This document shows, piece after piece, positions 1 to 64,000 of a DNA stretch of 64,000 bases. The notes below the pieces were generated by a model. The model had not been told where the DNA came from, did not search any database, and saw nothing but the letters and a program-made list of their open reading frames with translations. The stretch comes from Bacteroidota bacterium (GTDB lineage: Bacteria > Bacteroidota > Ignavibacteria > Kryptoniales > JAKASW01). Position numbers and translations under genes: made by a program. Every line of letters starts with the position of its first letter. Position 1 is the first letter of the stretch. Location: the NCBI GenBank assembly GCA_021825585.1, contig JAKAGT010000012.1, forward strand, positions 1 to 64,000. Direction: 5' to 3'.

Positions 1-1
1 T

Positions 2-67
2 ATCGATTACAAACTCCGCGAGCAGGTAGCTGATTCAATACCCCCAAGAAAGTTCCCTAAAGTGTAA
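2..67 (+). CDS. 3' end of an unidentified CDS, possibly a transposase
   Basis: An open frame enters from the left edge and stops at a TAA at 65-67, giving only 21 residues that end in RKFPKV. It finishes exactly at an IS-end-like repeat (60-83), the usual place for the last gene of an insertion sequence. The family cannot be told from so short a tail. Inference only; it could also be a chance frame. Confidence 0.3.
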   Translation: MDYKLREQVADSIPPRKFPKV

Positions 68-127
68 ACGATGTTGTGACACAGCTAAGAGTCCTAAAAA
101 GTGTAAACGATGTTATGAAACATGACA
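60..127. mobile_element. Right end of an insertion sequence with two terminal repeats
   Basis: Two direct copies of a block containing GTGTAAACGATGTT lie at about 62-82 and 101-127. Read on the minus strand, each begins with TGT and carries AACATCGTTTACA. The outer tip (TGTCATG on the minus strand) lies at 127, precisely where the reading frame of the neighbouring sugar transporter is lost. Two or more internal copies of the terminal repeat and a TGT tip are typical of IS21-family ends, and IS481-type ends also start with TGT. The element body must lie to the left, outside the window. Confidence 0.55.
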
Positions 128-646
128 CGTAGTTCCTATCGAATTGAAACCCTGCGCCAAGTTCAGTCGGCTCGAAGCGGTCCGCTCCGGTCCGAGTATG
201 GTTACATAAGGGTTGGCGGCAATTTGAAGGAGGGAGAACCCCAGTCCGACTATGAAGATCGCCAGCAGGAACAACGGGTAAGATATTGCTCCGGCTGCAG
301 GCAGGAACAGCGCGCTGCCCACGGCGGCGATGAGAAGACTCACCACTATGCTGTTCTTGTAGCCTAACTTCGCAATTGGATCGCCTGCTGTAGAGGAGAT
401 GAGGTAGTAAAGCAAGGCGCCGATAAAGTAACCACCGGCGAAGGCGAACTGGACGAGCATCGCCTCGAAGTAGTTCAGAGTGAAGGCCTGCTTGAACCTG
501 GGGATGAGGATGTCGTTCCATACCGTCATGAACCCCCACATGAAGAACAGGCTGGTCATGATGAAGAACGGTCCGCGGTATGTCTGCGTCTTCCCTGCCG
601 TACCTGATGATGATATGGCTTCAGCCGGTGTGCTAGTGTCAATCAT
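113..646 (-). pseudogene. FucP-type MFS sugar transporter, truncated by an IS end
   Basis: The 177-residue product is the N-terminal part of a glucose/galactose or fucose proton symporter of the major facilitator superfamily. It has the FFMWGFMTVWND first helix, later hydrophobic helices and the family stretch NLAQGFNSIGTT near residue 172. Family members are about 400-440 residues, so roughly the last 60 percent is missing. After GTT the frame reads CHVS and stops, and those codons are the IS tip itself (TGT CAT GTT). The break is therefore an insertion and not a terminal degradation. The start ATG at 646 has no strong ribosome site. A five-to-six-helix stub should not transport. Confidence 0.8.
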
Positions 647-1342
647 ATATAGATTCCAATTGGTTTAGACTGTTTCTGAGTTGAATTCCCGGCATCGCAT
701 GCAAAACCACGGCATTGTTCCATGCCTCCCGGTCATGCCTGCACCCGGCCTCACGAATATCGCTGCCAATAACGCCGCGTTCCATTTTGCATATAAATGA
801 TAAGTTAGTTATCAGGTGAGGGATTGGCAAGGAAACGTGGAGAAAGAAAATCCGGAACATGCGCAAGGGTTCCACCGGTGAGACCGGTCACTGCGGCCGT
901 CGGCTGCCGGAAAACGGAACGGGGATAGAACGGACGTGACGGAATTGCACTGATTTTGTCATTGATCAAAGGATCGATCCGTGCAACGACCGGATAATCG
1001 ACAGAGGCGGCTCCCTTCAAACCTCACATGATCGCAGCTGGCGCATTTTTGCGCCTCCATCCATATGTACGTGGCGCATCCTCTTCTGGCGGACATTCCG
1101 TCCGCTTGTCCCGTTCCTAAATATTATGTAAGCACGGGAGGGATCGAAGAGCGTGGTCTGCCGACTGCTGACAACTGATTTCTGACAGTATATAAGACCC
1201 GTGTATCAAAACCGCACACCCCCAGTATCAAAATCGCACACCTGCCCTGCACTCCCCCTCTTTTTGCATGTTACGAGGGCCGTTATGACGGGCATGCACA
1301 TTGATTACTATGAAGACGAAGTCGAGTTAAATGTGAGAAGTA
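647..1342. other. Gene-poor intergenic stretch
   Basis: About 700 bases without a convincing gene. Overlapping short frames on both strands show no recognisable motif. It holds a GCTGAC/CTGAC-rich low-complexity patch near 1158-1188 and the twin repeat at 1203-1242. A similar GCTGAC-rich patch lies at 1811-1855, on the far side of the receiver gene. Confidence 0.5.
1203..1242. repeat. Twin direct repeat resembling a solitary IS end
   Basis: Two 18-base copies, GTATCAAAACCGCACACC at 1203-1220 and GTATCAAAATCGCACACC at 1225-1242, differ at one base and are spaced 22 bases apart start to start. On the minus strand the motif reads GGTGTGCGATTTTGATAC, with a TGT near the outer edge. Paired terminal repeats with this spacing resemble IS21-type ends. 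No transposase gene is attached, so this looks like a leftover end. Confidence 0.45.
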
Positions 1343-1810
1343 TTGATAAACCAATCGAATGATACGAACATGGCTTTCATGACTGACGAGGGGCAGGAAG
1401 TGCCCGCAGAGGAGAGAAAATTTAATCGTCCTAGAGGCCGGGGCGAGGTTATTCTCGTGATCGAAGATGAAAAAATGTTGAGGGATTTCCTCCAAACGAT
1501 ACTCAGTGAAGTCGGCTATAAGGTGATCCTGGCGGCGGACGGTGCTGAAGGGCTTCTGACGTTTATGGAACATAAGGAAGAGATCAATCTGGTGCTCCTG
1601 GACATGGGGCTTCCAAGAATGAGCGGAGAGGATGTACTGTCGGGAATCGTCTGGGCAAATCCGGGTGTCAAGATCATCTGTGTGAGCGGCTCAATCGATC
1701 CCTGGGTACAGGAGAGCGCCTTCCAGATTGGTGCGACGGATTACATTTCAAAACCATATTTAATAGATGACTTGCTGATGAAGGTGCATCGCACATTGAA
1801 ACAAGAATAA
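1343..1810 (+). CDS. Single-domain response regulator (CheY-like receiver)
   Basis: The 155-residue product is an N-terminal tail of about 35 residues followed by one receiver domain. The acidic pocket is in VIEDE, the phospho-acceptor Asp in LVLLDMGLP, the conserved Ser in ICVSGS and the Lys in YISKPY, so it should be phosphorylatable. There is no output domain, so it probably acts by protein contact or in a phosphorelay. The longest frame starts at a TTG behind GAGAAG; an ATG at 1370 is the alternative. No kinase gene is adjacent. The receiver relic near 18.3 kb has the same GKPY/KPY signature. Confidence 0.8.
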   Translation: MINQSNDTNMAFMTDEGQEVPAEERKFNRPRGRGEVILVIEDEKMLRDFLQTILSEVGYKVILAADGAEGLLTFMEHKEEINLVLLDMGLPRMSGEDVLSGIVWANPGVKIICVSGSIDPWVQESAFQIGATDYISKPYLIDDLLMKVHRTLKQE

Positions 1811-1973
1811 GATAGCTGTTGGCGGTCAGCTGACGGCTGACTACTGATTGCTGCCGTGCCGCATTTCCCATGCTCTCTGCTCCATGCCCTTTTCCCCGCG
1901 AGCTCTGCCGCCTGCTCTGAGAGTTCACAAGGGACTCCGCCGCAACGTTGGCAAGCCGGCGAAGAGCCGTCAT

Positions 1974-2876
1974 TTAATTCAGTATCATCTCCCTGTCCGG
2001 GATATCGATGGTTATCTCTTTCCCCAGCCAGTTGATGCCGGTTATGCCGTCATAAATTAACCCGTTTAAGAATGCCGTCTTCACTTTGCCGGTGCGCACA
2101 GAAGATGCAGCAGATAAGGATATCTTATCGAGATCGGCAATGTAAAACATGTTTTCTACTTTATTATTCAGGCTGCTCTTCTTGTAATATTTCTTTGCAG
2201 CAGATGCATCTACCCCGAGTTCTTTCATAAACCCCGCGTTGAACCTGTAGACATCGAACCCGGCCCCGCTGTCTAACGATATCTGCAGAGTCAGCCTGTC
2301 GTTCACACTGACTTTGGTAAACATGTCGAGAGAAATTCCCCTGTCGTCATCGAGTTGAACGGGAACAGTCTTCCCTTCTTCTGCCCGCTTGTCCAGGCTG
2401 GCCTTCGTATCCAAAAACATCTTCCTGTCCGCGAAATCGATTGTAAACGGCTGGTTTCGAAAACAGGTCAGCGATATCAGTCCGTCGACATCACCCAGGT
2501 CCGCATCCAGGACCGTCACCACGGGATCGTGTAAATCCATGTCGCCTATCTCGATATCATTCACTTCATACAGGTTCAGTCTCAGCGCTTCTCCCGTCGC
2601 CCTGAATCCGGTGAAGTATCCGTCCTCACGTTTCATGTGGCCGAGTCTCTCGGCAAATTTCTTCGTGATGACATTTATTCCCGCACCGGTATCGAGTATA
2701 AAGCGGCCCTCGACATTGTCAACCCTTACGGTCATTACAATATGCCCATGCGGTCCGACCTCGATCGGCACTGCGTAAGGCCGGCCGGTGTAAACCGTCT
2801 TTGCTCCACCGTCGACTCTTCCTCCCGCTTTCATTGCAAGAGCCCCGGCGGGCCGGGACAAAAACCAGTGAAGCAA
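1974..2876 (-). CDS. Retropepsin-like aspartyl protease, N-terminus frameshifted
   Basis: The product has two catalytic-type motifs, LDTGAG (Asp near residue 62 of this frame) and LDSGAG (Asp near 202), as in bilobal aspartyl proteases of the gag-asp/retropepsin-like superfamily found in secreted bacterial proteins. The rest is beta-rich with alternating hydrophobics. The frame as given begins MLHWFLSRPAG, which is not a signal peptide. A proper one, MKNLAILSAALLASLVFVPA, starts at 2910 in another frame and would join at about 2850-2862. The ATG of MKAGGR (2834) would give only the mature part. Its substrate is unknown; it is probably periplasmic or surface. Confidence 0.72.
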   Translation of the reverse strand: MLHWFLSRPAGALAMKAGGRVDGGAKTVYTGRPYAVPIEVGPHGHIVMTVRVDNVEGRFILDTGAGINVITKKFAERLGHMKREDGYFTGFRATGEALRLNLYEVNDIEIGDMDLHDPVVTVLDADLGDVDGLISLTCFRNQPFTIDFADRKMFLDTKASLDKRAEEGKTVPVQLDDDRGISLDMFTKVSVNDRLTLQISLDSGAGFDVYRFNAGFMKELGVDASAAKKYYKKSSLNNKVENMFYIADLDKISLSAASSVRTGKVKTAFLNGLIYDGITGINWLGKEITIDIPDREMILN

Positions 2877-2910
2877 GTAGTGCGGCGGATAGTATAGCGA
2901 GATTCTTCAT
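2848..2910 (-). pseudogene. Out-of-frame signal peptide of the aspartyl protease
   Basis: On the minus strand an ATG at 2910, behind AGAGGG, begins a typical signal peptide: Lys at position 2, hydrophobic core LAILSAALLASLVFV, then Pro-Ala. A one-base shift in the GC-rich stretch at 2847-2862 would join it to residues reading AGALA and the protease domain, and ALA is a good signal peptidase site. The two pieces fit so well that a real or sequencing frameshift is the simplest reading. Confidence 0.65.
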
Positions 2911-3875
2911 TTTCCCTCTTTTTTTAGAATTTGTCGTACAATTTAATCAAGCATTCGAAAAAGAGGGCATGAATCCCCCTTTAAAACCGGGTTTCCGGCA
3001 CGAGGTCCGGTAACCGGATTACGCCCCTATCCCTCCTCACCGGTTTGCATGGGACAGCGAATCGCAGCTGCAACCGGGGCACCGTCACGGGGAGAGGCGT
3101 TCAATACGGCTGATTGCTCAGGCGCAGCCGATTGCGGCGGGCGTAAGAAGGCCAAGCGGGGCGGATCGAACGAGGGCCGGGCAAAGAATAAAGTTACCGT
3201 CGCACCAAGAGGAGGGGCTCCGGAGGTAACAAGGTGTTGGTGTGCCGGACGCTTGTTCGCCTCAGATTCCTCTTGACAGAAAGTTTCAAATGTAGTAACC
3301 TATCAAAGATAATACGGCGTTTTAATAGTAAAACGCAGCTTTCAATGGGAGCTGAAGTGCGATTTGCTTTGAACGCCTCTTACGTCGTGCGTTAAACAAA
3401 AGTGCATTAGGGCTCAAGAGTGAATACCCTTGAAATCCATACCGATTCACTTTCACGTGAGAATTGTTCTTCAAGCTTGATTTGTGTCCCTGAACATACT
3501 GTGCTCAGTTAGCAAGAGAGATGCAGGATGTGGTTCGCATTCATGGCCGATTCTGAATATTACGACCCCGGGCCGCTTTATTGATTGCCGTGATGCAGGC
3601 GCGTGAGTCGTGACGCCTGTGAGTCGGCGAGCCTGTGCACGTGAGCCGGGACAGTTTGTTTGTTACTGCAGTGCAGTACCGCAGGCTTCGCGTTGAGTCT
3701 GGATTAATTCAGGATGTACCGCACAGCCGGTGATGCCGGTTGTATTCACGAGAATTTTAAGGAGGTGATTATTTACAGCCATTCCGCAAACGGGCTTATT
3801 TCGACGGTCGATCTAAGCCCATATGTATCACGAAGTTCAAGTGAACATTAAGATTATCAAATAAGGAGGACCCTT
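2911..3875. other. Long intergenic region and leader of the outer-membrane operon
   Basis: About 960 bases with no supported gene. The GC-rich part at 3049-3276 is open on both strands but shows no motif. A TTGACA at 3273-3278 with TAGTAA 14 bases further is a weak promoter candidate with too short a spacer. Shortly before the receptor gene, 3759-3770 carries AAGGAGGTGATT, complementary to the conserved 3' end of 16S rRNA, without a normal start codon behind it. The real ribosome site for the receptor, AAGGAGGA, is at 3863-3870. Confidence 0.45.
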
Positions 3876-6842
3876 ATGAGACGGTTTTTTACGGCTTTGT
3901 ATGCTTTTGCAGTGCTAGCCACGCTGTCGGCCGCCCCGGTGTTCGCAAGCGGCGGTAAGTTGACGGGCAAAGTGGTTGACGCAAAGACCGGGGAGCCACT
4001 TTCGGGAGCGAGTGTGCGCGTCGAGGGCACACAGCTCGGTGCGGCGGTCGGTCTTGACGGCATATACGTCATCCTGAACCTACCGCCCAACACCTACAGC
4101 GTGACCGTAACCAGCGTCGGTTACACAAAGACAACTGTGAGGGGTATCGTGGTCAATTCCGACCTCACTACCTTCCAGAACTTCAATGTCGAGCCGGCTT
4201 CGGTCGGTCTCCCGGAAGTAGTCGTCGAGGCTCAGAAGAAGCTGATCGACATTACACAGACAAGCGGCCGGTCGATTATGACAGCCAGCCAGATATCGAG
4301 TCTGCCCGCCGGAAATCTCCAGACGATACTCGCTACCTCTCCCAGTGCATACAACGGATACATTCGTGGAGGCAAGAGGTTTGAGACTTCCTATATAGTG
4401 GACGGCATCGATTTGTCCGACAAGACATACGAATCTGCCAACAACGCCAATAGCTTGTTCAGCAGCTATCTGGCTGTGAACAAGACTTTCAGGCAGAACA
4501 ACAACCTGGTAGAAGTCGGTTCGGATGCCCTTCAGGAAGTGTCAGTGAATACGACATCGAGTCTGAGGTACTCACCCGCAACGGCAGGTGTTGTCGACAT
4601 GACACTTAAGCAGGGATCGGGTAAGATCACGGGCATGGTCACGGCTAAATACGCCTCAAGCCTGCAGGCTGCCGGAATGAACGTCTACACCGGACTACTG
4701 CCGGACGGCACTACTGCAGAATCGAAGTATCTGACCGAGAAGACTTCCCTGGCGGCAAGCGGAAACACGGCTAAAGCCAACAGATATACATGGACTCCCA
4801 GCGAATACTGGTACGCAAGCAAGCCCACCGAAAACCTCGAGTTCAATCTGGCAGGCGGTCTGCTGAATAACCTCGGATTCATGATAGACGCCAAGTACAT
4901 CAATTCCTACGGCATGTATCCCAACGACTTCCACCGCTCACTGAATGCTACTGCGACGGTCGATTGGGCAATCCAGCCGACATTGAAATTGACGGCTGTT
5001 GGTATCCTTTCGGACCAGGGTTATTTCCTGGGCTGGAGGAATAGCATGTATAATGAAAACTTCAAGTTCTACCTGCAGGGCGTTCCGCGTTACGCGATGG
5101 GAACAGCAGCAGGCAGCCTGAAGCTGGTCAAATCTCTGTCCGATAAGACCTACTACGAAGTCCAGGCAACATATACAGACAGCCCGGACAAGGTCGGCTT
5201 TATAACGAGCGGCGGCCAGATTAACCCCATCGGCGTTACCACCGGAGACTTCCTGACATTTGCGGATCCAGCCGAGATCAAGCGGTACGTGAGCAATATC
5301 GATCTGTCAAAGTTCTTCTCGGTGGCTCCTCAGAATGAGACACCATCTGCTGCATCTTTCCCATCTTCCTCTCCGTACAAGCTTTCGAGGCCCGGTGTCT
5401 ATTATGAGAACCAGGATGTCCAACAGTACAACGTCAGGGCAGATATAAACAGTCAGGTCACTCCGCATCACCTGTTGAGCGGAGGGGTGAATTTGCAGAT
5501 GTACAATTATCACAACCTCAGGCGATTCTCGCCCAGCGGCTATCTCGATGTCGAAGAGTACACCGTTCATCCGAAGCAATACGGCATTTACGCCCAGGAC
5601 AGGATAGACTATTCGGGTGTAATCGTAAACGTCGGCGCGCGTGTTGACGGATGGGATGCTGGCGCCAAGGGAATCGGCAATTTCTTTGCCCCTTATACGC
5701 TCGTTCCGGACAGCGAGGTTTTCGGAGGGGTTAACCCGAACGGTACACCGGAAGTCATCAAGTTCAACAATATGGTCGTAAACAGGACCAAGACGATTCC
5801 CGTGAAGTGGCTGTTCGAGCCCATGATAGGCATTTCTCACCCGATTTCGGAGAATGCCTCTATGTACTATTCGTTCTCGAGAACGATGCAGCCGCTCCCC
5901 TTCTCCGCCCTTTATGGCATCTCCTATCAGAAGTTCCACACGTCGCTTCCCAACGTTTCTGCGGTTGGCTCTGACCCGATGGAGTCCACGAACTATGAAA
6001 TGGGCTTGCAGTATGCGGTGTCTAATTACCTCGGCGTCAACGTGAGTGCCTATTACAGGACTATAAAGAACTACAACCAGATGGCCTTCCAGGTTGTGCC
6101 GAGGGCCGGGATCGGATCGACTTACTACCTCTACTTTTACGGCGGGAATGCCGATGCACGCGGCATAGAACTGACGCTGCGAAGCAACGCCTTGCCGGTC
6201 GGCGACTTCATGAGACTGACGAGCGTATTGACATACACTTACAGCTACGTCCGGTCACTTGTCGGCGGCACTGCGCTGCGCGGCCAGAATAACACGACAT
6301 TCTATACAACGACGGGCGACAGCGCAAAGTACGGCGGCGGTCTCCCCTTCGGCAATGCAAACTATTACGCCGGGTATGAACAATCGATACTTGGTTCCAA
6401 CTCATCGAGCTTTGCGGGTTACGACAGGCCTAACCGCGTGACCTTCATACTCAACTTCGATTTCCCGAAACCGATCAGCTCCGTTCCGGTGGATTTCCAT
6501 CTTAACACTTTCACGACGTACCAGAGCGGATTTCTCTATCCTATCAGCGCTTCCGATCCCCGTTCGAGAGAAATCGGGACTGCCCCGTATAACATGAGGA
6601 CCGATCTGAGATTCGAAGCCGACTTCTCGGTCGCCGGACTCAGCTTCACTCCTTTTGTCGAAGTGCTGAATGTCTTCAACAGAGTGAACATCATCGCCTA
6701 CGACAACAGTACGGCCGGTCAACTCCTTTGGGAGCAGAAGGGAATCCCGACTGGTCCTTATGGATGGGCTGTGCTGCCTGACGGGTCGAGCGTTTATGAC
6801 ATCGGCCGAGAAGTATACTTCGGCTTATCGATCAATTTCTGA
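3876..6842 (+). CDS. TonB-dependent outer-membrane receptor
   Basis: The 988-residue protein has a signal peptide (1-24, ending PVFA), a carboxypeptidase-regulatory-like beta-sandwich at about 27-110 (LTGKVVDAKTGEPLSGASV, then GIYVILNLPPNTYSV), a plug region at about 115-250 with IRGGKRFETSYIVDGID, and a large beta-barrel ending in Phe (YFGLSINF), as expected for a BAM substrate. This order is the usual one for Bacteroidota/Ignavibacteria receptors. The ligand is unknown, and no SusD partner follows. Instead a T9SS-sorted protein and a PorV-like protein lie 39 and 23 bases after the respective stops, suggesting one transcript. The start has a strong AAGGAGGA. Confidence 0.88.
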   Translation: MRRFFTALYAFAVLATLSAAPVFASGGKLTGKVVDAKTGEPLSGASVRVEGTQLGAAVGLDGIYVILNLPPNTYSVTVTSVGYTKTTVRGIVVNSDLTTFQNFNVEPASVGLPEVVVEAQKKLIDITQTSGRSIMTASQISSLPAGNLQTILATSPSAYNGYIRGGKRFETSYIVDGIDLSDKTYESANNANSLFSSYLAVNKTFRQNNNLVEVGSDALQEVSVNTTSSLRYSPATAGVVDMTLKQGSGKITGMVTAKYASSLQAAGMNVYTGLLPDGTTAESKYLTEKTSLAASGNTAKANRYTWTPSEYWYASKPTENLEFNLAGGLLNNLGFMIDAKYINSYGMYPNDFHRSLNATATVDWAIQPTLKLTAVGILSDQGYFLGWRNSMYNENFKFYLQGVPRYAMGTAAGSLKLVKSLSDKTYYEVQATYTDSPDKVGFITSGGQINPIGVTTGDFLTFADPAEIKRYVSNIDLSKFFSVAPQNETPSAASFPSSSPYKLSRPGVYYENQDVQQYNVRADINSQVTPHHLLSGGVNLQMYNYHNLRRFSPSGYLDVEEYTVHPKQYGIYAQDRIDYSGVIVNVGARVDGWDAGAKGIGNFFAPYTLVPDSEVFGGVNPNGTPEVIKFNNMVVNRTKTIPVKWLFEPMIGISHPISENASMYYSFSRTMQPLPFSALYGISYQKFHTSLPNVSAVGSDPMESTNYEMGLQYAVSNYLGVNVSAYYRTIKNYNQMAFQVVPRAGIGSTYYLYFYGGNADARGIELTLRSNALPVGDFMRLTSVLTYTYSYVRSLVGGTALRGQNNTTFYTTTGDSAKYGGGLPFGNANYYAGYEQSILGSNSSSFAGYDRPNRVTFILNFDFPKPISSVPVDFHLNTFTTYQSGFLYPISASDPRSREIGTAPYNMRTDLRFEADFSVAGLSFTPFVEVLNVFNRVNIIAYDNSTAGQLLWEQKGIPTGPYGWAVLPDGSSVYDIGREVYFGLSINF

Positions 6843-6881
6843 TGATTCATTCTGCAACGAAAATTTACAGGAGATAAGAAT

Positions 6882-9380
6882 ATGCGAAAGCTTTTATTAG
6901 TAGGTTTGTGCATAAGCTTCGTAGCATCTCTTACTTACGGACAAGTGAGGATTCGGGACAGGGCGCAGGCCATGAACACCCCCCCTGTTAATACGCCAAG
7001 CAACATTTTCCCGAATACAGGAGAGATGGTAGCAGGCAACCTATGGGACTCGTTCATGCCGATGTCAACCGGCGTCTATTACAGCGAGACCCCAAACAAC
7101 CCGGCCCGTCTGTGGGACCTTGTCCGGATGGGAAACTTCGACAGGCAGTGGAGCGCTCCGACCGCTATGTGGCCAGGCGGCTTCCCTTTCAGTTACTACT
7201 GGAACCAGGATATGCAGGCAGTAGCGTACGCGCCCAACATAAACCCGACGAAGCAGACCAGTTCAAGTACGAACCATGCTACGATGATCTACACATCTAG
7301 AATAGACTCACTATGGCAGGCCAGACTAAGCATGAAATCCTACGTGATCGGCCCCATCTGGATTAATCCCGACGGTACTCCCGACAAGAACGGGACGAAC
7401 CGCTACGAGCTTTACTACGAGGCGGGCTTCCCGACTAACCTCGGTATCTGGGTGACGTTCAGGGCGATCCAGTACACACAGCCTTGGAACCACATGAACG
7501 ATTTCATTTTGCTCGGTGTGACGTTCAAGAACTACGGCCTGTTGGATGTAACCTCGAGCGGCAGCCCGACATCCACCACGAACAAGATTCAAGCCCTTGC
7601 ACTCGCATGGCATTCAGGCGACATAGGCTCCCTGAACGTCAGCACGGGCGGCAACAGAGGCACGTCATCATGGGGATATGCCAGGATGTCCGGTTACATC
7701 GCCGACAATGATCCTAACGGGAACCCGTGGGCGACGCAGGTCACTTATCCCGGCGTCAATCCGGCCAACTACCCGAGCTATCCCGGGCCCAACTCCAGCG
7801 TGCCGGCTGGAAAGCACAACATGGGCATCAACTGCTCCATTTACAATTATTACACCGACATCTGGATGGGAAAGACCTGGCTCGGCGTGAAACAGGACAC
7901 ACTCGGCCTCTTCTCCTCTCCCGATGCAAGCACGATCTTCGGGACTCATCCCGTCGGTGCGGGCGCGCAGCGCGGATGGTACACCTCCTCGGAGACAGGA
8001 GTAGGTGGTCTGGAGAACGAGCTCGATGCAGCATCCATTTTCACGATAGCGACGGGCGAATGGTATGTTGACGGCGGAAAGAGCGGCGATGCAAGCAAGC
8101 TGAACCTCTCCCCCAACTCCAACTTCTTCCAGTCAGGCACCGCGGGCAACGTCCTTTCGTTCGTTCCCAAATCTTCGCCGGGAAAGCCGGACGGCGACCT
8201 GAAGAGCCAGACCAAACCCCTCAACAACGTATGGGAGAACGGCTGGACGCAGGGTTACACCGCGACCACGAACTTCGACGGCGATTCATTCATCGGAACG
8301 GGACCGTATTCCATCGATGTCGGCCAGTCGATCACCGTTGTCGGAGCGGAGTATGCGGGCTTCAGGATGAACGGGTTCCTGAACTCACTCCAGGCGGCGC
8401 GGTATGCGTGGGAGCAGGGCGGCGTACCGGTTGGCCCTTCTGCGCCTGACATGAAGACGTCCATAACCGTACCCGATAACAAAATCCTGATCTCATGGAC
8501 GAAGAGCCCCGACGAGACTTCGAATCCGAATTTCGGCGGCTACAAGATATATCGCGCGAGCGCGTTCCCACAGTTCAGTTCGCTTAGCCTCGGGATGCGT
8601 ACGATGCATCATTACATGGACCAGATGACTGTTGGTCCGATTGACTCCACGAAATACGCCGATCCGATAAACCCGCAGTTCGACGCCTTCAGCCAGCTGA
8701 ACAAGATGCAGGCGGGCGGATGGGGGCCGTGGCAAATTCAGGCGGTAATCCCGAAGTCTTCCCTGCAGACCTACGCGCACACTGACGGCAATTACAGCTA
8801 TGCATTCAAAGACAGCTCCCTCGACGTTCTCCTGGGATTCTCATATTGGTACTATGTCGCAGCATATAACAACGTGCCGTCGGGACTCACTGTCAACGGC
8901 GTCACTACCAACCATCTCGAGTCAGGCAGAGTAAACGAGAACGGCGCAGCCGGAACCTGGCAAGGGACGTTCCCGTGGGCTACGCAGAGCAGTTTCTACC
9001 CGACTACGGTCTCAGGTTTGAAGAACATCGGGGCGACTATCGTGGTACAATCACCCCCGATCAACGTCGCATCGCTCGCAAACGGGAGCGCCAAGATCGG
9101 CGTGAAGCCAAACCCGTATAAGAAACAAGCTTTCTTTGACGTCGGATTGGAACATAAGATCATGTTCTACAATCTGCCGCAGCAGTGCACAATCACAATA
9201 CTCGACGTTGCCGGACAGGTAATCGATCAGATCCGCTACACCGCCCCAACACCGACCAACGGCACGTTCTTCTGGGATATGTTCTCGAAGGACGGCCAGG
9301 AGGTGGCCAACGGCCTGTATATATATGTAGTGCAATACAACGGCGGGCAGCAATCCGGCTATTTTGCGATCCTAAGGTAA
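6882..9380 (+). CDS. Secreted protein with T9SS-type C-terminal sorting domain
   Basis: The 832-residue protein has a signal peptide (MRKLLLVGLCISFVASLTYG) and a long Asn/Gly/Trp/Tyr-rich body of unknown function. A fibronectin-III-like segment lies near 525-560 (KILISWTKSPDE, then GGYKIYRAS). The C-terminus, about 745-832, starts GVKPNPYKK and runs through TITILDVAGQVID, DGQEVANGLYIYVVQ and a short basic end. That pattern is the T9SS type A sorting domain. It should cross the outer membrane through a SprA-type translocon, such as the one encoded at 18966-26054, and be surface attached or released. AGGAG precedes the ATG. The function of the body is not recognised. Confidence 0.82.
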   Translation: MRKLLLVGLCISFVASLTYGQVRIRDRAQAMNTPPVNTPSNIFPNTGEMVAGNLWDSFMPMSTGVYYSETPNNPARLWDLVRMGNFDRQWSAPTAMWPGGFPFSYYWNQDMQAVAYAPNINPTKQTSSSTNHATMIYTSRIDSLWQARLSMKSYVIGPIWINPDGTPDKNGTNRYELYYEAGFPTNLGIWVTFRAIQYTQPWNHMNDFILLGVTFKNYGLLDVTSSGSPTSTTNKIQALALAWHSGDIGSLNVSTGGNRGTSSWGYARMSGYIADNDPNGNPWATQVTYPGVNPANYPSYPGPNSSVPAGKHNMGINCSIYNYYTDIWMGKTWLGVKQDTLGLFSSPDASTIFGTHPVGAGAQRGWYTSSETGVGGLENELDAASIFTIATGEWYVDGGKSGDASKLNLSPNSNFFQSGTAGNVLSFVPKSSPGKPDGDLKSQTKPLNNVWENGWTQGYTATTNFDGDSFIGTGPYSIDVGQSITVVGAEYAGFRMNGFLNSLQAARYAWEQGGVPVGPSAPDMKTSITVPDNKILISWTKSPDETSNPNFGGYKIYRASAFPQFSSLSLGMRTMHHYMDQMTVGPIDSTKYADPINPQFDAFSQLNKMQAGGWGPWQIQAVIPKSSLQTYAHTDGNYSYAFKDSSLDVLLGFSYWYYVAAYNNVPSGLTVNGVTTNHLESGRVNENGAAGTWQGTFPWATQSSFYPTTVSGLKNIGATIVVQSPPINVASLANGSAKIGVKPNPYKKQAFFDVGLEHKIMFYNLPQQCTITILDVAGQVIDQIRYTAPTPTNGTFFWDMFSKDGQEVANGLYIYVVQYNGGQQSGYFAILR

Positions 9381-9403
9381 CCTCAAACACAGGAGTCTAG
9401 ACC

Positions 9404-10408
9404 ATGAAAAAGGTAGCATTAGTAACTCTTATGGCAATGCTTTATGCCGTGACAGGTTACGGTCAGGTCGCGAAGTCCGGCATGAATGCTTTGGCATTTT
9501 TAAAGATCGGAGTCGGCGCACGACAGGCCTCCCTCGGGTCGGCTGCGACCACCCTCAAGGGGGATCCCAACCAAATATTCTGGAATCCCGCCGGGATAGT
9601 CGACGAACCCACCAATTTCGCGGCCAGTGTATCTTATAACCGCTGGCTGCTTGGACTTAAGGAAGAGTCGGGTGCCGTCACCTACAATTACGGCGAAGTC
9701 GGGACGTTCGGAGTCGGTTTCATTACGTTCGGCGTAAACGATATCCCCGCCGACAGGGACCTCCTCCCCGCGAACCTGGCATCGCTCCAGATCGACAAAC
9801 AGACGTCGGCGACGTACAATTATAACGACATGGCGTTCGTCGTCTCGTACGCAAGACACGTCACGGATCTCCTTTCACTCGGGGTCAACGTGAAGTACCT
9901 GAGCGAGACGATAGACAACATGTCGGTCGGCGCATTCGCGGTCGACCTCGGCTCGAATTACCAGATCACTTCGTTCTGGGATATCGGGGCGAGCATGACC
10001 AACCTCGGATCCGACATAAAATACTACGACATTTCCTCGCCTATACCTCTGACGTTTTCAGTCGGGACGTCCTTCCATCACAGTTTCTCGGATGAACTGG
10101 GCGGCGCGTTGTATCTCGACGTCGTGCAGCCGCAGGATCTGTCGCAGCTCTTTTATACCGGAGTGGACATAAACCTGATGAAGATGTTCGACGTACGGGC
10201 AGGCTACAAGTTCAACTACTCGGACACGAAGGACGCGGGAAATTCGCTCCGCGCTCCGATACAGACGAGCATCGAAGGTCTGTCCGCGGGTATCGGCGCG
10301 AACGTAAACCTGGCGGATTACAACCTGAGATTCGATTACTCTTTCACACAAATGAGCATCCTGAACGATGTTCACAGATTCACGTTAAGCTTTAATTGGG
10401 GTAAATAG
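9404..10408 (+). CDS. PorV/PorQ family outer-membrane barrel protein
   Basis: The 334-residue protein has a signal peptide (about 1-21) followed by GMNALAFLKIGVGARQASLGSA, the N-terminal signature of the PorV/PorQ family, and FWNPAG a little later. The rest is a FadL-like barrel with alternating strands ending RFTLSFNWGK. PorV is the T9SS shuttle that collects cargo from the translocon; this copy is the third gene of a likely operon with the receptor and sorted protein, so it may serve that cargo. A terminator follows at 10422. Confidence 0.85.
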   Translation: MKKVALVTLMAMLYAVTGYGQVAKSGMNALAFLKIGVGARQASLGSAATTLKGDPNQIFWNPAGIVDEPTNFAASVSYNRWLLGLKEESGAVTYNYGEVGTFGVGFITFGVNDIPADRDLLPANLASLQIDKQTSATYNYNDMAFVVSYARHVTDLLSLGVNVKYLSETIDNMSVGAFAVDLGSNYQITSFWDIGASMTNLGSDIKYYDISSPIPLTFSVGTSFHHSFSDELGGALYLDVVQPQDLSQLFYTGVDINLMKMFDVRAGYKFNYSDTKDAGNSLRAPIQTSIEGLSAGIGANVNLADYNLRFDYSFTQMSILNDVHRFTLSFNWGK

Positions 10409-10421
10409 CTAGCCAGCAACC

Positions 10422-10453
10422 GTGCCCCGTCGATACCCTGGCGGGGCACATTT
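10422..10453 (+). terminator. Intrinsic terminator of the outer-membrane trio
   Basis: An 8-bp perfect stem, GTGCCCCG (10422-10429) with CGGGGCAC (10442-10449), 12-base loop, followed by ATTTTAT. It lies 14 bases after the PorV-like stop. Confidence 0.8.
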
Positions 10454-10573
10454 TATATCCACAGATTCCATCCTACAATAATGTCAGCCCTTCGGGCTTC
10501 TGCCACGATTAATCCAGATGTGAAACGTCACTTTCAAGAAGTGATACCGCGCTTTTACCCCCACGAACCCGTC

Positions 10574-10606
10574 ATCGCGAGTGTCGCGCGAGCGACACAT
10601 GGCGAT
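10574..10606. repeat. REP-like nested palindrome
   Basis: Inner arms TGTCGC (10582-10587) and GCGACA (10592-10597), outer arms ATCGC (10574-10578) and GCGAT (10602-10606). The sequence resembles the dispersed GTCATTGCGAGCGAAGCGA-type palindromes of many bacterial genomes. No second copy was found in this window. Confidence 0.5.
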
Positions 10607-10659
10607 CCTATACTCGAAACCTGTTCCCCTTCCGTCTTCCCGGCCGGGACAAGCCTAAA

Positions 10660-10723
10660 CACAGAGACCCGAGAGGCACAGAGAAGATCAATTTCCTTCC
10701 CTGCGTCTCAGTGTCTCCCGTGG
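10660..10723. repeat. Imperfect inverted repeat, CACAGAGA type
   Basis: CACAGAGACCC...GGCACAGAGA at 10660-10685 faces CTGCGTCTCAGTGTCTCCCGTGG at 10701-10723, an imperfect inverted repeat. A decayed half of similar type (GTCCCTCTGTGC...GTGCCTTTG) lies at about 27425-27455. Confidence 0.4.
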
Positions 10724-10857
10724 CTTTTCTGCCAATTGTTCTTTCTCCCCCTGCAGTCTAAATTTCTAAGAATCATGGCGGGCACCATCGACATTCCAGG
10801 CGTAAACGGGGGCGGCTTACTCCCTGCACTTCCATCCTTACCTCGAAAGGAAAACTC

Positions 10858-12186
10858 ATGAAAGACTTTTTCCGGTTCGAAGAATACCACACCGACTTCA
10901 AAACCGAAGTGATCGCCGGCACGACCAGCTTCCTCGCGGCGATGTATATTATCGTAGTCAATCCGGCAATCATCTCTTCTACCGGAATGCCGTTCAGCGG
11001 AGTCCTCACCGCAACCGTGCTGGTATGCGCGTTCAGCTCGATAGCCATGGGCCTCTACGCCCGCACCCCGATCCTGGTCGCGCCCGGAATGGGGATAAAT
11101 GCATTCTTCACGTACACGATCGTAATAGGAATGGGAGTGAAATGGGAAACCGCGCTGGGCACTGTCTTCTGGTCGGGCGTAATCTTCATGATCCTCTCCG
11201 TCCTTAACGTCAGGAATTCGATCGTCCGCGCCATCCCGAGACAGATGCGTTTCGCGGTCTCATCCGGGATCGGACTATTCATCACGTTCATCGGGCTCAC
11301 TGACGCCTCGTTCATCGTCCGTAACCCCGCCACGCTGGTAGGCTTCAACAGGCTCAATCCGATCACGGTCACATTCATAATCGGCCTGATGATCACGTCG
11401 ATCCTCTTTGCGAAAAGAGTCAGGGGGGCCATGATTCTAGGGATCACATCGACGACTCTCCTCGCGATACCGATAGGGCGGCTCTACGGCGACGCGTCCG
11501 CTATCACTTCCGGCGTTCCGACGCTGGTAACCTGGAAGGGACTCCTCGCCTTCCCCGACTTCGGTATGCTGATGAAGCTCGACCTTCTCGGTTCGCTTCA
11601 ATACGCCATGTTGCCGGTAATATTCGTCTTCCTGTTTACCGGCATGTTCGATTCGTTATCAACGTTTATCGGCGTCGCGGAGGCAGGCGGGCTCGTCGAT
11701 GAGAACGGCGAACCGAGATATCTCAAGAGGGCGTTGATAGCCGATGCATTCTCCACGATGATATCGGGAATCTTCGGAACGAGTTCGGGTACGGCATACA
11801 TCGAGTCCGCAACCGGTATCGCAGAGGGAGGAAGGACAGGGTTGACCGCGATAACAGCGGGGCTCTTGTTTCTGCCGTTCATGTTCCTGTCGCCTCTATT
11901 GTCTGTGGTTCCGCGTATCGCGACGGCTCCGGCATTGGTGCTTGTCGGAGCGTTCATGATGAAACCGGTGTTGAATATCAACTGGGGGAAGCTCGATGAC
12001 GCGTTTCCCGCATTCCTTGCCATGATACTCATCCCGCTTACGTACTCGATAACACAGGGAATCATCTGGGGATTCATCTCCTGGACCGTGATAAAGCTGG
12101 CGCTTGGGAAGCGATCCGAAGTGAGCTGGATGCTGATCGTGATAGATGTCTTCGCAGTGGCGGCCGTGATTCTCGGATATAAATGA
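10858..12186 (+). CDS. NCS2-family purine permease (AzgA/PbuG-like)
   Basis: The 442-residue integral membrane protein has 12 or more hydrophobic segments. The N-terminus, FRFEEYHTDFKTEVIAGTTS then FLAAMYIIVVNP, and APGMGINAFFTYT are diagnostic of the AzgA subfamily of nucleobase:cation symporters, which take up adenine, guanine or hypoxanthine. FLFTGMFDSLSTFIG and GTSSGTAYIESATGI are further family stretches. The length is normal. AAGGAAA lies 7 bases before the ATG. It is a single gene with no purine-catabolism neighbours, so a salvage role is inferred. Confidence 0.88.
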   Translation: MKDFFRFEEYHTDFKTEVIAGTTSFLAAMYIIVVNPAIISSTGMPFSGVLTATVLVCAFSSIAMGLYARTPILVAPGMGINAFFTYTIVIGMGVKWETALGTVFWSGVIFMILSVLNVRNSIVRAIPRQMRFAVSSGIGLFITFIGLTDASFIVRNPATLVGFNRLNPITVTFIIGLMITSILFAKRVRGAMILGITSTTLLAIPIGRLYGDASAITSGVPTLVTWKGLLAFPDFGMLMKLDLLGSLQYAMLPVIFVFLFTGMFDSLSTFIGVAEAGGLVDENGEPRYLKRALIADAFSTMISGIFGTSSGTAYIESATGIAEGGRTGLTAITAGLLFLPFMFLSPLLSVVPRIATAPALVLVGAFMMKPVLNINWGKLDDAFPAFLAMILIPLTYSITQGIIWGFISWTVIKLALGKRSEVSWMLIVIDVFAVAAVILGYK

Positions 12187-12438
12187 TGGGGAGATGCGAT
12201 AGGCCGCCCTTATTTGGCCGGATGCCGCCAGGTTTTAAGGAACCAAAGGAGGACCGTTTCTGCGCCGCTTTCCCGCCGCTTTGGCCGATTCGAGGTGGCA
12301 GAACGCGCCCCGGAATCGTGCGGTATAAGATTCCCAGAAATGGGCTGCTCCTATCTTGATTTGAATGTTTCCCGACGATTATTTAAAATATCGCCGGAAA
12401 TCGAGTCGTGAATATTTAAGCTGCACAGGAGTTTTCGG

Positions 12439-13260
12439 ATGAACAACGAGCTTCGCGATAATACCATCGTATATTTTACATTGCCTACGGTTCTACTCAT
12501 TCTGGTTACGAGCCTCGGCGGGCTTTTCTATGAAAGCACATACGCCCGCGAGACGCCCGCGTGGGTGGCACAGGCCATCGGGCAGGATATAATCGACCTG
12601 GTTCTCATAATACCGGTGCTGCTCATATCTGCGCTTCTCGTCGGGGCGGGAAAGAGGTCCGCTTTCTTCGTGTGGCTGGGCGCGATGACCTACACGGCAT
12701 ACACATTCGTGATATATTCGTTCGGGGTCCATTTCAATACGCTGTTCTTAATCTACTGCTGGACGCTCGGACTCGCGGTATATGCAATCCTCACACTTAC
12801 AGTTAAGGTTACGCCTGCGGCGGTCAAGCGCTGGTTCGATGAGACCAGACATGAGCACCTGACCTCGTTCTTCGTCCTGACAGCAGGAGTAATATTTTAC
12901 CTGATGTGGCTCAAGGAAGATTTGCCGGCAATGATAAGCAACGAGGCGCCGGCTAGCCTGCGGGCGATGGGTTTGCTGACAAATCCTATACATGTCCTCG
13001 ACCTCTCGATCATCCTCCCCGGATTCGTTATTACGTCCATCCTCCTCTTGAAGAAGCATGCATTCGGATATCTATTCGCGCCTGTCCTGCTGGTCTTCGC
13101 CACGCTCATGGACATTACCATAGCGGCTCTCGTCGTGGTAATGGAAATGAGGGGGATCAACAACAGCGTCACGGTGGCGGTTCTTTTCGCGTTATTCGCA
13201 TTGGTCTGCCTGACCGTGCTGGCGGTCTTTCTGAGACACATGAGGAAGCCGGTAATCTAA
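12439..13260 (+). CDS. Polytopic membrane protein of unknown function
   Basis: The 273-residue protein has about eight predicted hydrophobic helices and short charged loops (GAGKRSAFF, TPAAVKRWFDETRHEHLTSF). I do not recognise the family. The even helix spacing resembles small DUF-type membrane proteins of the FCB group. AGGAG precedes the ATG. Its stop at 13258-13260 is followed directly, in the same frame, by the relic of a C_GCAxxG_C_C protein. Confidence 0.7.
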   Translation: MNNELRDNTIVYFTLPTVLLILVTSLGGLFYESTYARETPAWVAQAIGQDIIDLVLIIPVLLISALLVGAGKRSAFFVWLGAMTYTAYTFVIYSFGVHFNTLFLIYCWTLGLAVYAILTLTVKVTPAAVKRWFDETRHEHLTSFFVLTAGVIFYLMWLKEDLPAMISNEAPASLRAMGLLTNPIHVLDLSIILPGFVITSILLLKKHAFGYLFAPVLLVFATLMDITIAALVVVMEMRGINNSVTVAVLFALFALVCLTVLAVFLRHMRKPVI

Positions 13261-13452
13261 ACACAGGAGGCTTTCACCATGCGGTTTCGTGGGCTCCACG
13301 GATCTATTCTCTGCAGGGAGCTCCTGTGAACAGATCTGACGACCGAAGAGGGCCAGCGGGAGCTGAAAGACAGGGACCTGCTCAACACCGTATGCGCCAA
13401 ATGCGTTCGTGACGCAGCAACGATCGTCGAAGATTTAGTCACGGAGAAATAG
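13261..13452 (+). pseudogene. Relic of a C_GCAxxG_C_C family protein with in-frame UGA
   Basis: Codons from 13261 read TQEAFTMRFRGLHGSILCRELL, then TGA (13327-13329), then TDLTTEEGQRELKDRDLLNT, VCAKCVRDAATIVEDLVTEK, and a TAG at 13450-13452. This matches the C-terminal third of the C_GCAxxG_C_C family, in which CRELLG is followed by a D-L-S/T-x-x-E-G segment and a final CxxxV-RDAA helix. The first half with the GCAxxG core is absent. The UGA falls where the family has Gly, so a nonsense mutation fits better than selenocysteine. An ATG at 13279 with AGGAGG could still yield a 16-residue peptide. Confidence 0.6.
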
Positions 13453-13488
13453 GTTGCGGCAAAAGGAGACGAGAACTATTTTTCGTCA

Positions 13489-14769
13489 ATGGTTGCACAT
13501 CCGCCCTCCTTCGCCTGGTTCATAAGCGCTGCGGGAAATCTTGCTGCTGTTGCCGCTGTCGCCGGCATCGTCGTCATGGTAGCCCTGGGAGTGCGCGTTT
13601 CACCGATCGAGCAGAAGATCGGGCTGGACCGCGTGTACCGCTACCACAAAGTCCTCGGCGTGGCCGTGGTCCTGCTGTTCATCGGACATGGCCTTTTGCG
13701 AACGCTGGCTTTCTCTTTACGAAACGGCGGGAAGTGGGACTGGTCGTTCCTCTTTTACCTGAGCCCGAAAAGGCCGGCCCTGCTGCTCGGCCACCTCGCC
13801 ATTTATGCGCTCGTTATCGTTGCCGCTACTGCGTTAGCGGGGCGACACAGGATCGGCTTCAGATCGTGGAAATCCATTCACTTGCTCGTTTACCCGATAG
13901 TTGCTGTTGCGTTCGCCCATGTCCTGCTGGAAAGCAGCCGCGATCTCGCTTCGCCAAAGAGTTTCGGAATTCTGGCATTACTTGCGATACCGCTGTCAGG
14001 TCTTTATGCCTACCGGATCAGCTATGTGATCCGGCGCGAACGGGAGGGCACATGGCTCGTCTCGCATCTCGTCAGGGAGACGGCTGACACGACTACGCTT
14101 GTGATCTCGCGATCCCAGGGAGCCGGCAAGTTTGCGGGGAGGAGGGCGGGTCAATTTGCGATAATAAGAGTTCGGGAAGGAAGGAGATGGAGCGACCCGC
14201 ACCCTTTTACGATTTCATGTCCTCCCGGCTCGCCCAACCTTGCTTTTACGATCAAATCTGCCGGCCGCTTCACGTCAGCAATCCCGTCCCTGGCGCCGGG
14301 GACGCCGGTGCTTTGCGAAGGACCGTACGGCATTTTCAGCGTCGATTTCGCAAGCGAACCGGATGTTGTAATGATTTGCGGGGGTGTCGGCATAACACCG
14401 TTTCTGAGTTCAATCCGTCACGCCGTCGCTATCGGTTCAAAGACACACATCATATTGCTGTGCGGCAACAGGGAATTTGACGACATCATTGCCGGAGAAG
14501 AGTTGCGCGCTGCTGCCGAGCGTATACCTCTGCATATCGTTCACGTTCTCAGCAGGCCCCCTCATGACGGCCTACCTTCTTCAAGCGAGAAAATCATCTT
14601 CGAAAGAGGACACATCGACGGCGACATCTTGAAAAAGCACATCCGTTCGGCAGAGGCTTCCTTCTATCTTTGCGGACCACAGAAGATGCAGGAGGATGTA
14701 CTTCTGGCACTGGAGAAAAGTCTGCTGATTCCGAGAGCCGCGGTGAAACGCGAGCTGTTTTTCTATTGA
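13489..14769 (+). CDS. Ferric-reductase-like flavocytochrome
   Basis: The 426-residue protein joins a six-helix ferric-reductase transmembrane domain (about 10-180) to a cytoplasmic ferredoxin-NADP reductase-type domain (about 190-426). Four histidines at about 53, 67, 131 and 144 have the 13-14 residue spacing of two b-heme pairs. FAD contact is HPFTISC, NAD(P)H contact VVMICGGVGITPFLSSI and FYLCGPQKMQ. It should move electrons from NAD(P)H across the membrane to iron, oxygen or a periplasmic partner. The nearest AAGGAG is about 19 bases before the ATG and no other start lies between, so expression may be weak or the start non-standard. Confidence 0.82.
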   Translation: MVAHPPSFAWFISAAGNLAAVAAVAGIVVMVALGVRVSPIEQKIGLDRVYRYHKVLGVAVVLLFIGHGLLRTLAFSLRNGGKWDWSFLFYLSPKRPALLLGHLAIYALVIVAATALAGRHRIGFRSWKSIHLLVYPIVAVAFAHVLLESSRDLASPKSFGILALLAIPLSGLYAYRISYVIRREREGTWLVSHLVRETADTTTLVISRSQGAGKFAGRRAGQFAIIRVREGRRWSDPHPFTISCPPGSPNLAFTIKSAGRFTSAIPSLAPGTPVLCEGPYGIFSVDFASEPDVVMICGGVGITPFLSSIRHAVAIGSKTHIILLCGNREFDDIIAGEELRAAAERIPLHIVHVLSRPPHDGLPSSSEKIIFERGHIDGDILKKHIRSAEASFYLCGPQKMQEDVLLALEKSLLIPRAAVKRELFFY

Positions 14770-14834
14770 CAGCCTCTCTCCGACTCATGATTATTCCCCG
14801 CCTCCGTCATATATTATGAAAATCAGAGAGATGA

Positions 14835-15968
14835 ATGCATCAGCCGAATTATTTACTTCCAAGAAGAAGCAAGATCGTCATAAAAATAGGAACCAATCTT
14901 TTAGCAGATAAGACACGCGGCATCGACACTGGAATGATCGACTCGATTGCCAGGAGTGTCTCCGCGATCCGCGATTCCGGAAACAAAGTAGCCATAGTCA
15001 GTTCCGGCGCGATAGGCGCCGGCGTGGCGGCGATGCGGCTGCGGGAGCGGCCGCGCACGATTCCCGAGAAGCAAGCTACCGCCGCCGTAGGCCAGCCGCT
15101 TCTTATGGAGGCTTACGAAAGAGCATTTCGCAGGCATTCACAGCAGATCGCTCAGCTCCTCCTCACAAAGGACGATTTCTCGGACCGTGCAAGGTATGTG
15201 AACGCGAGAAACACATTCGCCTCACTTTTCGAGAAGGGGGTAGTACCGGTAATCAACGAGAACGACACCGTTGCCGTCGAGGAAATCAAGCTCGGGGACA
15301 ACGACAATCTCTCAGCGATGGTCGCCTCGCTTATCGACGCGTCGATGCTTGTTATACTATCGGATGTCGACGGGCTTTATACCGCGGATCCTGCGCACGA
15401 CAGGAGCGCGGAACTCATACGTGTAGTCGAGAAGATCACTCCGCTGGTGGAGCGCTATGCGAAGAAAACCGGGAGCGAACTGAGCACGGGCGGAATGGCG
15501 ACGAAGGTCCAGGCGGCCAGGCGCTGTGTCGCATCCGGAATCGCCGTTATAATAACGAACGGGAAAAAATCAGGAGCGATCGAACGGGCGCTTTCAGGCA
15601 GCGCAGACGGCACCATCTTCCTACCCGCCGACAAGAGACTTTCCAAGAGGAAACAGTGGATCGGATTCGTTTCACACACAAAGGGAGCGCTGGTCGTCGA
15701 CGACGGCGCGAAGAACGCAATCCTCAGGAAGAACAAGAGCCTCCTCCCTTCCGGCATAACCGAGATACGCGGCAACTTCGGGGCGCGCGACATAGTTTCC
15801 ATCCTCGATGCCGCCGGAACACAGATCGGGAATGGGATCACGAGCTACTCTTCCGCCGAACTCAGCAAGATAAAAGGACGGAAGAGCACGGAAATAGAAT
15901 CTCTTCTCCACAGGAAAGCACCGGCAGAGGTAATTCACCGGGATAATCTCGCCCCGACGGGAGAATAA
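14835..15968 (+). CDS. proB: Glutamate 5-kinase
   Basis: First step of proline synthesis: phosphorylates glutamate to gamma-glutamyl phosphate. The 377-residue protein has the amino-acid-kinase domain (KIVIKIGTNLLAD near the start, SSGAIGAG, NENDTV, LGDNDNLSAMVA, ILSDVDGLYTADP, STGGMATKVQAA) and a C-terminal PUA domain from about residue 270 (GALVVDDGAK). Length is normal for the PUA-containing form. proA follows 31 bases later, so the two are probably co-transcribed and proline feedback would act on ProB. Confidence 0.96.
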   Translation: MHQPNYLLPRRSKIVIKIGTNLLADKTRGIDTGMIDSIARSVSAIRDSGNKVAIVSSGAIGAGVAAMRLRERPRTIPEKQATAAVGQPLLMEAYERAFRRHSQQIAQLLLTKDDFSDRARYVNARNTFASLFEKGVVPVINENDTVAVEEIKLGDNDNLSAMVASLIDASMLVILSDVDGLYTADPAHDRSAELIRVVEKITPLVERYAKKTGSELSTGGMATKVQAARRCVASGIAVIITNGKKSGAIERALSGSADGTIFLPADKRLSKRKQWIGFVSHTKGALVVDDGAKNAILRKNKSLLPSGITEIRGNFGARDIVSILDAAGTQIGNGITSYSSAELSKIKGRKSTEIESLLHRKAPAEVIHRDNLAPTGE

Positions 15969-15999
15969 GTATAATTAGAAGCAATGGAATAACGAAACA

Positions 16000-17253
16000 A
16001 TGGATAATATTAGAATAGAGAAGAAGGCGGAATCGGTCAAGAAGGCGAGCGCCGCGCTGTACACGGCCGCTACATCCAGGAAGAATGCCCTGCTGAACGC
16101 GATCACGAGAAGACTTCGGGAAGAATCCGATGCGGTCAGGAGGGAAAACGAGAAGGACCTGGCAAACGCAAAGAAGGCGGGTATTTCAGCCGTGCTTCTC
16201 GACAGGCTGACGCTTAATGAGAAGCGGATCGGCCAGATGATTGCCGGAGTGAAGGATGTAATTGCCCTCCCCGACCCGGTAGGTGAAATAGTCGGGCGGA
16301 AGAGACGTCCGAACGGCCTCGTAATCGAGAAGGTGCGGGTGCCGCTCGGAGCCGTCGGCATTATATATGAATCGAGGCCGAACGTCACCGTCGATGCGGC
16401 AGTGCTCTGCCTCAAGGCCGGAAACGCGGTCCTCCTCCGCGGTGGATCAGAGGCAATTCACAGTAATGCGAAACTCGTCGAAATCATCAGGAAATCGCTC
16501 AAAGACGTCGGCCTCCCGGCCGGTTGCGTGGAATTCATAGACACGCCGGACCGCAAGGCGGTCGCGGTCATGCTGAAGCAGGACCGCTATCTCGACATAA
16601 TAATCCCGCGCGGGAGCCAGAAGCTCATAAAGTACATACAGGATAACTCAAGCGTCCCGGTCATAGCCCACGGCGAGGGGAACTGCCATGTCTATGTCGA
16701 CAATTCTGCGGACCTCCGGAAAGCGGAAGAGATCGTATTCAACGCGAAGGTGCAGCGCCCCTCCGTCTGCAACGCCGCGGAGAAACTTCTCGTCCACGAG
16801 AACATAGCGAAGAAATTCCTGCCGGTCGTGTCGGAAAGACTGCGATCTGCGGGAGTGGAGCTCCGTGGGGACCCGAAGACACGTTCGATCGTGAAGTATG
16901 TGATCCCGGCGGCGGAAGACGACTGGTACCGCGAGTACCTCGAGTTAAAGATGGCAGTGAAGGTGGTGAAGGACGTCGACGAGGCAATCGCGCACATAAA
17001 CCGCTACGGCTCTCATCATTCCGACTCGATAGTGACCGGGAATAAATCGAACGGAGAAAAATTCCTCCGCAAAGTCGACTCGGCAGCGGTCTACGTCAAT
17101 GCCTCCACACGGTTTACGGACGGGTTCGAGTTCGGGCTCGGCGCGGAGATCGGCATCAGCACTCAGAAGCTCCATGCGCGCGGACCGATGGGACTCGCGG
17201 AATTGACAAGCACGAAGTTCGTGGTGCACGGCAGCGGACAAGTGAGGAAGTAA
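16000..17253 (+). CDS. proA: Gamma-glutamyl phosphate reductase
   Basis: Second step of proline synthesis: NADPH-dependent reduction of gamma-glutamyl phosphate to glutamate semialdehyde. The 417-residue aldehyde-dehydrogenase-fold protein has VPLGAVGIIYESRPNVTVDA, NAVLLRGGSEA, IPRGSQKLI, the catalytic Cys in QRPSVCNAAE near residue 257 and GLGAEIGISTQKLHARGPMG. It partners ProB, which lies just upstream. Ribosome site is weak. proC is not in the window. Confidence 0.96.
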   Translation: MDNIRIEKKAESVKKASAALYTAATSRKNALLNAITRRLREESDAVRRENEKDLANAKKAGISAVLLDRLTLNEKRIGQMIAGVKDVIALPDPVGEIVGRKRRPNGLVIEKVRVPLGAVGIIYESRPNVTVDAAVLCLKAGNAVLLRGGSEAIHSNAKLVEIIRKSLKDVGLPAGCVEFIDTPDRKAVAVMLKQDRYLDIIIPRGSQKLIKYIQDNSSVPVIAHGEGNCHVYVDNSADLRKAEEIVFNAKVQRPSVCNAAEKLLVHENIAKKFLPVVSERLRSAGVELRGDPKTRSIVKYVIPAAEDDWYREYLELKMAVKVVKDVDEAIAHINRYGSHHSDSIVTGNKSNGEKFLRKVDSAAVYVNASTRFTDGFEFGLGAEIGISTQKLHARGPMGLAELTSTKFVVHGSGQVRK

Positions 17254-17359
17254 GGGGGATAATGGAATGGTCGACCAATGGATTGATGGAGAGGTAAGTT
17301 CCATGAGGAAGGGCCTTTGAGGACAACCGAAAACAATCAAAAATGACAGAGACTTATAG

Positions 17360-18130
17360 ATGATCGACTGGAATCCGAGCCAATATCTGAAGTTCGTAAA
17401 AGAGCGCACTCAACCCTCGATTGACCTTGCCGCTCGAATCGAGATACAAGATCCCTCATCGGTCATCGACATCGGATGCGGCCCGGGCAACAGCACCGCA
17501 ATCCTCCGAAGCAAGTGGCCGGGCGCAAAGATCACCGGACTCGACAGCTCGCCGAACATGATAGAGCGGGCGAAGGCGGACTATCCGGAAGCCGAATGGA
17601 TTGCCGGCGATGCCACTTCATTCACCTTCAGGAATAAATACGATATCGTCTTCTCAAACGCGGCCCTTCAGTGGATGCCGGACCACGAAGTGCTGTTGCC
17701 GAGGCTGTATGACATCGTCGCGGCAAATGGTGCGCTTGCAGTTCAGGTACCGGCAGATTTCGAATCCCCAATCCGGAGGGCTGTGATTTCGGTTTCCAAA
17801 GAAGCAAGATGGTCGAAATACACAGAAGGCTGCGACCATCTTCTCAACTACCGCACCGCACCATACTATTATGACATCCTTTCCGCGCTGTCGGCTAAGG
17901 TGGACCTCTGGGAAACCTCCTACTATCATATCCTCTCCTCCCACTCCGATCTTGTCGAATGGTACAAGGGGACAGGGATGAGACCCTTTCTCGAGAGACT
18001 CCCTGACGATTCAAGCAAGAAGAGTTTCGAGCAGGAAGTCCTTGAGGGTTGCAGGAATGGTTACGAGGTAAGGCGGGACGGTAAGCTCCTTTATCCCTTC
18101 AAGAGAGTCTTCTTCGTCGCCTACAAGTAG
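17360..18130 (+). CDS. tam: Trans-aconitate 2-methyltransferase-like SAM methyltransferase
   Basis: The 256-residue protein has the class I methyltransferase core: motif I VIDIGCGPGNSTAIL, the acidic loop GLDSSPNMIERAKADYP, and FSNAALQWMPDHE, which is characteristic of Tam. The C-terminal part (YYDILS, WYKGTGMRPFLERLP) also follows Tam, which methylates trans-aconitate to relieve aconitase inhibition. Length equals the family norm. The start ATG at 17360 opens MIDWNPSQYLKF, the usual Tam N-terminus. Confidence 0.82.
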   Translation: MIDWNPSQYLKFVKERTQPSIDLAARIEIQDPSSVIDIGCGPGNSTAILRSKWPGAKITGLDSSPNMIERAKADYPEAEWIAGDATSFTFRNKYDIVFSNAALQWMPDHEVLLPRLYDIVAANGALAVQVPADFESPIRRAVISVSKEARWSKYTEGCDHLLNYRTAPYYYDILSALSAKVDLWETSYYHILSSHSDLVEWYKGTGMRPFLERLPDDSSKKSFEQEVLEGCRNGYEVRRDGKLLYPFKRVFFVAYK

Positions 18131-18240
18131 ACTCCCCTATCTTATCTCCCTGTCGGTTTTCTTTTCGGCTGAAAGAGAGACCAGCCTCAGTAAGCAAGTG
18201 GAATACCTCGCCCGGATGAGTTTTGTAGATTAATTCGGGA

Positions 18241-18480
18241 TCATATCCCGGTCTTATTGCTGAGCACCGTCTTTACCTTTGCCAGCGGTGTATCGACCTG
18301 GTACGGCTTCCCAAGGAAGCCTGCGAGGCCCTCGTTAAGCAGTCAGCGGGCATCTACGTTCTCCGGATCACCGCTCGAAAGCAATATCCGGACATCCGCA
18401 CAAACTGATAGACCGCGGAAACCCGGGAACAATTCCGCAGCCTCCCCGCTTTCTCTGAACTTGCCGGCCCAAGATGCGAC
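18241..18480 (-). pseudogene. Relic of a receiver domain (C-terminal half)
   Basis: On the minus strand the frame ending at the TGA of 18241-18243 reads SGEAAELFPGFRGLSVCADV, RILLSSGDPENVDAR, a stop, LLNEGLAGFLGKPYQV, DTPLAKVKTVLSNKTGI. This is the second half of a receiver domain as found at the C-terminus of hybrid histidine kinases (ILLSSG = beta-4, GFLGKPY = beta-5 Lys, LAKVKTVL = alpha-5). An internal stop and the missing phospho-acceptor half mark it as dead. The plus-strand frame over the same bases is its shadow. Confidence 0.6.
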
Positions 18481-18832
18481 GGATGTCACCGAATATTGCC
18501 TGAATGAGACTTCTCCTTTTCCGGTCTATGATGGGGTCATAACACAGGCTATTCGCTTACCGGGGAAGGACGTTCGCAAGTACGCTCATAATTCCCACAA
18601 AATCGCGCTATTTGCTGCAGAGACTATGTCGTGGCCGCATCAAAATCAGGGAGTGGCTTCATGAACTTGCATTACTCCGCGGGAATTTCCGCCCCCGGTG
18701 GGAACTCATAATTTCGTTTACATGTCTTCCTTTACTCTTTCCACGAACCGTCTTAACTTTGTCCAGCGGCGGATTCGCGATTGTGAGGATGTCAGTGTGT
18801 GTAAGGACTCCACGTGTGTACTTCTTACTTGC

Positions 18833-18861
18833 TTGACATTAACTCTATGCTTTGATATTTT
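18833..18861 (+). promoter_or_regulatory. Sigma70-type promoter for sprA
   Basis: TTGACA at 18833-18838 and TATTTT at 18856-18861 are separated by exactly 17 bases. The predicted start point is about 95-100 bases before the GTG of sprA and no other plus-strand gene intervenes. Confidence 0.55.
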
Positions 18862-18965
18862 TGCGAGCAACCAATCAATCATAAACCTGTGGAGCATCCA
18901 CTATACCGATTGCTAAAGTGTTAGAAAAAACAACCATCGAATAGTTTTGCCAAGCAGTCTGCGTA

Positions 18966-21900
18966 GTGGAAAGTTTTAAGACTCACATAGGTCATTTTGC
19001 GCTTCCAGCTTTGCTTGTGTTGGCCATCAGCGCGGGGGTTTGGGCATTTCTCGAGTTTGAGGGGGTGCGGAGTCCTTCGGGCAGCCAGCCTAACGAACCC
19101 GGCGGACACAAGGGGCGAAAGCCATCCATCACGGCGGCACAGCCATCACTGCCGGACATTATTAAGCCGGTACTCGATCTGCGCCCGGGGGACAATCAGC
19201 AGCCAGTCACACTGAAGGATTTTGCGCCAGCTGAGACGACCACGACGTTCGGGAAGCAGGCGACAGCGGCCGACACATCGAAGAAGCCGCTTTCCCAGAA
19301 GCCGGATACGTCCGCACACGGAGTTACTCAGGCCTCACCTCCGGCTCCAAATATCCCGAATTCGATCGTGACTGCAGACACCTCAAAGCTCCAAAACGCA
19401 TCTGCGGCGGACACGACCAAGGGGGTCGCCGACACCGCCTCGACGACAGCAAAACAGCCGATACTCGATTCCCTTTCGGCTACCGGCAAGTCCGACACGC
19501 TTTCCGCGAAAGCCGATACAACCGCGCGGGACACACTGAAGCTGGCGAAATGGCTCCAGGACTTGCAGCCATCGTATCCCCAAGCACCGCTCTTCCCACG
19601 GTATCGTTATCCGTTGTTTCTCTACCCAAGCGCACTTATGCAGGCGTCCACTATCGACTCGAGCGGCAAATTCGTCCGTCTTCATGAGACCCTGCTGGGG
19701 GAGGATGTGAGGATACCACTAAGGGTTCCGCTGGACGAGTACATAAAGCTGGAGCAGAGTTACCTGACACGCAAAGGGTGGGAAGACCTTGCACACAATT
19801 ACATGCTGACACAGCAGAACGAGCTCGGCTCGTTCATGCAAGGTGTAACAAACATCAGCATACCGATTCCGGTAAACCCCGTACTGAGTATTTTCGGACC
19901 GCCCAGAATCAACCTGAGGATTTCAGGCGCTGTGGACATTCAGGGGGCGTGGCGGAACCAGAAGACAAACGCGCAGACACTGTCACAACTCGGGAACGTC
20001 ACAAACCAGCCCGACTTCAAGCAGGATGTCCAGATAAACGTCAATGGTACCGTCGGCGACAAGCTAACGATCGGCGCGAACTGGGACACGCAAAACCAGT
20101 TCGATTACGAGAATCAGCTTCAGATAAAATATAGAGGATACGAAGACGAAATAGTCAAGAGCGTGGAAGCCGGTAACGTCTCGATGACCACCCCATCATC
20201 TTTCATCGGGAGCAGCCAGGCGCTTTTTGGAATCAAGACGCAGATGCAGCTGGGGCCCCTGACATTGACCGCACTCGCCAGCCAGCAAAAGGCGCAGAGC
20301 AAGACCCTGACCGTCAGCGGCGGTTCGCAGAGCCAGACTTTCACGCTTCACGCATACAACTACGCAACGAACCATTTCTTCATAGATTCCAGGTACATAC
20401 CTGGTTACGAGGCTTATTACCAGAAGGCAAACGGCTATGCGGACCCGAACCTGCACATAGAACAGTACCAGGTATATGTATCCCAGCCGCTGGCGCAGCC
20501 GAATCCCAACCTGCGTCAGGGTTACGCTTTCATGAACCTTCCGAGCCTGCAGTCAGATCCGGCCTTTTACCAGCAATACAGGTCGCAGTCTTCCATTACG
20601 ACCCAGGCGGGGTTGATTGAGTCGGGACATTTCCAGCTGCTAGATAACAGCGAATTTTCGCTCGACCCCAACACGGGGGTACTTACTCTCAACACGAGCC
20701 TCACGCCGGACCAGGTAGTTGCCGTAGCCTATGAGACGCAGGACTCTACCTACGGAACGCTTACCTTCACCGACACATCGAGCGCTCCCCTCATTTTAAA
20801 GCTTGTTAAACCTCAATACTTGAGCCCTTCAATGACCCAGGCATGGCAGCTGCAATTGAAGAATATTTATGCCATCGGTGGAATCGGGCTAAGCCAGACC
20901 TCCTTGAAAAATGTGAAGATTCTTTACGAGCTCCCCGGTCAGACGCCGCAGGACAATATCGACGGAGTCAACCTCCTCCAGATATTCGGGCTGGATAAGA
21001 CGGGGGCCGGCGGGCAGGGTCCGCCTGACGGACAAATGGACTGGAACCCCCCATACGACATAAATCCGGCGACGGGAGAGATAATCTTCCCGTTCCTTCA
21101 GCCGTTTGTCGAGGCATTTCAGCATCCGCTGGGTCCGTCGCCCCAAACGACGATTGCCAGCCCCGATTCATTTGCATACCCGGCAGTCTATGACACCACC
21201 GTAGATGCCGCCATGAACGACGCGACACACGACCGGTTCGTAATTACCGGACAGTACACCAGCTCTGTGTCATCACAATACAACCTCGGTTTCAACCTGG
21301 TCCAGGGGAGCGTGAAGGTCCTTCTTAACGGTAATCCTCTTCAACCCGATGTCGGTTACTCAGTAGACTACCTTACGGGACAGGTTACTATAAAGGATCA
21401 GGCGGCTCTCGTCCCCGGGGCGAACGTCCAGATTCAATACGAGACGAACGACATATTTCAGGTTGCATCCAAATCGCTCATCGGATTGAGAGGTGACTAC
21501 AAAGTAAACGACCAGACGAATCTCGGCTTCACGCTGATGAACTATTCACAGCAATCGCCGAGCACGAAGGTCCGGCTGGGCGAAGAGCCGATGAGCAACT
21601 GGATACTCGGTGCGGACGGCGGATCGTCGTTCAACCTGCCGTTCCTGACGAAGGCGCTCGACGCCCTTCCGCTTATCGTTACCGATGCCCCTTCGACGCT
21701 GACCGTGCACGGCGAGGCTGCGTACATGATGCCGAATCCAAATACGCGGGCCAGCCCCATCCCTGGCGATCACGGGCAGGGAATTGCCTACATTGACGAT
21801 TTTGAGGGAGCGAAGCGAACCATCAGTCTTCCGATCGACTATTCCAGCTGGAAGCTTGCAAGTCCACCGGCCGTTTCTGTTCTTGATTCGCTCTATCCCG

Positions 21901-24900
21901 GTATCACGGTTGCGCAGAAGACCAATTTCAAGGCATGGGCGTACTGGTACAACATTCTTCCCGCCGTCACCCCGGTCAAGGACATCTGGCCGCAGAAACA
22001 GGTTCCGGCAGACCAGCAAACCCAGCAGGTGTTGACTGTAGGCCTTCTTGATTCGGTGAGAGGGCAGTATAACAGGTCTCAGAACATAGACTCCACACTG
22101 AAGGCGAATCCGAAACTCGCCTGGGGTGGCATGATGACGCTCCTCTCGTCGAACGCGACCGACCTGACCACCCAAAACATAAACTACATCGAAGTCTGGA
22201 TGAAGATAGATCAGGCGCCGGGGAACGGCAAGATGCATATCGACCTGGGCCAGATAAGCGAGGATATCTTCGGTGACGGCGTACTACACACCGAGGACGT
22301 CACAGGCTACGGCACCCTCCTGCCGGGCTACGACCGCGGACTCGACGGGATATACGACGAGACCGAGCGCCAGAAGTATCCTTGGATCGTAGCGGACCCC
22401 GACAGGCCGTGGGATCCAACCGGCCAGGATCCGGACGGCGATGATTATTTCTATCCGGGAATAGGAAACACGCAGCCGAGCGCTTACTACCGCGTCAACG
22501 GGACCGAGGGGGACAGCGTGACCGCCGAGGGCAAACTCCCCGATACTGAGGACTTGAACCACAACGGGAACCTCGACCAGACAAACGCATATTTCGAATA
22601 CACAGTGAATCTCGATACGACGAACAACCCGTACATCACCGGCGGAGGATCGCACGGATGGTACCAGTTTGAAATCCCGCTGCAGGATTACCAGCGTGCC
22701 GTGGGCAACCCGACCCTCTCCAATGTCCAGTATGTTCGCGTCTGGTTCAACGGCATGACCGGTCCCATGCTCGTCGACATAGCCGAGATGAACCTCGTCG
22801 GCAACTACTGGAGGACCCCGAACCAGACTGACACGACGATGCAGGTTTCGGTCGTCAGCGTGTTCGACAACCCGGGTTACACGCCTCCTTCCCCCGGACT
22901 TCAACCGGTCGACAACTCGAATCCCAACGGGCCGATCCAGCTGAACGAACAGTCGCTCTCTCTGATACTTAACGGCCTGAAGGACGGAGATTCGAGATAT
23001 GTCTTCAAGACCTACCCCCAGGCCCTGGATCTTTTCAACTACCGGCAGATGAAGCTGTTCGTACACGGCGATCCTAACTTCCATTACATCGACTCGACGG
23101 ACTATGATGCAAGCGTCTTTATCCGCTTCGGAAGCGATTCGCTCGATTACTACGAATACCGGCAGCCGATAAAGAGCGGCTGGCAGGACCTCACGGTAGA
23201 CTTCGCGGCACTTACTGCCATCAAGCAAAAGCGCGACTCGGTGACTCAGACCATCGCGCGCGTTCCCGCAGGCAACGGTGTACCGGGCGCGACTTACTGG
23301 ATAAAGGGAAATCCGTCCCTCCAAAGCGCCTCATATTTCCAGATCGGCGTGGCCAATCCCGCGAACACAGGCACGACGCAGCCACTCTTCGGGACCGTCT
23401 GGGTCGATGAGCTCCGGTTGGCGAACGCCGACAACACTCCCGGCCTCGCATACCTTGTGACCAGCAGTCTTCAGCTCGCGGACGTAGGCTCGATCGCCTT
23501 CAACTACACGAGTGTCGATCCGTATTTCCACTCGCTGACATCGCAGTTCGGGTCGCGGAGCTCCACGAGGAACTGGTCGATCAGCGGTTCATTCAACCTG
23601 GACAAGCTTCTCCCGCGTTCGTGGCAGGGGACATCGATTCCATTTACATACACCCACACGGAAAATTTCTCGAACCCGCTGTATCTCCCAAACAGCGACA
23701 TACTGGTTTCTGAGGCCGTACAAAACAGGAAGAGTTATCTCATCTCGAAAGGCATGTCGCCGGACTCGGCGGCGGCGTTAGCGGACAGCCTCCTCGTCAG
23801 CTCTCAGGTACTGACAGTCAGCGACGCGTGGGCAGTTCCGAACATGCGGATCGCACTTCCCACCAACGCGTGGTACGTGCGCGACCTTGTCAACAACATA
23901 ACTCTCGGCTTCAATTGGTCGGGCTCCAGGTACCACGATACACAGACGAGGGCGGGAAACCAGTGGGGATGGAATTTCTCCAGCGGTTACTCCGTCCAGT
24001 TCGATCCGATGGCGTACTACACTCCGTTCCCATCCAAGCAGCTGGAGAAGTTCGGACAGACAAAGAGTTTCCAGATCAGGTATCTTCCGAATTCACTCAG
24101 CCTCTCCATGAGCGCGGGGAGGAGCCTCACGGTCCAGAAGCTCTGGACACAGGTCACGCCTATTATTACGCCGAATTTCACCGCCCAGCGGTCAGGCTCG
24201 ATCAACTGGCGTCTTACTAACAACGGGATACTGAACCCGACCATAGATTATCGCTTCAACATAAGCAGCTCGCTCCTGTATCTCGAGACGGATACGACCG
24301 GCGGGAAGACCACTCTGCTGCCGGACTCGTACGTATTCAGACAGATATTCCTGAACAACGGACTCTTGAACTTTGGAAAGGACTACAACTTCTCGGAGCA
24401 GATTTCAGTGACGACCCAGCCGAACCTGCCATTCAACCTCCAGCAGTATATCGATCTTCAAGGTAGCTACAACTCCAACTACCAGTGGACCAACTCGATC
24501 CAGCAAGGCGCATTCGGCGTCGGGGCGGGTTACAGCTCCTCTCTCCAGCTCGGATCAAACGTGCGGCTGAAGATGCTCACCGATCCGTGGTTCGGAATCG
24601 GCACCGCCGCTCAGCAACAGCAGCAGCAGCGCAACCCGACGGAAATGCCACGGAGACACGGCCGCGAAGAATTTGAAACGCCCGACACCACATCGGAAGG
24701 ATCCGGGAAGAGTCCGTTAGGCAATATTGTCAGAGTGTTGGTCAAGGTGCCGTTCCTCGATTTCGAGAATATCGGGATCAACTTCTCAACCTCGAACTCT
24801 TCTCAAAACGGCGGACTCCCTTCGCAGCGCCCCGGAATGGGCAACTTCTTCAGAGTACCGTTTATACAACCGAGCCTTCCGGGTCTCGGCCCGTCACAAC

Positions 24901-26054
24901 TGTACCAGCTGGGTCTCGTTTCAGAACCGAACAGCGATCTGTCATTTTTCAGGAAGAAGGGGTTCCCCTTCTTCGGGTTCGAATCGACCCCCGGCATTCG
25001 GACACCGAACGCGCGAATTACCGACAACTACACAAATAACAACACGCTGGATCTCAAGACGTCGCGGAATCTCTGGGCGGGTGCTCGCATCGACCTCTCA
25101 TGGCACGTCGGCTGGAGTTACACGCGCAACACGACATACAGCACAGATTCTCTCGGCAACATGGTTCCGAGCAGCCAATCGGTACTTGTCAGCGGACAGG
25201 TCAGCCGGAGTTTCTTTACTCTGCCGCCCGTATTTATATTTTCGGTGTTCAAAAGCGGAATCGGGCAGGTCGGAACCGATTACCAGCAGCTCAAGGCACA
25301 GGACCCGAACAACCTGCAGTCAACAGACGACCAGAAGTTGTCGCAGGCCTTCGTGAACGGGTTCGAGACGCTTCCGTTTTTCGACAAGTTTTTCGGACAA
25401 TACATGCCGCGCATGAATTATTCTTTCCATTGGGACGGACTGGAGAAGTTCCCGCTGTTCAGCAGCTTCGCATCGCATGTCAGCATAGACAACGCCTACC
25501 AGTCCACCTATTCTCAAAACTGGCATAATACGAACGGCGGAGGCGAGGTCACCGACGCACAGACCATCGGCTACGGTTTTCAGCCGCTGCTCGGTCTCAA
25601 CGTTACCTTCAAGAATTTCGGCGACGCCGCAATATCGGGATCGATACTCTACAACACCAACACCCAATACAGCCTGAACCCGTCCGCGCGCACGATCGCG
25701 CAAGCATACACCGGCCAGTTGTCTATCACGGCCAATTATTCCAAGAGAGGATTCTCGATCCCGTTCTTCGGATTGAACCTGCAGAACGACATCGATATCA
25801 GCGCGAGCTATTCCGCATCTCAGACGAGCAGGCTTTCGTACAACTCCGACAACCTGAGCGCAGGCGGGACCCCGATAGACGGGACGACCCAAACCACGTT
25901 CCAGATCAATTTCAGGTACGTGGTGAGCCAGAGGGTCACGGCGGCGGTGTATTTCAGAAACACGCGCGTAATTCCGTCGGTGCCGGGCTCGCTCGTACCC
26001 GGAACGACGACCAACGAAGCCGGCGTAAACATCCATGTCTCGATAGCGGGCTGA
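18966..26054 (+). CDS. sprA: SprA/Sov-type T9SS outer-membrane translocon
   Basis: The 2362-residue protein has the size and sequence character of SprA, the giant 36-strand barrel through which T9SS cargo crosses the outer membrane. N-terminal hydrophobic segment at about 10-30, a Thr/Ala/Lys-rich disordered linker to about 190, then RYPLFLYPS and GSFMQGVTNISIPIPVNPVLSIFGPPRINL (split by family-typical turns), a SprA N-terminal signature. Strand repeats such as VNGTVGDKLTIGANWDTQ, LTGQVTIKDQAALVPGANV and IAYIDDFEGAKRTISLP follow. A poly-Gln run with Pro/Glu-rich linker lies near 1878-1915. The GTG start has no clear ribosome site. It should export the sorted protein of 6882-9380, with PorV-like helpers. 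The inner-membrane motor genes are not in the window. Confidence 0.92.
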   Translation: MESFKTHIGHFALPALLVLAISAGVWAFLEFEGVRSPSGSQPNEPGGHKGRKPSITAAQPSLPDIIKPVLDLRPGDNQQPVTLKDFAPAETTTTFGKQATAADTSKKPLSQKPDTSAHGVTQASPPAPNIPNSIVTADTSKLQNASAADTTKGVADTASTTAKQPILDSLSATGKSDTLSAKADTTARDTLKLAKWLQDLQPSYPQAPLFPRYRYPLFLYPSALMQASTIDSSGKFVRLHETLLGEDVRIPLRVPLDEYIKLEQSYLTRKGWEDLAHNYMLTQQNELGSFMQGVTNISIPIPVNPVLSIFGPPRINLRISGAVDIQGAWRNQKTNAQTLSQLGNVTNQPDFKQDVQINVNGTVGDKLTIGANWDTQNQFDYENQLQIKYRGYEDEIVKSVEAGNVSMTTPSSFIGSSQALFGIKTQMQLGPLTLTALASQQKAQSKTLTVSGGSQSQTFTLHAYNYATNHFFIDSRYIPGYEAYYQKANGYADPNLHIEQYQVYVSQPLAQPNPNLRQGYAFMNLPSLQSDPAFYQQYRSQSSITTQAGLIESGHFQLLDNSEFSLDPNTGVLTLNTSLTPDQVVAVAYETQDSTYGTLTFTDTSSAPLILKLVKPQYLSPSMTQAWQLQLKNIYAIGGIGLSQTSLKNVKILYELPGQTPQDNIDGVNLLQIFGLDKTGAGGQGPPDGQMDWNPPYDINPATGEIIFPFLQPFVEAFQHPLGPSPQTTIASPDSFAYPAVYDTTVDAAMNDATHDRFVITGQYTSSVSSQYNLGFNLVQGSVKVLLNGNPLQPDVGYSVDYLTGQVTIKDQAALVPGANVQIQYETNDIFQVASKSLIGLRGDYKVNDQTNLGFTLMNYSQQSPSTKVRLGEEPMSNWILGADGGSSFNLPFLTKALDALPLIVTDAPSTLTVHGEAAYMMPNPNTRASPIPGDHGQGIAYIDDFEGAKRTISLPIDYSSWKLASPPAVSVLDSLYPGITVAQKTNFKAWAYWYNILPAVTPVKDIWPQKQVPADQQTQQVLTVGLLDSVRGQYNRSQNIDSTLKANPKLAWGGMMTLLSSNATDLTTQNINYIEVWMKIDQAPGNGKMHIDLGQISEDIFGDGVLHTEDVTGYGTLLPGYDRGLDGIYDETERQKYPWIVADPDRPWDPTGQDPDGDDYFYPGIGNTQPSAYYRVNGTEGDSVTAEGKLPDTEDLNHNGNLDQTNAYFEYTVNLDTTNNPYITGGGSHGWYQFEIPLQDYQRAVGNPTLSNVQYVRVWFNGMTGPMLVDIAEMNLVGNYWRTPNQTDTTMQVSVVSVFDNPGYTPPSPGLQPVDNSNPNGPIQLNEQSLSLILNGLKDGDSRYVFKTYPQALDLFNYRQMKLFVHGDPNFHYIDSTDYDASVFIRFGSDSLDYYEYRQPIKSGWQDLTVDFAALTAIKQKRDSVTQTIARVPAGNGVPGATYWIKGNPSLQSASYFQIGVANPANTGTTQPLFGTVWVDELRLANADNTPGLAYLVTSSLQLADVGSIAFNYTSVDPYFHSLTSQFGSRSSTRNWSISGSFNLDKLLPRSWQGTSIPFTYTHTENFSNPLYLPNSDILVSEAVQNRKSYLISKGMSPDSAAALADSLLVSSQVLTVSDAWAVPNMRIALPTNAWYVRDLVNNITLGFNWSGSRYHDTQTRAGNQWGWNFSSGYSVQFDPMAYYTPFPSKQLEKFGQTKSFQIRYLPNSLSLSMSAGRSLTVQKLWTQVTPIITPNFTAQRSGSINWRLTNNGILNPTIDYRFNISSSLLYLETDTTGGKTTLLPDSYVFRQIFLNNGLLNFGKDYNFSEQISVTTQPNLPFNLQQYIDLQGSYNSNYQWTNSIQQGAFGVGAGYSSSLQLGSNVRLKMLTDPWFGIGTAAQQQQQQRNPTEMPRRHGREEFETPDTTSEGSGKSPLGNIVRVLVKVPFLDFENIGINFSTSNSSQNGGLPSQRPGMGNFFRVPFIQPSLPGLGPSQLYQLGLVSEPNSDLSFFRKKGFPFFGFESTPGIRTPNARITDNYTNNNTLDLKTSRNLWAGARIDLSWHVGWSYTRNTTYSTDSLGNMVPSSQSVLVSGQVSRSFFTLPPVFIFSVFKSGIGQVGTDYQQLKAQDPNNLQSTDDQKLSQAFVNGFETLPFFDKFFGQYMPRMNYSFHWDGLEKFPLFSSFASHVSIDNAYQSTYSQNWHNTNGGGEVTDAQTIGYGFQPLLGLNVTFKNFGDAAISGSILYNTNTQYSLNPSARTIAQAYTGQLSITANYSKRGFSIPFFGLNLQNDIDISASYSASQTSRLSYNSDNLSAGGTPIDGTTQTTFQINFRYVVSQRVTAAVYFRNTRVIPSVPGSLVPGTTTNEAGVNIHVSIAG

Positions 26055-26058
26055 CCTG

Positions 26059-26541
26059 ATGCCCGAAGAATTTCAGGAGAACGACCACAAGCGTTTCATG
26101 ACGGCAGCCCTCAAGGAGGCCGAAAGAGCATACGAAAAAAATGAAGTGCCGGTCGGAGCGGTTATCGTCAAAGACGGCATGATCATCGCGCGTGCGCATA
26201 ACCAGGTCGAAGCGCTCCAGGATCCGACTGCACACGCCGAAATAATCGCGATCGGGGCGGCGGCCAACCACCTCGGCAGCTGGAGACTCAAGGGCTGTAC
26301 ACTTTATGTCACACTGGAACCGTGCCCGATGTGCGCGGGTGCAATCGTCCTTTCCCGGCTCGACAGGATCGTGTTCGGCGCCTACGATCCGAAGATGGGC
26401 GCTTGCTCCACGCTTTACAACATCGCGCAGGACGAGAGACTAAATCACCGCGTAGAGATAATTGCAGGCGTATCGGATGAGGAGTCCCGGTTTCTATTGC
26501 GCGAGTTCTTCATCAAGAAACGCCCCGGCGACGAGAAATGA
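26059..26541 (+). CDS. tadA: tRNA-specific adenosine deaminase
   Basis: Converts A34 of tRNA-Arg(ACG) to inosine. The 160-residue cytidine-deaminase-fold protein has zinc ligands His59 in HAE, Cys89 and Cys92 in EPCPMC, and the proton-shuttle Glu61. FGAYDPKMGACSTLYN is the TadA-type active-site rim. The ATG is 4 bases after the sprA stop, so it is likely co-transcribed. A clash with guanine deaminase is unlikely given the PMCAGAI and KMGA motifs. Confidence 0.93.
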   Translation: MPEEFQENDHKRFMTAALKEAERAYEKNEVPVGAVIVKDGMIIARAHNQVEALQDPTAHAEIIAIGAAANHLGSWRLKGCTLYVTLEPCPMCAGAIVLSRLDRIVFGAYDPKMGACSTLYNIAQDERLNHRVEIIAGVSDEESRFLLREFFIKKRPGDEK

Positions 26542-26551
26542 GGATAGAAGC

Positions 26552-27352
26552 ATGTTTGTAAACACTCCATCCGGAAGAATCGCCTGCAGAACGTTCGGAG
26601 ATAATAAGAGCAAACCCGTTGTCTTCATTCATGGATTCCCGTTCGACAAATCGATGTGGGAATCGCAGGGGGAGCTTCTCGCAAAGGATCATTTCGTGGT
26701 GACATTCGACAACCCCGGCCACGGTGAGAGCGAAGTTGGCAGCGGCCAGTACCTTGTCGAGTTCATTGTAGACGACCTGTTCGCGGTCATGGATCATTTC
26801 GGCCTGAAGAAGGCGGTCATCTGCGGGCTTTCAATCGGCGGATACACTGCGATGCGGGCGATCGAGCGGGAACCGGAGCGGTTCGCGGGACTGATCCTAT
26901 GCAATACCAAGAGTGCGCCCGACACAAACGCCGCAAAACTCAACCGGGCAAATCAGATCAGGATGATACGCTTCGGCAGGAAAAAGCAGTTCGTCGAAGA
27001 CAACGCCAAAGCCCTGCTCGCTCCCGAAAGCTTTGAACGGAACAGGGACGCCTTCAACAAGATCATTGCAACGATGAATTCAACGGATGAGAAGGCGCTT
27101 ATAGGGACGCTTATCGCCCTGGCAGCACGCATGGATATGACCGAAAGCCTCGGGAAGATTTCCGTCCCGACACTGATTATTACCGGCGAGAAAGACAAAG
27201 TAGCCACGCAGGCGGACGCGGAGCTGATGCACTCGAAGATCGGGAATTCGAAGCTGGCAATCATCCGCGGAGCTGGCCATCTTTCAAACCTGGAGAACAG
27301 CGCGGAATTTAATTCGGCTCTGGTGAGCTTCCTGAGAGAGAGTAATTTCTAA
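26552..27352 (+). CDS. Alpha/beta-hydrolase
   Basis: From the ATG at 26552 (AGGATAG upstream, 10 bases after tadA) the product is 266 residues. It has the oxyanion-side HGFPFDKSMW, the nucleophile elbow GLSIGG, an acidic residue in ITGEKDKV and the catalytic His in GAGHLSNLE, so the triad is complete. This combination is common in 3-oxoadipate enol-lactonase and related esterases; the substrate cannot be told. The longer frame from 26462 overlaps tadA and is unlikely. Confidence 0.82.
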   Translation: MFVNTPSGRIACRTFGDNKSKPVVFIHGFPFDKSMWESQGELLAKDHFVVTFDNPGHGESEVGSGQYLVEFIVDDLFAVMDHFGLKKAVICGLSIGGYTAMRAIEREPERFAGLILCNTKSAPDTNAAKLNRANQIRMIRFGRKKQFVEDNAKALLAPESFERNRDAFNKIIATMNSTDEKALIGTLIALAARMDMTESLGKISVPTLIITGEKDKVATQADAELMHSKIGNSKLAIIRGAGHLSNLENSAEFNSALVSFLRESNF

Positions 27353-27470
27353 TCAGGCACAATGCGGCAAAGGGACTGGGACACCAAGTGAATCGGAATT
27401 AGAACCACCCTTTACTCTTCCCCTTCGTCCCTCTGTGCATTAGTGCCTTTGTTACTTTCCCCCTCCCCAC

Positions 27471-28598
27471 TCAATACGGATTCCTGATAAACATCCATAG
27501 AATTCCGGATATGAAAGCATATTGCACGAGGCGGGACAGGTTGTAATCCCGCTTCTTCAATATGGACCATACGTACGCAACCACAAACATCGCGGCAGTC
27601 AACCCCGCAAAAATCCAGAAGCACTGCAAGTAATTTAACGACCGCCCGATCGTATCAACGAGCGACACGTTTTTCGCGCTGGAACCGTAAACGAAGAGTA
27701 TGTGAGCCACATAGACCAGGAAAGACTCGCGTCCGAAGGTCTTCACCGCCGACCACTCCAACTTCCTCTTACTCTCGTACCAGATGACTCCTTTCAATAT
27801 CCAGAGAAGGATCCCCAGCCTGAGGATGAACCATCCCGGGGCGTAATTAAACAGGTCGGGCTGAGGAAAGAAGGTCCTGTGGATAAAATAAAGGAGATAT
27901 CCGACGACGATGAGCGCACCGCCGGTCAGGATGAGCCTGTCTGCAAACCGGCCCTCCTTTTCAAACGTAATTTTCTGCGATGCGATCGCGCCCGCAATCA
28001 GGAAGCTTGACCACGGAAAGAGCGGAAAGAGCGAGCCGTTCAGGCGGTTAAGGTACTGGCCGAGGAATTGGGGGAGCACTTTCGAGGTATCGAACAAACC
28101 GACTATCGGAGCCGCGACGATAAAGAACCAGAACAATCCCCAAACGACGATGTTAAATGTCCTGTCACTCTTGATGAGAACCCTGAGGAGATGGAGCAGG
28201 ATCAATGTAACCGCGATGCACTGCAGAATGTCCACTGCAAAGAAGGCAGTGATGTCTTGCGAAGTCGAGCCATGTACGGTCTTAAAGAGGGAGAAATACG
28301 GAATATGCATCATGTAACCGACTGCCATGATGAAGAGAAGCCGCCTCAAATGTCTGACCAGCTCCGGAGAGAACTTCCGGTAGGCGTCCCCGTTCCTGTT
28401 CACAGCCAGCGTGAAAGAAAAGCCGGCGACGAAGAGAAATGACGGAGCGACCAGCCCGTTAAGGAAATCGAGTGTGCTGAATGTGAAACTTTCCCTGAGA
28501 CCGTTGAGGAGAAGCGCATTCACCACATGCGTTTCTATCATGAAGATCGTTGCCAGTCCCCTGAACTGGTCAATGTAGCCTATTCTCGCCCGGGCCAT
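27471..28598 (-). CDS. HGSNAT-like/DUF1624 membrane acyltransferase
   Basis: The 375-residue protein begins RIGYIDQFRGLATIFMIETH and has about ten transmembrane helices, FLNGLVAPSFLFVAGFSF and PLFPWSSFLIAGAIAS. These are the marks of the heparan-alpha-glucosaminide N-acetyltransferase catalytic domain/DUF1624 group, related to acyltransferase-3 proteins that acylate sugars at the membrane. It lies 13 bases after aroC on the same strand, probably in one transcript. The acceptor is unknown. Confidence 0.72.
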   Translation of the reverse strand: MARARIGYIDQFRGLATIFMIETHVVNALLLNGLRESFTFSTLDFLNGLVAPSFLFVAGFSFTLAVNRNGDAYRKFSPELVRHLRRLLFIMAVGYMMHIPYFSLFKTVHGSTSQDITAFFAVDILQCIAVTLILLHLLRVLIKSDRTFNIVVWGLFWFFIVAAPIVGLFDTSKVLPQFLGQYLNRLNGSLFPLFPWSSFLIAGAIASQKITFEKEGRFADRLILTGGALIVVGYLLYFIHRTFFPQPDLFNYAPGWFILRLGILLWILKGVIWYESKRKLEWSAVKTFGRESFLVYVAHILFVYGSSAKNVSLVDTIGRSLNYLQCFWIFAGLTAAMFVVAYVWSILKKRDYNLSRLVQYAFISGILWMFIRNPY

Positions 28599-28611
28599 CT
28601 GCTGCGGATTT

Positions 28612-29817
28612 CTACTGAGTCTTCACCACGGTAGAACCGAAAAAAGCCTCCCGGCTGTATCGCTCCTTGAGCTCTCCGATACTGTCGCCGCCGAACTTCT
28701 CCAGTATGGCGTTTGCCAGGACCGGGGCCGCCACATTTTCTGCGACAACGCCGGCGGCGGGGACGGCGCAGAAATCGGACCTCTCCCTTCGCGCCTCTAT
28801 CGTCTTCATTTTGGATAGGTCGATGCTCTTGAGCGGCTTCATCAAAGTCGAAATCGGTTTCATCGCGGCTCTGATCCAGAGAGGCTGACCGTTTGTAATG
28901 CCTCCTTCCAGTCCTCCCGCCCTGTTGGTCGGACGGACTATCTTCTTGTTTCTCAGCAGAATCTCGTCGTGCACTTCCGACCCGAAGAGTGTGGCGTTCC
29001 TGAAGCCTTCGCCGATTTCGACTCCCTTTATCGCATGTATCGACATCATCGCCTGCGCGAGCTGGCCGTCCAGCTTCCTGTCGAACTCGACATAGCTTCC
29101 GAGGCCTATCGGGAGACCGGTAACGAAGACCTCAACGATTCCGCCCAGTGTATCGCCCAGTTTCTTCGCGCGTTTTATCTGCTGGATCATCCTGTCCGCA
29201 ATGGACTTGTCGAGACATCTCACTTCCGAATCGTCGGCTTCGATGGCGATTTCCTCCGCGCCGTGCTCGAGCTTCATCATCTTCGCCAGCATGGAATCGA
29301 GCTCTTCCCTGTCCTTGTAGCCCGCGTTTCCTATCGAGAAAACGTGGCTCCCGATTCTTACACCGAGTTCGGAAAGAAGCCTACGCGCGACGGCGCTCAG
29401 TGCGACGCGCATCGCCGTTTCGCGGGCGCTCGCCCGCTCGATAACGTTCCGGATGTCGTCGTATCCATACTTGTACTTTCCAACAAGGTCGGCGTGACCG
29501 GGCCTCGGGATGAGTACCTTCTCGATCTCAACCTTGACAGGTTCGGCGGCCATCTTCTCTCCCCAGTTCTCGAAATCACGGTTCCAGATGACCAGCGAAA
29601 TGGGAGAGCCGATCGTTTTGCCGTGTCTTACACCGGTAAGTATCTCGACCCTGTCGGTTTCGATCTTCATTCTCCCGCCGCGGCCGTAGCCCTGCTGACG
29701 GCGGTGGAGCTGGTGGTTTATGTATTCGGCATTTAGCTCGAGATTCGACGGGACACCCTCTATTATTCCGACGAGCGCCCTTCCGTGCGATTCGCCTGCG
29801 GTAAGTAGTCTCAACAT
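28612..29817 (-). CDS. aroC: Chorismate synthase
   Basis: Last shikimate step: EPSP to chorismate with reduced FMN. From the ATG at 29817 (MLRLLTAGESHGRALVGIIEG) the protein is 401 residues. Family signatures: GESHG, RRQQGYGRGGRMKIE, GVRHGKTIGSPISLVI, RPGHADLVGKYKY, RASARETAMRVA, AGGLEGGITNG and RSDFCAVPAAGVVAE. The longer open frame to 29991 adds 58 residues absent from the family. Neighbours on the same strand are a DUF1232 protein upstream and the acyltransferase downstream. Confidence 0.96.
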   Translation of the reverse strand: MLRLLTAGESHGRALVGIIEGVPSNLELNAEYINHQLHRRQQGYGRGGRMKIETDRVEILTGVRHGKTIGSPISLVIWNRDFENWGEKMAAEPVKVEIEKVLIPRPGHADLVGKYKYGYDDIRNVIERASARETAMRVALSAVARRLLSELGVRIGSHVFSIGNAGYKDREELDSMLAKMMKLEHGAEEIAIEADDSEVRCLDKSIADRMIQQIKRAKKLGDTLGGIVEVFVTGLPIGLGSYVEFDRKLDGQLAQAMMSIHAIKGVEIGEGFRNATLFGSEVHDEILLRNKKIVRPTNRAGGLEGGITNGQPLWIRAAMKPISTLMKPLKSIDLSKMKTIEARRERSDFCAVPAAGVVAENVAAPVLANAILEKFGGDSIGELKERYSREAFFGSTVVKTQ

Positions 29818-29908
29818 AGCGACGTTAATATAAGTAAATTCGGCGTGGAGTAGAAAGGGAGGGTGCCAATTAGGATTACACGCACGAGACAGAATGTTCT
29901 CCGCGCTC

Positions 29909-30382
29909 TCACTTCTGGCGCTCTTTCCAGGCTTTGTAAGTGTGGAGTTCCTGTTCGACGAGTTTGAGACATATCGACACCACGGCCGCATCGTCGAGGT
30001 AACCGATCACCGGTATGAAATCCGGTATAAGATCAACCGGGCTGATGACATACAGGAGCGCGAAAACTATTGCAGATAGCGCCCACCAGGGAATATCCCT
30101 GTACTCGCCGGTCCAGTAGTCCTTCACGATCGAGATCAGCAGTTCGACATCCTGGAGATACTTTCCAAGCGGACCGACGTGCTGGAACCTGCCGCGGATC
30201 GTCTTCGCCTTTTCGACCACCGTCCCCACGTCCTTTTCGGTCATCCCGGCGGCTTTCTTCTGAACATATTTCCGATTAATCCATGGAAGGTGCAATCTAA
30301 ACTTTCTCCCGTGTATCGGCTTGTCGTTGAATCTCACACCGCTGAATTTAAGCCTTCCTTCTTCCAGGCTCAACACATTCAA
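29909..30382 (-). CDS. DUF1232 (YkvA-like) membrane protein
   Basis: The 157-residue product has the DUF1232 core near 100-140: WWALSAIVFALLYVISPVDL followed by IPDFIPVIGYLDDAAVV, a hydrophobic hairpin with conserved SPVDLIPD and DD. The basic N-terminal 50 residues vary between homologues. The start is a TTG at 30382; an ATG at about 30244 is an alternative. Function unknown. It precedes aroC by 91 bases. Confidence 0.75.
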   Translation of the reverse strand: MNVLSLEEGRLKFSGVRFNDKPIHGRKFRLHLPWINRKYVQKKAAGMTEKDVGTVVEKAKTIRGRFQHVGPLGKYLQDVELLISIVKDYWTGEYRDIPWWALSAIVFALLYVISPVDLIPDFIPVIGYLDDAAVVSICLKLVEQELHTYKAWKERQK

Positions 30383-30461
30383 GGCGATGAACCCTCAACC
30401 GGAACTCCAGGCACATTAAACTCCGCAAAGGCAAACCGTGTCAAACGAACTAGGTGCGTAC

Positions 30462-33275
30462 ATGATAAAATCCCATTACTTGATCATTTCATTCATTTAC
30501 GTCACAATTCTGCAGTCATCATCTTACTCGCAGGTAAATTCCGTTCATGGGAGGATACTCGATTCGAACGGGGCTCCTCTGTCTGGTGCACTTGTTCGGC
30601 TGATTATTCCCACCGACACTTCGACTTCCTACGTCGCGACGACGGATGCCGACGGCATTTTTCAATTTATGAAAATTCCTCCGAACGTCTACCGGCTGAG
30701 AGCCTCTGCTATCGGACGCCGGCCCCTCACTTCAAACGTTACGATATCGGATAAGCCGCTGGATCTCGGAACATTGATAATGCAGGACTCTCCGATTCAG
30801 GTGCCGGGAGTTACAGTGGAGGGGCGGGTGCCGCCTGCTGTTCAGGTCGGAGATACGACGGAGTACGCAGCCGGCTCGGTGAAGATCAACAAAGATGCAA
30901 ACATGGAAGATCTTCTCTCGAAGCTTCCCGGGATCGTTGTCAGCAACGGTACGGTCACGGTGGGCGGAGAAACGGTTCAGCGAGTCCTTATCGACGGGAC
31001 GCCCTATTTCGGCGACGATCCGACGATAGCGCTCCGCAACCTTCCGGCAGATGTAATCGACAAGGTCCAGGTATTCGACCAGGAGAGCGACCAGGCTAGA
31101 TTTACCGGATTCGACGACGGGCAGTCGGTGAAAACCATCAACGTCATAACCCGATGGCGAAGGCGCAACGTCAACTTCGGGAAAGCGACGGGCGGATACG
31201 GGGAGAACCAAAGGTACGATGCCGCCGGCAACATAAATTTGTTCGACGGAAGCAGGCGGCTGTCCTTACTCGGTTCGTCCAATAACACGAATCAACAGGA
31301 CTTTTCGACGCAGGACATACTGGGAGTAGTATCCACCGGCGGGCGTGTTTTCAGACCGGGGATGGGCCCCGCATTCGGAGGAGGAGGCCCCAGGAGGATG
31401 AATCCGTTCGGTAACTCCGGCGGGGTGGCAGCAAACACGCAGCTGATCGGCCAGCAGCAGGGTATAAACACGACCAGCATGGCGGGCGTAAATGCGTCCG
31501 ACAGCCTCTCGACCGGCACCTTCGGGCAGGGCAGCTACTTCTTCAACCAGGTAAACAATCAGAATTTGCAGTCCGATCACCGTCAGTATCTTCTGGGCGG
31601 CGATTCGACAAGCCTTTATGATCAGAACAGCAACGTGGCAAGCAGGAATTTCAACAACAGGATAACTGCTCGTTTCGATTACACCGCGGACCCTTCAAAT
31701 CAGCTGACCGTCCTGCCGGTACTTTATTTCCAGTCGAACCGCGCGGATAACTTCCTGAACGCCGTAACCACACAAAATTCATTCGGGTCGGTCTCTCAGT
31801 CGAACACAAACTCGCTGAACATGGGATACAACCTCACCGCGCACGTCATATACCGCCACAGGTTCGATCTTCCGGGACGAACGGTGTCGCTGGACGTGGG
31901 TGTAGGAGCTAACAACAAACAGACCAACGGGCTCCTTTCCTCGTCGGATCAGTACTCAGGCGTGCAGGCCCTGCAGAACGACTCTCTTGCTCAACAATCG
32001 AATTACCTTTCCAACGTTAAGACGATCAGCGCGAGCCTGATTTACACGGAGCCGATTACCGTGAACAGCATGGCAGAACTCGTTTACAATCCGTCTTACA
32101 CGCAAAACACGGCGGATAAAAACACTTACGATTTCGACCCGGTGACGGGCGGGTATACCACCCTGAACATTCCTCTCTCCAATTCTTATCTCGACAATTA
32201 TTCCACTCAGAGGGTGGGAATCGGATATCGCTGGCATGAGAACGGCCTGAACCTGATGGCAAATCTCTCTTACCAGTATGCCCGGCTTCAGGGAAATGAT
32301 TCAACATCTTCCATCTGGAGCATCGCGAGAACTTTCGGCTCCTTTCTGCCGACGGCGATGCTGATGTACAGGATGCCCGACCACAGAATGCTCCGGATTT
32401 TCTACAGAACCTACACCGTTGCACCGGCGGTGACTCAGCTCCAGGATGTTGTTGACAATTCCAATCCCTTGCTCCTGACGACGGGAAATCCAAACCTTGC
32501 GCAGTCGTACTCGCAGTCGCTTCTTGCGCGGTATAACCTGACGACCCCCGGCCGCGCCGAAAGCATGTTCCTCTTCGTTACGGCCTCGTACACACAGCAT
32601 TATATCGCAAACGCCACCATTATTCCCTCACGCGATACCGTCCTCGCAAACGGCATCTCGCTCGCTCAAGGGACCCAGCTCTCATATCCGGTGAACCTGA
32701 ACGGATACTGGAATGCACGCTCGTTTTTCACTTACGGTTTCCCGTTTGACTTGATCAGCAGCGCCTTGAATCTGAACGCGGGCATCTCTTATTCGCGGAC
32801 GCCGGGAATGCTCAACAACATACAAAACGTCTCTACCACGATAGGACCGAGCGGGGGGGTCGTAATCGGGAGCAACATAAGCCAGTACGTCGACTTTACG
32901 ATTTCTTATATGGGAAACTATAACTTCGCCCTGAACACACTGCAGTCCACAACTGGCGGCAATTATTATTCCCATACGGCTTCCGTCAAGTGGTACTGGG
33001 AATTCTGGAAAGGAATTGTCCTAAACAACCAGGTGAGCAACGCTCTGACGAGCGGACTCGCGCAGGGGTATAACCAGAATATAGTACTCTGGAATGTCAG
33101 CCTCACGAAGAAGTTTCTTTCAGACAACAGGGGGGAGCTGAGTGTGGCCGTCAACGACGTTCTCGGTCAGAACAAGAGCGTAAACCGTTCCGTGACAAGC
33201 TCTTACATAGGCGATACTCAGAACGAAGTCCTGACTCGCTTCGTAATGGTGACATTCACATATACCGTGAGATGA
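30462..33275 (+). CDS. Outer-membrane beta-barrel receptor (OMP_b-brl_3-like)
   Basis: From the ATG at 30462 (AGGTG six bases before; a GTG at 30438 is possible) the protein is 937 residues. Signal peptide, then a carboxypeptidase-regulatory-like domain (VHGRILDSNGAPLSGALVRL, GIFQFMKIPPNVYRL), a plug-like part with MEDLLSKLPGIVV and QRVLIDGTPYFGDDPTIALR, and a barrel ending FVMVTFTYTVR. The Asn/Gln-rich loop at about 280-400 is notable. It is of the TonB-receptor-like group without a recognised ligand. It is divergent from the DUF1232 gene and ends at a bidirectional terminator. Confidence 0.82.
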   Translation: MIKSHYLIISFIYVTILQSSSYSQVNSVHGRILDSNGAPLSGALVRLIIPTDTSTSYVATTDADGIFQFMKIPPNVYRLRASAIGRRPLTSNVTISDKPLDLGTLIMQDSPIQVPGVTVEGRVPPAVQVGDTTEYAAGSVKINKDANMEDLLSKLPGIVVSNGTVTVGGETVQRVLIDGTPYFGDDPTIALRNLPADVIDKVQVFDQESDQARFTGFDDGQSVKTINVITRWRRRNVNFGKATGGYGENQRYDAAGNINLFDGSRRLSLLGSSNNTNQQDFSTQDILGVVSTGGRVFRPGMGPAFGGGGPRRMNPFGNSGGVAANTQLIGQQQGINTTSMAGVNASDSLSTGTFGQGSYFFNQVNNQNLQSDHRQYLLGGDSTSLYDQNSNVASRNFNNRITARFDYTADPSNQLTVLPVLYFQSNRADNFLNAVTTQNSFGSVSQSNTNSLNMGYNLTAHVIYRHRFDLPGRTVSLDVGVGANNKQTNGLLSSSDQYSGVQALQNDSLAQQSNYLSNVKTISASLIYTEPITVNSMAELVYNPSYTQNTADKNTYDFDPVTGGYTTLNIPLSNSYLDNYSTQRVGIGYRWHENGLNLMANLSYQYARLQGNDSTSSIWSIARTFGSFLPTAMLMYRMPDHRMLRIFYRTYTVAPAVTQLQDVVDNSNPLLLTTGNPNLAQSYSQSLLARYNLTTPGRAESMFLFVTASYTQHYIANATIIPSRDTVLANGISLAQGTQLSYPVNLNGYWNARSFFTYGFPFDLISSALNLNAGISYSRTPGMLNNIQNVSTTIGPSGGVVIGSNISQYVDFTISYMGNYNFALNTLQSTTGGNYYSHTASVKWYWEFWKGIVLNNQVSNALTSGLAQGYNQNIVLWNVSLTKKFLSDNRGELSVAVNDVLGQNKSVNRSVTSSYIGDTQNEVLTRFVMVTFTYTVR

Positions 33276-33355
33276 CCGGAGCACAGCAGGTCTTTCAGGC
33301 CGGTTGCTGATCGATGCGGTCACAGGAAAATCGCCGGCCTCACTCAACAAAAAGC

Positions 33356-33391
33356 AAGCCCCGTTCTTCTGAAGAGAGAACGGGGCTTTTG
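33356..33391. terminator. Bidirectional intrinsic terminator
   Basis: A 12-bp perfect stem, AAGCCCCGTTCT (33356-33367) and AGAACGGGGCTT (33377-33388), 9-base loop, with T-runs outside both arms (TTTT after it; TTTTTGTTG on the minus strand). It sits between the convergent receptor and degP genes. Confidence 0.88.
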
Positions 33392-33416
33392 ATACGTGCC
33401 TTGGGATTTCGGTATC

Positions 33417-34943
33417 CTAGTTCGAGTCTCCTATTTCCACCGCCACGAACCTGGACATGTATGAATTTCCCTGCTTCGTCATCACGCGAAGCATCACCGC
33501 ATCACCGGTCTTCTTGCTCTTAAGATCGTTCACCAAATCCTCCGGGGACTCTACCTTGCGGTTGTCAACCCCGGTGATAATGTCGTTCCGGAACAGCGAC
33601 CTCTCGGCTGCCGGTCCATTCGGCGACACCGACGCAACCAGCACTCCATGGTTGATGCCGGCTTCCCTCTTCATATCCTGGTCCAGCGGCTGCACCGTTA
33701 TGCCGAGCTTGGCAATGTTTGTTTGATCATTCTTCTCCGGCTGCTCGTTTTCTTCGCCGGTAGCCTGGCCGGCACTTGCCAGATCCTGCTGGGTTATTTC
33801 GGTCAGCCTGACATCCTTCGAGATCATTTTGCCACCGCGGAAGATTTTCAGAGTAACCACATCACCCGGTTTGTGCTCAGCTATCAGCAGCTGGATCGCA
33901 TTTGCCGCGTTGACGGCCGTCCCGTCGACCGAAAGAATCACGTCTCCCGCCAGGACCCCTGCTTTGTCCGCCGGGCTTCCCGGTATTACGCTTTGCACGA
34001 GCACTCCCTCAGGCTTCGGCAGACCAAGCGCCTTCGCATCCGTCTCATCAATAGAGGGCTTCAACTGCACACCGAGCATCGGCCGGCGGATCTTTCCGTA
34101 AGCAATAAGATCTTCCGCCATGTTCTTCACAAGGTTTATCGGAATGGCGAAGCCGTATCCCTGGTTGTAACCTGTTTGGGTCGCGATGGCAGTATTGATT
34201 CCGATGACCTGGCCGTAAATGTCCACGAGCGCGCCGCCGCTGTTGCCCGGATTGATCGCCGCATCCGTCTGGATGAAGTTTCTTATTCCCCAGCTGTCTG
34301 CAGACACATCGACGTCTCTCCCCAGCGCGCTTACGATTCCCGCGGTCACGGTAGAAGTCAGACCGAGCGGGTTTCCGATTGCGAGGACCCACTGCCCGAC
34401 TTCGACGCTGTCCGAATTGCCGAGCGACGCCACGGGAAGATTAGTGGCATCAATCTTTAGCACGGCGACGTCCGTTGTCGGGTCCCTCCCGACCAGCTTC
34501 GCCTGGTATTCCCGTTTGTCGTAGAGTTTCACCCTGATCCCGTTCTTCTCCGCACCATCGACGACATGGTTGTTGGTTATGATGTAGCCGTCTTTAGTCA
34601 CGATGACGCCCGAGCCGATCCCCTTCTCAGGCTGCTGCTGCGGAAAGTTGAAATGGAAATTGGGAAAGAACGGAATATCGGGCCCCTTGACCTTTGGTGC
34701 TATCGTAACGTTGACACTGACGACGGCTGGCGTAACAGCCTTCGATATGGCAATGAAGGCGTCCTGGGTTGCCAGCAGGTTCATGTCGCCCTTCGAGATG
34801 GGAGCCGGTCCTCCAAGAGCGACCTTTTCGCCGGAAAAACCAAAACTCGACCCGACGCCGTTAAAACTCATCACCAGTAGAGCCCCGAAGACTACTCCAA
34901 CCGCGACGAGCAGCGCCGCTCCAAGCAACGTCCTCTTTCGCAT
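33417..34943 (-). CDS. degP: Do-type periplasmic serine protease (DegP/HtrA)
   Basis: Envelope quality-control protease and chaperone. The 508-residue protein has an N-terminal membrane anchor/signal (about 7-27), a trypsin-like domain with His126 (NNHVVDG), Asp158 (TTDVAVLKI) and Ser235 (NPGNSGGALV), and two PDZ domains at about 285-375 and 420-500. Length and domain order are those of DegP/DegQ. DegP is usual in envelope-stress regulons, but no clear extracytoplasmic sigma site was seen. It follows recO on the opposite side of a 47-base gap, with recO downstream in genomic order but upstream on this strand. Confidence 0.93.
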   Translation of the reverse strand: MRKRTLLGAALLVAVGVVFGALLVMSFNGVGSSFGFSGEKVALGGPAPISKGDMNLLATQDAFIAISKAVTPAVVSVNVTIAPKVKGPDIPFFPNFHFNFPQQQPEKGIGSGVIVTKDGYIITNNHVVDGAEKNGIRVKLYDKREYQAKLVGRDPTTDVAVLKIDATNLPVASLGNSDSVEVGQWVLAIGNPLGLTSTVTAGIVSALGRDVDVSADSWGIRNFIQTDAAINPGNSGGALVDIYGQVIGINTAIATQTGYNQGYGFAIPINLVKNMAEDLIAYGKIRRPMLGVQLKPSIDETDAKALGLPKPEGVLVQSVIPGSPADKAGVLAGDVILSVDGTAVNAANAIQLLIAEHKPGDVVTLKIFRGGKMISKDVRLTEITQQDLASAGQATGEENEQPEKNDQTNIAKLGITVQPLDQDMKREAGINHGVLVASVSPNGPAAERSLFRNDIITGVDNRKVESPEDLVNDLKSKKTGDAVMLRVMTKQGNSYMSRFVAVEIGDSN

Positions 34944-34990
34944 CCTTATCTCCTCCGAATCATTTTAGTGTAAAAAACTCTATGAGTTGA

Positions 34991-35764
34991 CTATCCAGGT
35001 ATTGAGGCTGCCATGAACTGCAAAGACTTCAACTCCTTTAGACTGCCCGAGTGCCTCTTCAAATAAACAAAAACGAAGTCACGAAGTTCATTCCTGAGCG
35101 CAGGCTCGATTTTCGCCTTTGCGGCAACAGCCGGACTCAGACGGACGAGACTCTCCAGGATAGGAAGGGCCGATCCAGACAGAAGGAAATCGATATTGAT
35201 ACTTACGGCGCACTTCTCGCACAACGGCCCGCCCTTCTCAATAACATAGCAAACCCTGCGTTCCTTCTCAAGGTCTATCCGATTCCCGCAGCGCAGGCAG
35301 GACCTGAACGCGGGCGCGAACCCGAGCTCGATGGCCATATGCAGTCCGAAATGTATGAAAACGTTCTCGGGTGACGTTTCGGGCATGTCGAGAACAGCAA
35401 GCGAATCCACAAGGAGCTGAAAAATCTTCTCGTTCTCCTCCTCGTCGTGCATAACGCGGTTGACGATTTCCACGAGCGCCATCGCGACGGAAAGCCTGTC
35501 CATATCGGAAGTCAGCGACTTGAAATACCTGACAAATTCACTGGAGGAGATATACTGCAGCTGTCTGCTCTCACGCCTGTAGAAAACTATCTGCAGATAA
35601 TTGAGCGGCTGCAGCAGGGAGCCGAACTTGCTCTTCGGATTCCGGGCCCCCTTCGCTATTGCGCTCATTTTCCCGTAACGCCGGGTATATAATGTCACGA
35701 TCTTGCTCGAGTCGCGGTAATTGACGGCCCTCAGGACAACGGCTTCAGTTTTCTCGATTGACAC
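34991..35764 (-). CDS. recO: DNA repair protein RecO
   Basis: Recombination mediator that helps RecR load RecA on SSB-coated DNA. The 257-residue protein has the N-terminal OB-fold (IEKTEAVVLRAVNYRDSSKI, VTLYTRRYGKMSAIAKGAR) and a C-terminal helical domain with a four-Cys zinc site: Cys156/159 in CLRC and Cys182/185 in CEKC. Length is typical. degP lies 47 bases downstream on the same strand. Confidence 0.93.
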   Translation of the reverse strand: MSIEKTEAVVLRAVNYRDSSKIVTLYTRRYGKMSAIAKGARNPKSKFGSLLQPLNYLQIVFYRRESRQLQYISSSEFVRYFKSLTSDMDRLSVAMALVEIVNRVMHDEEENEKIFQLLVDSLAVLDMPETSPENVFIHFGLHMAIELGFAPAFRSCLRCGNRIDLEKERRVCYVIEKGGPLCEKCAVSINIDFLLSGSALPILESLVRLSPAVAAKAKIEPALRNELRDFVFVYLKRHSGSLKELKSLQFMAASIPG

Positions 35765-35921
35765 AATATAATTTAAGCGGGCACCGCGGCAATTCCACCC
35801 TATTCAAGCGCCCGGATAACCCGGGACAAAAGAACTACGGCATATATAGGAAATGGTCATAGCACGACTTCCGGAGGAATTATGTAAGGATGGGACCTGG
35901 AAGCGACGCCGGTAGTGCAAC

Positions 35922-35962
35922 CTTCCGGGAATGACGGAAGAATGGAATGTAGGGCGGATTAA
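35922..35962. repeat. Two small hairpins between mtnA and recO
   Basis: CTTCCG/CGGAAG with a 7-base loop (about 35922-35940) and GGCGG-ATTAA-CCGCC (about 35952-35967). Neither is followed by a T-run on the transcribed strand. The 230-base gap otherwise holds no gene; GGAGG at 35875 is followed by an ATG-TAA start-stop pair. Confidence 0.35.
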
Positions 35963-35997
35963 CCGCCGGCGTTCATCCTTTTGAATTTTGAATTTGC

Positions 35998-37023
35998 CTA
36001 CCCGATCATCCTGGCAATATTTTCGCCGAACGGCTTCCTTATGATCCCCCGCTCTGTAATGAACGCCGCGATGTTGTCCGCGGGAGAGATGTCGAACGCA
36101 GGGGCATATACAGGGACATTTTCGGGTGCGGTGCGGCAGGTCTGGAAACGGGTAATCTCGTCCGCGCTTCTCTCTTCGATCGGGATGTCTTCGCCTGACT
36201 TTGCAGTTATATCGAAGCTGGATCCGGGCGCGGCTATGTAAAACGGGATCTTATGCTCCTTGCACAGCACCGACAGGTTGTAAGTGCCGATCTTGTTTGC
36301 AGTGTCTCCGTTCGCGGCTATCCTGTCGGCGCCGGTGACGACGAGATCGACTTTGAATTTCTTCATCGCGATTCCCGAAGCGCTGTCGACGATGAGTCTG
36401 AATTTTATCCCGAGCTTTTGCAGCTCGTACGCGGTCAGGCGCGCTCCCTGGAGCAGTGGACGGGTCTCGTCCACTATAACCATGACGTCCTTCCCCGCCT
36501 CGTGTGCCGCGCGAATGACGCCGATCGCGGTTCCGTATCCTCCTGTCGCGAGTCCGCCCGCATGGCAGTGCGTAAGTATGACAGCTTTGTCGGGAACAAG
36601 CTCAAGCCCGAACCGGCCGATCTTCCGACAGCTTTCGACTTCTTCCGCGAAAATTTTGTTTGCCTCGCCAAGGAAGACCTCACCGACCGCTTTTCCGTCA
36701 AGATTCAGTTTTCTCAGGCGCGTAAGGACATTTCTTATGTTGACAGCGGTCGGTCTCGTGTCGTGGATTTCGTTTAGCGCGCGGTCAAGCTTTCGATCAA
36801 TTTCATTATGAGAGTCCAGCTCGAATGCGGCCAGGGCAGCAGCGTATGCAGCAGCAATTCCGATTGAGGGCGCTCCCCTTATCCTGAGCGATTTAATCCA
36901 CTCACAGACGTCCCGGTAGTTCTTCGAAGTGAGGAAAGTTTCCTTATGGGGAAGCTGTGTTTGATCTATGATTGTTACTTTGTCTCCTTCCCACCTTATC
37001 GGGTCGGGAAGCTCAGTATTCAA
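35998..37023 (-). CDS. mtnA: S-methyl-5-thioribose-1-phosphate isomerase
   Basis: Methionine salvage: isomerises MTR-1-P to the ribulose form. The protein has DPIRWEGDKVTIIDQTQLPH, RGAPSIGIAAAYA, ILTHCHAGGLATGGYGTAIG (catalytic Cys in THCHAG), VIVDETRPLLQGARLTAYEL and VTGADRIAANGDTANKIGTY. The longest frame reaches 37113, but that runs 100 bases into the kinase gene; the TTG at 37023, overlapping the kinase stop, gives a family-like N-terminus of 341 residues. Start is therefore uncertain. The e-IF2B-like relatives lack the Cys motif. Confidence 0.9.
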   Translation of the reverse strand: MNTELPDPIRWEGDKVTIIDQTQLPHKETFLTSKNYRDVCEWIKSLRIRGAPSIGIAAAYAAALAAFELDSHNEIDRKLDRALNEIHDTRPTAVNIRNVLTRLRKLNLDGKAVGEVFLGEANKIFAEEVESCRKIGRFGLELVPDKAVILTHCHAGGLATGGYGTAIGVIRAAHEAGKDVMVIVDETRPLLQGARLTAYELQKLGIKFRLIVDSASGIAMKKFKVDLVVTGADRIAANGDTANKIGTYNLSVLCKEHKIPFYIAAPGSSFDITAKSGEDIPIEERSADEITRFQTCRTAPENVPVYAPAFDISPADNIAAFITERGIIRKPFGENIARMIG

Positions 37024-37927
37024 ACCTTGATAATTCGATGAAGTCACGATACCGTCCGAGAATTTCGATTTCAGATAAGTCTTTAAGCCCCTCGATCCCG
37101 AATTTTCCGACACAGAAAGACGCCAGCACGCTTCCGTATATCACCGCGCGTTTGAGGTTGTCGTCGGAGAAATCTTCGGTACGGGCAAGGTGTCCGATGA
37201 AACCGCCGGCAAAGGCGTCGCCCGCCCCGGTAGGATCATATATAGACTCCAGCGGGAAAGCCGGCGCGGAAAAGACAGTGCCGTTAGTGAAGAGGAGCGC
37301 GCCGTGTTCCCCCTTCTTGATTATGACGATGCGGGGACCGAGCCGCATGATTTTCTTCGCGGCCCTGACAAGGTTCGGCTCGGAGGCAAGCTGGCGGGCT
37401 TCCGAGTCGTTCACGATAAGGATATCGACCTTCTTCAGAGTCTCCAGCAGGTCGGCGTGCTTTCCCTGGATCCAGAAATTCATCGTGTCGCATATTATGA
37501 GGTCCGGCTTGCGCTCCATCGATTCTATTACGCGCCTCTGCAATATCGGATCGATATTGCCCAGAAGAACATACCTGCTTTTCCTGTACGATTCCGGGAG
37601 AACCGGATTGAAGCTCTCGAAGACGTTCAACTGGGTTTCCAGCGTGTCGCGTTCGTTCAGGTCATAATGATAGCGGCCGCTCCAATGGAAAGTCTTTCCC
37701 CCTTCGACAACCTGGAGCCCTTCCAATTCTATTCCTCTGGATTCCAGGAACTCAATCTCGGACTTCGGAAAATCGCTTCCGACCACGCCTACAAGACGGA
37801 TCGGCGCGGTAAAGTATGATGCTGCGGCGGAAATATAGACCGCGCTGCCGCCGGCAACCCGGTCGGCGCGGCCGAAAGGCGTCTCGATCGTATCGAGCGC
37901 AATGGACCCGACTACAAGTAAACCCAT
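37013..37927 (-). CDS. PfkB-family sugar/nucleoside kinase
   Basis: From the ATG at 37927 (GGGAG seven bases before) the product is 304 residues. PfkB signs: GGSAVYISAAASYF, the Gly-rich start, and DPTGAGDAFAGGFIG with the catalytic Asp. The next gene, mtnA, overlaps its end, so a role in salvage of methylthioadenosine or a related nucleoside is likely; it could phosphorylate methylthioribose in place of MtnK, or another salvage sugar. That link is inference. Confidence 0.85.
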   Translation of the reverse strand: MGLLVVGSIALDTIETPFGRADRVAGGSAVYISAAASYFTAPIRLVGVVGSDFPKSEIEFLESRGIELEGLQVVEGGKTFHWSGRYHYDLNERDTLETQLNVFESFNPVLPESYRKSRYVLLGNIDPILQRRVIESMERKPDLIICDTMNFWIQGKHADLLETLKKVDILIVNDSEARQLASEPNLVRAAKKIMRLGPRIVIIKKGEHGALLFTNGTVFSAPAFPLESIYDPTGAGDAFAGGFIGHLARTEDFSDDNLKRAVIYGSVLASFCVGKFGIEGLKDLSEIEILGRYRDFIELSRFEY

Positions 37928-38071
37928 TCTGTAACTCCCATGAAGGTGATTTGCGAAGGCTAATTTAATACTGGCAGGGAGGAACTTCAAATATTGTCGA
38001 ACACGAGCTTTCTACTTGAACAAAAAGGGCTTGTTGCTTAACGTGAGTAATCTTAGTAAAGGGAGAATGCC

Positions 38072-41000
38072 ATGTGGAACATGTCATCTTCAGCCTTCAT
38101 ATCACTAGTTGCTCTCCTCGCGACATTCGCAGGAGACTCCGCGCAAAAATCACCCCTACCCGTCAGGTTCGCAGATCCGAAGGTCATAAGTTATGACCAT
38201 GACGGCTTCATCGTAAATGGCAAACCCGTCTTCATCTACAGCGGGAGCTTCCATTATTTCAGGTGCGACCCCGCGGAGTGGCGCGACAGGCTCGAGAAGA
38301 TAAAGGCAGCCGGATTCAACGCGATCGAAACCTATGTGCCATGGAACTGGCACGAACAGAAGGAAGGCCGCCCAGATTTCGCTGCGCTCGACAGCTTCCT
38401 GACAGAATGCCAGCGGCTCGGGTTCTACGTCATAATCAGGCCCGGCCCGTATATTTGCGCCGAGTGGGACGTCGGCGGTTATCCCGAATGGCTGGCTGGA
38501 AAAGGGGTCGGATTCCGAACAGCTTCCCCCGCTGACATCCGGTGGGCAAAATACTGGTACGACGAGGTGCTCCCTGTCATCAGACGCCATCTCATCACGA
38601 ACGGCGGGAGCATAATCCTGATGCAAATCGAAAACGAGTACGATTACTTTTCCCTTCCCGACAGCGAGAAAGCAGTCTACCTTAAGTCGCTCTACGAAGA
38701 CGCGATGAGAAACGGAATCAATGTCCCTATTATCACGTGCTGGACCAGGCAGGTGCGGGACCATTCGGACTCCGTCTTCTCGCAGATAATGGACGCATGC
38801 AACTTCTACCCCGGCTGGAACATTACAGGCACTCTCCCTGCAATAGAAGAGATGAAGAAGCAGGAGCCGTCTTCACCTCCAATGATCACCGAACTCCAGG
38901 GCGGGTGGTTTTCGAGTGTCGGCGACGACAGTGTCAGGTATGACCGCCGCTATGGGCCCGATCAGATCAACGCCCTGACAAAATTCGTGATGGCCCACGG
39001 GATCAAAGCCCTGAACTACTATATGCTCTACGGTGGTACGAACTTCGGTTACTGGGGTTCGAGGGGCAAAACCACCAGTTACGATTACACCGCACCGATC
39101 TCGGAGCCGGGCGGACTCTGGGAGAAGTACAGGGCCGTAAAACTCATCGGCGATTTCATCAGGATGGCCGGGCCGTATCTCGTACGCTCGCACGAGCTGA
39201 AAGGAGGCGCATCGAGCGAAACCAAAGGCGTGGAGACGATACTCAGGACGGACGGGAGCGTGGGACTGCTGTATGTGTGGAATACAAATGCCAAGGCGGT
39301 GGATGCGCAAGTCACCGTGAATCTCCCCGGACAGTCGCCGACGAACCTCTCTATACCTATGAAGGCAAGAGACGCGTACTTCCTCCCCGTAAACTTCCCG
39401 CTTCCCGGCGGCGAGACTCTCCACTACGTCAACATCCAGGTTTCCTCGATATCCGAGTTCAACGGAAGACCTCTGATAGTCGCTTACGGCAACCCGGGCG
39501 AGGATGCGACCATTTATGCAGGACAGAGCCTTTGCACCGAGACGATAAAAAACGCGGACCAGCTGTTCAATTGGGAAGGAGTCTATGTTCTCCTTACCTC
39601 CAGGGAAAGAGCCGCCCGCTCCATCATGTTCGACTCACCCGCAGGTCAGGTATCGCTGGTTTCTAATTCTTACCTCGCAGTTGCCGGCTCAGCGACGGAG
39701 GGTGCGCTGACGGTCAGTCTGCAGACGCAGCCCGGCACAAATACGTTTTCACTCCTCGCGACGGGGCACGTCGCTTCAGTCAGACTCGACGGGAAACCTG
39801 TAAGAACAGAGCTTACACCGAGGACAAACATGCTCACCTTCTCGATGAGCACTCCGCAGATGCGAATCCCTAAAATTGAACTAACCCAAATCAGGGCAAA
39901 ACCGGAAACCGAAGCTCCCCTGCCGTCGGAAGCGCCGGAGGCCAGGATGACCGGTGACAGCCTCGACCCGCTCGGCAGCCAGGGCGACTATGAAAACGGG
40001 TACACGGTCTATGCCGGTGAATTCACAATGCCGGTCAACGGCCGGATCAAATGCGATTACTACGACAACGATTGGCACACGGTCCTGATAGACGGAAAGA
40101 CCGTCCCCGGTTTGACCGGCAGCGATGAGGAGGAAATTTCAAGTACCGACTTCGCCGCGGGGAATCACAAGATTACGGTATTGTACGAAGACGAGGGCCG
40201 GCCGAACGGCGACTTCATGGAACAGGAGAAGGGATTGAAGTCTATCTCAGGCACAACTTTTGGCAGCATCATTCCTCTCGTGAACTGGAAGTGTGCCCCG
40301 ACGGCGTCGCCGTATCCCGGCGAGCGGCCGGAGCAAGCCTCCCCCGCGTTTGACGATTCAAGGTGGAACGAAGTCGCTGTAGGTGACCAGCCTCAGGAAT
40401 TCATCCGGCCAAGTGAGGGGTGGTGGTTCAGGACAACGATCAACCTGGACGGGAAAGCCCCGGAACAAAATCCGGAAATAATCTTCAGGGGAGTCGACGA
40501 CAACGCGCTCGTTTACGTTAATGGGAGACTGGCCATGAAGCACCAGGGCTGGGACAGCCCCTTTTCAGTATACCTCGACACTCTGGCGAGAACAGGAGCT
40601 AATATCGTGGCCGTTTATGTCCAGAACGAAGAGAGTTATGGAGGAATCTACAGGCCGGTAATTTTGAAGTGGGGCAAACCCATCCCCGCAAAGGCCAGCC
40701 TCAGGTTCCATCACTCGCTTGACGGTGAATTAGCGGGATGGGAGTTGGAACCGTTCGATGACTCCGGATGGAAGAGCGCCATCCGATTCATGGCTGTTCC
40801 TTCTGCCGATGGTGTAACATGGTACAGGGGAAGGTTCACGCTGCCGTCCAACCGGGGGTGGGTAATTCCCTGGCATTTGCACATCGAATCTACCGGCAAT
40901 ATGCAAATCTGGATAAACGGCAAATTGCTCGGAAGATTCTACGCCGAGGGGCCCCAGTCCGACTTCTACCTTCCGGACGGCTGGTTGAATAAGAACGGCA

Positions 41001-41131
41001 GTAACAGCGTCACGTTCGTGCTTCGGCCGACGGGTAATGGAGAGAAAGCGCCCGCAATCAGGAGCGCATATGTCGCCCCTTACTATGAGTACATGGTGCA
41101 GAGACACCAGCTCGAGATTAAGCTCAAATAG
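38072..41131 (+). CDS. Glycoside hydrolase family 35 beta-galactosidase
   Basis: The 1019-residue protein has a short signal peptide, then a GH35 catalytic barrel at about 40-370: GSFHYFRCDPAEWRDRLEKI, YVPWNWHEQKEG, RPGPYICAEWDVGGYPEWL. The acid/base is Glu189 in IENEYD and the nucleophile Glu274 in MITELQGGW. Two to three beta-sandwich domains follow (jelly rolls near 650-760 and 800-1000: GWWFRTTINL, TWYRGRFTLP). It should remove terminal beta-galactose from oligosaccharides in the periplasm or outside. It stands alone, without a transporter or regulator beside it. Confidence 0.92.
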   Translation: MWNMSSSAFISLVALLATFAGDSAQKSPLPVRFADPKVISYDHDGFIVNGKPVFIYSGSFHYFRCDPAEWRDRLEKIKAAGFNAIETYVPWNWHEQKEGRPDFAALDSFLTECQRLGFYVIIRPGPYICAEWDVGGYPEWLAGKGVGFRTASPADIRWAKYWYDEVLPVIRRHLITNGGSIILMQIENEYDYFSLPDSEKAVYLKSLYEDAMRNGINVPIITCWTRQVRDHSDSVFSQIMDACNFYPGWNITGTLPAIEEMKKQEPSSPPMITELQGGWFSSVGDDSVRYDRRYGPDQINALTKFVMAHGIKALNYYMLYGGTNFGYWGSRGKTTSYDYTAPISEPGGLWEKYRAVKLIGDFIRMAGPYLVRSHELKGGASSETKGVETILRTDGSVGLLYVWNTNAKAVDAQVTVNLPGQSPTNLSIPMKARDAYFLPVNFPLPGGETLHYVNIQVSSISEFNGRPLIVAYGNPGEDATIYAGQSLCTETIKNADQLFNWEGVYVLLTSRERAARSIMFDSPAGQVSLVSNSYLAVAGSATEGALTVSLQTQPGTNTFSLLATGHVASVRLDGKPVRTELTPRTNMLTFSMSTPQMRIPKIELTQIRAKPETEAPLPSEAPEARMTGDSLDPLGSQGDYENGYTVYAGEFTMPVNGRIKCDYYDNDWHTVLIDGKTVPGLTGSDEEEISSTDFAAGNHKITVLYEDEGRPNGDFMEQEKGLKSISGTTFGSIIPLVNWKCAPTASPYPGERPEQASPAFDDSRWNEVAVGDQPQEFIRPSEGWWFRTTINLDGKAPEQNPEIIFRGVDDNALVYVNGRLAMKHQGWDSPFSVYLDTLARTGANIVAVYVQNEESYGGIYRPVILKWGKPIPAKASLRFHHSLDGELAGWELEPFDDSGWKSAIRFMAVPSADGVTWYRGRFTLPSNRGWVIPWHLHIESTGNMQIWINGKLLGRFYAEGPQSDFYLPDGWLNKNGSNSVTFVLRPTGNGEKAPAIRSAYVAPYYEYMVQRHQLEIKLK

Positions 41132-41146
41132 ACGGCGCGAAGGGCC

Positions 41147-41929
41147 CTATCTCAGGAAGAAACCGACCGCAAGAAGGAAGACGGCCGACTGAACAACTAA
41201 AGCGACCCCGAGCCTGGTGAAGTTGACCCTGGCACGTTTCGAAAAGAGCCCGGCTGCGACCTGAACCAGCATCGGGACAAACCCCGCAAAAAGAAGAATA
41301 TCCGGGTGATAGCGGATTACCGTCAGTATAACCGCCGCCGTCAGCAGAATGTGGTAAATGACGGCCATGTTCCTCGCCTCTGCCGCCGATCCAGCCCACA
41401 CACCCTTTGTCCGGAGGAGCTCAATTCTCATCTTGACGTAGAAAACGCTGCTGCCGAAGAAAAGAAAGTTGAGCAGATACAATGCAAGGGCCTTCGCGTC
41501 CAGCACATGCGTAATGGAGTAATATGCCGCGGGGCCCGACAAAGTGAGTGCCGCGACGATGGTCAGTTCGTTGAAAAATGTCCGCTGCTCCCTCGTAAGA
41601 TACGTCCGGACGCTGAAGAGAAAGAGGCCGAACTCCATGATGCCGAACAACAGGAGCCATGGAAGACCAAAGCATACGAGCAGTCCGGCGCCGAGAAGAA
41701 TTGCAGGCAGTGAGATCAAGGCAACGGACCACTTTTCGCCCTCCTGCCACTTCCAGTTCCTCTTCGCAATCGTGACTATTGGGTGATGAACTATGTACAG
41801 CAGCGCGAAGCAGATGAACAGGATGAAGAAGCTCGCCGAGAAGTGCGTGACAAGGGCAGCCGATAGCATCGGCACGATCCACATCGCCCACGCACCGTGT
41901 TCTCTTGGTATCAATTCCTTTATTTTCAT
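41147..41929 (-). CDS. YwiC-like membrane protein
   Basis: From the ATG at 41929 (overlapping region of the hemerythrin stop) the 260-residue product starts MKIKELIPREHGAWAMWIVP. PREHGAWAM and YIVHHPI are the YwiC-like (DUF) family signature. About eight transmembrane helices. In Bacillus the ywiC gene lies with nitrate-respiration genes; here it ends an operon with an Rrf2 regulator, an iron-sulfur membrane protein and a hemerythrin. Function unknown; it is a likely integral-membrane partner of that redox unit. Confidence 0.8.
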   Translation of the reverse strand: MKIKELIPREHGAWAMWIVPMLSAALVTHFSASFFILFICFALLYIVHHPIVTIAKRNWKWQEGEKWSVALISLPAILLGAGLLVCFGLPWLLLFGIMEFGLFLFSVRTYLTREQRTFFNELTIVAALTLSGPAAYYSITHVLDAKALALYLLNFLFFGSSVFYVKMRIELLRTKGVWAGSAAEARNMAVIYHILLTAAVILTVIRYHPDILLFAGFVPMLVQVAAGLFSKRARVNFTRLGVALVVQSAVFLLAVGFFLR

Positions 41930-41930
41930 A

Positions 41931-42395
41931 TCAGGCAACCGACCTCGTGGCGAATTTTATCCTTAGTATGTCAACCTGAGCGGGAGACAGGAATTCTTGA
42001 GCTTTGACAAATACTTTGGTTTCTTCCCGGCTGAAATGAGCCGACAACTCTCTCTTTAGCATCTCGATCCGCTGCAGCAACTGCTTCTGATCCTTCAACT
42101 GGAGAAGGACCGGAAGCGAATCCGAAATTTTGAAGATCTCTCTGTGTTCCACACGAAGCTCGGCAAGGAGAGGATTTCCGATTTCATAGACTAATGGAAA
42201 GAGGAAGCGCTCTTCAGTTTCCTGGTGCAATTCCATGAATCTGACCGCAAAATCGACTTTTCTGTCCACCTGCAGCAGGTTTCCGCCGGACGGCCGGGAG
42301 AGAACCTCAATCAATTCATCTAACCGCGCCAGCAGACTCTTGTGTTCCCATAACAGCCTTTCTATCGGCTGTACGGGCGGAAGATCAGAAGGCAT
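41931..42395 (-). CDS. Hemerythrin-like HHE domain protein
   Basis: The 154-residue four-helix bundle has likely di-iron ligands His17 (WEHKSLL), His57 and Glu61 (LHQETEERFLF), His83 (VEHREIF) and His116/Glu120 (HFSREETKVF). Such HHE proteins bind O2 or NO or repair iron-sulfur clusters (YtfE/RIC relatives). It overlaps the NapH-like gene by 11 bases upstream and YwiC downstream, so translation is coupled. With an Rrf2 regulator at the head this points to NO or oxidative stress. Confidence 0.85.
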   Translation of the reverse strand: MPSDLPPVQPIERLLWEHKSLLARLDELIEVLSRPSGGNLLQVDRKVDFAVRFMELHQETEERFLFPLVYEIGNPLLAELRVEHREIFKISDSLPVLLQLKDQKQLLQRIEMLKRELSAHFSREETKVFVKAQEFLSPAQVDILRIKFATRSVA

Positions 42396-43485
42396 GACTT
42401 ATCGCACCTATGTTCTTAAAGAAGCTGAGATACTCGACACCGCTTATCGAGTTCTGCCAGAGGCCGGCCAGGACGGCGACTCCGACTATTCCAAAATATA
42501 CCGCGAGGAGCAGTAGAGCGTATTGCCGCTGGGACAGCCCTTTCGATTTCGACCCGACCGAGAATTTGAGCGTGTCTTTGACAGGGCAAGCCTCCACGCA
42601 GGAGTAACAGGCGGTGCACTCCGCAGAGTTCACCGCATCAAGTTTGTCTACCGGCAGCATTGACGGACACGCGTCAGCGCACTTCCCGCAATCGATGCAG
42701 GTCTGCTCCATGCGATGGATCTTCAATGGGCTGACCAGGCTCGTAATTCCGAGGAGAGCTCCGTACGGACAGGCATACCGGCACCAGAAATTTTTATAGA
42801 AGATCGAAAGGAGAATTAGTACTCCGATAACCACCAGAGAGAAGGTGGAAATCTGAGCGAAGAACAGGTAGAGTTTGATGTCCGCGACTTTGTTGTATCC
42901 GGAGTGAATGAATCCATCCAGCTCCATTGCCGATAATGAGGAAACGCTGATCACGAAGAAAGCCATCAACAGATACTTGAGCGACCTCAGGGGAATGTCG
43001 ATCCAACCGGGAAGCTCGAAGTTCCTCCTGAAAATCTTCGCCCCGAATTCGTGGAGTGATTCGGAGATGTAGCCTATCGGACAGATCCAGCTGCAAAACC
43101 CCTTCTTCATGAAAGTCGAAATCAGCAGCACGGCGGTGAAGATGAAGAAGCCGGACGGATGTATGTGGTTCACGATTCCGGTAAGCAGAAAATATCTGAA
43201 GCTGATCATCGCGCTGATCGGTAGAAAGCCTTCGACGCCGGGCGGTCGTTGAACGACCGGGACGATTCCCCTCTCCAGACCGTTTACGAACAGGTAGAAA
43301 TCGATCCCGATCCACAGGGTTATGAGAAGAAACAAGAGCTGCACATAATTTCGCACATCTGAACGTCCCTCTCTCAGATATGATTTGTCCGTCAGCTTTC
43401 TGATTCTCCTGCCGTCTCTCAACTCCACTACCCTCACCGGAGAAGGATCGGGGATTTCGGATGTTTTTGTCCTGTATATACCCAT
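42385..43485 (-). CDS. NapH-like 4Fe-4S membrane protein
   Basis: The 366-residue protein has about six transmembrane helices, two cytoplasmic CxxxCP motifs (CSWICPIG and CRYACPYG) typical of the NapH/NosR/CcoG group, and a ferredoxin-like pair of 4Fe-4S sites (CIDCGKCADACP and CTACYSCVEACP). It should pass electrons between the quinone pool and a redox partner. No periplasmic nitrate or N2O reductase is beside it, so it may serve the hemerythrin or another acceptor. It starts 6 bases after the Rrf2 gene. Confidence 0.82.
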   Translation of the reverse strand: MGIYRTKTSEIPDPSPVRVVELRDGRRIRKLTDKSYLREGRSDVRNYVQLLFLLITLWIGIDFYLFVNGLERGIVPVVQRPPGVEGFLPISAMISFRYFLLTGIVNHIHPSGFFIFTAVLLISTFMKKGFCSWICPIGYISESLHEFGAKIFRRNFELPGWIDIPLRSLKYLLMAFFVISVSSLSAMELDGFIHSGYNKVADIKLYLFFAQISTFSLVVIGVLILLSIFYKNFWCRYACPYGALLGITSLVSPLKIHRMEQTCIDCGKCADACPSMLPVDKLDAVNSAECTACYSCVEACPVKDTLKFSVGSKSKGLSQRQYALLLLAVYFGIVGVAVLAGLWQNSISGVEYLSFFKNIGAISHAF

Positions 43486-43490
43486 AAGAA

Positions 43491-43940
43491 TTAGCCCAGC
43501 TTTAGTTTTGTCCGAAGTTGTTTACTATCGGTAATCTCCTTCGAAATGTCCGCAATCGTCTTGTTGGCAAGCATTTGGAAGACGCGATCACGGAGCCCGC
43601 CCCATTCCTGGTGCATGGGACACGGGGTCTTCGTCGAGCATTCAGGAAAGCCTAACACGCACGAGGTGAGGAAGTCCGTTCCATCGATAGCGTCGACCAC
43701 ATGAAACAGCGCTATTTCCGAGGGGTCCTTCGCAAGCTTGAAACCTCCCCGAGGCCCCTTGAGCGAAGACAGTATCCTGTCTTGTACCAGAAGCTGCAAC
43801 GTCTTGCCCAGAAAAGGCATCGGAATGTCGAGGCGTTCACTGATCTCGTTTATATTGGTGAATTTCCCCGGCTCCTGCGCCGATATGTAAAGCATCGCCT
43901 GAAGGGCGTATTCACACTGCCTGCTGAATATTAGAGACAT
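43491..43940 (-). CDS. Rrf2-family transcription regulator
   Basis: The 149-residue protein has the Rrf2 winged helix (FSRQCEYALQAMLYISAQEP, ISERLDIPMPFLGKTLQLL, GPRGGFKLAKDPSEI) and three Cys in the cluster loop, CVLGFPECSTKTPCPMH. That Cys pattern fits an iron-sulfur sensor of the NsrR/IscR kind, which responds to NO or cluster status. It heads the operon, and an inverted repeat overlaps its promoter, so it is probably self-regulated. Confidence 0.9.
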   Translation of the reverse strand: MSLIFSRQCEYALQAMLYISAQEPGKFTNINEISERLDIPMPFLGKTLQLLVQDRILSSLKGPRGGFKLAKDPSEIALFHVVDAIDGTDFLTSCVLGFPECSTKTPCPMHQEWGGLRDRVFQMLANKTIADISKEITDSKQLRTKLKLG

Positions 43941-43944
43941 ATAT

Positions 43945-43960
43945 CAGACATTTCTATCTG
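43945..43960. promoter_or_regulatory. Candidate Rrf2 operator
   Basis: An inverted repeat CAGA-N8-TCTG with ATAT on both sides (about 43941-43965) lies between the -10 box and the start codon of the Rrf2 gene. Placement beside the -10 would allow autorepression. The half-site is not that of a published consensus I can name with certainty. Confidence 0.5.
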
Positions 43961-43961
43961 A

Positions 43962-43990
43962 ATATTAACACGAGTTAGTTCTTCAATCAA
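43962..43990 (-). promoter_or_regulatory. Promoter of the Rrf2 operon
   Basis: On the minus strand TTGATT (43990-43985) and TAATAT (43967-43962) are 17 bases apart. It overlaps the CAGA-N8-TCTG inverted repeat. Confidence 0.55.
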
Positions 43991-44153
43991 GTCAATATTC
44001 TCCAAAATTTCCTGCTTGCAACACCCTTCCTGTGAATTAGCGAGGCCCGACAGCCCAAAGAGACGATCCGCCTTCATTCGAGCGGAATCAGTAACCTTGC
44101 GTAAGCCCATTCATTTATTATTGCGCTCAAACTGTTGAATCTGTGATGATAAA

Positions 44154-44813
44154 GTGTTAAAGTTGGAACAACACGAAAAACAGGAAAAACGGGAAATGCT
44201 GCTCGATGAAGCAACCGTAGCTAAGCCGTTAGGCGTCGGTCAAACCGCGCATATTTGCCAAGTCACCACACGAACTATAAACAACTGGATCAAGTCAGGC
44301 AAGCTAAAAGCTTACGCAACACCCGGGGGGCATTTTAAGATTTGGCCTTCTGATCTTAAAAAATTCCTGAAAGCGCACAGCATGGACATCAATTTTGACT
44401 TCAAAGGAGAACATCGAAGAAAGATCCTTGTAATTGATGACGATGAGTCTTATGCAGAGTTGGTCAGGGAAGTGCTTCTTGACAAGCTGGAAAACTGTGA
44501 AGTTACGATAACGCACGATGGATATGAAGCTTTGATCCTACTTGGTGAGCTCCAACCCGAACTAATCGTCCTGGACCTGATGATGCCGGGTATAGACGGC
44601 TTCAAGGTCCTTGATCTTATAGCAAGTCGCAAGGCCAACTATCCGCTCAAGGTGCTTGTCCTTTCGGGAAACCTGACCGCCTCGGCTATCGACCGGCTGA
44701 GGCGTTCGCGCGCGGACCAATGGCTGGCAAAACCAATTTCCACTGCTGAGCTTGTACACTCAGTGCTGAACCTCCTTGCCGGCGAAGAGCTCGGAGGCAT
44801 GGGCATCTCTTGA
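44154..44813 (+). CDS. HTH (excisionase-type) - receiver fusion regulator
   Basis: The 219-residue protein has an N-terminal MerR/excisionase-like helix-turn-helix (about 25-75: VTTRTINNWIKSGKLKAYAT then PGGHFKIWPSDLKKFL) fused to a receiver domain (about 88-205: ILVIDDDESYAEL, phospho-acceptor Asp in LIVLDLMMPGIDG, Ser in LVLSGN, Lys in WLAKPIS). The order is DNA binding first, receiver second. The stop overlaps the TTG of the hybrid kinase (TTGA), so they are coupled and probably partners. The GTG start has a poor ribosome site; an ATG at residue 15 is possible. Confidence 0.82.
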   Translation: MLKLEQHEKQEKREMLLDEATVAKPLGVGQTAHICQVTTRTINNWIKSGKLKAYATPGGHFKIWPSDLKKFLKAHSMDINFDFKGEHRRKILVIDDDESYAELVREVLLDKLENCEVTITHDGYEALILLGELQPELIVLDLMMPGIDGFKVLDLIASRKANYPLKVLVLSGNLTASAIDRLRRSRADQWLAKPISTAELVHSVLNLLAGEELGGMGIS

Positions 44814-47665
44814 GCATTTCAGGCCTGAATCTCCTTTCTGCATTTCTCTTCCTCTTTCAAACCAGGCCAAGTATCACTCCTATCGCGGACGCAATCAAGT
44901 TAATCCCCCGCGACAGCACCGTTGTAAATACAAACATCACTATGACCGTCACGGGTGTCGTGACGACTCTCTCTCCCACGCCCGTCTCATCGCTCGGTTC
45001 GTACATTCAGGATAATACCGGTGGAATAAAACTGTTCAGCCTGAATTACGCGGGGGTCCCGCCCAGGTTAGGTGATAGCGTAGTCGCAACCGGGAAACTC
45101 GGACTCTTCAGGGGTCAGGAGGAGCTGCTCGATCCCGAGATCAGGATACTCAAGAGTGGAGTGAAGGTCACGCCCATACCGGTTACGCCGGCCCAGGTAG
45201 CTTCCGGTGAGTATGAAGGGAGATTGGTCGGCGTTAAGGGCACCGTCCTGAGCAAAGAACAACGACCCAACGGGACGAGCATTCTCATCAGAGGGAGCGG
45301 CGGGAACACCGTAGTTTTATATTCCGAGAACTACGCCGTTTCGTCCTACGTCATAAGTCATATACGCAGGGCCGACCTTTTGATGGTCACAGGGGTCATG
45401 ACGCGGTACACAATGAGCAAGCCCTATCTGGACGGAAACGAGGTCTACCTCAGATTCCCCTCGGACATCGTTCCTTTAGGCCAGGACTTCTTCGCCCGTT
45501 ATTCATCGGATATAATAATAGCAGCCGTTTTTGCAGCGGCGATTCTGATCATTCTGCTCGTATTCAATTATCTCCTTCGGAGAGAGATCAGGCAGAAAAC
45601 ACAGCGCCTGGAAGAACAGGGGAAATTGTCCGCGGTTTTATACGACAGCATAGCCGAACTAAGCGGCCTCCTCGACCGGAACGAGATAGTTGGACGCATA
45701 ATCAAGGGCCTGAATCCTCACATAGGAATAACATCAATCATATTCTTTCTCTCATCTGATTCAAACCGGGGGTGGACACTCTACACATTCAAACTGGCTG
45801 ACAACCAAGTTGAACCAGGCATCAAGGTATTTAGAGGGGGCGCGCTCGCTGGAGCCACGGATCGGTCAGTACTCGGAGACGCCTCGTGGAATATTCCAAT
45901 AGGCGAGTTTGTATCCGGCCAGGGGAACTTCTCCGATGAAGACATGGGTGTCCTGAATTTCCTGGCAGATTTTTTCGAAGGGAAGAATGTATCCGTAGTA
46001 AGACCGCCGGAGGACACATTAGGTTCACTAATACTGTTCGACCATACCGTGCCGTTCACCGAGAGAATCCAGCAGGAATCGGTACTTTCGTATATCAGGC
46101 ACCTGCTGGCGGCGGTTCGGGGAGCCGAACTCTTCGCCCTTTCACAGAGGCAGGAATTGGCGATTGAGAAACTGTATAACAGCTCGGTGTTCGGACTTCT
46201 GACGCTGTCTCTTGACGGGACGATCAAGACGGCAAACATAGTTGCCTCCGGGCTGCTAAACGACAAAGCACCGGTAGGCAAGAAAGTTCAGGATTTCCTT
46301 TTCCCCGATGATGCGAGACGCCTCGGTGAACTTCTGCCGAGTCTCGCTGCCGAGGGGACAGAGAAGTTTGTGAGGTTTGAGGCGAAGATCCGCCGGGTTC
46401 CCGACACCTCTCCAGAAGTGGAATTCGCCGTCGAGTTCGACGCAGAATTCAAGATCTTCAACGTATCGGTCCAGGATATCGGGGATCGGCGGGCGTTCGA
46501 GGACTACACCGCGTATGAACAGAAGATCGGTACGCTCGAGAAAATGGCGTCGTTCCTGTCTCACGATCTGAACAACATAGTGGGAAGCATAACAGGGTAC
46601 GCATCCCTGCTGAAGAGAAAACTCCCCGCCGAATCGAAAGAGCACCACTACGCGGACATAATAGAAGACGCCGGAAGGCGAACTACGGAATTGGTGAAGC
46701 AGGTGCTCGGCTTCGCGCAGATGGATGCCAAGACCATAGAGGTGGTCGACCTGAATGAATTCCTGAAGAACACCGCGGAAGAATTCCAGAAGACACATAG
46801 CGAAAAATACATCCTGGCGACAGAATGCGCGGAGCAGCCGATCTACTCCAGAATAAGCACTTCACAATTCAGGCAGGTATTATTCGCCTTACTGGAGAAT
46901 GCGGCAGAAGCGATGGAGGACGGCGGGACGATACGCTGTACCGCGGGTTTCTCCGATCTACAGGGAGGACATGCCGTTTCCTCTCCCGGCGGCAGGCGCT
47001 GCTTCGTGGAGATCGAAGACCATGGCGTCGGGATGGACGAAGCTATCCGGCGAAGAATATTCGAACCGTTCTTCACGACAAAGCGCATTAAAAAGTATAC
47101 CGGGCTGAGCCTGAGCGCCGCGTTCAATATCGTGAAGCATCATAAGGGATTTATCAGCGTCGATTCCAGACCCGGCGCCGGAACGAAGGTGAGGATATAC
47201 CTTCCGCGATATTCGGACCAGGAGAGACCTAGAATCGAGACGCCATCTTCGGAATTCATCGACGCAACCGGAGTTAAGATCCTGGTTGTGGATGACGAGA
47301 AGAGCGTCCGGCAGCTGGCCCTCGACATCCTGACCGAACAGGGATTCACAGTCGTCACGGGGAACGATGGCAGAGAGGCTCTCGAACGTCTCAAAGAAAA
47401 CCCCGATGTCAGGCTGGTCGTGCTGGACATGGTGATGCCGGTGATGGGTGGAAAGGAGGCTTGCATAGCGATCAAGAAGCTGCCCACCCCGCCAAAAGTC
47501 TTAATCTGTACCGGCTTTAGTGAGTTGTCCGATCTTGAGACTATTTTGGGAAGCTATGCCGATGGCTTGCTTCAGAAGCCCTACCGCACCGCCGATTTAC
47601 TGAAAATGGTCTCCAGTATTCTGAGGAATGGATCGGACCGAAGGCACGGGCCGACGGTACAGTAA
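44810..47665 (+). CDS. Hybrid sensor histidine kinase with OB-fold-like sensor
   Basis: The 951-residue protein has a signal/anchor near 1-20, an extracytoplasmic part of about 210 residues with two OB-fold-like halves (TVTGVVTTLSP then GSYIQDNTGGIKLFS; LVGVKGTVLSKEQRP), a transmembrane helix near 231-255, GAF/PAS-like regions, an H box with His585 in SHDLNNIVGS, an ATPase domain (N box LLENAAEAMED, G1 DHGVGMD, F box FEPFFTTK), and a C-terminal receiver (Asp in VVLDMVMP). The G2 box reads YTGLSLSAA in place of GTGLGLS, so kinase activity may be reduced. Translation starts at a TTG overlapping the HTH-receiver stop. Confidence 0.85.
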   Translation: MSISGLNLLSAFLFLFQTRPSITPIADAIKLIPRDSTVVNTNITMTVTGVVTTLSPTPVSSLGSYIQDNTGGIKLFSLNYAGVPPRLGDSVVATGKLGLFRGQEELLDPEIRILKSGVKVTPIPVTPAQVASGEYEGRLVGVKGTVLSKEQRPNGTSILIRGSGGNTVVLYSENYAVSSYVISHIRRADLLMVTGVMTRYTMSKPYLDGNEVYLRFPSDIVPLGQDFFARYSSDIIIAAVFAAAILIILLVFNYLLRREIRQKTQRLEEQGKLSAVLYDSIAELSGLLDRNEIVGRIIKGLNPHIGITSIIFFLSSDSNRGWTLYTFKLADNQVEPGIKVFRGGALAGATDRSVLGDASWNIPIGEFVSGQGNFSDEDMGVLNFLADFFEGKNVSVVRPPEDTLGSLILFDHTVPFTERIQQESVLSYIRHLLAAVRGAELFALSQRQELAIEKLYNSSVFGLLTLSLDGTIKTANIVASGLLNDKAPVGKKVQDFLFPDDARRLGELLPSLAAEGTEKFVRFEAKIRRVPDTSPEVEFAVEFDAEFKIFNVSVQDIGDRRAFEDYTAYEQKIGTLEKMASFLSHDLNNIVGSITGYASLLKRKLPAESKEHHYADIIEDAGRRTTELVKQVLGFAQMDAKTIEVVDLNEFLKNTAEEFQKTHSEKYILATECAEQPIYSRISTSQFRQVLFALLENAAEAMEDGGTIRCTAGFSDLQGGHAVSSPGGRRCFVEIEDHGVGMDEAIRRRIFEPFFTTKRIKKYTGLSLSAAFNIVKHHKGFISVDSRPGAGTKVRIYLPRYSDQERPRIETPSSEFIDATGVKILVVDDEKSVRQLALDILTEQGFTVVTGNDGREALERLKENPDVRLVVLDMVMPVMGGKEACIAIKKLPTPPKVLICTGFSELSDLETILGSYADGLLQKPYRTADLLKMVSSILRNGSDRRHGPTVQ

Positions 47666-47797
47666 GGGCTAATTTTGGGCCGGAAAGCGACATTCTTAGT
47701 CGATCTGGCCACGGTTTCTCTCCAAACTGAGGTCAGTTACATACATAGTTTATTTGATGCGGACTTTGCGGCGCCATGAAGACACCAAACAAAACTT

Positions 47798-47839
47798 GAG
47801 TTAAAGTCAATTCTCAAGCTAAATATCTTGACTTTACTC
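47798..47839. promoter_or_regulatory. Inverted repeat overlapping the nrdJ -35 box
   Basis: GAGTTAAAGTCAA (47798-47810) faces TTGACTTTACTC (47828-47839), complementary apart from one extra T, with a 17-base spacer. The right arm contains the -35 hexamer. It reads as an operator, though not the NrdR box. Confidence 0.5.
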
Positions 47840-47856
47840 ATTGATGACAATAATTT
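47828..47856 (+). promoter_or_regulatory. Promoter of nrdJ
   Basis: TTGACT (47828-47833) and TAATTT (47851-47856) with a 17-base spacer. The expected start point is at about 47863, at the foot of the hairpin. Confidence 0.55.
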
Positions 47857-47862
47857 GCTCAT

Positions 47863-47887
47863 CGACACTCGACCAAAATGAGTGTCG
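47863..47887 (+). promoter_or_regulatory. 5' hairpin of the nrdJ leader
   Basis: An 8-bp perfect stem CGACACTC (47863-47870) and GAGTGTCG (47880-47887), 9-base loop, then TTTAG. It would sit at the very 5' end of the predicted mRNA, about 125 bases before the start codon. It could also weakly terminate the kinase transcript. Confidence 0.45.
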
Positions 47888-48013
47888 TTTAGAAACTGGT
47901 TTAGGTCTTAAAGTAAGATAGCTGCTGTCGGAGCTGTGGGCGCGAGGGACGGTTCTGATATTCACGACAGTGCCGAAAGCAGCTGAAATTTCAATATATA
48001 GGGAGGAGTGTCA

Positions 48014-50743
48014 ATGGGCTATACAGATACGTTCACCTCTGAGGACATAAAGGCGCAGTCAAAGTGGGGCGGCCTGTCGGTGCGGCGTCATTTCACAAAA
48101 AAAGGGATCCATCCATTCGATGAGATCAACTGGGAACAGCGAACCGCGTCCATTTCGAACGAGAAGGGCGAGGTAATATTCCAGCAGGACAACGTTGAAA
48201 TCCCCGATTTCTGGAGCATGACGGCGACAAACGTGGTAGTTTCGAAGTATTTTCACGGTCAGCTCGATACTCCGGAAAGAGAATTCAGCGTGAAACAGCT
48301 CGTAGACCGTGTAGCGCGTACCTTCACGAAATGGGGCATCAAGGGTGGTTATTTCGCTTCCGACGAGGATGCGTCGGCATTTTTCGACGAACTGACGTAC
48401 CTGCTCGTGAACCAGTATGTATCCTTCAATAGTCCGGTCTGGTTCAACGTCGGCATCGAGGATAAGCCGCAATGCTCTGCCTGTTTCATCAACTCGGTCA
48501 GGGACACCATGGAGTCGATTCTCGAGCTTGCCAAGACCGAAGGAATGCTTTTTAAATGGGGAAGCGGGACAGGGACCAATTTCTCGACTTTAAGATCCTC
48601 GAAGGAGAAGCTCTCAGGTGGTGGTACAGCTTCTGGTCCAGTCTCATTCCTGCGCGGATTCGATTCGTTCGCAGGAGTGATCAAATCGGGTGGAAAAACG
48701 CGCCGCGCCGCAAAGATGGTGATCCTCAACGCAGAACACCCCGATATACTCGACTTCATCAGAAGTAAATCAGAGGAAGAAAAGAAGGCCTGGGCATTGA
48801 TTGACGCGGGCTACGATCCGGGCTTCAATGTCCCAGGTGGAGCTTACGACTCTGTTCAATTCCAGAACGCGAATCACAGTGTGCGCGCAACGGACGAATT
48901 TATGCGCGCGGTCCTGGAAGACAAGGAATGGAGAACAAAGAACGTTAAAGACGGAAAGCCTGCCGAGAATTTCCGGGCGAGAGACCTGATGCATCAGATC
49001 GCGGACGCCGCCTGGGTCAGCGGTGATCCCGGCATGCAGTTCCACTCCACGATTAACGGGTGGCACACCTGCCCCGGTACGGCGCCTATCAATGCCTCGA
49101 ACCCTTGCAGCGAATACATGTTCCTCGACGACAGTGCATGCAACCTGGCCTCACTGAACCTGATGAAATACAGGAGAGAGGACGGCTCTTTCGACGTCGA
49201 TGCATTCCTCCATTCCGTGGACATTACGATCACGGCACAGGAAATCATAGTCGGCACCGCCGGTTATCCCACCAAATCGATCGAGAAGAACAGCCACGCG
49301 TTTCGTCCGCTCGGAATCGGATATGCCAATCTAGGCGCTCTCCTGATGTCGCTCGGCGTTCCCTACGACAGCAACGAAGGCAGGGCTTATGCCGGGACTA
49401 TCACAGCGTTGATGACGGGAGAAGGATACAAGCAGAGCGCACTCATTGCGAAGACGATCGGACCCTTTGAAGGATATCAGGTAAACAGGGATCCGATGCT
49501 CGGCGTAATACGCAAGCACAGAGCTCACGTGGACAAGATAGACGTCGATGTTCTCCCCGGCAACCTCGTCGAATCGGCCCGTAAGGTGTGGGACGATGCG
49601 CTTACCATCGGCAAAGAGTACGGCTACCGGAACTCCCAGATATCCGTTCTCGCTCCGACCGGCACGATAGGTTTCATGATGGACTGCGACACGACAGGAG
49701 TCGAACCCGACATCGCCCTCGTAAAGTACAAGAAGCTCGTCGGCGGCGGTTACATGAAGATCGTCAACAACACGGTGCCGCTTGCCCTGAAGACGCTCGG
49801 CTATTCCGAGGAACAAGTTGAGGAAATCATCAAGTACGTCGACATAAACGGCACGATTGAAGGCGCTCCTCATCTGAGGGAGAAAGACCTGAGCGTTTTC
49901 GATTGCGCATTCAAGCCGGTCAACGGAAGCCGCTCGATCCACTACATGGGCCATATCAAGATGATGGCGGCGGTTCAGCCCTTCCTTTCCGGCGCAATAT
50001 CGAAGACCGTCAACCTTCCCACTGAAGCAACTGTCGAAGATATCGAGCAGGCCTACATCGAAGCATGGAAACTGGGTCTGAAGGCGATCGCCGTTTACCG
50101 CGACGGATCCAAGAGGACGCAGCCTCTGAGCACAAAGAAGGACGAGGGAAAGAAAGCCGAGCCCACGGCTCCAGGTGCTTACGCCGTAAGGCACAGGCTC
50201 CCCGACGAGCGGAGTGCCGTGACTCACAAGTTCAGCATCGGCGGTCATGAGGGTTACATAACAGTCGGGCTCTACGAAGACGGCACCCCCGGTGAGATAT
50301 TCATAACGATGTCGAAGGAAGGATCCACGATAAGCGGACTCATGGACGGCTTCGCTACCGCGATCTCGCTGGCGCTGCAGTACGGAGTCCCGCTTAAAGT
50401 CCTCGTCGATAAGTTCAGTCATATGCGTTTTGAGCCCTCAGGGTTCACGAACAGCAAGGATGTACCCATTGCCAAGTCCGTGCTCGATTACATCTTCCGC
50501 TGGATGGGCTTGAAGTTCCTTCGGCGGGAAGAGCAGCCGGCGTCCGTAGTGGTCGATTCCATTGCTGCGGAACCGAAAGACGAAGAGAAGAAGGAATTTA
50601 ACATCTCGCTTGAACAGGCAGAAAAGAAGGTATTTGAGGAACAGGCGGATGCGCCTCCCTGCCATGAATGCGGCTCGATCATGATTAGGAGCGGCTCGTG
50701 CTACAAATGCCTGAATTGCGGTTCGACGAGCGGTTGTTCCTGA
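48014..50743 (+). CDS. nrdJ: B12-dependent ribonucleotide reductase (class II)
   Basis: Makes deoxyribonucleotides with adenosylcobalamin. From the ATG at 48014 (GGGAGGA seven bases before; a GTG lies two codons earlier) the protein is 909 residues. Seen: SFNSPVWFNVG, CSACFINSV, KWGSGTGTNFSTLRS, GGKTRRAAKMV, the active-site loop NPCSEYMFLDDSACNLASLNL, APTGTIGFMMDCDTTGVEPD, and a C-terminal CHECG...CYKCLNCG zinc/redox tail typical of long NrdJ. As no other reductase is in the window, its importance elsewhere is unknown. A strong terminator follows. Confidence 0.95.
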   Translation: MGYTDTFTSEDIKAQSKWGGLSVRRHFTKKGIHPFDEINWEQRTASISNEKGEVIFQQDNVEIPDFWSMTATNVVVSKYFHGQLDTPEREFSVKQLVDRVARTFTKWGIKGGYFASDEDASAFFDELTYLLVNQYVSFNSPVWFNVGIEDKPQCSACFINSVRDTMESILELAKTEGMLFKWGSGTGTNFSTLRSSKEKLSGGGTASGPVSFLRGFDSFAGVIKSGGKTRRAAKMVILNAEHPDILDFIRSKSEEEKKAWALIDAGYDPGFNVPGGAYDSVQFQNANHSVRATDEFMRAVLEDKEWRTKNVKDGKPAENFRARDLMHQIADAAWVSGDPGMQFHSTINGWHTCPGTAPINASNPCSEYMFLDDSACNLASLNLMKYRREDGSFDVDAFLHSVDITITAQEIIVGTAGYPTKSIEKNSHAFRPLGIGYANLGALLMSLGVPYDSNEGRAYAGTITALMTGEGYKQSALIAKTIGPFEGYQVNRDPMLGVIRKHRAHVDKIDVDVLPGNLVESARKVWDDALTIGKEYGYRNSQISVLAPTGTIGFMMDCDTTGVEPDIALVKYKKLVGGGYMKIVNNTVPLALKTLGYSEEQVEEIIKYVDINGTIEGAPHLREKDLSVFDCAFKPVNGSRSIHYMGHIKMMAAVQPFLSGAISKTVNLPTEATVEDIEQAYIEAWKLGLKAIAVYRDGSKRTQPLSTKKDEGKKAEPTAPGAYAVRHRLPDERSAVTHKFSIGGHEGYITVGLYEDGTPGEIFITMSKEGSTISGLMDGFATAISLALQYGVPLKVLVDKFSHMRFEPSGFTNSKDVPIAKSVLDYIFRWMGLKFLRREEQPASVVVDSIAAEPKDEEKKEFNISLEQAEKKVFEEQADAPPCHECGSIMIRSGSCYKCLNCGSTSGCS

Positions 50744-50767
50744 TTTCCACTTAGACTTGAACAAAAG

Positions 50768-50803
50768 GCCGCCGGGAAGCAATTTTCGGCGGCTTATTTT
50801 TTT
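50768..50803 (+). terminator. Intrinsic terminator of nrdJ
   Basis: GCCGCCG (50768-50774) pairs with CGGCGGC (50787-50793), 12-base loop, followed by TTATTTTTTT. Confidence 0.9.
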
Positions 50804-50825
50804 GCATTTATACCGGGAAAACGAA

Positions 50826-51389
50826 ATGAACTTAATTCTATGCGCACTATTGAACCTCTTTCTCTTAAGCGGTCACTCACAAAGCAGCCCTCCCGCGCCA
50901 TGCACTGAAGTCAAGATAGTGAACCATATCGTGGATTGGGGACAACGCCGGGTTGATCATCCCCGAAGGATTGAGGCAATCATAATTCACTCCTCGTACA
51001 ACGCCCTGGGCCCGGATTCATTCAGCGTCAAGGGAATCCTCCGCGAATACAAGGAAGCCGGTGTGTCGCCTCACTACATCATAGACAGAGCCGGCACGAT
51101 TTACAGGCTCGTACCGGACAAGAACATTGCCTACCAGGCGGGCAAGAGCCGGCTTCCCGACGGGAAAACCGACGTGAACTTAGTTTCGATAGGGATCGAA
51201 ATAGTCAACACGATTCATGACTCTCCGACGGAGCAGCAGTATGTCTCCCTGGCGAAGCTCGTCAGATGCCTGGAAGGCAAATACCCGATCAGGTACGTGC
51301 TCGGCCACAAGGACATCGCGCCGGGCAGAAAAACAGATCCGTGGAATTTCGACTGGGCAAAATTTCACGCGATGTTGAGAGAGAGGTAG
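50826..51389 (+). CDS. N-acetylmuramoyl-L-alanine amidase (Amidase_2/PGRP type)
   Basis: Cleaves between MurNAc and the stem peptide. From the ATG at 50826 the product is 187 residues with a signal peptide (NLILCALLNLFLLSG). Zinc ligands: His in IIIHSS, His in LGHKDIAPGRKTDPW and the Asp of KTDP. SPHYIIDRAGTIYRLV and AYQAGKSR are family stretches. The longer frame from 50757 begins inside the nrdJ terminator. Likely in cell-wall recycling or remodelling in the periplasm. Confidence 0.85.
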   Translation: MNLILCALLNLFLLSGHSQSSPPAPCTEVKIVNHIVDWGQRRVDHPRRIEAIIIHSSYNALGPDSFSVKGILREYKEAGVSPHYIIDRAGTIYRLVPDKNIAYQAGKSRLPDGKTDVNLVSIGIEIVNTIHDSPTEQQYVSLAKLVRCLEGKYPIRYVLGHKDIAPGRKTDPWNFDWAKFHAMLRER

Positions 51390-51412
51390 GAACCTTGTAA
51401 ACGCGGGAAAAA

Positions 51413-52045
51413 TCAGTCGCGCGAAGTGCCGTCGAGTATAATCCCGCGTTTGCCGAACTCACCGATAAGCTCCTTGTTTCCAACAAATTGCACGGCGTCC
51501 CATCCCCGGCTGCGGGCGGCGGCAACGTACTCGGAAATATCGTCCGTGTACAGGTGCTCCTGAGACGGAACTCTCGTATACGCTTCAACAGCTTCGTAAA
51601 TTTTCTGCTCAGGCTTCACCGAGCCGACCTCGTGAGACAGGATGAGCTTCTCGAAGTTCCCAAGGAAATCATAACTCCCCCAGCCATACTTCATGTGTAT
51701 TGCGTTTGTGTTGGACAGGACAACAAGCCTGTAGTTCTTCTTTAGAGCCGGCAGAAGTCCGACAAGTCCTTCGTTCACACTGAAAAGGCCCGAATAAATC
51801 CTGTAGAACTCTTCCCTGTCGACCTTCCCTTCCAGAACGTCGAGCATAATTTTGGTGAATTCGTCGACCGTGTATTCGCCACGCTCAAACATCCGGTGCA
51901 CTTCATAATTCGTCTTGTAAAAATTCGCAAACTTCACGCCAAGACCTTCTTCTATTTCCTCAAAGCCCTGAATCACATCGTTGAAATCGAACGGCAAGAG
52001 GACCTTACCTAAGTCGAAAACTATCACAGAATATTCTTGTTTCAT
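51413..52045 (-). CDS. HAD-superfamily hydrolase
   Basis: From the ATG at 52045 (MKQEYSVIVFDLGKVLL) the product is 210 residues. Motif I is FDLGKVLLPFD, in which the second Asp is replaced by Gly, as in the subfamily IA variant 3 (YihX-like). Motif II is VVLSNTN, motif III Lys in GSVKPEQKIYE and motif IV LYTDDISEYV. A small phosphatase for a sugar phosphate is likely; the substrate cannot be told. Convergent with the amidase. Confidence 0.85.
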   Translation of the reverse strand: MKQEYSVIVFDLGKVLLPFDFNDVIQGFEEIEEGLGVKFANFYKTNYEVHRMFERGEYTVDEFTKIMLDVLEGKVDREEFYRIYSGLFSVNEGLVGLLPALKKNYRLVVLSNTNAIHMKYGWGSYDFLGNFEKLILSHEVGSVKPEQKIYEAVEAYTRVPSQEHLYTDDISEYVAAARSRGWDAVQFVGNKELIGEFGKRGIILDGTSRD

Positions 52046-52313
52046 CTGATTTTCTTTTTCCAATAGTTGTTATCGGGTTTCATCGCTCTGCGTAATCCCG
52101 TAGATTAGCAGGCACTCATCTTGAAGTTGCTTCAATAATAATACCACTCGACCACGAAACATGAAAACCGCTCGTGCAGCCCCGGCCGACCGTGTCCGGA
52201 GCTATGGGTGGGCTATGCTCCCAAATCTTCAGCATCGTGGAGTTGCGCTCTCAAATCAACTGTTGTTTGCTCCTTTCTTTCATATCCATCTTTACTTACC
52301 TTGGAACACTCAT

Positions 52314-53027
52314 ATGTGCATGTGGCGCCGATATCTTCGAGGAATTTTTCCGGCAACGCGTTACGTACCGATCCTGCTTCTTGTGGCGGCTTGCATTAAC
52401 ATCACCAATGCACAGGTTCTCCCGCAACACTCCGTTATCTCACGCATCGATTCCCAAGCAGTGTGGCATCCGCCGAAAGATTTCAAGCAAAAGATGGACA
52501 CGGAGTGCGCCAAACTTTCGGGTCATGAGTTTCAAGCCTGTTTCATCTCGCTGATAAGGAAGCTGGGAGCTTCCGATGAGGCATTGCGCTTCATTTCTAT
52601 GACCGACACGACCGGTTATCTGAGGTACTACCGTAAGACGGGAAATGTCGATGTCGCTTATGTATTCTATCCATTCAGGGCGAACGAAAACTCCGGCGTT
52701 ATCCTTGTAAACGGGACACCCGGGATGGTAGACGTAGACGATTTGTCGCTGCTCGACCTTCCTGCCCTGAAAAGAGATTCTTGTTATCTCAAAATAGTCG
52801 GCAAATTCCCCGACGCAGCCCTCTGGCCTGACGACCGCTATAGTTTGAAGAAGCCGGAATCAGAAACCCTCGAGGACGGCGCACAAAGGTTTTTCGTCAG
52901 CTACCGGCTCCAAAACGGCTGCCATGCCTGTGAACTGATCGGATCGGTCGTCTTTGCCTTTGAATTCGACAGAGATGGCAAGTTCACCGGGACAAGACTC
53001 ATAAAGGTAACGTCACTTTACAGGTAA
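52314..53027 (+). CDS. Secreted protein of unknown function
   Basis: From the ATG at 52314 the product is 237 residues with a signal peptide (RRYLRGIFPATRYVPILLLV, AACINITNAQ). The body has Cys pairs (DTECAKLSGHEFQACF; NGCHACELIG) that may form disulfides, and SYRLQNGCHACELIGSVVFA then FEFDRDGKFTG looks like the end of a beta-rich lipoprotein-type domain. I do not recognise the family. The open frame extends up to 52161, but residues 1-51 have no signal and no good ribosome site. Confidence 0.6.
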   Translation: MCMWRRYLRGIFPATRYVPILLLVAACINITNAQVLPQHSVISRIDSQAVWHPPKDFKQKMDTECAKLSGHEFQACFISLIRKLGASDEALRFISMTDTTGYLRYYRKTGNVDVAYVFYPFRANENSGVILVNGTPGMVDVDDLSLLDLPALKRDSCYLKIVGKFPDAALWPDDRYSLKKPESETLEDGAQRFFVSYRLQNGCHACELIGSVVFAFEFDRDGKFTGTRLIKVTSLYR

Positions 53028-53084
53028 CTTATCGTCAGACGGGCACACAACCCGGCACAAGGGCGTTACGCCAAGATTGCCTGC

Positions 53085-54998
53085 CTAATCGACTACGCAG
53101 CTCAATTCCAGGCTTATAGTCGTAACGCCGGCAAGGCGCCTCGACGACGATTCCACGGCAATATCCTTCTCTCCATCATATATATCTCTCGATATTTTCG
53201 CGCCGGCCGAAAAGAAATCGGTCGCCTTCCAACTGGCGGAGAATGACAACCTGGCACCGTCTCCGTACAATAGCGTGTACATCGCCACTCCGGGCAGATC
53301 GCCCTCGACGACATAGAAAGCAGAGTTGTACGAGTCTGTCCTGTAAAAGCTGACCCTTTGACTTACTGACAGCAGGGAGGTTTTTACTGCGCAATCGAAC
53401 ACGAACAACTCACCGGTCCCACCGGAGGAAAGGAAATTCTTTTCCAACCTTGTCCGGACCGAGACTACGCGGGAAAACGAATGTCTCAAGTCAATCCTGA
53501 AAGATTGTTTGGAACCCGCAAGCGAAGACTGTGAAACGGGGAAATCGCTTTCCGGAATGTAGTAATCTTCCCTGGTCTTGTACTTGTAGCGTACATAAAC
53601 AATCGTCCCTATGTCATCGAACAACCCCAATTTCGAGAGAGTCAGGTAACAGTCGGCGAAGATTTCTTCTCCGTTCCTGTCAGGCTCACCTGAGACTGAT
53701 TTAATCTTGAACCTATCGTAGTAAAAACTGAGTTTCATCAAGTCCGCGGGCCTTAACCATCCCCCCACATAGGCACCCTCCTCCGGCGACGATGGGAAAG
53801 CCTCTGATAGTGCCCCGCCGTAATTCGAGACCACTCTCGATCTCAGCTCCCGCAGGCCTACGGCAAATCGAGCACGCTCGTAGTCGATTCCCGCATTCGC
53901 CGAGAAGGAGAGACACTTGTCTGCCATGATCTCACCGGAGAAGGCCAGTCTGTCGGCGTGCGCCCGCAGAAACATATCGGTCACAATCCGCTTGTCAGCG
54001 TAGTAATTTGTGAACGGCCTGTCATACGACATGCATACCCCGGAGATTCCACACAAGCCCCAATCACTTCCATAGCGAATTATGACGCCTTCGATAGTCT
54101 CGTGAAGCTTTCCGCCGGACGGGCCGCCTGTCGGCAGATTCAACCCGGAGTAATCGATTGAAGTCACACTTCCCACGCTGTCCAGGTGTGCCCTAAACGT
54201 TTTTCCCGACACGAATCCGGTGATCCCGAATTTCCCTACCGGGATTTCAAAGGCAGCTCCTCTCAGGTACCTGGTCTCGCCTCTCGATCTGTACAGCTTC
54301 AGCGAGTACGGATTCTTGTTAAAGAGCGGCGTAATCGCTTCGGCCGATTTGGAAACCACCCCGCCGCTCGAAAAAAGCATTCCGTTTCCCATGCTCAGCC
54401 TGTAATTCCCTATGTTAATCGAAGAGAATATCGACACATACTTCACGGCACCAGCGAGTGAATAAAAGTCCAGGTAGTTTTTCTCCCCCGGATCCTTGTC
54501 GGTCACCGCGCAGAACTCATAATTCCGGAGCTTGAGATCCAACCTTTGAAAGTTCCTTACGCCGTTCTCGTTGTAAGCATCCTTGTAAAGCGGGAGTACC
54601 TGCGGCGAGGCGCTGGAAAAAGAGGTCGCCTCTGCGTGAATCCCGTACTCTCCGGAGATATGTCCGCGTTGCCTGACTGCGGCCAGCGCAGCGGTGGTCG
54701 CACCGTTCAAATGGGATAACTCGTCCACACTGTAGATGACTTTCACCCTTTTTCTGAATTCCAGTATCGATGAAACAAACACCTCGCTTACGCCCGGGAT
54801 TGAGAGCAGTTCCTCTCGCGACGCTTCGTTCAGATCGATCTTCTCGAACATTTCCGGCACATCATCCGACGAAGTCAGAACCGCCTCGAGAAAGTTCTCC
54901 TCCCTGATTTCTTCTTCCGATGACTGAGCACGGACGAAGTCGGCCCAAAAGACCGACGTCAGACTGCTGACGACAAGGAAGCCTTCGAGAAATTTCAT
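53085..54998 (-). CDS. Helix-hairpin-helix outer-membrane protein (ComEA-like N-terminus)
   Basis: The 637-residue protein has a signal peptide (1-24), a helix-hairpin-helix domain at about 52-110 (KIDLNEASREELLSIPGVSE then ILEFRKRVKVIYSVDELSHL) of the ComEA type, and a long beta-rich C-terminal part of alternating strands that looks like an outer-membrane barrel (GNYRLSMGNGMLFSSGG, YVGGWLRPADLMKLSFYYDR). HhH motifs bind DNA backbone in ComEA; here they are joined to a barrel. It lies 77 bases after a PorV/PorQ-like gene. A DNA-uptake role is inference only. Confidence 0.78.
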   Translation of the reverse strand: MKFLEGFLVVSSLTSVFWADFVRAQSSEEEIREENFLEAVLTSSDDVPEMFEKIDLNEASREELLSIPGVSEVFVSSILEFRKRVKVIYSVDELSHLNGATTAALAAVRQRGHISGEYGIHAEATSFSSASPQVLPLYKDAYNENGVRNFQRLDLKLRNYEFCAVTDKDPGEKNYLDFYSLAGAVKYVSIFSSINIGNYRLSMGNGMLFSSGGVVSKSAEAITPLFNKNPYSLKLYRSRGETRYLRGAAFEIPVGKFGITGFVSGKTFRAHLDSVGSVTSIDYSGLNLPTGGPSGGKLHETIEGVIIRYGSDWGLCGISGVCMSYDRPFTNYYADKRIVTDMFLRAHADRLAFSGEIMADKCLSFSANAGIDYERARFAVGLRELRSRVVSNYGGALSEAFPSSPEEGAYVGGWLRPADLMKLSFYYDRFKIKSVSGEPDRNGEEIFADCYLTLSKLGLFDDIGTIVYVRYKYKTREDYYIPESDFPVSQSSLAGSKQSFRIDLRHSFSRVVSVRTRLEKNFLSSGGTGELFVFDCAVKTSLLSVSQRVSFYRTDSYNSAFYVVEGDLPGVAMYTLLYGDGARLSFSASWKATDFFSAGAKISRDIYDGEKDIAVESSSRRLAGVTTISLELSCVVD

Positions 54999-55075
54999 CC
55001 TGATGAGCGTGTCCCTTTATTATTGACGGCAACATCTTCCCGAGATGTCCTTCTCCAACCGGCGATAATCCGAAA

Positions 55076-55918
55076 TCAACCGCCGTTTGCTCTCCAAAGC
55101 ACGAAGGTCAGGCCGAACGAGTGAGTAATTCCAAGAACCTGGTGGAACGACGCGCCGTAATCCACGAGAAAATCGAGGAATCGAAACGAGAATCCGGCAT
55201 TGAAGGAATTCGTCCCGCTTGCGGAGCCCGCCCGGACAGTCACGAAGCCCGCGGGTGAATACTCGGCGGCAATCCGGATGGCCGACGGGAATCCTATCTC
55301 CTTGAAATATTCTACCCCTATGCCGAATCCGTCGGAATTGTAAGCGGCGGCCGCAGTAAACGTCTGAGGCAGCCTGTCTCTGAACTGCGTCATAGCGGCC
55401 GAATTAAGGTTTGTCACACTGAACGCGACCGAATAATTGTCCGACAGAAGCATATTGATGCCGGCGTCTGCACTGACGCTTGCATCGGTGCCGTAGTCCT
55501 TGATGTACAGCTGATTGAGATTGATGTTCATGCCTATAAACAGGAAATCGTAAACGGGTCTGGACAGATTGAACGTGAACACGTTTTCGCGGTATAGTTC
55601 GAAACCGAAGGTGTGTGCGGCGCCGCCGAAATCAAAACCCATGGCTTGGTTCCGGAAGGAAATGCCCTCTGCTTTAACCTCCTGCAGTCCGAGGACAGAC
55701 GGGATGTAAAACGATCCTACTTCACCGATTTGAGCAGAATGGGCGGGATTGTAGTAAAAGGACCAGGCATCGTCTCTCAAAGCGCACATTACCCCCGCGG
55801 TGGCAAGCGAACGGGCCCCCACATACCTTCGTTCAAAGCCGCCGTCCGATTCGTCAGGTCCCGTGAGAATCAGGAGCGAAGCTGCGGCTAAACCTATCAC
55901 ACATCCGGCCTTTGTCAT
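55076..55918 (-). CDS. PorV/PorQ-like outer-membrane protein
   Basis: Start taken at the ATG 55918 (GGAAAGG eight bases before; ATG 55924 and TTG 55951 are alternatives). Signal peptide (AGCVIGLAAASLLILTG), then RYVGARSLATAGVMCALRDD and WSFYYNPA, the family's N-terminal pattern, and a FadL-like barrel ending ITHSFGLTFVLWRANGG. It is shorter (281 residues) than PorV and closer to PorQ-like sorters. Paired with the HhH barrel protein, it may act as its companion. Confidence 0.75.
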   Translation of the reverse strand: MTKAGCVIGLAAASLLILTGPDESDGGFERRYVGARSLATAGVMCALRDDAWSFYYNPAHSAQIGEVGSFYIPSVLGLQEVKAEGISFRNQAMGFDFGGAAHTFGFELYRENVFTFNLSRPVYDFLFIGMNINLNQLYIKDYGTDASVSADAGINMLLSDNYSVAFSVTNLNSAAMTQFRDRLPQTFTAAAAYNSDGFGIGVEYFKEIGFPSAIRIAAEYSPAGFVTVRAGSASGTNSFNAGFSFRFLDFLVDYGASFHQVLGITHSFGLTFVLWRANGG

Positions 55919-55999
55919 CCCCATACCCTTTCCGGTAAGACGTATGATCAAATATTTCAGCGGACGGTGCTGCGGCAGGAAAGCTTTGTGCAGGAACCT

Positions 56000-56884
56000 C
56001 TAGTTCAGATATTTTTCGTAAGTGCTCTGGTGTGCCTGATCCACCACAGATAATTTCTGCAGGATGGCCTGTGCGCCTTTATAACCCTGCAAAGCCTGGG
56101 CGATCTCCATGTATTTGGCATCGAAGAACACTTTGATCAGAGTGCTTCGCGTACCCGATTGTATTACGATGTTGGCAATCTTATCGAGCGAACTGGCTAT
56201 CGTAGCCTGGGCCGTGTCTTTCTCGGTGGAAAGCAGATCTATTCCGTTGTATTGGTATTCGTAAAATGCTTTTCTGAAAACATCGTAACTCCCCGACAGA
56301 ACATCATTCACCAGCGAGTACCTTGAGTATGTACCGGAACCGCCGGGTCCCCACCCTTGCGTCAAATCGCCGGTCTGAGCGAGAGTCACGATGTTCGATG
56401 CCTTCTGGAAGTATTTTGTCCCTCCAAGCGGATCATAAGAATCGTAATCAAATCCCAGGACGACGTACATATAGTAATCGATGAAACTGGTGAGGGAATT
56501 GAAATGGTAATCGTCGTGATACAAAGCCTGGTCTTTGGTGTAGTTGAACGACCAGGAGTTATCGAGTACTCTCACCATCGGCGACGTGTTGGTCGATTTG
56601 TAGATGGGGCGCTGGCTGCCGATAAAAGCCTGGGCATTGTAAACCCCGCCGGATGCCGAAAGGAGGTATATGTCGAGAGTGACCTGAATCTTAGGACCCT
56701 TGAAATTTCCCCCTGTCCATCTGTATTCGTTAATATACTTCTGGATTGCCGGTGCGAGGTTCGTGACATTTACGCGGTCCGTGCCGTCAAGTTTGTCATA
56801 GTTGAGCGTAACAGTACAATTGATCTCCTGCGCCATAGCGGAAGAGAATGCAACCAACAAGAACAACGATATGAGCCATTTCAT
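56000..56884 (-). CDS. DUF4835 (PorD-like) secreted protein
   Basis: The 294-residue protein has a signal peptide (1-18) and EINCTVTLNYDKLDGTDRVN at the N-terminus of the mature part, later FNSLTSFIDYYMYVVLGFDYDSYDPLGG (split), the hallmarks of DUF4835. This family is sometimes annotated as T9SS component PorD. It is consistent with the T9SS-bearing host, but its biochemical role is unknown. The gene stands with a PorV/PorQ-like gene 82 bases downstream on the same strand. Confidence 0.8.
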   Translation of the reverse strand: MKWLISLFLLVAFSSAMAQEINCTVTLNYDKLDGTDRVNVTNLAPAIQKYINEYRWTGGNFKGPKIQVTLDIYLLSASGGVYNAQAFIGSQRPIYKSTNTSPMVRVLDNSWSFNYTKDQALYHDDYHFNSLTSFIDYYMYVVLGFDYDSYDPLGGTKYFQKASNIVTLAQTGDLTQGWGPGGSGTYSRYSLVNDVLSGSYDVFRKAFYEYQYNGIDLLSTEKDTAQATIASSLDKIANIVIQSGTRSTLIKVFFDAKYMEIAQALQGYKGAQAILQKLSVVDQAHQSTYEKYLN

Positions 56885-57187
56885 GGTTTTTTCCTCCGGG
56901 TCAAATTTAGCTGTCGGTGTTGTTCAAGGCAACTCACATGAATGGATGCCCGCCTGCCGAAACACTGTTCAGAGAGTAATCTTCTCGAATCACCCGGGCT
57001 CAGCGCAGAGTCCTTCCCTGCTGAGCCGTAATCTGTTGAAACACACGGAAGGCGGGACTCGCCAGCCTTCCAAACGCCGAAAACCCCGCCGTTTAGCACG
57101 CGCCGGTTCTATCCTTGCAATCGTTCTTTTCCGATTCGCGCGGAGCGCCGGTCGTTTCATTTGCCGGCAAATGGGGCATCCCGGCCT
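56885..57187. other. Intergenic region with two hairpins
   Basis: About 300 bases without a gene between the DUF4835 gene and slipin, holding two stem-loops at 56997-57027 and 57047-57071. Confidence 0.5.
56997..57071. repeat. Pair of perfect hairpins
   Basis: GGCTCAGC (56997-57004) with GCTGAGCC (57020-57027), 15-base loop; and GGAAGGC (57047-57053) with GCCTTCC (57065-57071), 11-base loop with a nested GGCG/CGCC. No T-run on either strand, so not a typical terminator; REP-like elements or RNA structures. Confidence 0.45.
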
Positions 57188-57955
57188 TTATTTCTTTGCC
57201 TCGCCCTTCTTATCTAAAAAAGGCGCCAGCAGGTCAATCGGCACGGGGAAGAACGTAGTCGAGTTGTTCTTCGAGGCTATCTCCGACATCGTTTGAAGGA
57301 ATCTCAACTGGATCGCCGCAGGGTATTCACCGATAACCTTCGCGGCATCGGAGAGTTTCTGCGAAGCCTGCAGTTCGCCTTCCGCGTTGATTACTTTGGC
57401 ACGGCGGTTTCGTTCGGCCTCTGCCTGGCGCGCCATAGCGCTCTGCATTTCGACGGGAAGATCGATTTGCTTCACTTCGACATTCGACACTTTGATCCCC
57501 CAGGGCTCTGTATGACTGTCGATAATCGACTGGAGCTCCTGGTTGATTTTGTCGCGCGCCGCAAGGAGGTCGTCCAGCTCGGACTGTCCTACAATGCTGC
57601 GGAGAGTCGTTTGAGACATCTGGCTGGTCGCGAACAGGTAATCCTGCACCTCCACAACCGCCTTCCTCGGGTCCATCACCCGGAAGTAGATTACCGCGCT
57701 GACTTTGATAGAGACATTGTCTCTCGTAATTATATCCTGCGGCGGGACATCCAGCGCTATGGTTCTAAGGCTGACGCGTACCATCTTGTCGATTATGGGG
57801 ATGAGGATGATGATACCGGGTCCCTTCGTATCAATCAGCCTCCCGAGACGGAATATTACTGCCCTCTCATATTCCCTGAGAATCTTGATTGCGCTGGCGA
57901 GGAAGAAAACCAGAAAAATTACGATTATTACAAAGAGACTAAATGATGGCTCCAT
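57188..57955 (-). CDS. Slipin/SPFH (band 7) family protein
   Basis: Start ATG at 57955 (AGGTGA upstream), 255 residues. One N-terminal transmembrane helix ([19 protein letters not shown]), then the SPFH domain ([40 protein letters not shown]) and coiled-coil ([20 protein letters not shown]). Slipins form membrane scaffold rings, and their usual partner NfeD is encoded directly upstream, overlapping by a few bases at the junction. Membrane-fluidity or protease-regulating role. Confidence 0.9.
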
Positions 57956-57963
57956 ATATTCAC

Positions 57964-59244
57964 CTATTTCTTCGTTTTGACTTTTAAAACCCAATTTGAA
58001 AAAGACTCGACCACAACCTGGGCGCCGGGCTCCAGGCGCTCATCCGACGTCGCTTTCCATATCTCTCCGTGGACTGTCACCCGTCCGGGGGAACCGGGGG
58101 TTATCTCCGAAATCACCGAGCCGCTTTCCCCCACCATTCCTTCCACGCCGGTTTCAGTCCGCCGGGTTTGAGCCTTCAACCCCAGGCCGACAATCCAGAG
58201 GAAAAACACGGTCGCAACAAGAACAGTGCTGATGATTACACTGAGTGAGATAGTGACAAATTGTCCCGGCGAATGTATTAGCATCATCGACCCGAGAAAC
58301 AGTGATATGACTCCTCCGATGGCGAGTATACCGTGGCTCACGATCTTTACCTCAGCAATGAAGAGAATGATTCCAAAGATTATCAGGGCAAGTCCCGCAT
58401 AATTTATCGGAAGTGTTTGAAAGGCATAGAACGCAAGTATCAGTGATATCGCCCCCACTACACCGGGCAAAATGGAGCCGGGATTGAACAGCTCGAACAT
58501 GATTCCGAAGATCCCGATCATCATGAGGATATATGTTATGTTAGGATCGCTTATGACGCCGAGGAATTCCTCACGCCAGTTCATCGGCACGAATTCCACA
58601 TTCGCGCCCGCCGTCTTTAATACCGTCTCTCCCTTGCTGGTCTCGACGGTCATTCCATTCACCCGATTCAAAAGCGAATCCAGATTCGGCGAAACAAGAT
58701 TTATCACGCCTTCCTTCAGCGCCTCTACCTCTGAGCTGGAAATGCTCTTTCTGACCGCATTTTCTGCCCAGACAATATTCCGGTGGCGCTTCTCCGCAAT
58801 AGCCCGGATGAATGCTGCCGCATCATTTGTAATCTTCACTGCCTCCACAGAGGTTGTGTCGTGACCGATGCCGCCGCCTACCGGATGGGCGGCGCCGATA
58901 TTGGTCCCCGGAGCCATTGCCGCTATATTTGCGGCAAGTGTTATAAAGACACCTGCGGACCCCGCACGCGAACCGCTCGGATAGACGTAAACTATTACCG
59001 GGACGGATGAGCTTAGAATTCCCTGGACAATTTGTCTCATCGATTCCAGCAAGCCGCCGGGAGTGTTCATCTCTATAACCAGTGCAGCTGCATTTGCCTT
59101 TTCGGCAATTCCCACGGAATTTACTATATATTCGGCAGTCGCCGGATTGATGGTCCCGTCTACCCGGATGAGGATGACTTTTTCGGCCGCATGCAGCCTC
59201 GCTCCCGTGAACAGCAGCAATAGAATTATGAGTCTCGCCTTCAC
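57964..59244 (-). CDS. NfeD-family membrane serine protease
   Basis: The 426-residue protein has a signal peptide, a ClpP/S49-like domain (about 22-210) with likely catalytic Ser96 ([10 protein letters not shown]) and Lys137 (VEAVKITND), a membrane region of four to five helices (about 230-350), and a C-terminal OB-fold NfeD domain ([20 protein letters not shown]). This long form cleaves the C-terminus of its slipin partner in archaea (1510-N type). The slipin gene follows immediately on the same strand. Confidence 0.9.
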
Positions 59245-59321
59245 GTCACTATCTTAACACACCTTCCTTCAATTAGCAATCTCAAGAATTTCTGCGGCGC
59301 ATTAATTAAATTGGACCGACG

Positions 59322-59972
59322 ATGAGAATCTCCCCTACCCTGGAACTCGAAAGCCTGCTGATACGCGGGGGAATTGAGTTCATAGCAGGTGTCGATGAGG
59401 CCGGAAGAGGGCCTGTCGCAGGTCCGGTTACCGCTGCGGCAGTGATCCTGCCCGTGAGAGAGCTGATGGAGAAACTTGACCGGGCGAATGGGACAAGCGA
59501 TGGCGAATCGCCCATGACATTAGTGCGCGACTCCAAGGAACTGTCCGAGCGGCAAAGAGAGCTTGCACTATCGGCAATCACCGAAATTGCGGTCGATTTT
59601 TCAGTCGCGCACGTGCCGAACGAGACAATAGACGCCATGAACATTCTGAACGCGACGCGTCTCGCGGTGACAAGAGCGATCGAAGCTCTCAGCAGAAAGC
59701 CTTCCGTCATCCTGATCGACGGGAAATTCCTGAATTTGAAAGACAGAACCTGCATCTCCATCGTCAAGGGCGACTCGACCATTTTTTCCATTGCCGCGGC
59801 GTCGATTATCGCGAAGACCGCGCGTGACGCCCTGATGAGGAAGTACGCGGATGAGTATCCGCTCTATTCGTTTGAGAAGAACAAGGGATATCTGACCGAG
59901 AGACATCTGGAAGCTATCCGAAGTTACGGTCTCTCCAATATTCACCGGAAAAGTTTTACAATACCGGTCTGA
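59322..59972 (+). CDS. rnhB: Ribonuclease HII
   Basis: Removes ribonucleotides misinserted in DNA. The 216-residue protein has GVDEAGRGPVAGPV with catalytic Asp25 and Glu26, VRDSKELSERQRE and VILIDGKF giving further acidic ligands, and KTARDALMRKYADEYPLYSFEKNKGY (split), the family C-terminal motif. Start at ATG 59322. yraN follows 4 bases later, the usual pairing. Confidence 0.95.
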   Translation: MRISPTLELESLLIRGGIEFIAGVDEAGRGPVAGPVTAAAVILPVRELMEKLDRANGTSDGESPMTLVRDSKELSERQRELALSAITEIAVDFSVAHVPNETIDAMNILNATRLAVTRAIEALSRKPSVILIDGKFLNLKDRTCISIVKGDSTIFSIAAASIIAKTARDALMRKYADEYPLYSFEKNKGYLTERHLEAIRSYGLSNIHRKSFTIPV

Positions 59973-59976
59973 TAAT

Positions 59977-60330
59977 ATGCCGTCAAGGAAGGCCCTGGGC
60001 GCAAAAGGCGAGCGGATGGCGGCCGAATTCCTTCGGCGTAGAGGATTTGAAATCATCGAAAGGAATTTCAGATTCAACCGCGGCGAGATAGACCTGATTG
60101 CAAGAAAGGGAAAACTGATCGTCTTCTGCGAGGTGAAGACGAGGAGGAGCAGCACGTTCGGCAGCGGAGAGGAGGCCGTCGATGAGAGGAAGCAGGATCA
60201 AATCCGGAAGGTTGCCGAAGGGTACATTGCCGAACGGGATATTGAGGGGAGTGACTTCCGGTTCGATGTCCTCGTTATAGAAATGCACGGCAAGTCCACG
60301 AGGATCCGGTCAATAGAAAACGCTTTCTGA
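59977..60330 (+). CDS. yraN: YraN/UPF0102 nuclease-fold protein
   Basis: The 117-residue protein has GAKGERMAAEFLRRRGFEII, the core GEIDLIARKGKLIVFCEVKT with catalytic-type Glu/Asp and E-x-K, and the C-terminal DVLVIEM. This is the UPF0102 family, a restriction-endonuclease-like fold. It is found next to rnhB in many genomes. Confidence 0.92.
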   Translation: MPSRKALGAKGERMAAEFLRRRGFEIIERNFRFNRGEIDLIARKGKLIVFCEVKTRRSSTFGSGEEAVDERKQDQIRKVAEGYIAERDIEGSDFRFDVLVIEMHGKSTRIRSIENAF

Positions 60331-60524
60331 GAACCGGCCCTGGTGGCATCCTTCGCCTCGACACACAATCGAAGGAGCTGCCTTTCCCTCGGGTTCCACG
60401 GGGGTGGGCCTGTTCCCAATTTGAGATTTCAGGTTTCGGTCTCATGAGATCCAGTCCCGCCTGCATCTCAGTTGCAACGCTTCAAATCCAATCGTTAACT
60501 TGAAATGAGTGAGACAATTGCAGG

Positions 60525-62150
60525 ATGATTAACAACCACTATACGCTCGTCGCCCTCGTAGCGGAAATCGAGGCGGACTTGAAGACGTCCCTGATAACCG
60601 CCTGCCTGACCCGCTCTGAAAACGCTCTTGTGTTGATCCTTGCAGGGCCGAGGCAGGATCAAATGAGTCTGGTCGTTTCATGCAAACCTCGTTTGAACTA
60701 TTTGCTCCTCGACAAACACCCCGGGAAGAAACTCCGCGGCGCCAACGTTCTCCCTGAAGCGGTGGGAAAAGCCATAGACTCTGTATCCGTGCGGGAAAAC
60801 GATAGAACAGTCATGCTGGGGCTGTCTGGCGGTAGCCGGCTTATAATCAACCTGTTCGGCACCCACTCGAACGTTTATCTTGAAGATACGGAGAAGGGAC
60901 TGATCGGGAGTTTCCTGAAGCGAAAGGCGAACGAACCGCACATCGGCAGCGGCCCGAAGAACGGGCTGCATCTACCGGAAGATGCCGCCGATTTTGCGAA
61001 CAGGTTCAGACAACTAACGGGCTCACCCGAAAAGAAATTGTCAACGATTTTCCCTGTCTTTGGCCGTGAAATCGTAAAAGAAGTACTATATCGGCTCGGC
61101 GGGGAGGTGATTACGCTTTCATCAGAAGAATCCGGTTCACATCCTGAAGAGCGGCAGCTCGCAAGGCTGTACGACACTGCAGATGAGGTTCGAAAGGAGC
61201 TTGACTCGCCTCACCCGCGGATATATTACGAAGACGGCCTACCGGTTCTGATGAGCCTCCTGGAAATGAAACACCTTGGCTATTGCGAAGTCACGGCGTA
61301 TGATTCTGTGAATACATGCATCGCGAATTTTGTGTCGGAAGCCGCCAGGCATAGCACCGCTGTCGAGCTCAAAGATTCGCTGGTGAGCGGGCTGCTCAAG
61401 AAAAGAGAAGACTTGGCGGCCACCATCCGGAAGATCGAGAAGGATATTTCCGCCAACAGAGAAGAAAAGTACAGGATGTACGGAACGGTCCTGCTGGAAC
61501 ATCTCGGGGAGATCAAGAAGGGACAATCTTCTTTTAAGACCGGTCACGGCGACGCATCGCTGCTCATTCCGCTTGACGAGAAGCTGACTCCGGTAGAGAA
61601 TTCCCAGGCGTATTTCGGGAAATCGAAGAAGGCGCGCGAGTCGCACAGGCAGGCAATTGCGAGGAAGGAAGAGCTGGCCAAACTTCTGCACAAAGTCGAG
61701 GGCGATCTGGAGGCGGCCGTGAGGGAAACAGACATCAAAGCCCTCGGATCGCTCGAAAAGAAGGAGAAAGCGAAGAGCGAACCCCAGACTCCCTTCCGCC
61801 ACTTCCAGACCGGAGAGTACAACATATATGTCGGAAAGGATGCTGCAAACAACGACGAGCTCACCTTCGGATTTGCGAAGCCGAACGACGTCTTCCTTCA
61901 CGCGAGGGGCGTCTCCGGTTCACACGTCATAATAAGAAACAAATCCCGCGACTATCCACAGAAGGTCGTCATAGAGTATGCCGCCAGCATTGCGGCATAT
62001 TATAGCAAAGCAAGGCCGAGCAAGCTAGTTCCCGTAGCCTACACGATGAGAAAGTACGTGAAGAAGGCAAGAGGAAAGCCGGGGGCGGTATTCCTCGACC
62101 GGGAAGAAGTGGTTTTTGTGGTCCCCAAAATCCCTCAGGATTCAAGGTAA
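60525..62150 (+). CDS. NFACT-family protein (RqcH/fibronectin-binding type)
   Basis: The 541-residue protein has the NFACT-N domain (about 1-190), a helix-hairpin-helix/coiled-coil middle (about 290-430) and the NFACT-R domain (YNIYVGKDAANNDELTF, HARGVSGSHVII, PVAYTMRKYVKKARGKPGAV). Asp93-Arg94 in ENDR matches the Asp-Arg pair that RqcH needs for C-terminal tailing of stalled ribosomes with Ala. It should act in ribosome-associated quality control. Length is normal. Confidence 0.88.
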   Translation: MINNHYTLVALVAEIEADLKTSLITACLTRSENALVLILAGPRQDQMSLVVSCKPRLNYLLLDKHPGKKLRGANVLPEAVGKAIDSVSVRENDRTVMLGLSGGSRLIINLFGTHSNVYLEDTEKGLIGSFLKRKANEPHIGSGPKNGLHLPEDAADFANRFRQLTGSPEKKLSTIFPVFGREIVKEVLYRLGGEVITLSSEESGSHPEERQLARLYDTADEVRKELDSPHPRIYYEDGLPVLMSLLEMKHLGYCEVTAYDSVNTCIANFVSEAARHSTAVELKDSLVSGLLKKREDLAATIRKIEKDISANREEKYRMYGTVLLEHLGEIKKGQSSFKTGHGDASLLIPLDEKLTPVENSQAYFGKSKKARESHRQAIARKEELAKLLHKVEGDLEAAVRETDIKALGSLEKKEKAKSEPQTPFRHFQTGEYNIYVGKDAANNDELTFGFAKPNDVFLHARGVSGSHVIIRNKSRDYPQKVVIEYAASIAAYYSKARPSKLVPVAYTMRKYVKKARGKPGAVFLDREEVVFVVPKIPQDSR

Positions 62151-62327
62151 ATATTTCAGTCTTCTTGTAATCTTTACACGTCTACGCCAGTCGCCCTGCA
62201 CATACCCGGGGACGAGTGCCAACGCAACCAACCGTCCATCAAGACGTTACCCCAATCAGAGCCGTCGCGACCATAGCCATGATATGTGGCACGCTTTTAC
62301 TACTCTCGCCTATGAAAGGAAGAGAAG

Positions 62328-62693
62328 ATGTCACTCGTTTGCAAGACGCTCGTTTTCATGGAAAGTCCGGAATTGCTGAAGATTGTCACGCACGCTTTTC
62401 CGCATCCGAAATATGAGCTTGAATTCGCCGATAACCTGGAGGAAGCAGCAGCACGGGCCTTCTCCAACCACATTGACATGTTTATCGTGGATTCAAAATA
62501 TGCAGACGACACGAAGGTTAACTCCATAAGACATCATGTCCCGACGTTGGTCGTTGAGCCGGAATTCATCCACGTCGGTGGTGATGATCCGGACACATTC
62601 AAGGAAGCGACAAGAATGAAGACCGCCGCCGAGAAATTGCTTCGCAAAAATTATATCAACTGGATTATCGACGCACTAGAGTATTCCAGTTAG
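62328..62693 (+). CDS. Small receiver-like protein of unknown function
   Basis: The 121-residue product begins SLVCKTLVFMESPELLKIVT and has a beta-alpha pattern like a receiver (FIVDSKYADD at the phospho-acceptor strand, LRKNY near the end), but without the double acidic pocket or the conserved Lys. It may be a pseudo-receiver. AGGAAGAG precedes the ATG, and a membrane sensor gene follows 24 bases later, suggesting a shared role. Confidence 0.65.
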   Translation: MSLVCKTLVFMESPELLKIVTHAFPHPKYELEFADNLEEAAARAFSNHIDMFIVDSKYADDTKVNSIRHHVPTLVVEPEFIHVGGDDPDTFKEATRMKTAAEKLLRKNYINWIIDALEYSS

Positions 62694-62717
62694 CTCGACC
62701 ACTGAGGAGGCTATTCT

Positions 62718-64000
62718 TTGAGCGAGACTATACTGTACCTTGCAGCTGCTTTTTCTCTCCTTCTTACCGTTGCGTACTGGATTGCAAGAAAGCGGCAGAA
62801 ACTGGAAGCCGAGCTTCGATCTGCACGGAGGATCGAATCGCTCGCAGGCTTGAGAATCTCGAATTCCTATTCGCTGGAAGAAGTCCTGAAAGAGATTCTG
62901 ACAACTTTAACGCGCGCATACGCTTCACGAGGAGGCGTACTCGAATTTCATGGAAGGAGACTCGGTGATTTCTCAATCAAGATTGGAGAGAAAGAAAGAA
63001 GTGAGTTCTCATCACTTGAGAAGAAACACGGTGAATCGACCGCTATGGGCGACCATCCCGCCGGACCGCGTAAATATGGCGAGACGAGGGAAGGACACGT
63101 CGCGTTCGTTATCAACGACGATACCTTCTTATGCCGCGTCGATCTCGAAGGAGGCGTCATGCCCGCTCATAGCGAGTACTGGTATATACAGGAATTGATG
63201 CGGGAAAAGATTTCCTGGATCATGAACGAGAAACTCAACCAGACCGCAAAAACCGCATTAAAAGAGATCGGAATACCGTACGCGGCTTTGGACAGCAACG
63301 GGAAGATCCTCTTCAGCAACAACGATGCCGCAGAAGCTCTGCAGAGCGTGGATGAAGCTGAACTCCGGAAGGCAATCGGGGAGTTGAGCGAGACAAGGAC
63401 GGAGCAGATTCTGTTCACCTCCGAGAAGAGTAAAAGGAAAGTCTTGATAAGAAGGGTCGACAAGGAACTCTTTGCCGCCTTCTTCCCGCCGGATGCATCG
63501 GACAACCTGACCGGCAGACAAGGGGCGGTTGAGTCCCTGCTGTTTCAGGCACTGGATGATTTCAGCATGGGAGTGGTCGTCCTGAGCAGAGATGACCGCC
63601 GGAAAGACTCACAGTACAGGATCACGAACATAAACAGTGCGTTCTACAGGATTTTCGGCCTGGACGGCTCTAACGCGCAATCGGATGAAGTAGAGGAGAT
63701 CCTGTCGGCAGCGCTGGGGCCGGAGGAAACAAAGAAATTTTCCGTCGGCGGAACCCATTCCACAACGGACTTCTCGTATATGCGGCGCGACGGCCTGAGA
63801 GTTCGCGCGCGGCTGACTGTCGTCAAGGGACCTGACGACTCACGCCTCATTGTCTTTGAGCCAGTGGAGAACACTCATCTTCTTATGTCGTCTTACCGGC
63901 AGCTGATCAACGCCGCGCACCACCTTTTTGCGACGGGAGACGTTCGTTTATACCTGAAGGAAATCAGAGACGCCACCCATTCGGACGGAATAGCCCTCGC
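62718..64000 (+). CDS. Membrane PAS-domain sensor, 5' part (runs off window)
   Basis: A frame of 427 codons opens at a TTG (62718) behind GAGGAGG and remains open to the right edge. It has one N-terminal membrane helix (ILYLAAAFSLLLTVAYWIA), a charged linker, a possible GAF-like region (about 50-170), a first PAS-like part (IPYAALDSNGKILFSNNDAA) and a second (ITNINSAFYRIFGLDGSNAQ, then DFSYMRRDGLRVRARLTVVK). The C-terminus should hold a kinase domain. The preceding gene is a pseudo-receiver. Confidence 0.75.
   Translation, partial: MSETILYLAAAFSLLLTVAYWIARKRQKLEAELRSARRIESLAGLRISNSYSLEEVLKEILTTLTRAYASRGGVLEFHGRRLGDFSIKIGEKERSEFSSLEKKHGESTAMGDHPAGPRKYGETREGHVAFVINDDTFLCRVDLEGGVMPAHSEYWYIQELMREKISWIMNEKLNQTAKTALKEIGIPYAALDSNGKILFSNNDAAEALQSVDEAELRKAIGELSETRTEQILFTSEKSKRKVLIRRVDKELFAAFFPPDASDNLTGRQGAVESLLFQALDDFSMGVVVLSRDDRRKDSQYRITNINSAFYRIFGLDGSNAQSDEVEEILSAALGPEETKKFSVGGTHSTTDFSYMRRDGLRVRARLTVVKGPDDSRLIVFEPVENTHLLMSSYRQLINAAHHLFATGDVRLYLKEIRDATHSDGIAL

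Follow-up and report, generated by a model that had tools for sequence, protein, structure and literature searches.

Gene content of the rrf2 operon

The window, a stretch of 64,000 nucleotides from a genome of the Ca. Kryptoniota type (contig JAKAGT010000012.1), carries a tight four-gene operon on its minus strand, which runs from 43940 to 41147 and spans 2.8 kb. It encodes an Rrf2-family regulator, a NapH/NosR-like protein, a hemerythrin-like (HHE) protein and YwiC. An earlier note, made from the sequence alone, had described these as four overlapping or nearly touching genes, and both the ORF spacing and the domain matches bear this out: rrf2 and the NapH-like gene are separated by 5 bp, the NapH-like and HHE genes overlap by 11 bp, and HHE is followed by ywiC after 1 bp. 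The features of the locus, in the direction of transcription, are as follows.

43985..43990, minus strand: -35 element TTGATT, 17-bp spacer, aligning with TTGACA/TTGACT of relatives
43962..43967, minus strand: -10 element TAATAT, which overlaps the edge of the operator and aligns with TATATT/TAAATT of relatives
43941..43964, minus strand: operator palindrome TATTCAGATAGAAATGTCTGATAT, 24 bp, abutting the rrf2 start codon and kept in 13 same-genus genomes
43491..43940, minus strand: Rrf2-family regulator, 149 aa (PF02082, 105 bits, 4e-30), with C94-x6-C101-x5-C107-x2-H110 and E10
43454..43477, minus strand: second operator-like palindrome, where the NapH-like gene begins; a weaker match and possible internal site
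42385..43485, minus strand: NapH/NosR-like membrane iron-sulfur protein, 366 aa, with two Fer4_5 stretches and a 2[4Fe-4S] domain
41931..42395, minus strand: HHE (hemerythrin-like) protein, 154 aa (PF01814, 50 bits, 4e-13)
41147..41929, minus strand: YwiC, a membrane protein of about nine helices (PF14256, 72 bits, 7e-20), ATG start

For YwiC, a TTG upstream (41938) is also possible as a start. Upstream, the operon is flanked by divergent genes at 44154 (a helix-turn-helix/response-regulator protein) and 44810 (a histidine kinase); downstream, a convergent gene encodes a GH35 beta-galactosidase. Farther away in the window, 48008-50743 encodes a ribonucleotide reductase that appears to be of the B12-dependent type.

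Judged by its sequence, the NapH-like protein resembles NapH in general architecture only. It reaches 86.9 bits against the NCBIfam NapH model (cut-off 234) and 86.2 bits against TIGR02163 (cut-off 213), and a sequence search of the PDB returned ferredoxin-domain matches only. The same search with the HHE protein found nothing. An assignment of the latter to RIC/YtfE/ScdA was rejected, as it scores 18.2 bits against TIGR03652 (cut-off 204.7) and has the hemerythrin domain only, without ScdA_N.

Operator and promoter

The earlier note had reported a promoter with 17-bp spacing overlapped by CAGA-N8-TCTG. This arrangement is confirmed, and the repeat (43945-43960) proved to be the core of the larger 24-bp palindrome, for which the conserved site has the consensus ATWTCRGA-N8-TCYGAWAT. 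Since all 13 same-genus genomes have the palindrome, it is not due to chance. The promoter layout is likewise kept: in 12 of the 12 aligned genomes, the operator lies at the -10 element of a TTGACA/TTGACT-17/18-TATATT/TAAATT promoter. The window's own version, TTGATT-17-TAATAT, falls below the threshold of the promoter scanner when scored alone. The second palindrome recurs in the same position in each of the 12 same-genus operons for which this stretch is available (the window and L013-L023), and it may represent either an internal regulatory site or a coding constraint.

Conservation of the operon

YwiC is present in 12 of the 13 same-genus genomes, each time behind rrf2. The thirteenth (G009) shows the operator and the beginning of rrf2 at a contig end, so that ywiC is cut off rather than shown to be absent. 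The NapH-like gene is intact in 10 of 12 same-genus operons and decayed in two (G011 and G012), and HHE is absent or replaced in four. The constant core of the operon in this genus therefore consists of the operator, rrf2 and ywiC. The decay of the NapH-like gene occurred by deletion (L015 8385-8780, L021 8250-8620), and rrf2, HHE and ywiC are still intact there.

Apart from these decayed copies, the NapH-like gene is conserved beside Rrf2 and YwiC in relatives. Two loci from other families of the same class (L052 and L069) have the order Rrf2-YwiC-NapH-like followed by NrfHA, HHE being optional in this operon type, and a third (L054) has Rrf2-DUF438/HHE-DUF2249-YwiC-NapH-like-HHE followed by NirK; the NrfA and NirK identities passed curated models or domain searches. 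YwiC thus co-occurs with Rrf2 and HHE in other genomes, the association on which the earlier note had staked its reading beforehand. Its guess of an NO module also gains from these relatives, in which YwiC, NapH-like, Rrf2 and HHE genes share operons with NrfHA or NirK.

A different arrangement is found in the Kryptonium-type sister family (L043, L047, L051, L059, L060), where YwiC stands behind a methyltransferase, without Rrf2 or NapH-like genes. The methyltransferase-YwiC pair also occurs in Gemmatimonadota (L208).

The Rrf2 regulator

C94, C101, C107, H110 and E10 of the regulator are invariant in the aligned set, in keeping with the three cysteines of the Rrf2 protein described in the earlier note. 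Three cysteines and an N-terminal carboxylate, the ligand pattern of NsrR, are present, with Glu where ScNsrR has Asp. The cluster motif reads C-x6-C-x5-C-x2-H, compared with C-x5-C-x5-C-x2-H in IscR, and IscR proteins are the closest solved structures by sequence. The Cys3-His set corresponds to the ligands of IscR, and E10 occupies the position of the NsrR Asp or the RsrR Glu. Compared with Rrf2 Fe-S regulators of the IscR/RsrR kind, the protein differs in the x6-x5 spacing of its cysteines, the additional invariant Glu10 and its predicted NOx targets. Against the NCBIfam equivalog models, the protein scores 42.3 bits for NsrR (cut-off 182) and 68.3 bits for IscR (cut-off 207.6). As its predicted regulon is NsrR-like but both curated cut-offs fail, the regulator is termed NsrR-like by regulon and is not filed as NsrR.

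The same site at other genes

The site was searched genome-wide in same-genus genomes, including that of the window (G000). With two mismatches allowed, the initial search mixed in many single sites, and only positionally conserved sites were kept. Nitrogen-oxide enzymes were also searched, and their matches coincide with the site matches.

The gene for the quinol NO reductase (qNOR) carries the site immediately upstream in all six same-genus genomes that have the gene, the window's genome included (TTTTCGGACGAAATCATCGGAAAT, G000:C37:19662-19685). Its identity rests on PF22085 (the NorB cytochrome-c-like domain, 5e-63) and PF00115 (COX1, 9e-61) in one chain (L149 4702-7017). Counted from the sequences, the distance from the centre of a TTGAC-N4-GTCAA box to the site downstream of it is 34 bp in six of six same-genus genomes. 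This FNR/HcpR-type box equals wyTTGACnnnnGTCAArw, the motif of an HcpR group (PMC1274295). A matrix that was trained on the rrf2 operators alone, and that disregards the spacer, gives the qNOR sites scores of 14.9-22.9. In same-genus DNA chosen without regard to the site (about 280 kb), no position reached 14.9 except in the rrf2 operon region. In further genomes of the class, strong sites stand immediately upstream of qNOR at no fewer than three loci (L118, L120, L131). Site matches at L156, L157 and L158 were dropped, being inside or beside unrelated genes. The same-genus qNOR loci (L149-L154) also hold DUF2249 and hemerythrin genes, some with a CRP/FNR regulator, and form an NO gene island that lies outside the window.

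Upstream of nirK, encoding the copper nitrite reductase, the site is found for six of the seven same-genus genes with complete upstream DNA: those of G001 (C320:2958, 88 bp upstream), G002, G005, G008, G011 and G012. The operator matrix and site scan found none upstream of nirK in G004. Four genomes have tandem sites 91-99 bp apart before nirK (L192, L194, L196, L197), and this distance of about nine helical turns suggests looping or cooperative binding.

A hemerythrin of 288 aa (HHE-288) has the site upstream in the window's genome (G000:C18:39092-39115), and its promoter in G000 and G009 shows a TTGACT-17-TATATT layout with the site. No strong site was found upstream of HHE-288 in five genomes, and its membership in the regulon is therefore claimed for G000 and G009 only. 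A relative of HHE-288 sits just downstream of nirK in G002. In G000:C18 (L189) and G009:C18 (L191), nirK has apparently been lost from between the promoter/operator and the hemerythrin gene, which the site would now drive.

The earlier note had asked whether the site recurs in the genome; it does so at qNOR and HHE-288, and in sister genomes at nirK. Its statement that the set lacks a known reductase is correct for the operon itself but not for the regulon, since qNOR stands elsewhere under the same operator and the module is thus not without a reductase. The nitrogen-oxide enzyme search found no nirK match in the window's genome and no true NrfA or NosZ in the same-genus genomes.

YwiC: fold and neighbourhoods

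YwiC scores 71.9 bits against PF14256 (gathering cut-off 25) and is thereby a YwiC-like protein. A single-sequence fold was poor (pLDDT 53) and was superseded by an AlphaFold2 model from a 66-sequence alignment (pLDDT 94.9, pTM 0.91). Its best solved Foldseek matches are the UbiA prenyltransferases 6m31 and 7bpu (TM 0.60 and 0.56, probability 1.00 and 0.99, but E only 0.11-0.18). The likeness extends over the whole length of the model at a TM of about 0.6; the identity, however, is about 12%, and YwiC is without NDxxDxxxD-type motifs. No Asp-rich Mg/diphosphate motif is conserved among the 66 sequences. The invariant residues are E10, H11, G12 and W14 (E10-H11-G12-x-W14) and G241, and P50, R/K56, Y164, K166 and Y192-H193 are conserved. 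We read YwiC tentatively as an accessory protein with a UbiA-like fold that might bind quinone, heme or an isoprenoid.

Named YwiC loci from many phyla were surveyed (80 in total, 72 outside the Kryptoniota set). Of these 72, 36 have one or more NOx-linked genes within 4.5 kb of YwiC. By gene, the NOx-linked share is 50/328 near YwiC (<3 kb) and 8/303 far from it (>5 kb; odds 6.6, p = 1e-8), in a test that is not fully blind, as the query families were picked after some neighbourhoods had been seen, the far genes being scored with the same queries. Among 126 near neighbours in the Pfam tally, CRP/FNR occurs nine times, NosD and hemerythrin seven times each and nos_propeller four times; none of them is in the top Pfam list for far genes. 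Genome-level co-occurrence outside the genus is weak (p = 0.015 for YwiC with qNOR or NosZ, p = 0.12 for each alone) and is therefore not used as main evidence.

In other phyla, YwiC is found with NrfHA, with HCP, with narK-fnr in Bacillales, and in nos operons, where it is flanked by a NosB-like gene and nosD. It stands beside qNOR in Acidobacteria and Bacillales, with hemerythrins directly upstream in Acidobacteria. The Bacillus narK-fnr-ywiC locus is a known parallel, found here in alkaliphilic Bacillales (L258, L270, L273, L275, L276): YwiC stands there beside NarK and a CRP/FNR regulator, but the locus has no Rrf2, HHE or NapH-like gene. Clade II nos clusters (NosB, NosD/F/Y/L) offer a further parallel, as Ignavibacteria-type nos operons hold YwiC in the position between the NosB-like gene and nosD. 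NosB has 4-6 TM helices (PMC11388526), whereas YwiC has about nine, and the two are distinct proteins. No mention of YwiC was found in papers on nos clusters, and literature searches for it yielded nothing relevant.

A probable nitric oxide-responsive Rrf2 regulon

Taken together, the gene order, the conserved operator, the shared sites, the neighbourhoods and the predicted fold make it likely that the operon, controlled by its own product, stands at the centre of an NsrR-like Rrf2 regulon that responds to NO and has a separate operator and a separate set of accessory genes. An iron-sulfur repressor probably controls both the operon and NO and nitrite reductase genes through one shared site. 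The earlier note had suggested a small module for sensing and detoxifying NO or oxygen; its NO variant gains support from the recurrence of this operator at qNOR, at nirK and at another HHE gene.

The following course of events can be proposed. As long as its Fe-S cluster is intact, the Rrf2 dimer would bind ATWTCRGA-N8-TCYGAWAT over the -10 element and the start site. In the window's genome it would thereby repress its own operon together with the qNOR and HHE-288 genes; in sister species, nirK would be among its targets. Damage to the cluster by NO, or other nitrosative damage, would release the dimer from the DNA. The derepressed qNOR would then reduce NO to N2O, while HHE proteins may bind NO or supply iron for repair and the NapH/NosR-like protein may carry electrons at the membrane. 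YwiC, with its UbiA-like fold lacking the prenyltransferase aspartates, would act as a membrane accessory factor of nitrogen-oxide respiration.

This proposal has much in common with the NsrR regulon (Rodionov 2005, PMC1274295; ScNsrR, PMC4432287): an Rrf2 repressor with three cysteines and an N-terminal carboxylate, an FNR box upstream of the Rrf2 site, an overlapping promoter and a hemerythrin-type gene (there dnrN). Control of nirK and NO reductase, as in Neisseria and Burkholderia, is predicted here from the sites. The operator, however, is not the NsrR consensus gATGyAT-N5-ATrCATc (PMC1274295), the regulator remains far below the NsrR model cut-off, and the core operon has NapH-like and YwiC genes in place of hmp or hcp. 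Further points against the proposal are the nirK of G004 with no site, the five genomes lacking a strong site at HHE-288, the weak genome-level co-occurrence and the two decayed NapH-like genes.

Alternatively, the regulator could sense Fe-S status or redox/O2 in the manner of IscR or RsrR, the NOx genes being part of an anaerobic or redox response. The Cys3-His ligands, the invariant Glu and the nearness to IscR structures fit this idea, as does the FNR-type box before qNOR. It is nevertheless unlikely: the predicted targets are producers and consumers of NO (nirK, qNOR) together with hemerythrins, and no isc or suf gene was among the stronger sites examined. Less likely by far is a di-iron unit for oxygen handling or iron repair with a secondary link to NO genes. 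O2 binding and iron donation are among the abilities of HHE proteins (review PMC9268430), but HHE is missing from several same-genus operons in which rrf2, the operator and YwiC are constant.

For YwiC, the structural matches could also indicate an active enzyme of the UbiA superfamily, catalysing prenyl transfer to quinone, heme or lipid or a related reaction and supplying nitrogen-oxide reductases with a cofactor; of the viral matches, too, the best sensible one is a UbiA protein. The Foldseek E of only 0.11 and an invariant set (E10, H11, G12, W14, G241) in place of the Asp-rich motif make this rather doubtful. It is somewhat less probable still that YwiC travels with anaerobic-metabolism islands as a passenger and takes no part in NOx chemistry. 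Roughly one in two of the 72 loci outside the Kryptoniota lacks a NOx-linked gene within 4.5 kb, co-occurrence across genomes is weak and a methyltransferase adjoins YwiC in Ca. Kryptonium; on the other hand, the near-versus-far enrichment, the embedding in nos operons and the retention of YwiC in every same-genus operon, even as HHE and NapH-like genes get lost, speak for a functional link. It is quite possible that YwiC is a hitherto unassigned UbiA-fold membrane component, not a prenyltransferase, common to NO, nitrite and N2O reduction across phyla, and that in Ignavibacteria/Kryptoniota it belongs to a separate Rrf2 regulon for NO that has an operator code of its own.

As the window's genome has qNOR but no NirK, true NrfA or NosZ, the organism's most likely use of the regulon is to clear NO that others produce or that arises by chemical reactions, with N2O as the end product. 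No Rrf2 NO regulon of this lineage is described in the literature searched, and for this large uncultured lineage the operator and its predicted targets provide a testable regulon of NO handling. If the reading is true, the operator could serve as a marker to predict NO-responsive genes in these metagenome-derived genomes. In addition, the analysis connects YwiC, a widespread family of uncharacterised proteins, with nitrogen-oxide respiration in many phyla, and deleting its gene in a tractable Bacillus could then reveal an accessory step that is still missing from the picture of NO or N2O reduction.
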